Below are positions 1-31,021 of a stretch of 31,021 bases of DNA, piece by piece. Position numbers and translations under genes: made by a program. The stretch lies in IMG/VR virus record IMGVR_UViG_3300008217_001901, positions 1 through 31,021 of that record; one strand, given 5' to 3'. This stretch comes from a virus. Under the pieces are notes generated by a model. That model saw only the letters and a program-made list of their open reading frames with translations, was not told the origin of the DNA and did no database searches. Each line of letters starts with the position of its first letter. Positions within the stretch are counted from its first letter, which is position 1.

Positions 1-1
1 G

Positions 2-274
2 CATAGTGGGGACCGTGTGGTCATCGTTAAGGTCAATCCCAAGGATGTTGTGTCGGTCCCAACTGACTGTGAGTGTCAGAAGGTTCGCACCTGTGAGTAT
101 CAGGTTATTGCCGACTATGAAGGACCGCTTGAGAGTCTTCTTCATAAGTCAGAAGATGGCGAGGCTTGGACCGAAGATGAGTTTGCTGAGTTTATGAGCA
201 ACCTCATGGGTGTATCCGATGTGGAAGAAAGTGACGAGCAGGATGATCTGGACGACAACATGGGGAGTATTTAG
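2..274 (+). CDS. rIIB: RIIB-like protein, C-terminal part (cut by window edge)
   Basis: The reading frame is open from the first complete codon at base 2, so this is the last 90 residues of a longer gene. The segment GDRVVIVKVNPKDVVSVP followed by a Cys-containing strand and 'YQVIADY' resembles the C-terminal domain of T4 RIIB-type proteins, which carry a 'NP-x-DVVSVP' signature. T4 RIIB works with RIIA at the membrane and affects exclusion by resident prophages; its biochemical role is poorly defined. The tail is highly acidic (about 25 residues rich in D and E), which may be specific to this phage. The next gene begins four bases after the stop. RIIA is not in the window. A start at GTG 17 would give only 85 residues and is unlikely. 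The family call rests on recalled motif similarity. Confidence 0.6.
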   Translation, partial: HSGDRVVIVKVNPKDVVSVPTDCECQKVRTCEYQVIADYEGPLESLLHKSEDGEAWTEDEFAEFMSNLMGVSDVEESDEQDDLDDNMGSI

Positions 275-277
275 TGA

Positions 278-772
278 ATGAAAGAACCCTCAGATGTTTT
301 GATGTGGGTTCTCTATTGGACTTTCGGGATTGGATTTCTTATAGGATTTCTTCGACGAAAGCCCACAACTACTTCTAGTGCATGGCAAATTCCATTCGCT
401 CTAGAAACTAAAGAACCTGATACTATTGAGATTAGTGCTGATTCTTCACCTGAATCTGATTGGGATGAGATTTGTGATGCGGCTATCGACAAAGCCAAGC
501 GGGGAGATACCAGTGCTAGAACTTGGGTTACTAAACACATATACAAGAAACATGAAGTTCCAAAACCACCAAAGGTGGATAAACCTCCAAGAGAGGTTAA
601 GAAAGAAACCCCACCACTTACTTCTACAAGGGTGATTGAAGATGCTGTAATGTTCTTGTGTGGTTTAGGAGAAAAGAAAAGAAAGGTTGATCCTATAGTC
701 AAAGATTTAGGCACTAAGAAAAAATATGAGAAAGTGGAAGACTTAGTAAAAGACTTCTACAAACGCTCATAA
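278..772 (+). CDS. Membrane-anchored hypothetical protein
   Basis: This 164-residue protein begins three bases after the RIIB-like stop. It has one hydrophobic segment at about residues 8-25 followed by basic residues (RRK), which suggests an N-terminal anchor with the rest in the cytoplasm. The middle is Pro/Lys-rich (residues about 95-115) and the C-terminus is strongly basic. A short stretch (KRGDTSARTWVTKHIY, residues about 72-87) recalls small helical phage domains, but no family is recognised. It is followed within 10 bases by a strong terminator, so it probably closes the upstream operon. Confidence 0.6.
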   Translation: MKEPSDVLMWVLYWTFGIGFLIGFLRRKPTTTSSAWQIPFALETKEPDTIEISADSSPESDWDEICDAAIDKAKRGDTSARTWVTKHIYKKHEVPKPPKVDKPPREVKKETPPLTSTRVIEDAVMFLCGLGEKKRKVDPIVKDLGTKKKYEKVEDLVKDFYKRS

Positions 773-779
773 AACATTG

Positions 780-813
780 AAAGGGCGGGAGAAAACTCCC
801 GTCCTTTCTTTTT
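780..813 (+). terminator. Strong intrinsic terminator
   Basis: A 12-bp stem has its 5' arm at 780-791 and its 3' arm at 796-807, with one G-T mismatch that becomes a G-U pair in RNA. It closes on an AAAA loop and is followed by a CTTTTT tract. It lies just after the stop at 772 and ends the RIIB-side operon. Confidence 0.92.
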
Positions 814-830
814 ATGTGGAGGCGAATGTT

Positions 831-1379
831 ATGAACAGACTTAAAGGCATGACGTGTTACTTGTGTGGCCCGATGGACAGGGTTCCAGATGGAGGTGTTG
901 CTTGGAGAGAAGACATAACCCCACAGCTTAAAGAATTGGGGGTTGGTGTATTGGACCCATGCAAAAAGCCAAGTGAATACGCCACAGAAGATCAGAACAC
1001 TAGAGACTTAATAGAAGAGCATAAAAAAAATCTTAAGTTCTTCGAGGTTTCTGAAATAATGAAACCTATATGTGCTGTTGACCTCAGAATGGTTGACATA
1101 GCACATTTTCTTATTATGTATCTCGACCTAGACGTTCATATGTGTGGATCATACCATGAGGCTTTTGTTGCCGTAGGTCAGAAGAAGCCCGTCTTGGTGA
1201 TGTGCAAGCAGGGTGCGTCTCAACTTCCTAATTGGATGTTTGGAGTAATCCCTCACGAAATGGTATTCAACAACTGGTTCCAACTACTGGATTATCTACA
1301 CCATGTCGATTGCGATGAAACGGTAGACCATATGAATCGCTGGAGATTTTTCGACTTTAACAAAGTGTACGGAGTATAA
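831..1379 (+). CDS. Nucleoside 2-deoxyribosyltransferase-like protein
   Basis: A 182-residue protein. The start at ATG 831 is chosen because GGAGG at 818-822 sits in front of it. An in-frame TTG at 777 lies inside the terminator hairpin and can be discarded. The N-terminus reads 'MTCYLCGPMD' and is followed by a Trp/Arg-containing helix and 'LDPCKKP'. This matches the Rossmann-like opening of the nucleoside 2-deoxyribosyltransferase fold (YLAGPM...W R...L...G...V.DP). Later 'GSYHEAFVAV' and 'KPVLVMC' fit the E-containing helix and following strand of that family, which places the probable nucleophile at the Glu of GSYHEA. Family members transfer deoxyribose between bases or hydrolyse nucleosides and nucleotides, so a nucleotide-salvage role is plausible. 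The exact substrate is unknown. Confidence 0.7.
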   Translation: MNRLKGMTCYLCGPMDRVPDGGVAWREDITPQLKELGVGVLDPCKKPSEYATEDQNTRDLIEEHKKNLKFFEVSEIMKPICAVDLRMVDIAHFLIMYLDLDVHMCGSYHEAFVAVGQKKPVLVMCKQGASQLPNWMFGVIPHEMVFNNWFQLLDYLHHVDCDETVDHMNRWRFFDFNKVYGV

Positions 1380-1386
1380 TATACTA
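1374..1386 (+). promoter_or_regulatory. AT-rich promoter-like motif GTATAATATACTA (copy 1)
   Basis: This 13-mer is identical to the one at 12671 and similar to others in the window. Here its last base is the A of the ATG at 1386. A transcript starting about seven bases after TATAAT would begin at or just after that start codon. It would therefore be leaderless for the 1386 gene, or would serve the next gene at 1704. This is the weakest placement of the set and could be chance in AT-rich DNA. Confidence 0.35.
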
Positions 1387-1622
1387 TGGCTAAATACAAA
1401 CGGCACGTTCCGGCCAAACAGGAATCCTATGACTACCCAACCAGATTTGGTAGCCACTCGTCCATGATCGACGAAGAAAAAACAGGCGAATTAAATGACG
1501 ACCAAGTGGTTGTTCTTAAAGACGAACACGGGTATTATATAACAGACAGGAAAAGAATAGACTCAGGACTAGCAGACCCCAATAGATATAAAAGCGACAG
1601 ATTAAAGTTCCACAAGAGATGA
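1386..1622 (+). CDS. Small hydrophilic hypothetical protein
   Basis: A 78-residue charged protein rich in Lys, Asp and Tyr, with no membrane segment or signal peptide. It starts six bases after the preceding stop. The start region lacks a well-spaced ribosome site: an ACGGAG lies 12 bases before the ATG. Instead the ATG abuts the AT-rich motif at 1374. A beta-hairpin-like stretch (VVVLKDEHGYYITDRK) is visible at residues about 41-56. No family is recognised. It probably belongs with the deoxyribosyltransferase-like gene upstream. Confidence 0.5.
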   Translation: MAKYKRHVPAKQESYDYPTRFGSHSSMIDEEKTGELNDDQVVVLKDEHGYYITDRKRIDSGLADPNRYKSDRLKFHKR

Positions 1623-1703
1623 GGTTTGTCTTTTCCAAACTTTCCCGCTATTAATGTCGTAGTCTGGCGCTTTTGCAGACCGAGTGAAAAAAGGAGAACA
1701 ACT

Positions 1704-2942
1704 ATGTTACACGTTCAATTCAATAGACGCGACTTCATGAAGGTTGGAGCAGTCGGTGCTGGACTTTCCTCAGTGGGGTTGTCGGACGCGCACGCTGATA
1801 CCATGCCAGCCAATGAAAAGTCGGTGGTGTGGCTATGGCTCGGTGGTGGAGCAACACACATCGAAACATTCGATCCGAAACCTATGGCTCCAGAAGGAGT
1901 ACGGTCTACGACAGGCTCAATTATGACCAATGGTGATTTTCTCCTTGGTGGGAACTTCATTAAAATGGCAAGCAGGGGAGACAAGATCGCGGTAGTCAGG
2001 TCGTTTGCCCACAGAAACTCTAGTCACAGAACTGGTACTCACTGGGTGATGACAGGCCACAACTCTACCGACAATACGCCCCAATCAATGCAGCAAGAGC
2101 CATCCTATGGTTCTATCATGTCTTCCGTCTATGGAGCTAATCATCCAGTTAACGGAATGCCAACATACGTCAAAGTTAATGGGATAAGTTTTGACGGGGC
2201 CGCTTGGTTAGGCGGAAAGTATAAACCCTACGAATCTAGCGGCGAGGGAGTAGACAATCTTAAATCTAGGATTGAAAATAACAGATTTCTCGAACGCCGT
2301 GATTTGGTAAAGGGCTTTGATAAACTAAAGCTATCCAACGACCTTGAACTCTGGGGAGATCTTCGCAAGCAGTCCTATGGTCTTATTCTTGGCAATGCAA
2401 GTGAAGCCTTCGACCTTAAAAAGGAGCCAGAGGCTAGTCGCAACAAGTACGGCAAGGGGCTTGGAGAGCAAATGCTTCTCGCTCGTCGGTTAGTAGAAAA
2501 CGGGACAAAGTTTGTCACCCTCCACTACGGCGGCTGGGACATGCACGGAAACATAGCGAAGTCCCTTAACGGAAAAATGCCCACGTTAGATCACGCCTTG
2601 TCTACATTTATTGATGACCTTCACGAAAAAGGTATGAGCAAGAATGTTCTGCTAGTGGTAACGGGAGAGTTCGGTCGGACCTATCGTGTTAACAAAAATG
2701 CTGGACGCGACCACTGGCCGCAACTCAGCCCTCTGATGTTCAGTGGTGGGGACTTTGACATGGGCAGGGTCATTGGAGAGTCCACAGCGAAGGCTGAGAC
2801 GCCCAAGAGCGATCCTCTGGGACCAAAGGATGTCACGGCGACACTATTTGCCCACTTCGGAATCGACCCACAGACACAGAAGATTGACTTCGCCGGTCGT
2901 CCTCGTTATTTTGTAGAAAGCGATGCAAAGGTAATCCTATGA
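1704..2942 (+). CDS. DUF1501 family protein with Tat signal
   Basis: A 412-residue protein. ATG 1704 is chosen because AAAGGAG at about 1690-1696 precedes it; a longer frame from TTG 1626 has no ribosome site. Residues 8-13 (RRDFMK) form a twin-arginine motif, followed by a Gly/Ala/Ser-rich hydrophobic stretch and a probable AHA cleavage site near residue 31. The mature part shows DUF1501 hallmarks: VVWLWLGGGATHIETFDPKP, the SFAHRNSSHRTGTHWVMTG region, a GGWDMHGN block and GEFGRT...GRDHWP near the end. DUF1501 belongs to the alkaline-phosphatase/sulfatase-like fold group and its biochemical role is not established. It is common in Planctomycetes and very unusual in a phage. By my count 13 of 21 Arg codons are CGN, against 6 of 24 in the 5155 gene, which suggests recent transfer from a host. 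Its ATGA stop/start overlap couples it to the Fe-S carrier gene. Confidence 0.9.
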   Translation: MLHVQFNRRDFMKVGAVGAGLSSVGLSDAHADTMPANEKSVVWLWLGGGATHIETFDPKPMAPEGVRSTTGSIMTNGDFLLGGNFIKMASRGDKIAVVRSFAHRNSSHRTGTHWVMTGHNSTDNTPQSMQQEPSYGSIMSSVYGANHPVNGMPTYVKVNGISFDGAAWLGGKYKPYESSGEGVDNLKSRIENNRFLERRDLVKGFDKLKLSNDLELWGDLRKQSYGLILGNASEAFDLKKEPEASRNKYGKGLGEQMLLARRLVENGTKFVTLHYGGWDMHGNIAKSLNGKMPTLDHALSTFIDDLHEKGMSKNVLLVVTGEFGRTYRVNKNAGRDHWPQLSPLMFSGGDFDMGRVIGESTAKAETPKSDPLGPKDVTATLFAHFGIDPQTQKIDFAGRPRYFVESDAKVIL

Positions 2943-3262
2943 TAACATTTACCGAGGCCGCGTTAGAAAAAGTTGAAGAGTTTGGTAAAGATCATCCAAC
3001 CGCAGTTTTACGCATAGGCGTTGTGGGTGGTGGATGCAGCGGCTTTGAATATAAGATGGGTTTCATTGAAGAAGAAGAAGTTGATGATACTTTTTCTAAA
3101 TACAAACAAAAAGATGTTTCGTTTGTTGTAGATAAAAAGGGTGAGCCATTTATTGACGGCTGCACGGTTGACTGGATTGAAAACTTAATGCAAAGAGGCT
3201 TTCAGTTTGATAATCCTAACGCAACAGGAAGCTGTGGGTGCAATAAGAGCTTTAGCGTATGA
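2939..3262 (+). CDS. A-type iron-sulfur cluster carrier (IscA/HesB/ErpA family)
   Basis: The 107-residue length is typical for the family. The three conserved cysteines are present: Cys33 in GGGCSGFEYKMGF, and Cys99 and Cys101 in GSCGCNKSF at the C-terminus. A-type carriers accept Fe-S clusters from scaffold proteins and pass them to apo-enzymes. HesB/IscA-like genes are known in cyanophages and other marine phages. The start overlaps the DUF1501 stop (ATGA), and the stop overlaps the next start the same way, so the three genes are probably translated together. The nearby radical SAM protein, which needs a 4Fe-4S cluster, is a possible client; that link is inference. Confidence 0.92.
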   Translation: MITFTEAALEKVEEFGKDHPTAVLRIGVVGGGCSGFEYKMGFIEEEEVDDTFSKYKQKDVSFVVDKKGEPFIDGCTVDWIENLMQRGFQFDNPNATGSCGCNKSFSV

Positions 3263-4131
3263 ATGCTATCAAGTGGTATGTATCTAAGTTTCCAGAAGCC
3301 CTGTACCCTTGTAGCGAGGAGGTCCAACAGGACTATAGCACCAAGGTTATAACTGGCAGACAGAAGATGGCCGAGTCTACGGTTGTCATTTGTGGTATAG
3401 CTAGAGATATATCCAAAAATATCATAGCCACTATAGCCAGAGTTGAACGCCTTGGACAAATGTTTGAAGACTACAGGGTGGTTATATATGAAAACGATTC
3501 GACTGATGGAACCGATATAGTATTAAGAGAGTGGGAGAGTCAAAACTACAAGGTAAAAATTATAAGCGAGAAACTAGGAGACACCAAATACGAATCAAAC
3601 ACCGATATAGAGAGACTGACTGCTCTTGCTGATTATAGAAACAATTATCTCCATCATATTTTTAATGGCGAGACCATTGTTCCAGATTATATCGTAGTGG
3701 CCGACTTGGATTTGCCGGGCGGGTGGAGCTACGAAGGCATATGCAATAGCTTTGGCTATGACAATTGGAGCGTTATGGGTTCTAACGGATTGCTATACGG
3801 AATATTGGAAGGGTCAACAGATGGCGAGATGAGAAGAGTTTATTATGATTCCTTAGCTTTTAGAAGACAAGGACACCCAGAACCTCACGTTAGCTCTGAC
3901 ATAAACGCCATAGTCTACAACAGAGGTGAATCTCCCATTCAGGTAGATTCGTGTTTTGGAGGATTGGCTCTTTATAAGTCTGATGCTTTTCGGCATGGCG
4001 CTAGATATTCAGGCCCAGACTGTGACCATGTAGAACTACACAGATTGATGCTTGATACTGGGATAGATGGAATTTATCTTAATCCTAGTCAGATAGTTCT
4101 GTATTCTAATGTACACTATACCATAGTCTGA
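3259..4131 (+). CDS. Glycosyltransferase, GT-A fold (GT69/CMT1-like)
   Basis: A 290-residue soluble protein. It has an N-terminal nucleotide-binding strand (STVVICGIARD, residues about 40-50), the motif YENDSTDGT at 77-85, and a DLDLPGG metal-binding DxD-type motif at about 149-155. The ENDSTDGT motif with a downstream LADYRN is typical of the alpha-1,3-mannosyltransferase CMT1/GT69-like group. The last part contains a Cys-Phe-Gly-Gly acceptor loop and a 'HVELHR' segment. It likely transfers a sugar from a nucleotide-sugar donor, but donor and acceptor cannot be read from sequence. It opens the 3.2-10.3 kb modification cluster and is coupled by an ATGA overlap to the Fe-S carrier gene. Confidence 0.75.
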   Translation: MNAIKWYVSKFPEALYPCSEEVQQDYSTKVITGRQKMAESTVVICGIARDISKNIIATIARVERLGQMFEDYRVVIYENDSTDGTDIVLREWESQNYKVKIISEKLGDTKYESNTDIERLTALADYRNNYLHHIFNGETIVPDYIVVADLDLPGGWSYEGICNSFGYDNWSVMGSNGLLYGILEGSTDGEMRRVYYDSLAFRRQGHPEPHVSSDINAIVYNRGESPIQVDSCFGGLALYKSDAFRHGARYSGPDCDHVELHRLMLDTGIDGIYLNPSQIVLYSNVHYTIV

Positions 4132-4135
4132 TCCA

Positions 4136-4876
4136 ATGTCTCTCCTCCCCATAAACATGATAATAGAGACAGCTTCCAGATGCAACCTCAAATGTGTGAT
4201 GTGTCCACAGGCTTTGCCACGCGAGAATGAACATGCCGTAAAAAGGCCAAAGTTTTTGGAAGAGGACTTGATAGACAAAATTATTCCTATGATGAAGACT
4301 CTGCAAGCCGTCCAGCTTCATGGAATAGGAGAACCTCTGATAAGTTCCTCTTTCTGGAAACTTCTCCAACATATACCTACAGATTGTTGGGCCGATGTTA
4401 ATACAAACCTAACAATCTTAACGGATCAAATGATTGACGATTTGCTGAATTCAAATTTGAAGGTGTTAAATGTTTCTCTTGACGCGGCTAACAAAGAGAC
4501 CTACCAAAAAATAAGAATGTATGATTTTGATACTGTCTTAAACAATTTAGCCAACTTTGTGGATGAAAAAAAATCTAGGAAACAAAAATATCCATTGGTC
4601 TACACCAATATGACACTGATGAAAGAAAATATTCATCAGATAATAGACTTTATGGATTTGACTATCGGGAAGCTTGGATGCGATACAGTAAAAGTATGGC
4701 CCATGAACAATTGGGGAGAAGCCAACCAGCATTACAACAGAGATTATGAAGATTGGACTTTTAATTATGAAGAGCAGGGCTTGTGGTACTATGAGTTCAC
4801 TTATAATCAAAAAATAAGAGAAGCCAAAGAATATGCCGACAAAAAAGGATGGGAGTTCTTTGGATACGAACTCTGA
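4136..4876 (+). CDS. Radical SAM enzyme, N-terminal catalytic part (frame interrupted)
   Basis: A 246-residue product with the radical SAM signature Cys16-x3-Cys20-x2-Cys23 in ASRCNLKCVMCPQ near the N-terminus, then 'LHGIGEPLI', the usual GGGEP-like SAM-binding strand. Later strands (LNVSLDAA, TNMTLMKEN) fit the TIM-barrel core. The frame stops at TGA 4874-4876. A typical C-terminal SPASM/twitch domain follows immediately in the +1 frame, covered by the next feature. The intact ancestor was therefore probably one radical SAM-SPASM protein of about 340 residues. Such proteins modify peptides, sugars or RNA. Placement among glycosyltransferases suggests a sugar or surface-polymer modification, which is inference. 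Whether the break is real, programmed or an assembly error is open. Confidence 0.82.
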   Translation: MSLLPINMIIETASRCNLKCVMCPQALPRENEHAVKRPKFLEEDLIDKIIPMMKTLQAVQLHGIGEPLISSSFWKLLQHIPTDCWADVNTNLTILTDQMIDDLLNSNLKVLNVSLDAANKETYQKIRMYDFDTVLNNLANFVDEKKSRKQKYPLVYTNMTLMKENIHQIIDFMDLTIGKLGCDTVKVWPMNNWGEANQHYNRDYEDWTFNYEEQGLWYYEFTYNQKIREAKEYADKKGWEFFGYEL

Positions 4877-5168
4877 TAACTGGCATCCAATGAAATCAGA
4901 CAAGCCAGAGGACGAATTAGTCTACACCGATTGTAGATATCCTTGGCATACCGTTCAAATATTAGCTGATGGTCAAGTTAGACCATGTTGCTGGAGCGCG
5001 GGGTCTCTAGGCAATCTACACGATAGCGATCTGGAAGAAATATGGGACGGAGCAAGAATTAAGGATTTGAGAAAGTGCATTCTAAATGACAAGATACACG
5101 AAATATGTGATGGGTCACCCTGTATATATGTTCAAAACGAGATGAGAAGAAGAGATGAACTATCTTAA
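4833..5168 (+). CDS. SPASM-domain fragment, C-terminal half of the radical SAM protein
   Basis: This frame holds the cysteine-rich end of a radical SAM-SPASM protein: DCRYPWHTVQI, ADGQVRPCCW, then GNLHDSDLEEIWDG and further cysteines in a C-x5-C-type tail, ligands for an auxiliary Fe-S cluster. It has no radical SAM motif and no good ribosome site before ATG 4833 or ATG 4890. It is therefore unlikely to be an independent gene and is best read as the continuation of the 4136 frame through a +1 shift somewhere between 4815 and 4876. The window for the shift contains an A6 run (4841-4846) and a CTC-TGA-T sequence at 4871. The stop overlaps the next start by about 14 bases, as in an intact operon. 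Confidence 0.7.
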   Translation: MPTKKDGSSLDTNSDNWHPMKSDKPEDELVYTDCRYPWHTVQILADGQVRPCCWSAGSLGNLHDSDLEEIWDGARIKDLRKCILNDKIHEICDGSPCIYVQNEMRRRDELS

Positions 5169-6669
5169 TAACGAGCGGTGGGAACAAGTTGGTTTACGCA
5201 CCAACGATATAGAGTTGAAAGAAGCTATGCTGACTGGACACGGCGAGGCAAAAGTTCTACCCCACACCGAGCTAGGGTTAATAGACGACAAAGGCAGGAA
5301 ATACAAAATATTGGATTTTGGCTGCGGAATAGGAAGAAATTTTAAGTATCTAAAAGGGTTCAGTACGGAGCTTCATGGTTATGATTTGGACCCCATTGTG
5401 GATAGATGTGAAGAATTGTGCGAAGAGGACATTGATCTGTTAACGAGCGATTGGTCTGAAGTTCAGCAAAACAAATACGACATGATTGTAGCCTCATTTG
5501 TATTTCAGACCATGGACAGTGCTGAAATAATCAAACAGTTCCTTGAAGACATGTCTAAGATTACTTCTATTTTATATGTAACTACCAGATGTTACATTGA
5601 CGGTCCCGATCATGAAAATGTTACCAAAATAATACTAGACGATCCTAACTTTGAAGTAGTGATAGAAGATTGCAATATAGATCAATTTGCAGCAGAAGAA
5701 TATCCAAGCGAAGCGCACTCCCAGTTTATTTGCAGGTCTGCAAATGAAACAAGATCAATCAATGAAATGGTTGACCTTAATTTCAAAACTCATTTCGACC
5801 ACAACGATCAGTTCTTCTATCGATCTTATGCTGACGCAATCAAAGACGTAAAAGATTGGTGCAACCATCTTCCAGAAGTAAGCGCTGTTTGCGGAATACC
5901 GCGAAGCGGGTCGTTTCTAGCGTCAGTCATTTCTCAATATCGCAACATACCACTTGTCACTATGGATGGACTCCTTAATGACAATTTCTGTTGGAGGCCA
6001 AGTGTGTCTAGAGCAATTTCTAAACCCCACGGCCCTATACTTGTCGTGGACGACACATCTTGGAGCGGTTCTTCCCTTGAGAGAACTAAAGCCTATCTAA
6101 AAAACAAAGGAGAATTTATTTACGGATGCTTGTATATAAACGAAGATAGAGAGGATGAAGTTGATCACTTCTATGGTATTTTCCCATCAGTTTTCCATAC
6201 GTGCGAGTGGAGTCTTCTAAGAGACCATCAATCTAGGGCGTATCTTTGCGATTTGGACGGCGTTTTTTGTCCAGATCACGACAGAAGTACAAAAGATGGA
6301 AGTCTGGAATACATAGAGCATTTAAAAACAGTCAAACCAACGGTTTATATCCCCCAATACCCCTTGATGAAAATTGTAACTGCCAGACTAGAAAAATATA
6401 GAGATATCACCGAGGACTGGTTGGCGATACACAAGATTAGATATAAGCAGCTAGTTATGAGTCCATATGACTCTGAAGAAGAAAGATTTGCAAAAGATGG
6501 GTTCGGTAAGTGGAAGGCAGATATTTACGGACGTTGCCCAGAAGCAGCCCTTTTTATAGAGAGCGAACACGCCCAAGCTGTTGAGATACATAAAGCAACA
6601 GAGAGACCTGTATTTTGCATGGATACAATGACGATGTTTGGAGGTGGGGGAATAGATGTCCCTTATTGA
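5155..6669 (+). CDS. Methyltransferase - phosphoribosyltransferase - HAD phosphatase fusion
   Basis: A 504-residue protein with three enzyme domains in one chain. Residues about 1-190 are a SAM-dependent methyltransferase: motif I ILDFGCGIGRN at 52-62 and an acidic strand end YDLDP at 76-80. Residues about 215-340 are a type I phosphoribosyltransferase fold: CGIPRSGSFLA at 246-256 and the PRPP loop ILVVDDTSWSGSS at 295-307. Residues about 360-500 are a HAD-type domain: CDLDGVF with Asp366 and Asp368, a KIVTARLEKY motif II region at about 406-415, and an ALFIESE acidic motif near 465. PRTase-HAD pairs are known in nucleotide and capsule-sugar contexts; the added N-terminal methyltransferase is unusual to my knowledge. 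The three active-site signatures all look intact. The reaction is unknown, but the neighbours suggest building or modifying a sugar or nucleotide derivative. Confidence 0.8.
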   Translation: MNYLNNERWEQVGLRTNDIELKEAMLTGHGEAKVLPHTELGLIDDKGRKYKILDFGCGIGRNFKYLKGFSTELHGYDLDPIVDRCEELCEEDIDLLTSDWSEVQQNKYDMIVASFVFQTMDSAEIIKQFLEDMSKITSILYVTTRCYIDGPDHENVTKIILDDPNFEVVIEDCNIDQFAAEEYPSEAHSQFICRSANETRSINEMVDLNFKTHFDHNDQFFYRSYADAIKDVKDWCNHLPEVSAVCGIPRSGSFLASVISQYRNIPLVTMDGLLNDNFCWRPSVSRAISKPHGPILVVDDTSWSGSSLERTKAYLKNKGEFIYGCLYINEDREDEVDHFYGIFPSVFHTCEWSLLRDHQSRAYLCDLDGVFCPDHDRSTKDGSLEYIEHLKTVKPTVYIPQYPLMKIVTARLEKYRDITEDWLAIHKIRYKQLVMSPYDSEEERFAKDGFGKWKADIYGRCPEAALFIESEHAQAVEIHKATERPVFCMDTMTMFGGGGIDVPY

Positions 6670-7624
6670 TAAATCAGACATAATTAATTGCAAGTCTTGG
6701 ATGGATATAGCAGACTGCAATTATGAATACGATTATCCGGGGGTGGATGATATCCCTCCATCAGGCATAGTTTATTGTAACATTGAACATATCACCAAGT
6801 TTTTTGATAAATGTAAAAGAACTCACAATAAATACGTAGTAGTTAGCGGGTTCAGCGACTTTGGGCTAGCATATCAAAAAGAACATCCAGTGGCTATGGA
6901 TATGTTAAAGTGGATACCGTTTATAGAGTCGGACATACCAACTATAGGATACAATGCTCTTAAAATTGGCCCAAGATGTGATGTTGAAAAATGTAACATA
7001 GAAGATAGATATTCTATCAAATGTCATTCCTTTACAATGGAGACTTTCAACAACATACCTGACAATATCATCAGGTGGTTTGTAGTCAATCCTCTCTTAA
7101 TGAAAAACAATCTCCAAGGTATACCGATTGGGGTTGGCAAAGACGCCGCTGACGCTATATCAAATACCCCAGATCTCGTAAAAACGGATTGGCTCTATGT
7201 CAATTGGCAAAACTATACTACAGACAGAATGCACATCAAGAAATTTTTCATCAACAACGATTGGGACTGGGTGACTGCTCACGAAAATCCAGATGTCCCA
7301 TACGAAGAATACCTGTCAGAATTGTCTCGACACAGATTTGTGGCCTGTCCTCCCGGTAACGGGGTTGACTGCTACAGGATTTTAGAGTCTATTTACTTGG
7401 GAGCCATACCGATTGTCGAAGACAGCCCCACGATGAGATATTTGGACGGTCTACCAATACTGAAAATTAGAAGCTGGGGAGTCATAAACTCCCTAGACTG
7501 GCTACAGCGGAAGTATGATGAAATTATGTCCCGTGTGCCACCTGTGTCCCCCACTCTTGACAAGGCAAAATTATCATATTGGACTAAAATAATAAAAAGG
7601 GCTTTCTATGAACACTTTTCCTAA
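6656..7624 (+). CDS. Exostosin/GT47-like glycosyltransferase
   Basis: A 322-residue protein that starts 14 bases inside the preceding gene. The C-terminal half has the pattern of exostosin-type GT-B enzymes: EEYLSELSRHRFVACPPG, then GVDCYRILESIYLGAIPIVE and a following SPTMRYLDGLP (residues about 217-267). In that family this region binds the nucleotide-sugar donor. The N-terminal half is divergent and contains several cysteines. No signal peptide is present, so it should act in the host cytoplasm. Donor and acceptor are unknown. Confidence 0.72.
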   Translation: MSLIDKSDIINCKSWMDIADCNYEYDYPGVDDIPPSGIVYCNIEHITKFFDKCKRTHNKYVVVSGFSDFGLAYQKEHPVAMDMLKWIPFIESDIPTIGYNALKIGPRCDVEKCNIEDRYSIKCHSFTMETFNNIPDNIIRWFVVNPLLMKNNLQGIPIGVGKDAADAISNTPDLVKTDWLYVNWQNYTTDRMHIKKFFINNDWDWVTAHENPDVPYEEYLSELSRHRFVACPPGNGVDCYRILESIYLGAIPIVEDSPTMRYLDGLPILKIRSWGVINSLDWLQRKYDEIMSRVPPVSPTLDKAKLSYWTKIIKRAFYEHFS

Positions 7625-7829
7625 TATGGAAACTAGGATATTTCACGACTATTGCATTAGAGAGAACTTGAACATGACGCACAACTTGACCCAGCTAAAA
7701 CAACACGCATCCATGATGTCGGTAGAATCCCGAAAGGTGCATCCATTTTTTGGATCATGTACAACAAATGTCGTCAATCACATTGATTGGGATTTTATAG
7801 AAAGCTTAATCAGGAATGGTACAAAATAG
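7608..7829 (+). CDS. Small hypothetical protein in the glycosyltransferase cluster
   Basis: A 73-residue protein overlapping the GT47-like gene by 17 bases and the next glycosyltransferase by 14 bases. This double overlap in distinct frames supports real translation. It is hydrophilic with many Asn, His and Met residues and a possible His-Asn-Thr-Gln helix. No family is recognised. Confidence 0.5.
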   Translation: MNTFPNMETRIFHDYCIRENLNMTHNLTQLKQHASMMSVESRKVHPFFGSCTTNVVNHIDWDFIESLIRNGTK

Positions 7830-8889
7830 CATTAATATAATATCCCCAATCAATCAATTGGGATACGGAGTTGCTGGACTAAACATAGTCTCGGCTCTTA
7901 ACACATCTCTTGAGGTATCTCTCTGGCCAATAGGACAACCCGATTGCGATAATTCCTATATACCCTTAATCCAAGAGTGTGTAGGAAGATCTGAATTGCC
8001 CGATTTTAACGCTCCCTGCTTACGAATATGGCATCAAAACGACATGAGCCAATTTGTGGGAAGGGGCGATAGGATCGGGTTTCCTATTTTTGAGCTTGAC
8101 AGATTTACAACTCAGGAAGAACACCACCTTAGCTCCCTTGACAAAATAGTTGTTTGCTCTGAGTGGGCCAAAGAAATATGCATGAAACATGTCTCTGGTG
8201 ATCCAAAGGTTTTTGTGGCTCCGCTGGGAGTAGACAGAACAATATTCAAGGAAAGCGTGTCTTCCAGACCAGAAACCATATTTTTCAACTGTGGCAAGTG
8301 GGAAGTCAGAAAAGGACACGACGTTTTAGTAGAAGCCTTTAACGCAGCTTTCACTCCTGATGATAACGTAGAGCTTTGGATGATGTGTCATAACCCGTTT
8401 TATACGGACGAAGAAAACCGACATTGGGAAAATCTATATAAAAGCTCTGTTCTGGGAGACAAGATTAGAATAATTCCTAGGCAAAGAACTCAGCAGGATG
8501 TGTATAATATAATGAGACAGATTGATTGCGGTGTCTTTCCCTCCAGAGCAGAGGGATGGAACCTAGAATTGCTAGAACTAATGTCCTGTGGCAAACATGT
8601 GATCGCCACCAATTATTCTGGACATACCGAATTTTGTACCAAAGAGAATTCTATGCTTATACATACAGACGAAAAAGAAGACGCAACTGACAATAAGTGG
8701 TTCTTTGGTCAGGGACAATGGGCTAAGGTTGGAGACAAACAGGTTAAGCAGATGTCCCTTTATATGAGCGCTATCCACAGGGCAAAACAAAGTGACAGGC
8801 TTTTTGTCAACGACGAATGCGTAAATACAGCCAAGAAATTTTCTTGGGGCAACACAGCAAAGGAGATTATTAATGCCATCTCCACGTGA
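7816..8889 (+). CDS. Glycosyltransferase family 4 (GT-B)
   Basis: A 357-residue protein. It begins with SINIISPINQLGYGVAG, the usual glycine-rich N-terminal loop of GT-B enzymes. A strand with VVCSEWAKE leads into APLGVDRTIF at about 135-144. IFFNCGKWEVRKGHDVLVEA at about 155-174 is the classic GT4 linker strand and lysine motif. The E-x7-E donor-binding motif is present as Glu246 and Glu254 in EGWNLELLELMSCG, and a TNYSGHTEF region follows. It is full length for the family and soluble. It probably adds a hexose in a retaining reaction; specificity cannot be told. Confidence 0.9.
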   Translation: MVQNSINIISPINQLGYGVAGLNIVSALNTSLEVSLWPIGQPDCDNSYIPLIQECVGRSELPDFNAPCLRIWHQNDMSQFVGRGDRIGFPIFELDRFTTQEEHHLSSLDKIVVCSEWAKEICMKHVSGDPKVFVAPLGVDRTIFKESVSSRPETIFFNCGKWEVRKGHDVLVEAFNAAFTPDDNVELWMMCHNPFYTDEENRHWENLYKSSVLGDKIRIIPRQRTQQDVYNIMRQIDCGVFPSRAEGWNLELLELMSCGKHVIATNYSGHTEFCTKENSMLIHTDEKEDATDNKWFFGQGQWAKVGDKQVKQMSLYMSAIHRAKQSDRLFVNDECVNTAKKFSWGNTAKEIINAIST

Positions 8890-9403
8890 AGGCGAAAGAG
8901 AAAAAGAGTATATTTCAAGGTGTATGTCCAGCGAAGAAGCCAAGAGGGATTTTCCAGATTCAAAACAAAGAGTCGCTTTCTGTAATAGTAAGTGGCAGAA
9001 CAAATCTAAGGGTGCTTATGAATATGAAGATCCCAAGACTGGAGAACTCTTCTATTATTCTAGAAGGGGCACGTACAGAAAAAATGGAAGAGTGTTAATC
9101 TTTAAAAGAACGAAAGGTGAAACAATGTCAGACCATATTTTTAACAGAGCAGTTCGGTCCTATGCCGATGAACAAGCTGGATATCCCCCAAATTGCAACA
9201 AGGGGTATGTGGAAAAGGACGGCAAGTGTGTTCCCGTAGAAGAGAACAATGCGGAGTGGTCGAAAGACAAAAAGAAGAACGGCGACGACGAAGAAAAAAA
9301 CGGGAACGACAAAAAGAAGAACGGAAATGACAAAAAGAAGAATGGAAACGATAAAGAGAAAAATGGCGACAAAAAGAAGAATCCGTTCGAGAAGAAGAAG
9401 TAG
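8873..9403 (+). CDS. Phage protein with CMSSEEA...QRVAFC domain and Lys/Asn repeat tail
   Basis: A 176-residue protein. The first 45 residues (MPSPREGEREKEYISRCM and then FPDSKQRVAFCNSKW) match a small module I recall from many tailed phages and prophages, often near head-maturation or portal genes, with the pattern RCM...FPD..QR.A.C...W. A second short part (YEYEDPKTGELFYYSRRGTY) could be a beta-hairpin. The C-terminus is low complexity, made of heptads of type KNGNDKK, very basic with alternating acidic residues, and predicted disordered. It overlaps the upstream glycosyltransferase by 17 bases. Function is unknown; binding to a polyanion such as DNA is one possibility for the tail. Confidence 0.65.
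   Translation: MPSPREGEREKEYISRCMSSEEAKRDFPDSKQRVAFCNSKWQNKSKGAYEYEDPKTGELFYYSRRGTYRKNGRVLIFKRTKGETMSDHIFNRAVRSYADEQAGYPPNCNKGYVEKDGKCVPVEENNAEWSKDKKKNGDDEEKNGNDKKKNGNDKKKNGNDKEKNGDKKKNPFEKKK
9275..9376 (+). repeat. 21-bp in-frame tandem repeat (KNGNDKK heptads)
   Basis: Four 21-nt units run from 9275 to 9358, followed by a shortened 18-nt unit to 9376, all inside the 8873 coding region and in frame. Synonymous differences (AAC/AAT, GGG/GGA, GAC/GAT) show that the copies are not fresh duplications, so the amino-acid pattern has probably been kept by selection. Some units vary to KNGDDEE or KNGNDKE. Confidence 0.85.
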
Positions 9404-9406
9404 TCT

Positions 9407-10255
9407 ATGATCTCTGCGATTATCTTTTCTAGAGATAGAGCTAATCAGCTTAGTTTGCTTTTAAGCAGCATAGATAAGAATGGCTCTGATCTATTCGACG
9501 TAACCGTGATTTATAATGCCTCTTCGGACGCATTTCAAGATGGATACAATATACTTGAAGATCAACATGAAGAGATAGTCTGGATCAAACAGCAGTCTCC
9601 TCCTTCAGATTTTAGGGAGATAACCCTACAAGCTATAAAAAACTCAGGAGAATACATTTGCTTTTTTGTTGATGACAATATTCTGTATAACAAAGTAGAG
9701 ACAGTTTTTGAATCTATAGACGCTATGTTTAAGTATTTTGATGCTCAAGAAAAACAATTGCTGTGTTTGTCTCTAAGGCTAGGAAGTAACACGTCGATAC
9801 AAAACGAATACAAAAACACAGAATGTCCATTCCCCCAAGAATTGATTGCGGTTGACAACCTGTACGCTTTGTGGGACTGGACGTTACTGCCCAAACACAC
9901 TAATTTTGCCTATCCATTTTCCGTTGACGGTCATATATACAGAAGAGATCAGGTATTGAAAATGGTCACATACGACTTTGATACCCCCAACGGACTGGAG
10001 GGGTCTGGTGAATTTGATGTCTCCTTGCCCAGCCTCATGGCGTGTTTTGACGAAAGCGTTCTTGTCAACAGTCCTGCCAATATTGTTGGGTCGTCAGCAA
10101 ACAAAGCTGGGGAAAAGTATGGGATGGAGTTAGAGGAATTAAACAGGTTATTTTTATCTGGACATGCCATAGATTTGGATTCTATGGATTTCTCCGAAGT
10201 GAGAGGATGCCATCAAGAGATTCAGTATCAATTTAGAGGAGAAATTAAATGTTAG
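9407..10255 (+). CDS. Glycosyltransferase, GT2-like (GT-A fold)
   Basis: A 282-residue protein starting three bases after the preceding stop. MISAIIFSRDRANQLSLLL is the standard first strand and helix of GT2 enzymes. YICFFVDDN at about residues 83-91 supplies the DxD-like metal site, and DGHIYRRDQVLKM at about 172-184 resembles the acceptor-side loop. Catalytic details of the C-terminal half are not clear. It is the fourth glycosyltransferase in the 3.2-10.3 kb cluster, and each belongs to a different type, which suggests assembly of a glycan with several linkages. The last bases overlap the following Cys-rich gene. Confidence 0.78.
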   Translation: MISAIIFSRDRANQLSLLLSSIDKNGSDLFDVTVIYNASSDAFQDGYNILEDQHEEIVWIKQQSPPSDFREITLQAIKNSGEYICFFVDDNILYNKVETVFESIDAMFKYFDAQEKQLLCLSLRLGSNTSIQNEYKNTECPFPQELIAVDNLYALWDWTLLPKHTNFAYPFSVDGHIYRRDQVLKMVTYDFDTPNGLEGSGEFDVSLPSLMACFDESVLVNSPANIVGSSANKAGEKYGMELEELNRLFLSGHAIDLDSMDFSEVRGCHQEIQYQFRGEIKC

Positions 10256-10443
10256 ACTTTATCAAGAAGCATTTTCTGTGTTTGGGCATTGGAGTTGCAG
10301 TAGGTTACTGCCTCCACTTCTGCCCCCTACTTTGCAACTGCGCTGGGCTTTGCCCGGTGGCTAGCGCAAAGGCTTGCGCCTGTGATAGTTGCTCGTGCGA
10401 TAAATGCGCCTGTGACGATACTGGTTGCAAGTGTCCTAATTGA
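10249..10443 (+). CDS. Cys-rich, membrane-anchored metallothionein-like mini-protein
   Basis: A 64-residue protein containing 14 cysteines. An N-terminal hydrophobic segment at about residues 9-28 probably anchors it. The C-terminal 22 residues hold eight cysteines in CxC and CxxC spacing (CACDSCSC, CDKCAC and a final CKC), separated by Asp, Lys and Ser. This spacing is like metallothioneins, which bind Zn, Cd or Cu through thiolates, although no named metallothionein family is recognised. The start overlaps the preceding stop by seven bases. A transcription break with a promoter-like sequence follows. Metal binding is inferred from cysteine spacing only. Confidence 0.6.
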   Translation: MLDFIKKHFLCLGIGVAVGYCLHFCPLLCNCAGLCPVASAKACACDSCSCDKCACDDTGCKCPN

Positions 10444-10470
10444 CTAAAGAAGTGATTAACACCAGTTGGT

Positions 10471-10483
10471 GTATATTTCAAGT
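10471..10483 (+). promoter_or_regulatory. Promoter-like motif, divergent copy (GTATATTT)
   Basis: TTGGTGTATATTT here parallels TTGGTGTATAATA at 12667. The expected start of transcription would leave a leader of about 25 bases containing AAGGAAGG before ATG 10508. The gap of 64 bases is one of the few breaks in the gene chain. The match to the consensus is partial. Confidence 0.35.
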
Positions 10484-10507
10484 GAGAATTAAAAAGGAAG
10501 GATAGAT

Positions 10508-10717
10508 ATGAGTCAAACGATGAATGCTGCTAGGGAACATTTTCACGCTAAGGCAGCGGAAGCTAGAGTCAGATTGGATCTATATTCCAATAACCCTCTT
10601 GCGGTAGGGGATCACTCTAACGTGGTTGATGAAGTAATTAAGGCTACCGAAGATTATGAGCATGCAGTAAGCTGCATGGAAATCATTCAAGCGGTAGTCA
10701 AAGAGAATGCTTCCTAA
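10508..10717 (+). CDS. Conserved small phage protein (YSNNPLAVGDH motif)
   Basis: A 69-residue, probably all-helical protein with a good ribosome site (AAGGAAGG). The central stretch RLDLYSNNPLAVGDH then VVDEVIKATEDYEHA resembles a small family I recall from T4-like and cyanophage genomes, with the pattern LD.Y.N.P.GV.EH..I...I......Y. Its role there is not established. The last base of its stop is shared with the next start (TAATG). Confidence 0.55.
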   Translation: MSQTMNAAREHFHAKAAEARVRLDLYSNNPLAVGDHSNVVDEVIKATEDYEHAVSCMEIIQAVVKENAS

Positions 10718-11121
10718 TGTCTCTAAAATATAGAGCAAAAGTACATCTGGGAATTTTTTCAGTAAAATTGCTGGACAGTGGCCCATCTTATGAGGTGGTT
10801 CTATCTAAAGATGGCAGCACCCCTAGAGCATTAATGTATGGGCCACATCAAACAGTTGACGTTTTAAAAAAAATATCCAATAAGCATCTTAAAGTCGATC
10901 CAGATTGGTTAGACACAAAACTCATTGGCGTTATAAACGCTAAAACCAACAAGGGGTATGAGCTTAATATCTTTTATGGGGTCATAATACCAAGTGATAT
11001 AGATCTTAAATGCGGTAAATGGGTTCCTATTGATGAATACCTTAATCCTGACAAACAGTTTGCAACAAAAGATAACGCATATCACTATCTCATAAAAAAC
11101 ATGAGTCTCATAATACATTAA
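10717..11121 (+). CDS. Hypothetical protein
   Basis: A 134-residue protein, probably alpha/beta, starting on the last base of the upstream stop. It has alternating beta-strand segments (KVHLGIFSVKLL, YEVVLSK) and a later ELNIFYGVIIP followed by GKWVPIDEYL. The layout loosely recalls a NUDIX-like fold, where 'W.P.DE' follows a strand, but the NUDIX box is absent. No family is assigned. It lies in a row of phage-specific small genes leading to the sigma factor. Confidence 0.5.
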   Translation: MSLKYRAKVHLGIFSVKLLDSGPSYEVVLSKDGSTPRALMYGPHQTVDVLKKISNKHLKVDPDWLDTKLIGVINAKTNKGYELNIFYGVIIPSDIDLKCGKWVPIDEYLNPDKQFATKDNAYHYLIKNMSLIIH

Positions 11122-11463
11122 ATGAAGTCAAATAGTCCACCGGGTCAAATAAACTATATCATAGACGATAACCACGTAGTGTGGATGGAGGCTTCGTGGC
11201 TTGACGATCAGGCGTCCATCGAAAAATTCGCTACTCTTTTATATGAGATACATTCAGGCGAGCTATTAGAAGACACTTTACGTTTTCTAAAAGAAGAGTG
11301 CAATAAGCAAGGCTCCCAAAAATTATATCAAAAGATACTGGTTACTATGAACAAAATGTTTCTTCCCGATGATGCGCTCGAAGAAGTCGCAGAGAACAGC
11401 GAAAAAGATACTCCTGTAGTCTCCCCAACCGAAGTAGCTTTAAATTACCTAAGCATGTTTTAA
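11122..11463 (+). CDS. Hypothetical protein
   Basis: A 113-residue, acidic and probably helical protein that begins directly after the upstream stop codon. It has a short strand region (YIIDDNHVVWMEASW) followed by helices ending in an acidic linker (EEVAENSEKDTP) and a final helix. No membrane segment is present and no family is recognised. Gene spacing supports an operon with 10717 and 11477. Confidence 0.5.
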   Translation: MKSNSPPGQINYIIDDNHVVWMEASWLDDQASIEKFATLLYEIHSGELLEDTLRFLKEECNKQGSQKLYQKILVTMNKMFLPDDALEEVAENSEKDTPVVSPTEVALNYLSMF

Positions 11464-11476
11464 CGCGAGGTTTTTA

Positions 11477-12130
11477 ATGTCTCACAAAACTATAGCTTGG
11501 GAAAAATGGGAAGAACCCTCACAACCAAGCGTAGACACGTCGGCCTTGTTTGCTCCGCAAGCTCCGCAAGCTGAGAGCTTTGAGGACACAGGGGATGTAG
11601 CGGACGGCGATTTTGAAGAGGGGCTAAGCACCTTCTTTGAGAAGATGCCAAAATTAATCAATACTCCGATGGGTGTATATCAAGTCGATGACAATATGAG
11701 TCCTTTCAAACACTTTGATTGTTGGATAGGACACACAAATTTCGATATCACTGCGTTCGTAAAAGATCAGATAGAGCTTACGCCCGGCGTCGAAGCTTTA
11801 ATCATCTTAACCCGATACAGATTTTTTATAGGTGTCGGAAAACTATTTAGTTTCAGAAATGTTCGGGTTAGCATAGAACACAGTATATGCAAGGGGCAAT
11901 TCGAAAAAGAAGTTGAAAATGTTCCTGAGAACATAGCATTAGAAATAGAGGCCACAAAAGAATCGCTTGCAGGGTACTCACACTGGGCCATTTTTGTATT
12001 CCCAAATGGATATATGGATCACGCCGGAACGAACGACAAAAACGATGAGGAGTATAAAAAATCATTACTGCTTTATAAGAACGCCAAGCTAATATCGGGT
12101 GGTATTTTGATACAATCCGATAAAGCGTAG
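11477..12130 (+). CDS. Hypothetical phage protein
   Basis: A 217-residue protein. The N-terminal 55 residues are Pro, Gln and acid rich and likely disordered, with a short duplication coding APQAPQA (direct repeat GCTCCGCAA at about 11550-11567). From residue 60 the composition is that of a folded alpha/beta protein: FDCWIGHTNFDIT, LIILTRYRFFIGVGKLFSF, then a SLAGYSHWAIFVFPNG segment. No catalytic motif is apparent and no family is recognised. GCGAGG at 11464-11469 may be its ribosome site. It precedes the sigma factor gene by 38 bases. Confidence 0.5.
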   Translation: MSHKTIAWEKWEEPSQPSVDTSALFAPQAPQAESFEDTGDVADGDFEEGLSTFFEKMPKLINTPMGVYQVDDNMSPFKHFDCWIGHTNFDITAFVKDQIELTPGVEALIILTRYRFFIGVGKLFSFRNVRVSIEHSICKGQFEKEVENVPENIALEIEATKESLAGYSHWAIFVFPNGYMDHAGTNDKNDEEYKKSLLLYKNAKLISGGILIQSDKA

Positions 12131-12168
12131 TGATTGAGACCCTTGGAACTGACAAGGAATAAGAACAG

Positions 12169-12660
12169 ATGCCCATGAGGAAAATTTGTGATGATGAGTT
12201 CAATCAAGAGCTTTCAAACATCAATAACATCAAGATAATGAACAAAGTCTGCGGTTTCTACTCAAAAATTATACCCAGAGAAGATCTTCACAGGTGCAAA
12301 TTGGTGGCTCTCTGGAAGGCTATGTCTAGGTTTGACAAGTCCTGCGGTCAAAAATTCACGTCATATCTGTATAATAGCATAAAATGGGAATGCCAGAAAG
12401 AGCTTTATTCAATAAATAAATCAAGAAGGGGCCTAGATTACAACGACGATCTTTTTTCGTGCTGCGATCAGAACGATGTCGATATATTCGACGCCATAGA
12501 AACCCTGCCTCTGAAGCTCCAAATAGCCGTAAAGCAAAGGTTTTTTTATGGCTTTACAATGGAAGAGATAGGAAGCAAAAACAACTATAGCAGAGAAACC
12601 GCAAGAAGATATGTTAAGAAGGGTGTTGAAAAACTGAGGGAGATTTGCAAATTAACATAG
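12169..12660 (+). CDS. Small sigma-70-like sigma factor (possible late sigma)
   Basis: A 163-residue protein. Residues about 45-75 resemble sigma region 2: 'LVALWKAMSRFDK' and KFTSYLYNSIKWECQKEL, the pattern used to bind core polymerase and the -10 element. Residues about 118-160 resemble region 4: LPLKLQIAVKQRFFYGF, then TMEEIGSKNNYSRETARR and KGVEKLREI, a helix-turn-helix. Regions 1 and 3 are missing, as in ECF sigma factors and phage late sigma factors of the T4 gp55 type. It would redirect host RNA polymerase. Only 11 bases downstream of its stop lies the clearest promoter-like motif of the window, so that motif may be its target; this is inference. AAGGA at about 12154 is a possible ribosome site; ATG 12175 is an alternative start. 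Confidence 0.82.
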   Translation: MPMRKICDDEFNQELSNINNIKIMNKVCGFYSKIIPREDLHRCKLVALWKAMSRFDKSCGQKFTSYLYNSIKWECQKELYSINKSRRGLDYNDDLFSCCDQNDVDIFDAIETLPLKLQIAVKQRFFYGFTMEEIGSKNNYSRETARRYVKKGVEKLREICKLT

Positions 12661-12670
12661 GGTAATTGGT

Positions 12671-12683
12671 GTATAATATACTA
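12671..12683 (+). promoter_or_regulatory. AT-rich promoter-like motif GTATAATATACTA (best copy)
   Basis: A consensus TATAAT sits in the centre. It lies in the 86-base gap after the sigma factor gene and 63 bases before a structural-like gene that has its own terminator. No consensus -35 box is found at 16-18 bases, which is typical of promoters read by a phage sigma factor. The same 13-mer occurs at 1374. Confidence 0.6.
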
Positions 12684-12746
12684 GGATTGGAATGAATATT
12701 ACAGGAAAAACAGGATTGATAGCCAGACACAGAAAGGTGTTGAAAA

Positions 12747-13322
12747 ATGGCTACACAAGCAGTAACAAGCGGTGCATCTAAGAACAATGGCGGTACTGTC
12801 CTCGGTATCACTAGCGCCACCACTACTACAGCAGGTTCTGCTGTAACAAGAACTCTTCAAAATAACGATTTGGCTTTATCGGAAACTCCTAACATTGGTT
12901 ATGGCTCCAAGGTAGTAGCTCTAACTGGCAGTAAGTGGAAGCCCGGTATTCAGACCGCCAAAGGCTCTGGCGCTCTTGCTTACCAGCCCAAAGCCAACGA
13001 TCCACAGTTCTTGCTTCGCGGATATGCCTCGAAGATTAACAATGTTGCTTCAACGCTGTTAACCTTCCCCGCAAGCGACAACAATGATCGCGCTCCTATT
13101 CATGGTCATACCGAAACCGAGCGTATTCACATCACCAGTATTGCTTATGCGACCGGTATTGCAACCGATGGCGGTAACGCTGGTGACAATGTTTCGTTCA
13201 ACGCCGACCATGCTGCCACGCCGACTCGTGCAGTACCCGGCGAATTTGTCTATCTTGCCACTCCTGTATTCTTCACTTCAACCAGCAACCAGTTTGACTA
13301 TCCGGCCAAGACTGGTGGCTAA
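12747..13322 (+). CDS. Probable virion structural protein (own transcription unit)
   Basis: A 191-residue protein very rich in Ala, Thr, Gly, Ser and Asn, almost without cysteine, and opening with MATQAVTSGASKNNGG. It has repeated beta-prone stretches and no signal or membrane segment. This composition is typical of abundant phage capsid, decoration or tail-tube proteins. The gene is framed by a promoter-like motif and leader upstream and a strong terminator downstream, as expected for a highly made virion protein. AAAGGTG provides the ribosome site. No specific family is recognised, so the structural role is inference from composition and gene context. Confidence 0.55.
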   Translation: MATQAVTSGASKNNGGTVLGITSATTTTAGSAVTRTLQNNDLALSETPNIGYGSKVVALTGSKWKPGIQTAKGSGALAYQPKANDPQFLLRGYASKINNVASTLLTFPASDNNDRAPIHGHTETERIHITSIAYATGIATDGGNAGDNVSFNADHAATPTRAVPGEFVYLATPVFFTSTSNQFDYPAKTGG

Positions 13323-13348
13323 AGCTAATTGACAATTTCATCACATGG

Positions 13349-13386
13349 AGAGGGGTCGTTAGTTCACGCTCTCGACCCCTCTTTTT
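13349..13386 (+). terminator. Strong intrinsic terminator
   Basis: A perfect 10-bp stem has its 5' arm at 13349-13358 (AGAGGGGTCG) and its 3' arm at 13373-13382, with a 14-base loop and a T5 tract at 13382-13386. It lies 26 bases after the stop of the structural-like gene. Confidence 0.93.
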
Positions 13387-13400
13387 ATCTTGGAGTCATC

Positions 13401-13721
13401 ATGGATTCAGAAATTTTTTCAGTTCCTGTATTGGCCGCAGTAGTGGCAATTGTTTTGGTTCTAGGAAAGGTGATTGAGGTTCTTATTCTAAAAGCAGTTC
13501 CTCAAAAGTCAGTTTTGATGGACGACGAAAGAGACTGGATAAAACATACCAACGAGATCATGTCAAAGTGTGACACTGATGGTACACCCTTGGTGTATGT
13601 ACCTAGAAGTTGGGCAGAAATCCAAAAAGACATGCAACATGTAATGATAAAAATCGTTAATGATCAGAGAAGGATAGCTGACATATTAGATAGAATAGAA
13701 AAAAAACTAGAGAGCGAATAG
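13401..13721 (+). CDS. Holin-like single-span membrane protein
   Basis: A 106-residue protein. ATG 13401 is chosen because TGGAG lies six bases upstream; the longer frame from 13329 would run through the terminator stem. Residues about 8-31 form one hydrophobic span (VPVLAAVVAIVLVLGKVIEV), followed by a cytoplasmic or periplasmic domain and a C-terminal helix (IKIVNDQRRIADILDRIEKK) likely to form a coiled coil. Its stop abuts a papain-like amidase gene, and holin plus endolysin is a common order. It could equally be a virion or chaperone membrane protein. Confidence 0.5.
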   Translation: MDSEIFSVPVLAAVVAIVLVLGKVIEVLILKAVPQKSVLMDDERDWIKHTNEIMSKCDTDGTPLVYVPRSWAEIQKDMQHVMIKIVNDQRRIADILDRIEKKLESE

Positions 13722-14312
13722 ATGAATTTGGTCCCTTACACCGATGCAGTGTCTCAAATCGAAGAGGCAGACGTTTTACTGTTTCGAGGTGAGGGACTAA
13801 TTTCTTGGCTCATTAAAAGATATGGTAGCGGGGTTCATAGCCACGCTGCAATGGCACACTGGGACGATGACGATTTACAGTGTGTAGAATTTAGAGAATT
13901 CAAGGGCGGCAGAGCCGTTTCTATGAAATCTCAGGTGGAAACCCATCCAGACAATATTGATGTGTTTAGAGCGGCTGATTACATTGAATTTGATGGTACG
14001 GGCTACAAACTCACAAAAGATGTTCGTAACGAAATAACAGATGTTATGGGAAGTATTACTGGTTTACCATACGGGTGGACAAACTTTTGGAAATTAGGAA
14101 AACACTATCTGCCTTTTTGTAGACTGGCAGAGCAAAATATAAAAGATGACGATCCTACAAACGTCTTCGTGTGTAGTACCGCCGTTGTTTACGCTTACAG
14201 ACAGGCTTATCTAGATCCTGTACCGTACCTAGCTGACAGCGCGGTAACACCGGCAGACCTTGCAAGATCGTGTCTTTTCGGATACAAGTTTACCATCAAG
14301 AAAGATTGGTAA
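13722..14312 (+). CDS. YiiX/NlpC-P60-like permuted papain-fold hydrolase
   Basis: A 196-residue protein beginning right after the upstream stop. The order of active-site features is that of the circularly permuted group: ADVLLFRG (16-23), His41 in VHSHAAMAHW, LPYGWTNF at about 115-122, and Cys151 in VFVCSTAVVYAYR. In this superfamily Cys and His form the catalytic pair that cleaves amide bonds in peptidoglycan or protein, or ester bonds in lipids. There is no signal peptide, so export would need the holin-like neighbour. It is a candidate endolysin, but virion or host-modifying roles also exist in this family. Confidence 0.7.
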   Translation: MNLVPYTDAVSQIEEADVLLFRGEGLISWLIKRYGSGVHSHAAMAHWDDDDLQCVEFREFKGGRAVSMKSQVETHPDNIDVFRAADYIEFDGTGYKLTKDVRNEITDVMGSITGLPYGWTNFWKLGKHYLPFCRLAEQNIKDDDPTNVFVCSTAVVYAYRQAYLDPVPYLADSAVTPADLARSCLFGYKFTIKKDW

Positions 14313-14396
14313 ATGCAGGATTTAGGAATTTCTCTAGCAGGATTTGCTTTTGTGCTACTAATTTTAGGTATACTAATGAAGGTTAAAAACCGTTGA
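14313..14396 (+). CDS. 27-residue transmembrane mini-protein
   Basis: The frame starts at the ATG immediately after the upstream TAA and encodes MQDLGISLAGFAFVLLILGI followed by a short basic end (LMKVKNR). The whole peptide is one membrane span with positive residues at the C-terminus. Its position in the amidase/holin-like cluster suggests a small lysis or membrane accessory peptide. Evidence is limited to composition and tight packing, and there is no clear ribosome site. Confidence 0.45.
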   Translation: MQDLGISLAGFAFVLLILGILMKVKNR

Positions 14397-14406
14397 GGAA
14401 TCAACT

Positions 14407-16377
14407 ATGAATAAATTTCTATGCGCGGCTACGCTTTTCTTAGCTTTAATTCTAAGCAGCCGACCGGCTTCAGCACAGGCTCTAACTATTGACCAAGCAC
14501 TAGACGCGGTGTGTAGAGTTAATACTAACGGGGCCAGAGGCAGCGGAACTGTATTTCAAGAAGATGAAGAAAACTACTACGTACTGACCAACGGTCATGT
14601 AATTGGAAGAGCCAAGAGAGGCCACCTAGAGTTCTTTCAAGATGGCTACAAGTCTGCTATGATTCCTTTTAAAACTGAATACGTAGCTTACGAAGAAGGC
14701 ACTGCTCTTGACCTAGCCATAGTCTCAGTAAAAAAGAAATATTTTGGCCGGTATCCCCCGAGAGTAATTCCCCTAGCCCCCAAGGGTACGAAAATTGGGG
14801 CGAACGATCTCGTTATGGCTGGCGGGTGTCCTTCTGCTCAATGGGCTTGCGCTTGGAAAGGCAGAGTCCTGAGAAATGCGGGGGCTGTTGTTAGCTTTAA
14901 CGCCGCCCCTATTGGCGGTCAATCAGGTAGTGGAGTTCTCATTCTTATCAAAGACGATAAGGGAGAGATTCACACTAGGCTGGGTATCTTGCTAGCTTGG
15001 AGAGTTGGAGATGGTGCTTGGACAGATGATGGTCCAGATGATTATGGCGCTGGCCTATCCCTAAAGCAGATTTATGAGATCATTGAGGGTAATGGTAAGG
15101 GACACCCCATTGAAACTTCTTACAACTTGGTGTACGAAGAAAAAGAAGAGGTGAAAAATACTAAGTCCGCAGAGGAAAGATTGCAGCGGGTTTGTCCACA
15201 CTGCCAACGCAAAATTAAGGACCACGTCGTTATTCCCCATAAGGGGGGTCTCAGAAAAACCGACAAGGGCGAGTTCATGTTTTGCCCCGAACTAAAGTTC
15301 CCTGATGGCGGTATTGCAGATACGGCAAAATATTATGGGGGCATAAGAGTTGGCGAGCTATACGAAGGAAACGGTCTGTTTCCTTGGTGTCCTTGGGATA
15401 GATGTCCCCCGCCCAATCAACCACCTGTACTACCTCCCTCTAACCCAAATCCGCCAGACGGCGGCGATTTTAATGGCTGGCCCGGTAGACCAGATCCCGG
15501 TGGTCCCGTTGATCCACCTATCGATTTTGAAAAAGAGCGCCAAGAGTATCTTGACAAGATTACGGAGCTTAAAGAAAAACTAACCAATCTTGAGTCTCTT
15601 TCCGAAAGCCTAAAAGCTGAGCTTGCAGGGGTAAGTGGCAATCTATCAAGTTCTAATAATGAAATTAATGGCCTAAAAGAATTATTAGGAACTGTCGAAG
15701 GGCAGAAAGACTCTCTTAAATCTAGAATAGATCAGCTACTAGGTGTTGTTAAAGATAAAGACGACAAAATTTCTGATCTTGCAGAAAATGGAGTTCACTA
15801 TCTAGATGGGTCTACTGGTGGTAATGGCAACGCGGTTGAAAACGTTAGTTTTACCCTTGGTGGAGCCAGCTTGGGTATGTTAGCCCTTAAGTACGGAGTG
15901 CCATTCTTACTTAGGCGCAGAAGAAGAAAAAAGAAAAAAGAGGATGACGAAAACGATGATGATGGGTATGATATTGGTAGGGAGCCTCTCCCCGATGGAG
16001 GATGTGATGATTGCGTACACAAGCATGTGCATGAACACCAACATCATGGTTTGCCAGACTGTCCACCAAACACAAGGCCAAACCACCCAGACGAGTATGT
16101 AATGGATCGCAGAGATCTTCCTAGAGGCAGAAGCGTTGACGAGTTACCTAATGATTTTCTCCCTTATGGTTTTAAGGCCAATCCAGTATCGTCACCCGGA
16201 CTAGCACCACAATTACCACATGTACCCTTTGGTTCACGGAAGTCTATTGGCCCAGAGCAGATTATGACTACTCTGGGAGAATTGGTTAATGAGTACGGAG
16301 ACGACCACACTATGACCGCTTTTCAAATTGACACCTTATTACGTCAAAGACTTAAGAAAAAATACAATATCGAATAA
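14407..16377 (+). CDS. Exported trypsin-like serine protease with coiled coil and C-terminal membrane anchor
   Basis: A 656-residue multidomain protein. Residues 1-24 are a Sec signal peptide ending in ASAQA. Residues about 28-232 are a trypsin/HtrA-like protease with His64 (TNGHVI), Asp102 (LDLAIV) and Ser173 (GGQSGSG). Next come CPHC at 263-266 and further cysteines near 293-333, possibly a zinc or disulfide module, then a Pro/Gly-rich linker at about 334-371. A coiled coil spans about 373-460. A hydrophobic span at about 481-502 runs into a basic block (RRRRRKKKK), and an acidic, His-rich cytoplasmic tail follows (VHKHVHEHQHH at about 537-547). The layout suggests a membrane-tethered periplasmic protease. 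Substrate is unknown; envelope proteins or virion maturation are options. It is very large and unusual for a phage protease. Confidence 0.85.
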   Translation: MNKFLCAATLFLALILSSRPASAQALTIDQALDAVCRVNTNGARGSGTVFQEDEENYYVLTNGHVIGRAKRGHLEFFQDGYKSAMIPFKTEYVAYEEGTALDLAIVSVKKKYFGRYPPRVIPLAPKGTKIGANDLVMAGGCPSAQWACAWKGRVLRNAGAVVSFNAAPIGGQSGSGVLILIKDDKGEIHTRLGILLAWRVGDGAWTDDGPDDYGAGLSLKQIYEIIEGNGKGHPIETSYNLVYEEKEEVKNTKSAEERLQRVCPHCQRKIKDHVVIPHKGGLRKTDKGEFMFCPELKFPDGGIADTAKYYGGIRVGELYEGNGLFPWCPWDRCPPPNQPPVLPPSNPNPPDGGDFNGWPGRPDPGGPVDPPIDFEKERQEYLDKITELKEKLTNLESLSESLKAELAGVSGNLSSSNNEINGLKELLGTVEGQKDSLKSRIDQLLGVVKDKDDKISDLAENGVHYLDGSTGGNGNAVENVSFTLGGASLGMLALKYGVPFLLRRRRRKKKKEDDENDDDGYDIGREPLPDGGCDDCVHKHVHEHQHHGLPDCPPNTRPNHPDEYVMDRRDLPRGRSVDELPNDFLPYGFKANPVSSPGLAPQLPHVPFGSRKSIGPEQIMTTLGELVNEYGDDHTMTAFQIDTLLRQRLKKKYNIE

Positions 16378-16389
16378 AGGAGATATAAT

Positions 16390-17181
16390 ATGTCTGATAC
16401 TTTAGCAACCCCTACCCACGACGCAATCATACCTTACATGTTTGAGGGAGTGAAGTGGGCGATCCCCAACGTAGGGGACAATAAAGAGACTCACAACCTA
16501 GCCCTAGGCAGATTGTTTGATAAGATTGGCGAGCATCTACAGGCGTTCTCAATCAGAACAGACTGTTTTGTTCCCGGCCCTCCAACTCTTGGAGCCGTGA
16601 AGCATCATCACAATATGTTCGTTCGTCTGAACGATCTTATTGATGTCAACACCAAGAGAGACAATGTGGAGCGTCTTGAAGCTCATCACATTACGCATGA
16701 GCGTAGAGCATTCAAGGTTTATCCCATTAGATACTTTGATGTCAAGAATGACTACTGTCGTCGATGGATCGAGCTTTGCTTGCAGGGCATGAGCAATATT
16801 GTTCAGCTTAGCGAGAACACTTGGTCGAATGACTGGAGTGAGTCTACAGCCGTAGAGATCAAGAAGCTATTCCGTGAAGCATATCGTCTGATGTGCGTAG
16901 AACTCTTTAGGGTTCCTTTTGCCGATGCGGAAAAGGTTTTTGACAATTTGGCTCCGTTCTTCTTGACAGCAGAACACTTCGGTGCTTATGATGTCTCACA
17001 CATTCCTACCATCGAATGGATTAAACATCCTGCGCTTGGTAGCGAATTTACAGAAGATGAACTAAGACCCATCGCCACCAACAATGTTCCTGTTGCTCCC
17101 GGCGTTGTCGAGAACGATGGAAATTCACCCCAGCGCGAAATCGAAAGACGAATGCAGGGTGGTGGCGAAGTAGTTAACTAA
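16390..17181 (+). CDS. Hypothetical protein between the two protease genes
   Basis: A 263-residue soluble protein preceded by a strong ribosome site (AAAGGAG). It is mostly helical, with many His and Asn residues and charged segments (VKHHHNMFVRL, RLEAHHITHERRAFKVYP, YFDVKNDYCRRWIELC). The C-terminal 35 residues look disordered. There is no signal peptide, membrane span or known motif. Its position between two exported proteases suggests a related function or a virion component, but no function is assigned. Confidence 0.55.
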   Translation: MSDTLATPTHDAIIPYMFEGVKWAIPNVGDNKETHNLALGRLFDKIGEHLQAFSIRTDCFVPGPPTLGAVKHHHNMFVRLNDLIDVNTKRDNVERLEAHHITHERRAFKVYPIRYFDVKNDYCRRWIELCLQGMSNIVQLSENTWSNDWSESTAVEIKKLFREAYRLMCVELFRVPFADAEKVFDNLAPFFLTAEHFGAYDVSHIPTIEWIKHPALGSEFTEDELRPIATNNVPVAPGVVENDGNSPQREIERRMQGGGEVVN

Positions 17182-17185
17182 CTGC

Positions 17186-17198
17186 TATATATATACTA
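17186..17198 (+). promoter_or_regulatory. Promoter-like motif TATATATATACTA
   Basis: It shares the ATACTA end with the copies at 1374 and 12671. It lies in the 39-base gap before the second protease gene, with an AAGGAAGG ribosome site between it and ATG 17221. The TATAAT core is replaced by TATATA. Confidence 0.4.
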
Positions 17199-17220
17199 AG
17201 AATTTTAAGGAAGGATTCCG

Positions 17221-18159
17221 ATGATGAAGGCTATGTGGATCGCTACGCTAGTTGTATCCATGTTTGTTACAACTGCAAACGCACAGGACAATGTACTCTA
17301 TCAACATCTGCAAGACGTTTCCGTCACCGTAAAGGCGGCGGGTGGAGAAGGCTCCGGTGTTATTGTAACGAGGGAGGTCGAAACTTCTCCAAACGTCAAG
17401 AAGAAGGTTAATTTTGTTTGGACTGCGGCCCACGTTGTAGACAGCCTTAGATCGGTTAGAGTAGTCATCAAAAATGGAAAGCCTCAAACAATTGTCGAGT
17501 TTAAGGACGCTCAAATTGTTCAGGAGCTAGTTGAGAATGGCCGTCGAGTTGGCGAAATTAAAATGGAAGCCAAGGTCATTAAATACAGCGACTCCGAGAA
17601 TGGCGAAGACTTGGCTCTTCTAATGGTTAGAAAGAAGGGTTTTGTTGACAAGTCAGCCACCTTCTATAAGGCCGCAGGTAAGCCAGTAGCCATTGGCACA
17701 GAGCTTTACCATGTTGGCTCATTATTAGGCCAAACTGGCTCGAATTCGATGACGCGAGGAATTTGTTCTCAAGTCGGAAGAGTTCTTGACTTAGGCAACG
17801 GAAGCGGTGTAGTCTTCGATCAAACCACAGTGACGGCTTTTCCGGGGTCCAGTGGTGGTGGAGTATTCTTAAGCGAGCGGTCTGGTGATAATGCTGGACA
17901 ATACATGGGGATGCTTGTCCGTGGTGCTGGAGAAACCTTCAACTTGATCGTCCCCGTAAGACGAATGAGAACCTATGCGAAGAAAGAAAACGTTCTGTGG
18001 GCTATTGATACAGACGTTAAGGTTCCCTCTCTACAAGAAATGACATCTATGTCCACAGAAGGAACTGAAAGCTCGCCAACCAGAGGAACTAAGGCTACTA
18101 AGGACGCAGTTAAGTTTCCAGTGCTTCCTTTAATAAGAGAAGAGAATGAAAGCAATTAA
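17221..18159 (+). CDS. Exported trypsin-like serine protease
   Basis: A 312-residue protein with a Sec signal peptide (residues 1-21, ending TTANAQD). The protease domain has a complete triad: His71 in WTAAHVVD, Asp130 in GEDLALLMV and Ser211 in FPGSSGGGVF. GEGSGVIVT at about 43-50 is the usual first strand. The last 50 residues are a Ser/Thr-rich linker with no membrane span, so the mature enzyme is probably free in the periplasm or secreted. It is distinct from the larger protease at 14407 and shares only the fold and triad. AAGGAAGG 13 bases upstream supports the start. It may degrade envelope proteins late in infection or process exported phage proteins; neither is shown. Confidence 0.85.
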   Translation: MMKAMWIATLVVSMFVTTANAQDNVLYQHLQDVSVTVKAAGGEGSGVIVTREVETSPNVKKKVNFVWTAAHVVDSLRSVRVVIKNGKPQTIVEFKDAQIVQELVENGRRVGEIKMEAKVIKYSDSENGEDLALLMVRKKGFVDKSATFYKAAGKPVAIGTELYHVGSLLGQTGSNSMTRGICSQVGRVLDLGNGSGVVFDQTTVTAFPGSSGGGVFLSERSGDNAGQYMGMLVRGAGETFNLIVPVRRMRTYAKKENVLWAIDTDVKVPSLQEMTSMSTEGTESSPTRGTKATKDAVKFPVLPLIREENESN

Positions 18160-18517
18160 ATTTTTCGTGGCTGCTGTTGTTTTTACAATGGTAAATGTTG
18201 CGGCGGTCATATATCTCAATAATTATCTAGTAAAAGAAGACAAGAACCCGCTGGGCGAACCAACAGTTTGCGAACCCGCACCAATTAAAGAGACAGGCTT
18301 ACATAGCCAAGAAGCTGTGGCGCTAGCCGCTATGCTAGACCAAGTTATCAAAGAGGCAAGAATGAGAGATACGGTTGTGGCCCAACAATTAATGAGAATA
18401 CAACACAGGATGGAAATGCACAAGCAAAGAACGCCTCTGTGTCCCGATTGTGCTAATCCTAATCCCAACCCCACGTTTACTGCGAAATACCGCTACACCA
18501 AGGATGGCGCTCGATGA
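18146..18517 (+). CDS. Membrane-anchored periplasmic protein (spanin-like position)
   Basis: A 123-residue protein overlapping the protease gene by 14 bases. Residues about 5-26 form an N-terminal membrane span (FFVAAVVFTMVNVAAVIYL), with a charged helix at about 50-95 (EAVALAAMLDQVIKEA) and a C-terminal Pro/Asn/Cys segment containing CPDC at about 99-102. One span plus a periplasmic helix is the topology of inner-membrane spanins, and the next gene is holin-like. No lipobox partner is seen, so the spanin idea is tentative. Confidence 0.5.
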   Translation: MKAIKFFVAAVVFTMVNVAAVIYLNNYLVKEDKNPLGEPTVCEPAPIKETGLHSQEAVALAAMLDQVIKEARMRDTVVAQQLMRIQHRMEMHKQRTPLCPDCANPNPNPTFTAKYRYTKDGAR

Positions 18518-18556
18518 AATGGATTTCGTATTCACTTTTTTTACTGAGGAGAAGAG

Positions 18557-18730
18557 ATGTCTGAGAAGATCGCACTACTATTTAAGTCACGACGATTTTG
18601 GGTCGCTGTTGGCGGCATCGTTGTAACTACCACCAACATCTTCGGCTTCGATCTGAACCCGGAGCAGGTTCAAAATATTGTCCTATTGGGTGGAGCTTGG
18701 ATTGTTGGAGACAGCCTGAGAACTGCTTAG
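18557..18730 (+). CDS. Small holin-like membrane protein
   Basis: A 57-residue frame, with GAGGAGAAGAG just upstream as ribosome site. The sequence MSEKIALLFKSRRFWVAVGG opens a first hydrophobic span, then a short loop FDLNPEQVQN and a second span IVLLGGAWIVGDSL. This pattern (K-SR-FW-AV-G, then L-PEQV, then G-WIVGD) is one I recall from a family of short phage holin-like proteins. It follows two proteases and a spanin-like protein, which fits a lysis region. It ends nine bases before the fucose synthase gene. Confidence 0.65.
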   Translation: MSEKIALLFKSRRFWVAVGGIVVTTTNIFGFDLNPEQVQNIVLLGGAWIVGDSLRTA

Positions 18731-18739
18731 AGACTATCA

Positions 18740-19711
18740 ATGAACATCGAGAAGACGGATAAAATTGTTGTCACTGGCGGAAAAGGATTTCTGGGAAGAG
18801 TAGTTTGTAAAAAGCTGAAGTCTTCTGGATATAACCATATAATAGAGCTTCCGGGTTCTCGCGCTCCAATGGCTCTCGACCTTACTAAAAGCTTAGATGT
18901 ATCCTGTTTATTTCGTAATTATCAACCAAGTATAATTATACATCTAGCTGCTAGGGTCGGGGGTATCGGAGCCAACAAAGAGAACCCCGGAAGCTTTTTC
19001 TATGAAAACATGGCCATGGGCCTAAACCTTATTGAAGAAGCGCGAAAGAACAACTGCAAAAAGTTCTTATTGACCAGTACGGTATGCTCATATCCAAAAT
19101 TTACGCCAGTGCCTTTCAAAGAAGAAGATCTCTGGAATGGATATCCAGAGGAAACCAATGCTCCATACGGTATTGCTAAGAAAGCCCTTATGGAGATGCT
19201 TCAAGCGTATAGACAACAATATGGATTTAATGGCGTTACTCTGATTCCCGTCAACATGTACGGACCCGGAGACAATTTTGACCCCGACAGTAGCCATGTT
19301 ATTCCGGCACTGATATTAAAATTTAAACAGGCGAAGGCCAACAACGACAAAGAGGTAGTAGTCTGGGGCAGTGGCGGGGCCAGCAGAGAATTTTTATACG
19401 TAGACGACTGTGCTGACGCAATAGTCATGGCTCTAGAACAATACAACGAGTCTTCTCCGGTCAACATAGGAACCGGAAAGGAAATTACAATCAAAGAGCT
19501 AGCCGTTCTTATAGGTCAAATAGTTGGCTATCAAGGAGAGATCATATTTGACTCAGCTAAACCAGACGGACAGCCGAGGAGATGTTTAGACACAAGCATG
19601 GCGGAATCCTCTTTTGGATTCAAAGCGGCTGTAGGTCTAAAGGAAGGTCTAGAAAACACAATAGGCTGGTTCAATGAAAGTAGTTTGCTCAACAGTTATA
19701 CGAGCCGCTGA
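18740..19711 (+). CDS. fcl: GDP-L-fucose synthase
   Basis: A 323-residue, full-length short-chain dehydrogenase-like epimerase/reductase. It shows the NADP-binding GGKGFLG at 13-19, HLAARVGGIGANKENPG at 68-84 (a strong fucose synthase signature), Cys116 in TSTVCSYP, the catalytic pair Tyr143 and Lys147 in APYGIAKKA, and His186 in SSHVIPALI. The enzyme turns GDP-4-keto-6-deoxymannose into GDP-L-fucose with NADPH. The preceding enzyme, GDP-mannose dehydratase, is not in the window and would come from the host or elsewhere in the phage. The product is a donor for fucosyl or deoxyhexose transfer, so it fits the glycosyltransferases nearby. In place of the usual Ser in the S-S-C segment there is Thr114. 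Confidence 0.92.
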   Translation: MNIEKTDKIVVTGGKGFLGRVVCKKLKSSGYNHIIELPGSRAPMALDLTKSLDVSCLFRNYQPSIIIHLAARVGGIGANKENPGSFFYENMAMGLNLIEEARKNNCKKFLLTSTVCSYPKFTPVPFKEEDLWNGYPEETNAPYGIAKKALMEMLQAYRQQYGFNGVTLIPVNMYGPGDNFDPDSSHVIPALILKFKQAKANNDKEVVVWGSGGASREFLYVDDCADAIVMALEQYNESSPVNIGTGKEITIKELAVLIGQIVGYQGEIIFDSAKPDGQPRRCLDTSMAESSFGFKAAVGLKEGLENTIGWFNESSLLNSYTSR

Positions 19712-20585
19712 ACAAGGCTCTATCCACGGGGGTCTCTATGTTATTGATATTAACAATGACGAGATTCTCAAATATATTCCCTACGCGGGAGATTTTGACA
19801 ACGAAAACGAAAGAGGTGGAGAAAGAGGTCTGAGAGGGATAGCCGTTCTAGAAGATAAGATAGTTGTAGCTGACTCAAGCGGCTTGCTAGAATTGGACAA
19901 GGACACCTACGAAGTAACTAATAAAAAACAGGACAGAGGCTTTTTCAAATCCATACACGAGATCTGTTACTTTGATGGGCATATTTGGGTCACATCTACC
20001 GGATATGACGCAATAGTTAAACTGGACTCAGACCTTAACGTGGTCGAATTTTGGGAGATTTTAGGAGAGAGCAAAGAAGACCACAAAGTATTTACGGGCA
20101 AAAGACAGATGGATCCTAAAGAAGCTGTGCCAGATGACAAATATCATATTAACTCAATTTCTGCCTTTTCTGGCAGACTGGTGTTCTCTGCCCTGATAAC
20201 TGATTTATATGATTTTGACACCATGGAGGTGGCAGAACCTATGCCATCTATAGGTGGGGTCAAGAGTTTTCAGCACAACTTCTACGCATACGATGACTGC
20301 GCCATGATTAACATGACAAGTTTAAAGCATTTAGGAATTATTAAAGACGGACAGTCAAGCTTTTTTCCAATTCCAGCCACCAACTTAGCCAAGTTTTCAA
20401 TGGATAAGATTGCAGAAAATAACTGGAATAGAGGCTTGACCAGAGGTGGAAATTATGCTATAATAGGTTCTTCCCCTGCTCGCCTGTTGGTGTTCGACAT
20501 GATTAAGCGTGAGTTCGTCAAACAGTTGCAAATAGAGGAAGACATTAAACACTGTGTTCACGGTCTAGAAATGTTAGAGGTTTAA
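19674..20585 (+). CDS. Beta-propeller-type protein
   Basis: A 303-residue protein that overlaps the fucose synthase end by 38 bases. It has repeated four-strand blade patterns: GGLYVIDINNDEILKY, RGLRGIAVLEDKIVVADSS, HEICYFDGHIWVTSTGYDAIVKLD and later GNYAIIGSSPARLLVFD. This repeat style matches propeller proteins of the DUF4915/NHL-like kind that sit beside sugar-transfer genes in bacteria. Such proteins often bind ligands or act as lactonase-like enzymes. No signal peptide is present. The role is unknown; the overlap with fcl suggests joint work in glycan metabolism. Confidence 0.65.
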   Translation: MKVVCSTVIRAAEQGSIHGGLYVIDINNDEILKYIPYAGDFDNENERGGERGLRGIAVLEDKIVVADSSGLLELDKDTYEVTNKKQDRGFFKSIHEICYFDGHIWVTSTGYDAIVKLDSDLNVVEFWEILGESKEDHKVFTGKRQMDPKEAVPDDKYHINSISAFSGRLVFSALITDLYDFDTMEVAEPMPSIGGVKSFQHNFYAYDDCAMINMTSLKHLGIIKDGQSSFFPIPATNLAKFSMDKIAENNWNRGLTRGGNYAIIGSSPARLLVFDMIKREFVKQLQIEEDIKHCVHGLEMLEV

Positions 20586-20587
20586 TC

Positions 20588-21061
20588 ATGGATAGAAGAG
20601 ATTTTATTAAAACGGGCATAGCCATTGCCGCAATCGTTCCTTTTATGGGTGAAGATGCTCAAGCTGCCGACGTACAAGTTTTTGTCAGAAATATAGAACA
20701 CACAATAGACACCAATAGACTTAACTTATCTTCTGGTTTGTATATCAATCAGTTCGTTCAGCCAAGACCAATGTGCTGGGTGTGGACCCCTTACGGTTGG
20801 ACTATTCAAGCCCAGCCAGTTTATTATGGTCACAATCTGAATTTTTATGGTCATCTAAACGGATATCGTCAATTAACACAAAGACGAGAAAACATTAAGC
20901 AAATCAATATTCATGACGCTGATTATATCTATATTTTAGAAGACGGGTCTATTAAAATTTATGACAGAAAAGCGAAAAGCGTCGAATCTAATTCTGTAAT
21001 TCCTAATTATGCTGCTGGTCTCGGGAGGATAGATGCTCACTACAGAAGAAGAACTAGGTGA
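20588..21061 (+). CDS. Small Tat-signal exported protein
   Basis: A 157-residue protein beginning MDRRDFIKTGIAIAAIVPF, a textbook twin-arginine signal (RRDFIK at residues 3-8) with a hydrophobic core and a likely AQA cleavage site near residue 26. The mature part is Tyr, Asn and Trp rich (WVWTPYGWTIQAQPVYYG) with beta-strand patterns and a later YIYILEDGSIKIYD hairpin. No enzyme motif or family is recognised. It starts three bases after the propeller gene. Tat export means it should fold in the cytoplasm before crossing. It is the second Tat substrate of the window. Confidence 0.7.
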   Translation: MDRRDFIKTGIAIAAIVPFMGEDAQAADVQVFVRNIEHTIDTNRLNLSSGLYINQFVQPRPMCWVWTPYGWTIQAQPVYYGHNLNFYGHLNGYRQLTQRRENIKQINIHDADYIYILEDGSIKIYDRKAKSVESNSVIPNYAAGLGRIDAHYRRRTR

Positions 21062-21404
21062 TTGGTACAATCCAGTCAACAGAATATTAAACCACTTCGA
21101 ATACGAAGGGTCAAAAAAAGAACGCTTGTTGCGTGAGATCCTTCTAGTAAAGAAGCTGGAAGATAAATATGGCCTCATTAACATGAGGGATATAAAGAAG
21201 ATACTAGAGATAGGATCCAAAAAAGGAGAGAGCCTATCAACCGCCTTCAAGGTGCTAGGCTTTCGAGGAGAATACAAGATCTGCAACGCCAACAGTGTTG
21301 GTAGGACTGCCGACGAAGAGTTTGATCTATGTGTGGTCAGACAACAAGGACACGCCAATTTAATAAAGGACGTTAGAGCTACATATTCTTTAAGAGCATT
21401 TTAG
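21033..21404 (+). CDS. Hypothetical protein
   Basis: A 123-residue protein that begins 29 bases inside the previous gene, with GGGAGGATAG just before ATG 21033 as ribosome site. It is basic, with helices (NRILNHFEYEGSKKERLLRE) and a strand-turn part near the middle (IKKILEIGSKKGESLSTAF) that recalls a nucleotide- or SAM-binding strand, but the motif is incomplete. No family is recognised. The overlap and ribosome site support a real gene. Confidence 0.5.
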   Translation: MLTTEEELGDWYNPVNRILNHFEYEGSKKERLLREILLVKKLEDKYGLINMRDIKKILEIGSKKGESLSTAFKVLGFRGEYKICNANSVGRTADEEFDLCVVRQQGHANLIKDVRATYSLRAF

Positions 21405-21405
21405 C

Positions 21406-21513
21406 ATGGGTAAAACAATACGCAAACAGAGTAAAAAAGACAAACGTCAGCACAAGCTAAAAAGACAGGCGAGGCAAAAAAGACGTGTCGCACAACCGAC
21501 CAAATTGGGATGA
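21406..21513 (+). CDS. 35-residue highly basic peptide
   Basis: ATG 21406 follows the upstream stop by one base. The peptide MGKTIRKQSKKDKRQHKLKR continues with more Arg and Lys; more than a third of residues are basic and only one (Asp12) is acidic. It overlaps the dCMP deaminase start by 29 bases. Such peptides can bind nucleic acid or ribosomes. The case rests on tight packing and composition alone. Confidence 0.4.
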   Translation: MGKTIRKQSKKDKRQHKLKRQARQKRRVAQPTKLG

Positions 21514-21964
21514 GTATTTCATGGGTATGGCGTACTGTGCGTCCATACGCAGTCATGATTCACAAACAAAGGTGGGCTGCGTTATAGTTGGTAGCCCTAA
21601 CGTAATTGTCGGAGTCGGGTATAATGGATTTTGTACATCGGTCAAGGAAGACGACCTTCCTACTACTAGACCCGGTAAATATCCTTTTATTGTACACGCA
21701 GAAGCCAACGCTATAAGCAACTTAGTTGTCAAACATACTGATTCCTACAGAGCCTATATCACGCATCTGCCCTGTGCCACCTGCGCCAAATTATTATGGC
21801 AAAGTGGCGTTTGGGAGTGGTATGCGCCAAAAGGAGCCAAGGCTCACGGAGAAACAGAGGAAGACAGGATTGTCTACAACCACCTCATAGAAAACGGCCT
21901 TGAAATCACGTATCTTGATTTTGATTACAGGCAATTTTTTCAAGAGTGCTTTGGCCTTCTTTAG
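21485..21964 (+). CDS. Deoxycytidylate (dCMP) deaminase
   Basis: A 159-residue enzyme with a GTG start at 21485, chosen because the family usually opens with RP.WDEYFM, seen here as RPNWDEYFMGMAY. The zinc site is complete: His71 and catalytic Glu73 in HAEANAI, then Cys97 and Cys100 in LPCATCAK. It converts dCMP to dUMP, feeding thymidylate synthesis; together with the dUTPase and ribonucleotide reductase downstream it forms a nucleotide set. A thymidylate synthase is not in the window. The length is typical of phage dCMP deaminases. Family members that deaminate free cytidine or act in vitamin synthesis are less likely, given the neighbours. Confidence 0.92.
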   Translation: MSHNRPNWDEYFMGMAYCASIRSHDSQTKVGCVIVGSPNVIVGVGYNGFCTSVKEDDLPTTRPGKYPFIVHAEANAISNLVVKHTDSYRAYITHLPCATCAKLLWQSGVWEWYAPKGAKAHGETEEDRIVYNHLIENGLEITYLDFDYRQFFQECFGLL

Positions 21965-21965
21965 T

Positions 21966-21978
21966 GTATAATATGTTA
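21966..21978 (+). promoter_or_regulatory. Promoter-like motif GTATAATATGTTA
   Basis: It matches the consensus GTATAATATACTA at 11 of 13 positions. It lies in the 30-base gap after the dCMP deaminase gene. The predicted start of transcription leaves a leader of about 16 bases with a GAGGA ribosome site before ATG 21995. Confidence 0.5.
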
Positions 21979-21994
21979 TGGCCGAGGAATAATC

Positions 21995-22606
21995 ATGAAA
22001 TCTATATGCGTAATAGCAAAGGGGCCATCAGCCGTTCATGCAGACAAATTTATAGACCAAAACGATGATGTCGCCGTCATAAACGATGCGTCAATTTTCA
22101 CAAAAAGAGATAGAGTAGACTATTGTTTTATTACACACAACTATTATACAACGCTAAGAGGTACTGTTCACAAAATAAGAAATATAGTCACAGTTGCTAA
22201 AAACGCAAAAGAAAAAGCGCCAGTAGGCGGGTTCGATCTTTTAGATGAAGTTGCAGATGTGAATAAAATTGTTTATGAACACCTAGTAGAGGATCATCCT
22301 CTTCAGCCACATAGAGATGGTTTTATAAGACATATAGGCGCTGGAAAAATTTGTCATCATCACACCTCTGCTGCCGCCCTACACTGGCTAGCTAAACATG
22401 GAAAATATAACCTCATAAGGGTAATAGGTATAGATGGGGGAACTGAATATGCTCCCGGTAGTTATGTTAACCAGCCGACTTATGTCAAATTAGGCATTAA
22501 AGAGGGCACGCTCGACAAATGGAAAGAGATAGTTCTTGAACTGGTGAAAGTTCTGGAGGATATTTATGACTGCAAATTTGAATTTTATAATTCCAGCAAA
22601 AACTAG
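21995..22606 (+). CDS. Sialyltransferase-like / DUF115-like glycosyltransferase
   Basis: A 203-residue protein. The opening ICVIAKGPSAVHADKFI with a following DVAVINDA resembles the G-x-G/P-S loop and next strand of bacterial GT42-type sialyltransferases and related DUF115 proteins, which bind a CMP- or nucleotide-linked donor. A later VIGIDGGTEYAPGS could form the second half-site. It lies directly before a CMP-sugar synthetase-like gene, which supports a CMP-sugar donor. It is shorter than typical GT42 enzymes, and the acceptor is unknown. The assignment is tentative. Confidence 0.55.
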   Translation: MKSICVIAKGPSAVHADKFIDQNDDVAVINDASIFTKRDRVDYCFITHNYYTTLRGTVHKIRNIVTVAKNAKEKAPVGGFDLLDEVADVNKIVYEHLVEDHPLQPHRDGFIRHIGAGKICHHHTSAAALHWLAKHGKYNLIRVIGIDGGTEYAPGSYVNQPTYVKLGIKEGTLDKWKEIVLELVKVLEDIYDCKFEFYNSSKN

Positions 22607-23249
22607 TAGCTCTAGAGTTAAAAATAAAAATTGGAGAGAGTTCGCTTTTGGTAAAAGTTTAGTTGATATCACCTTAGATAAAATTCTAGACTACGGAGCC
22701 GATAAAAAGAACATCTTTATATCGTGCGAGGATATTAGCAAAGAACAATACTGTAAAAACAGAGGCGTCAATTTTCTTTTGAGAGACAAGCGCCAGTGCG
22801 ACAATGATTTTAGTGTACAGACTTTGTTGCGAAACATATGCGATCAAGTTAAAGATGATAAAGATATTGCTTACTCTCAGGTTTGCGATCCCTTTTTCGA
22901 TGATTACAAAAACTGCTTAGATTTATGGGACGAGGTAAAACAAAAGGGTCACGATAGCTTAGTTGTGTGTCATGCTCACAAAATGTATTTGATGGATTCT
23001 GAGTCTAGGCCAATTGGTTGGTCTTTTGGATCTCATCACACAAAAAGTCAGGATTTACCAATTTTCAGAACGATGCCCTTTACTTTATCGGCTCTCACGA
23101 GAGATAGTGTAAAACAAAGCGGTTATCATGTTGGCTCAAATCCGTACTGGTACGAATCTAGCCGTAGAAATATTGACATCGACACAGAAGAAGATTTCAG
23201 GCTGGCTCAAATAATATATACAGAGTTAACCCCAGAAAGAAAACTATGA
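22566..23249 (+). CDS. CMP-sugar synthetase-like cytidylyltransferase (NeuA/KdsB fold)
   Basis: A 227-residue protein starting 41 bases inside the previous gene, with GGAGG six bases before the ATG. FIIPAKTSSSRVKNKNW is the nucleotide-binding loop of the acylneuraminate cytidylyltransferase family (usually IPARGGSKRIPRKN), with the Arg/Lys pattern kept but the GGS replaced by SSS. The end NIDIDTEEDFRLAQ is a family hallmark that supplies metal-binding Asp residues. Such enzymes activate sialic, legionaminic or KDO-type acids with CTP. The substrate is unknown; the altered loop could mean a different nucleotide or reduced activity. It pairs with the sialyltransferase-like gene. Confidence 0.75.
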   Translation: MTANLNFIIPAKTSSSRVKNKNWREFAFGKSLVDITLDKILDYGADKKNIFISCEDISKEQYCKNRGVNFLLRDKRQCDNDFSVQTLLRNICDQVKDDKDIAYSQVCDPFFDDYKNCLDLWDEVKQKGHDSLVVCHAHKMYLMDSESRPIGWSFGSHHTKSQDLPIFRTMPFTLSALTRDSVKQSGYHVGSNPYWYESSRRNIDIDTEEDFRLAQIIYTELTPERKL

Positions 23250-23629
23250 AAGAACCACCAAAGGGTATAACTACGAACGTTAAAGTGTCAAGAGTGATCG
23301 ATGGAGACACCGTAGATGTAGAAATAACAAGAACGGTTCGCGTTAGATTACTTGACTGTTGGGCGCCAGAAACTCGCACGACAGACCCGGTAGAAAAGGC
23401 CAAGGGATATGAATCTAAAAAGTACCTTCACAATTTGTTAAAACAGGTTTTTTACAATGATCTTGCGGCCAGAAAACAAAAAAAGGTTACCCTCTTTATA
23501 CCAGCCGACGAACAAGGAGAGCTTAAAGACAACTTTACTTTCAGCAGGGTTCTAGGCAGATTATTTGTCAATGGAGAAGACGTGTCTGAACGTATGGTTG
23601 AGGCTGGAAAGGCTACTAGAACAAAATGA
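23246..23629 (+). CDS. Thermonuclease-like (SNase) protein
   Basis: A 127-residue SNase domain. It has VIDGDTVDVEI at about 16-26 (calcium-binding Asp), VRVRLLDCWAPE at about 31-42 (catalytic Arg and Glu, with the Asp of the calcium site) and SRVLGRLFVNGEDVSERMVE near the end, which supplies the second catalytic Arg. Family enzymes cleave DNA and RNA to 3'-phosphates. No signal peptide is present, so it should act inside the host, perhaps degrading host nucleic acid for reuse by the adjacent nucleotide genes. The start overlaps the upstream stop (ATGA). Confidence 0.88.
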   Translation: MKEPPKGITTNVKVSRVIDGDTVDVEITRTVRVRLLDCWAPETRTTDPVEKAKGYESKKYLHNLLKQVFYNDLAARKQKKVTLFIPADEQGELKDNFTFSRVLGRLFVNGEDVSERMVEAGKATRTK

Positions 23630-23799
23630 ATATTAGAGGCGCTAGGAGCGATAAACCGCTTACACTTAAGCTGGCCAACGGAAAAGAAAAGTCTTTTCGA
23701 GATGGCTCTGCAATGCATGCGTGGTATATGAAGAACAGAGATTCTCATCAACCCAGAAAAAAGAAAAGACCCAATAGCGGGTCTAACAAAAAACAGTAG
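23626..23799 (+). CDS. 57-residue basic hypothetical protein
   Basis: The frame starts at ATG 23626, overlapping the nuclease stop (ATGA). It contains LTLKLANGKEKSFRDGSAMH and then WYMKNRDSH, ending in a Lys/Arg-rich tail. The central part looks like a small strand-helix domain (LANGKEKSF.DG....WY) found in several short phage proteins. It ends five bases before the ribonucleotide reductase start. No function is known. Confidence 0.55.
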   Translation: MNIRGARSDKPLTLKLANGKEKSFRDGSAMHAWYMKNRDSHQPRKKKRPNSGSNKKQ

Positions 23800-23804
23800 G
23801 GATA

Positions 23805-25988
23805 ATGTCTGTAAAAGAATTAGAAAACTACACATTTGTTTCTAAATACGCTAGATGGATACCGGAGAAAAAAAGAAGAGAGACTTGGAGAGAATCGGTT
23901 GATCGTGTCAAAAAAATGATGCTTGATCAATATCCAGATGTCAAAGAGGATATTGAGTGGGCTTATGACATGATGTATAAAAAGAGAGTTCTAGGCTCAC
24001 AACGAGCTTTGCAGTTTGGCGGCTCTCCCATTCTAAAACATAATGCGCGCGTTTATAACTGCATCGCTTCGTTCATAGACCGTCCAAGATTCTTCCAAGA
24101 ATGCATGTATCTTCTCTTGTGTGGCTGCGGCACTGGATTCTCTGTTCAGAAGCACCATGTAGAAAAGTTGCCCAAGCTAGTCCATAAGAAAGACGGCACT
24201 AAAAAATTCGTCATACCAGACACAATAGAAGGATGGTCTGACGCTGTTGGTGTTTTGGTCAGCAGCTATTTTGAAGATTGCGAACTGTTTTCTGAATATA
24301 CAGGGAAGACCGTAAACTTTGACTTCTCAGAAATCAGACTAGCCGGATCATATTTAAGTTCAAGCTCCGGTAAGGCTCCCGGCCCAGAACCTCTGAAAAA
24401 AGCCTTGACAAACATCAAGAAAGTTTTAGATAGGGCTATAAAGAACGCAGAATTCTCAACGAGAAAGCTGAGACCTATAGATGTCTATGATGTTGTTATG
24501 CATGCTGCTGACGCTGTTATTAGTGGTGGTGTACGCAGAAGCGCTACGATTTGTCTTTTTTCGCCAGATGATGAAGAGATGGCACTGGCAAAGACTGGTA
24601 ATTGGTTTCATGATAATCCTCAACGTGGTCGCTCTAATAATTCTGTTCTCCTTCTCCGTGATAAGACCAGTCCTACACAATTTACAACATTGATGGAGTC
24701 GGTCAAGGAGTTTGGGGAGCCGGGCTTTGTGTGGGCCGATTCCACAGAATTCGTAGTCAACCCCTGCGTTGAAATCGGACTTTATCCTGTTGATGACGAG
24801 ACTGGTGAAACGGGATGGCAAGCGTGCAACTTGAGCACAATTAACTGCGCTAAGATTAAAACTAAAGATGAGTTCTTAGAATCTTGCAAAGCAGCATCCA
24901 TTATAGGAACCCTACAGGCTGGCTTTACGTCTATGGCGTATCTGGGAGAGACTACGGAGAAGATTCTTCGTCGAGAAGCTCTGCTAGGAGTTTCCATGAC
25001 CGGCATCATGGAGCGCCATGAGATTTGCCTTGACCCCGATGTGCAGAAAGAGGGAGCCAGAGAGGTCAAGAAAGCCAACAAGGTGCTTGCTAAGAAGATC
25101 GGTATCAATCAAGCCTCCAGAGCCACCTGCGTTAAGCCCGAAGGCACGGCGTCCTGCATTCTTGGAACTAGCTCTGGAATCCACCCCCATCACGCTAAAA
25201 GATATATCAGGAGAGTGCAAGCTAACAAGATGGAAGATATCTATCAGCATTTCAAAAAAACGAATCCACGAGCTTGTGAAGAGTCCGTTTGGTCTGCTAA
25301 TGATAGCGATGACGTTGTTGCTTTTTGTATAGAAGTGCCTGATGGGGCCAAGCTTAAAAATAAAGTTGGCGCCTTAGACCTATTAAACTGTGTCAAATCC
25401 ACCCAGCAAAATTGGGTGATGATAGGTAGAACCGACAGCCTTTGCGCACAGCCCTATTTACAACACAATGTATCCAACACCATCAATGTTAAGCCAGAAG
25501 AATGGAAAGATGTGCAAGCTTTTATTTACAAAAATAGAAGATACTTTTGTGGGGTATCACTGCTGCCCGTGAGTGGCGATAAGGATTACCCTCAAGCGCC
25601 TTTCACGACAGTGTATCTTCCCAGCGAAATGGTGTCCCATTATGGAGACGGCGCAATGTTTGTAAGCGGCCTTATCGAGGTGGCACTTAATTTGTGGGAA
25701 GACAATCTTTGGGCCGCTTGCGATTCCTTATTAGGTCTTGGACAAAAAGTAAAAGGCAATGGCAAAAAAACTTGGGCCGACAGATGCCAAAAGTTTGCTG
25801 ATAAATATATGGATGGGGATATTAAAAAACTAACCTATTGCATGAAAGATGTATATAACTGGAAAGAATGGGTTGACGTTCAAAGATCTTACTCTTCTGT
25901 TGACTATACTGAGTGTATAGAGGAGCAGGACAACACTACCCCAGAGCAAGAATTAGCTTGCGCAGGAGGCGTTTGTGAAATTATTTAA
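23805..25988 (+). CDS. nrdJ: Adenosylcobalamin-dependent ribonucleoside-triphosphate reductase (class II)
   Basis: A 727-residue enzyme, close to the 739 of the monomeric Lactobacillus type. It shows YNCIASFID with Cys86, CGCGTGFSV near 106-114, ISGGVRRSATICLFS at about 239-253, NPCVEIG with radical-site Cys321 and Glu323, and ACNLSTIN with Cys341. PEGTASCILGTSSGIHPHH is the phosphate-binding region. The tail CAGGVCEII carries the C-x4-C pair (719 and 724) that reloads electrons. It makes deoxyribonucleotides using vitamin B12 coenzyme and needs no oxygen or separate small subunit. Class II enzymes are frequent in marine phages. It should depend on cobalamin made or taken up by the host. It overlaps the alternative start of dUTPase. 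Confidence 0.92.
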   Translation: MSVKELENYTFVSKYARWIPEKKRRETWRESVDRVKKMMLDQYPDVKEDIEWAYDMMYKKRVLGSQRALQFGGSPILKHNARVYNCIASFIDRPRFFQECMYLLLCGCGTGFSVQKHHVEKLPKLVHKKDGTKKFVIPDTIEGWSDAVGVLVSSYFEDCELFSEYTGKTVNFDFSEIRLAGSYLSSSSGKAPGPEPLKKALTNIKKVLDRAIKNAEFSTRKLRPIDVYDVVMHAADAVISGGVRRSATICLFSPDDEEMALAKTGNWFHDNPQRGRSNNSVLLLRDKTSPTQFTTLMESVKEFGEPGFVWADSTEFVVNPCVEIGLYPVDDETGETGWQACNLSTINCAKIKTKDEFLESCKAASIIGTLQAGFTSMAYLGETTEKILRREALLGVSMTGIMERHEICLDPDVQKEGAREVKKANKVLAKKIGINQASRATCVKPEGTASCILGTSSGIHPHHAKRYIRRVQANKMEDIYQHFKKTNPRACEESVWSANDSDDVVAFCIEVPDGAKLKNKVGALDLLNCVKSTQQNWVMIGRTDSLCAQPYLQHNVSNTINVKPEEWKDVQAFIYKNRRYFCGVSLLPVSGDKDYPQAPFTTVYLPSEMVSHYGDGAMFVSGLIEVALNLWEDNLWAACDSLLGLGQKVKGNGKKTWADRCQKFADKYMDGDIKKLTYCMKDVYNWKEWVDVQRSYSSVDYTECIEEQDNTTPEQELACAGGVCEII

Positions 25989-26007
25989 CTGGATAGGAGG
26001 AGATACA

Positions 26008-26448
26008 ATGGGAGGCAACCCAGAAGTGGGATCAATACAAGTTAAAAAAGTAACCGATACCGCTAAACTTCCATCGAAGGCTCATGTTACGGATGCCGGA
26101 TTTGATCTTTATGCTGAAAAGTATAGCTCAATTCCCTCTGGTGAAACCAAGTTGATTGGAACTGGAATCGCTATGGCTATCCCAAGGGGATATGCTGGGC
26201 TGATCTGGGACAGGTCTTCCATGGGTGTAAAAGGTTTGCACAGATTTGGCGGCGTAATAGATTCTGACTACAGGGGCGAAATCAAAGTGTGTATACACAA
26301 CGCCTCTGAAGAAAGCTATACTATAAGTGAAGGAGACAAGATAGCTCAGCTTGTTATACAGGCGCTGCCATCTTTCTTCTTAAGAGAAGTGGATTCATTG
26401 GAGGAAACCGAGCGTGGTGGCAAAGGTTTTGGTAGTTCCGGTATATAG
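26008..26448 (+). CDS. dut: dUTPase (deoxyuridine 5'-triphosphate nucleotidohydrolase)
   Basis: A 146-residue trimeric-type dUTPase with all five motifs: DAGFDLYA (1), DRSSMGVKG (2), GGVIDSDYRGEI (3), GDKIAQLVI (4) and RGGKGFGSSG (5). The start at ATG 26008 follows AGGAGG; a GTG at 25975 in the same frame lies inside the reductase gene and lacks such a site. The enzyme turns dUTP into dUMP, which protects DNA from uracil and supplies thymidylate synthesis along with the dCMP deaminase. It is full length and probably active. Confidence 0.95.
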   Translation: MGGNPEVGSIQVKKVTDTAKLPSKAHVTDAGFDLYAEKYSSIPSGETKLIGTGIAMAIPRGYAGLIWDRSSMGVKGLHRFGGVIDSDYRGEIKVCIHNASEESYTISEGDKIAQLVIQALPSFFLREVDSLEETERGGKGFGSSGI

Positions 26449-26457
26449 AAAGTATTT

Positions 26458-27099
26458 ATGAAAAGAGGCCCACGTAAGAAGAATCTCAAGCCTAAAACCC
26501 CAAATCAGGCTGAGTACATCAGAACTATAGCGGAAAATGATGTAACTTTTTGTGTAGGACCAGCAGGGACAGGAAAAACCAGCGTTGCAGTAGGGCTGGC
26601 TTGCGAACATCTAAAAGAAGGAAAAGTTCAAAAAATAATCATTACCAGACCAGTCGTTGAGTCTGGCAGGACGGGATTAGGATTTTTGCCGGGTAGTTTT
26701 CAAGAGAAAATCCACCCATATCTCATACCCGTACTAGAGGAAATGAAATTATTCCTAACGGACGCGCTTGTTAAAAAGTATATGTCTGATGGAACGATAG
26801 AGGTTGTTCCTCTAGAATACATGAGAGGAAGGAACTTTCACAATTGTTTTATGATACTGGACGAAGCCCAAAACACAACGCATGAACAAATTAAGATGTT
26901 CATAACTCGTATTGGGCGAAAATCCAAAGCTGTAGTTAATGGAGATATAGATCAGAGTGATCTTCCACCTGCGGCAAGAGGAGCCTTAGAAAACTGTCTT
27001 GATAAGTTAGAAGACACCAATTTGGTGGGCATAGTAGAATTGACAGACGACGATATAGTTAGAAATAGGATTATATCCGCAATATTAGCAAAACTTTAA
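26458..27099 (+). CDS. phoH: PhoH-family ATPase
   Basis: A 213-residue P-loop protein with Walker A GPAGTGKT at 34-41, IIITRPVVESGRTGLGFLPG at about 60-79 (a PhoH signature), Walker B FMILDEAQN near 131-139, VNGDIDQSDLP and a final arginine region. PhoH proteins are related to the helicase half of RecD-like enzymes, and recent work links cellular members to RNA unwinding or decay. They are very common in marine phages, but their role in infection is unclear. The tRNA-Arg gene begins at the base after its stop codon. Confidence 0.93.
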   Translation: MKRGPRKKNLKPKTPNQAEYIRTIAENDVTFCVGPAGTGKTSVAVGLACEHLKEGKVQKIIITRPVVESGRTGLGFLPGSFQEKIHPYLIPVLEEMKLFLTDALVKKYMSDGTIEVVPLEYMRGRNFHNCFMILDEAQNTTHEQIKMFITRIGRKSKAVVNGDIDQSDLPPAARGALENCLDKLEDTNLVGIVELTDDDIVRNRIISAILAKL

Positions 27100-27173
27100 G
27101 CCCTCGTAGCTCAACAGGATAGAGCAACGGTCTTCTAAACCGTAGGTTACAGGTTCGAGTCCTGTCGAGGGTG
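27100..27173 (+). tRNA. tRNA-Arg (anticodon UCU)
   Basis: A 74-base cloverleaf with an acceptor stem of 7 bp (27100-27106 with 27166-27172, one G-U at the end), D stem GCTC/GAGC, anticodon stem ACGGT/ACCGT and loop CTTCTAA with anticodon TCT at 27134-27136. The T arm is ACAGG/CCTGT with loop TTCGAGT, and the discriminator base is G. CCA is not encoded. It reads AGA and AGG codons, which dominate Arg usage in most genes of this window. It directly abuts the phoH stop. Confidence 0.95.
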
Positions 27174-27196
27174 CGTGCATCCACGTCATCTGGACG

Positions 27197-27210
27197 GTAC
27201 AATATATAAA
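27197..27210 (+). promoter_or_regulatory. Weak promoter-like motif TACAATATATAAA
   Basis: A TACAAT core with an AT-rich end lies between the tRNA and the HAD gene. The expected transcript start leaves about 12 bases with GGAGGG before ATG 27222. It resembles the other copies only loosely. The 48-base gap also contains a 4-bp CGTC/GACG hairpin that is too short to call. Confidence 0.3.
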
Positions 27211-27221
27211 GGAGGGATACA

Positions 27222-27626
27222 ATGGTTGATTCGCTTAAGACACTAATAGTAGACTGTGATGGTGTAATAGCAGACAAGAATCACGGTGGTGACTACAGTA
27301 AGGCTAAGCCTTTGCAACATGGCATAGATCAAGTCGGGAGGCTCTATGACATGGGATACACTATAACTTTGTATACTGCTAGATATGGAGATAGGGAAAA
27401 AGGAAATATCCACAGACAATACGAGCGTGGGTATAGGGAATGGACAGACTGGCTAGAGGCTCACGGTGTCAAGTATCATCACGCACATATGGGTAAGCTC
27501 GCTGGCGTGATATATATAGACGATAAAGCCGCTAGGGTTCGTGGAGATGACGAGTCTGGCTGGTCCGACGTTTGGGAGGAAGTATCTAATCTAGAAGGCA
27601 AAGACAGGTATGGCAATCCAATATAA
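27222..27626 (+). CDS. HAD-superfamily phosphatase-like protein
   Basis: A 134-residue protein with AAGGAGGG as ribosome site. IVDCDGVIADK holds HAD motif I with Asp11 and Asp13. YTITLYTARYGD supplies motif II (Thr), and KLAGVIYIDDKAARV at about 96-110 supplies the Lys and paired Asp of motifs III and IV. The small size and HGV.Y......KL.G..YIDDKA pattern match a group of capsule- or sugar-phosphate-linked HAD phosphatases. It likely removes phosphate from a small molecule, and a sugar phosphate or nucleotide is plausible. A separate HAD domain is fused in the 5155 gene. Confidence 0.8.
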   Translation: MVDSLKTLIVDCDGVIADKNHGGDYSKAKPLQHGIDQVGRLYDMGYTITLYTARYGDREKGNIHRQYERGYREWTDWLEAHGVKYHHAHMGKLAGVIYIDDKAARVRGDDESGWSDVWEEVSNLEGKDRYGNPI

Positions 27627-27628
27627 TC

Positions 27629-27964
27629 ATGAAAACTTTCGTAAGGCTATTTAACAAATATGCCTATGCAGCAGCATATGCCCAACTGTGGCTTTTCATT
27701 GGGTGTGCTTCTGCCGTTGACATATACACATCCATAAAGACTCAAGAATATTTGTTAGAGCTTGAACTTAACCCAGTGGGTAGGTGGCTCATACGACAAG
27801 ATGGTGGAGACATAGCCTTGTTTATGGGAATAAAAACCGCCGGAACGACACTTGCTCTCGGAATTCTTGTCATGCTATACCAGTGGAAAAAACACTGGGC
27901 TTGGGCCTCCATTATAGGAGTAGCCCTTATGCAGATATTTGTTTTGTGGAGTCTACAGCAGTGA
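27629..27964 (+). CDS. Integral membrane protein
   Basis: A 111-residue protein with three likely membrane spans: about residues 13-33 (with ASAVDIYTSIKT just after), 64-84 and 90-108. The AVDIYTS...E.NPVGRWLI layout after the first span is like small DUF5658-type membrane proteins, in which Asp and Asn-Pro are conserved. Function is unknown. It begins two bases after the HAD gene, and the next gene starts at GTG within its stop. Confidence 0.6.
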   Translation: MKTFVRLFNKYAYAAAYAQLWLFIGCASAVDIYTSIKTQEYLLELELNPVGRWLIRQDGGDIALFMGIKTAGTTLALGILVMLYQWKKHWAWASIIGVALMQIFVLWSLQQ

Positions 27965-28248
27965 GCATATTCGGAATTAAGTTTCTGTCCAGAAATATTT
28001 TTGGGTCTCTAGATAAAAGATACAGCCTCAAAACACGCGATGATAAGCCCTTTAAGCTGATGGGAGAGAACCAGCTACGTCAAATCACAGATGTCTCATT
28101 AGAATCTAATATGATTTCAGGAAATATTGTGGAACATTTGTGCGAACAACTTATAAATACTAGAAAAATCTGTGAACAATTAGCAGAAGAAAAAGACAAT
28201 CCTAAAAACCTTACAAAAATAGCTAAAGACGTAGAACAGATAATATAA
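27961..28248 (+). CDS. Small hypothetical protein (GTG start)
   Basis: A 95-residue protein. GTG 27961 overlaps the upstream TGA (GTGA), and this start is preferred over an in-frame ATG at 27784 that would lie deep inside the membrane protein gene. The C-terminal half is helical (SGNIVEHLCEQLINTRKICE) with a possible coiled coil. No family is recognised. Its stop overlaps the next ATG (TAATG). Confidence 0.55.
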   Translation: MSIFGIKFLSRNIFGSLDKRYSLKTRDDKPFKLMGENQLRQITDVSLESNMISGNIVEHLCEQLINTRKICEQLAEEKDNPKNLTKIAKDVEQII

Positions 28249-28595
28249 TGCCAACTTACGAATACAAATGTGACGCTTGTGGGCATGATTTTGAAATAGT
28301 TCAATCTATGAAAGACAAAGCCAAAAGAAAGTGTCCAGAGTGCAAAAAGAATAAACTAAAGCGCGTTTTTGGAACTCCGTTTGTTTTTGTCAAAGGAGAA
28401 CCACAAACAATTGGACATTGGGCTGAAAGAAATACCGAACAGATGAGTAACTATGAGCTTGGCGACAAACGTGGGAAGCAAGAAGAAGCCAATAAGAAGG
28501 CCACCGAAAAAAGTTCTAGCGGAGTTACCAGAAAAGAGATTAGAAAAATGACCCCGGAACAAAGAATGAAATATATAGAGAAGGGTACTAAATAA
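28248..28595 (+). CDS. FmdB-type zinc ribbon protein
   Basis: A 115-residue protein. MPTYEYKCDACGHDFEIVQS with a following KCPECKK is the FmdB regulatory-protein zinc ribbon: Cys8, Cys11, Cys29 and Cys32 bind one zinc. The rest is a charged Lys/Glu-rich helix ending in RKMTPEQRMKYIEKG. FmdB domains are frequent in phages, where they are often fused to charged tails; the function is not known. It is coupled on both sides by overlapping stop and start codons. Confidence 0.85.
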   Translation: MPTYEYKCDACGHDFEIVQSMKDKAKRKCPECKKNKLKRVFGTPFVFVKGEPQTIGHWAERNTEQMSNYELGDKRGKQEEANKKATEKSSSGVTRKEIRKMTPEQRMKYIEKGTK

Positions 28596-28816
28596 TGGCT
28601 GGAGACCCCCCATACAAGGCTATTGTTCTTATGGATATTAGTATTCATGAGGTTTTAAAAACCGGCGAGTGTTCTGGGGAAAAAATGCCGCTACAGGAAA
28701 TGCAAAGGTATGGATTTAATAACGATAAAATTCCCGTTGTTGTTAAGGGACAAAACAAATATGAATGTATCAAAAAACTAGTTAGCAAAATACAGGAATT
28801 TAACGACGGAGAATAA
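28595..28816 (+). CDS. Small hypothetical protein
   Basis: A 73-residue alpha/beta protein that starts on the last base of the FmdB stop (TAATGG). A first strand AIVLMDISI, a helix LQEMQRYGF and a second strand KIPVVVKGQ are followed by a helix KLVSKIQEF. The layout is a compact strand-helix-strand-helix fold, but no family is recognised. Confidence 0.5.
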   Translation: MAGDPPYKAIVLMDISIHEVLKTGECSGEKMPLQEMQRYGFNNDKIPVVVKGQNKYECIKKLVSKIQEFNDGE

Positions 28817-28817
28817 C

Positions 28818-29123
28818 ATGGTTGATTTTCATGAGATGGAAGAAAAAGAAGCAAAACCGCCAGTAAATGTCGATTCTGTACCGATAATCTGTACAAATTG
28901 TGACAGCAAGCTACTGACTGTTAAAAAAGTCAAAGAGGCTCCTACTACGATCAAAATTAGAGCCAAGTGTTGTTTTTGTAAAGATAAGACCTTCTATAAA
29001 GAAGTTTCTGGAGCTTTTTATCTTGCTGCCGAACCCAACGTGTTTCTAGAAGGGGTGAGCGAAGAAGGAGAAGCCCAACATTTTATCATAGAGACAAAGG
29101 AAAAAGACGATGTCGAGGCATGA
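28818..29123 (+). CDS. Small zinc-ribbon-like protein
   Basis: A 101-residue protein with IICTNCDSKLLTV (Cys25, Cys28) and KCCFCKDKTFY (Cys51 or Cys52 with Cys54), a CxxC...CxxC pair typical of a zinc ribbon. An acidic N-terminus and an acidic C-terminus flank it. Proteins of this type in phages often bind nucleic acid or other proteins, but no function can be assigned. The stop overlaps the next gene by 14 bases. Confidence 0.6.
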   Translation: MVDFHEMEEKEAKPPVNVDSVPIICTNCDSKLLTVKKVKEAPTTIKIRAKCCFCKDKTFYKEVSGAFYLAAEPNVFLEGVSEEGEAQHFIIETKEKDDVEA

Positions 29124-29466
29124 AAATGAGAAGCTGGATTTTGAACTGCCAGACCCCTTGCAGATAACAGTTGTTGGATTCACAACAGGAGTCGAGACAT
29201 GCGAGGAAGATAGTCAAAAATGTTATGCTAAAAGAGTGATGAAACAAAGGGGATCAGAAGTATCTACGACCTACCATTTAAAGTTTGGCAGGGGTAGAAT
29301 TTTTGATCCTTGGGGTACACATTCTGGTAGAGAAAAATCTGCTGATCTGGAGTGGAAAAAGGTAGCATCCACAGTTTTTGATAAGTACTATAAATATCTA
29401 GCGACCAGAAACACTAGACATTTAACACTAGCAGAGAGGATGATAATCGATGACCACAAAGCATAA
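29110..29466 (+). CDS. Hypothetical protein
   Basis: A 118-residue protein overlapping its neighbours by 14 and 17 bases. The sequence has a beta-strand opening (LQITVVGFTTG), a Cys pair (Cys31, Cys38) and a TYHLKFGRGRIFDPWGT block that reads like two strands joined by a basic turn. The C-terminus is helical. No family is recognised; the overlapping spacing is the main support. Confidence 0.5.
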   Translation: MSRHENEKLDFELPDPLQITVVGFTTGVETCEEDSQKCYAKRVMKQRGSEVSTTYHLKFGRGRIFDPWGTHSGREKSADLEWKKVASTVFDKYYKYLATRNTRHLTLAERMIIDDHKA

Positions 29467-29776
29467 GGGGCCATTGTCTAAGGTTGAGAAGTTTTACATA
29501 GAAAACAACAAGAATAAAACAGTCTCTGAGTTGGCAAAAGATTTGGGTAGAAACCAAAAAACAATAACGAAACATATCGATTCAATCGAAGTTACTAAGG
29601 AACACATAGCTAAATCCAAAAGCGGAGACACGCCAACCGCCGGGGAACTCATGGCTAGAAACGAGAAATATGGAGTGTCTATAATGACGCAAGAAGCATC
29701 TATGGCTGGAGAAGGCCCGTCAGAACCCAAGAATACGTTTAACCCAGATATAATGTCAAAGATCAAGGATAACTAA
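29450..29776 (+). CDS. Putative helix-turn-helix protein
   Basis: A 108-residue protein. Residues about 20-46 (KTVSELAKDLGRNQKTITKH) form a helix-turn-helix of the resolvase/MarR-like small type, with 'VSELAKDLG' as first helix and 'NQKTITKHI' as recognition helix. The rest (residues 55-108) is Ser, Gly, Met and Pro rich and probably flexible. It may bind DNA as a regulator or as part of a recombination complex, given that RecA/UvsX lies downstream. No operator site is identified. Confidence 0.6.
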   Translation: MTTKHKGPLSKVEKFYIENNKNKTVSELAKDLGRNQKTITKHIDSIEVTKEHIAKSKSGDTPTAGELMARNEKYGVSIMTQEASMAGEGPSEPKNTFNPDIMSKIKDN

Positions 29777-29778
29777 AA

Positions 29779-30237
29779 ATGGTCTTTGTGTGTTCAGAAC
29801 CCGATCTATTCACGGCTCAAGCATTTGAACGAGGTACTGTCTGGGTAGCAGAGCTATCCAATGGGCAAACTATCTATCAAGACGACGAAAGAGATGGGGT
29901 AGAACCTGAAAGTGCTTGGGAGAGACTGGGAATATATTGTAAGGAAAACAGTTTCTATGTTGTGGATATGTATGTCCAAAATGGCACAAACGTAGTTCAA
30001 GTTGGAAAAGATTATGATGGATATTACTTCTGCAAGGGCGCTGGGGGGTTTCTTCACGGGGATGGTAGAACATATCATACATACATCGTGGGAACCCTAG
30101 AAAACGGTCTAATGCAGGTTGCCCACTACAATGTTCCAGAAATGACAGTGGGCTTCACAGAAACAAGAGACCCAGATTCTGCGGGTGTATGTTTGATAAC
30201 TAAACCGGGTGTATTAAGTGACGAGAAAAAGAAGTGA
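29779..30237 (+). CDS. Hypothetical beta-rich protein
   Basis: A 152-residue protein, mostly beta-strand. RGTVWVAELSNGQTIYQDD, a Trp/Leu helix ESAWERLGIYCKEN and then YYFCKGAGGFLHG suggest a small enzyme-like or binding fold. YHTYIVGTLENGLMQVAHYN gives two further strands. The opening VWVAELSNG..IYQDD recalls small phage proteins of unknown role. No catalytic motif is clear. It overlaps the next gene by 20 bases. Confidence 0.5.
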   Translation: MVFVCSEPDLFTAQAFERGTVWVAELSNGQTIYQDDERDGVEPESAWERLGIYCKENSFYVVDMYVQNGTNVVQVGKDYDGYYFCKGAGGFLHGDGRTYHTYIVGTLENGLMQVAHYNVPEMTVGFTETRDPDSAGVCLITKPGVLSDEKKK

Positions 30238-30658
30238 CAGAAGCAGGTACAAATCCCCGTCCACAGGAGAATATTGCACAGCGGCTCAATACATTGCTGA
30301 AATAGTTTGCCAAAGACAGGCAGAGAAAGATAATGTTGGAACCCCTGCCTACAAATTTTGGAACACAGAAAAATGGAAGAAGTCCTACACCCATCAAATC
30401 ATTCTGGCTAATCGCCTTGTCAAAAAACATGACGAGAGAGCAATCATAAAGGCTCTGAATAGCGGTAGAGGGAAGTCTATATATTCTCTAAGATTTCCCG
30501 GCCTAGAAGACCTGATCGTAAAAGAAGAACAAATTCTACAACGATCAGACGCACAAGATCCCATTAGCGTAGAAGATATAGAAACAGATAGTAAGCCAAG
30601 AAAGCCCTTTGGAAGCAAGAGCGCTATCTCCAAACTGAGAGATTTAGACGATGAATGA
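30218..30658 (+). CDS. Conserved phage hypothetical protein upstream of RecA
   Basis: A 146-residue basic protein with a GTG start at 30218. The pattern RYKSPSTGEYCTAAQYIAEI followed by CQRQAEKD and PAYKFWNTEKWKK is one I recall from proteins near recombination genes in marine phages; I cannot name a family. The second half has IYSLRFPGLEDLIV and a Lys/Asp-rich tail. Its stop overlaps the RecA start by eight bases, so the two are probably co-translated. A function in recombination or replication is inference from the position. Confidence 0.55.
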   Translation: MTRKRSDRSRYKSPSTGEYCTAAQYIAEIVCQRQAEKDNVGTPAYKFWNTEKWKKSYTHQIILANRLVKKHDERAIIKALNSGRGKSIYSLRFPGLEDLIVKEEQILQRSDAQDPISVEDIETDSKPRKPFGSKSAISKLRDLDDE

Positions 30659-31021
30659 ATATTATGAAAAAGTAGAAAAAGATATCATTAAGAAGTATGG
30701 CGAGATTATGATTGATTCTAATCTCGTAATAGAAGAAGATGTACTGACGATTCCCGTCAGTCCCTCCATAGACATTGGTCTAAACGGTGGAATTCCAGAA
30801 GGCAGTTGGGTTATTTTATCTGGCGCCCCTAAATGTGGCAAAACCACCACCGCTCTACAGATAGCCGCCAACTGTCAAAAAGAAGAATACGGCGGCAGGA
30901 TGGTATACTACCTCAACGCCGAGGGCAGGTTCAAGAAAATGAACCTAAGCGGCGTAGAGGGGTTAGATCCCGACAAATTAAAATTGATACAATCCACTCA
31001 AGGCAACATCTTAACAGCAGA
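30651..31021 (+). CDS. uvsX: RecA/UvsX-like recombinase, N-terminal part (cut by window edge)
   Basis: The frame is open from ATG 30651 to the window end (123 codons). It has IGLNGGIPEGSWVILSG, the Walker A loop GAPKCGKTT at about residues 58-66, and GGRMVYYLNAEGRF, the strand that in RecA holds YIDAE. Family members form ATP-dependent filaments on single-stranded DNA and drive strand exchange. In T4-like phages UvsX starts recombination-dependent replication. The length of a full protein would be about 350-400 residues, so most of the core is missing here. The start at 30651 overlaps the previous gene. Confidence 0.85.
   Translation, partial: MNEYYEKVEKDIIKKYGEIMIDSNLVIEEDVLTIPVSPSIDIGLNGGIPEGSWVILSGAPKCGKTTTALQIAANCQKEEYGGRMVYYLNAEGRFKKMNLSGVEGLDPDKLKLIQSTQGNILTA

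Follow-up and report, generated by a model that had tools for sequence, protein, structure and literature searches.

A large group of ocean viruses carries one to four export-tagged copies of DUF1501. What surprises is where this known domain occurs, in a widespread set of phage genes with a near-universal export signal and, judging from the trees, a history of repeated capture. The copy at the centre of this analysis belongs to viral subfamily A and lies within a 31,021-nt stretch of viral DNA (IMG/VR record IMGVR_UViG_3300008217_001901, positions 1 to 31,021), hereafter called the window. We tentatively favour the reading, plausible if still short of probable, that this is an accessory gene of large marine tailed phages whose product would serve as an exported, hydrolase-like auxiliary protein in pelagic Planctomycetota hosts.

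The window encodes a full-length DUF1501 protein with a Tat signal

The 412-amino-acid product of positions 1704–2942 (+ strand) matched Pfam PF07394 (DUF1501) with an E-value of 2.6e-71. The alignment spans residues 39–411 of 412 and profile positions 2–386 of 390, and the score of 241.3 bits lies far above the curated cut-off of 27, making the protein a full-length member of the family. The start codon at 1704 is the conserved one, with M1, R8 and R9 invariant among 31 diverse viral homologues; a longer TTG start at 1626 lacks such conservation. Residues 1–31 (1704–1796, + strand) constitute a predicted Tat signal peptide with the motif NRRDFMKVG, the twin arginines being encoded at 1725–1730 (+ strand), and a cleavage-like site AHA/D. 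The protein scored above the cut-off of the Tat signal model TIGR01409 of NCBIfam (17.7 versus 16.7 bits) and slightly below that of the Pfam TAT_signal model (20.3 versus 22.7). By its sequence it thus carries a twin-arginine signal, and its export is predicted.

A preliminary description of this DNA had proposed a full-length DUF1501 gene with a Tat signal at this position, which PF07394 and TIGR01409 confirm. It had also guessed at a metabolic or envelope role and a planctomycete origin. Its further remark that a Tat-exported phage protein is unusual loses force for this lineage: the twin-arginine motif is present in 152 of the 153 viral DUF1501 ORFs described below, the lone exception being truncated by a contig end, and bacterial DUF1501 proteins also have Tat motifs (PMC5122149). 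This phage lineage would seem to invest heavily in Tat export.

No match to the focal protein was found in the PADLOC defence set or among the phage families of PHROG, and a GenBank collection of 50,697 phage records contained no match to either the protein or the window DNA. We consequently rejected a known defence protein and a known phage protein family as identities of the gene. A sequence search of solved structures likewise gave nothing meaningful.

DUF1501 genes and their paralogues are widespread among viruses

In a scan of IMG/VR with the focal protein, at least 114 loci encoded a relative, and 80 of these were retained. Identities were 47–87% over the whole query (at one locus, L044, the joined match continues through a break downstream). 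Together with the window, these 81 loci hold 153 DUF1501 ORFs, and two to four different paralogues are present in 43 of them; a separate scan detected paralogue C at 48 viral loci. When paralogues C and E were compared with the phage collection, only one weak partial match was obtained. Our literature search turned up no account of DUF1501 families in phages, and a 61-residue ORF of a Pseudomonas phage shows a weak DUF1501 match (PMC5418858). The best match in a viral structure library, UniProt A0A6J5M742 from an uncultured Caudovirales phage, is likewise a phage protein annotated as DUF1501, but it is distant (13% identity), falls on another branch and bears the family name as a database name only.

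Repeated acquisition from Planctomycetota

The closest bacterial relatives of the focal gene are nearly all from Planctomycetota, with a few from Verrucomicrobiota. Bacterial members of subfamily A in these two phyla resemble the viral A proteins in the full-length domain, the invariant residues and the Tat-type N-terminus, at 45–53% identity, whereas the viral proteins differ in forming a separate deep clade, in their shorter N-terminus and in the absence of PSD1 (see below) from the viruses. In a virus/bacteria tree of 189 rows, five virus–bacteria changes are needed and well-supported branches force all five, pointing to at least five acquisitions of DUF1501 from bacteria. The viral A copies form one clade (UFBoot/SH-aLRT 100/100, stem 0.92), and the focal clade appears to descend from an old single acquisition. 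The branches of paralogues B, C/D and E lie within marine Pirellulales or join them, with identities of 87% between C and a Pirellulaceae gene, 75% for E, and 70% between B and a Blastopirellula gene. These copies probably mark the hosts more recently than the old A copy does. The preliminary description had named nesting of phage homologues in a planctomycete clade as support for its reading; B, C/D and E lie inside or next to such a clade, and placement of the focal A copies inside the bacterial subfamily is weakly supported (86/50). Its more general claim that the gene points to Planctomycetota was borne out, both by the nearest bacterial relatives and by the sister paralogues. At 5643–6926 of locus L017, a further DUF1501 copy groups with another planctomycete branch (support 84) and would seem to stem from a separate acquisition.

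With these other paralogues placed within or next to the marine Pirellulales and identities reaching 87%, the hosts are most likely pelagic Planctomycetota of this order. The window's own sub-clade has the old A copy only, and its host would follow from that of its relatives through shared gene content. The host call is not airtight, since one viral contig (L085, VFHP01000013.1) has been binned into a SAR202 MAG; the genes that it shares with marine viral contigs are 100% identical to theirs, and it is probably mis-binned. In Verrucomicrobiota, DUF1501 genes belonging to subfamilies A and B also stand in tandem, three in a row in each of L144 and L150 and four in L148, a layout that resembles the viral cassettes. 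Verrucomicrobia were nevertheless set aside as hosts, given the position of paralogues B, C/D and E. Phylum-wide searches with the focal protein at E 1e-80 yielded the centre genomes alone, a draw that seems unrepresentative and was not used. If the host assignment is right, viral DUF1501 genes would be of practical use for recognising phages that infect pelagic planctomycetes.

Codon use had been taken in the preliminary description as a sign of a host-derived gene. The counts themselves were exact on recount, with CGN making up 13 of 21 Arg codons in the focal gene and 6 of 24 in the gene at 5155, compared with 113 of 430 in the whole window (Fisher p = 4.5e-4). The deduction did not survive, however. 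GC3 of DUF1501 exceeds that of the rest of its own locus in only 35 of 71 viral loci, across which the CGN share is 33% in DUF1501 and 27% elsewhere in the locus, and the probable major head gene of a 161-kb viral record, G399, has an equally high CGN share (16 of 25). Recent transfer was therefore rejected as a general reading of codon use, and we interpret the bias in the window as expression or chance. A phage tRNA-Arg with a TCT anticodon is present at 27100–27174 of the window and fits the AGR-rich Arg codons in its remainder.

Selection and a possible role outside the infected cell

The viral copies appear to be under strong purifying selection, with NG86 dN/dS values of 0.03–0.08 among close pairs of relatives (against the window itself, synonymous sites are saturated). 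The genomic hallmarks of an auxiliary metabolic gene, namely viral hallmark genes, host homologues and purifying selection, are all found on the window's relatives. The export tag, the at least five captures and the strong selection keeping the copies intact together suggest that these viruses use DUF1501 to act on the exterior of their host cell during infection. The protein would be made alongside DNA-replication and nucleotide genes, exported in its folded state via the host Tat pathway, and could then act in the host periplasm or on the host surface. A hydrolase-like action would be most likely given the alkaline-phosphatase-superfamily fold predicted below, on a target that might be an envelope ester or external organic matter. 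The benefit would resemble that of auxiliary metabolic genes, with nutrients or envelope building blocks kept flowing during infection. More broadly, repeated viral choice and strong selection single out a few DUF1501 subfamilies as probably important during growth.

A bolder version, which strikes us as somewhat unlikely, is that several Tat-exported DUF1501 proteins, each captured on its own from paralogue families of the host, form an envelope-takeover cassette that plugs into the host DUF1501/PSD1 surface machinery and redirects it. If true, this would offer a first handle on a very large and uncharacterised planctomycete system.

We consider it rather unlikely that the exported protein instead serves superinfection exclusion, altering or masking the phage receptor and so blocking related phages. 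The dN/dS range is unlike that of fast-evolving exclusion proteins, DUF1501 lies among replication genes in many loci, and no receptor is known, even though such a role would suit the repeated capture of divergent surface-type paralogues, their varying copy number, the accessory distribution of the gene and the presence in the window of other exported-looking proteins and of glycosyltransferases.

Predicted fold, candidate active site and missing partners

An AlphaFold2 model of the focal protein built from 124 sequences (pLDDT 82.8, superseding a first model with pLDDT 61) predicts an alpha/beta fold of the alkaline phosphatase superfamily. VIA-align Z scores were 19.4 for Xac NPP, 18.7–19.2 for ENPP6/7, 18.4 for PafA and 18.3 for choline sulfatase, and sulfatases and LtaS ranked at the top in Foldseek. 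The predicted likeness to NPP, sulfatases and PafA (Z 17–19) extends over ∼245–270 residues, and DUF1501 can be aligned with the sulfatases of the superfamily by C-terminal profile alignment. It differs from all of them in having no recognisable nucleophile motif, in E-F for D-H and in a sequence identity of 10–15%.

Residues H108, D279, H281, D296, D305, E322, R325, N330, R335, D336 and H337 are invariant or nearly so, and this conserved acid/His core is alike in viral and bacterial copies. D279 and H281, in the D279-M280-H281 motif (2538–2546, + strand; invariant in viral and bacterial homologues), are candidate metal ligands, and the invariant R335-D336-H337 (2706–2714, + strand) are candidate active-site residues. 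In a remote profile alignment, E322-F323 (2667–2672, + strand) falls where sulfatases have their D-H metal pair, and F323 is invariant in the 124 sequences. As far as this remote alignment reaches, DUF1501 does not have the canonical two-metal site that includes the D-H pair, and no motif-level match to a Ser, Thr or formylglycine nucleophile was found in the focal protein. Catalysis may therefore be absent, as the metal-pair His is Phe in the 124 aligned sequences and no nucleophile could be assigned. The E-F replacement appears to be a trait of the aligned DUF1501 proteins, bacterial and viral, and not a viral inactivation. We know of no DUF1501 protein with known activity.

A close known parallel to the role we favour may be cyanophage PhoA (with PstS), a phage alkaline phosphatase that is likewise host-derived, carried by a large marine tailed phage, of the alkaline phosphatase fold and probably exported (PMC3037559). 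DUF1501 differs in the absence of the D-H metal pair, in its up to four paralogues and in that no link to PstS was seen.

In bacteria, a PSD1/PSCyt2 cytochrome cluster protein is encoded near the A gene at 19 of 80 loci, about a quarter, and two Pirellulales genomes have more than 80 PSD1 genes each. PSD1 (PF07587) was not found in 17 viral records of 67–174 kb, which may be partial, and the DUF1501/PSD1 gene pair is accordingly incomplete there. With only the DUF1501 half carried, the viruses would need either to use host partners or to act alone. DUF1501 itself gave 47 to 97 matches per genome in the six bacterial genomes first tested, and with ∼95 or more in each of the three planctomycete genomes among them the family is strongly expanded in planctomycetes; the subfamily of paralogue C was present in all hosts tested and that of E in most. 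PSCyt and PSD genes have no known function, and some carry carbohydrate-binding modules (PMC5615132). DUF1501 modules have been linked to those PVC species that possess internal membranes and are described as without biochemical characterisation (PMC4452313).

Such numbers would accommodate a viral subunit, non-catalytic or altered, that displaces host DUF1501 on PSD1/PSCyt2 and redirects the machinery: the presumed partner is abundant in hosts and missing from the viral records, subfamilies C and E are there to be displaced, and a Phe stands in for the metal His. We nonetheless regard this as decidedly unlikely, since the viral copies keep the acid/His core in full and the Phe is found in bacterial members too.

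Carrier contigs are large tailed phages

The 17 viral records carry one to four DUF1501 genes each, and in six of them, 139–174 kb long, DUF1501 occurs together with a terminase above the cut-off. G399 is the record of locus L073, whose gene is closely related to that of the window. Besides DUF1501 it encodes a terminase and a head-structure protein, with a weak match to a major head protein and further matches to tail fibres, and we read a 2909-residue protein encoded there as the tape measure. The ends of G399 (L172 1–5000 and L170 13700–20000) have a higher GC content (0.52–0.59) and atypical codon use in the called ORFs; they are possibly strand-miscalled or foreign segments. Seven contigs of 32–136 kb recovered by terminase similarity do not contain DUF1501, so the gene is accessory, and we rejected a lineage-wide core gene.

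In G399, DUF1501 lies outside the structural block and on the opposite strand, and in many loci it is found between DnaB/primase/kinase/RecB-like genes upstream and PolIII/SSB-like genes downstream (named by eye). This setting among replication and metabolic genes, together with the Tat signal in essentially all copies, makes it very improbable that the protein travels in the virion, for example as an enzyme attacking the cell surface at entry, although a predicted sulfatase/phosphodiesterase-like fold and a codon use resembling that of the probable head gene of G399 would be compatible with it. The chance that the window is chimeric, with a bacterial fragment near 1623–3262 taken for phage, as the preliminary description had considered, is negligible: typical as DUF1501 is of planctomycete genomes, the gene order f25-f43-DUF1501-f23 is common to the independent contigs L002–L008 as far as each reaches, and it is refuted as well by the gene content of G399, the six records with terminase and the single deep viral clade.

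Genes flanking DUF1501 and other features of the window

Immediately downstream, an A-type Fe-S carrier gene (IscA/HesB-like; 2939–3262, + strand; PF01521, 1.8e-19) starts 4 bases before the end of DUF1501, and the two are probably co-transcribed. The three conserved Cys of the carrier are all kept in the proteins of the window and of the other viruses. This gene directly follows DUF1501 in 12 loci and occurs in other loci too. Upstream, a small gene of family f43 (1386–1622, + strand) immediately precedes DUF1501 in the window's sub-clade, in an order conserved in L002–L009. It adjoins a nucleoside 2-deoxyribosyltransferase-like gene of family f25 (777–1379, + strand) in the same conserved block, an assignment based on synteny and on a borderline match to PF05014 (3.7e-4, below the cut-off).

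Elsewhere in the window, the ORF at 20588–21061, which starts MDRRDFIKTGIAIAAIVPFMGEDAQAA, also has an N-terminus with an RR motif that looks Tat-like by eye; it had no match in Pfam, PHROG, NCBIfam or PADLOC, and no Tat model confirms the signal. Trypsin-like peptidases with signal-peptide-like starts are encoded at 14407–16377 and 17221–18159, and the family of the latter (f45) was seen in 11 loci, at times immediately 5′ of DUF1501.
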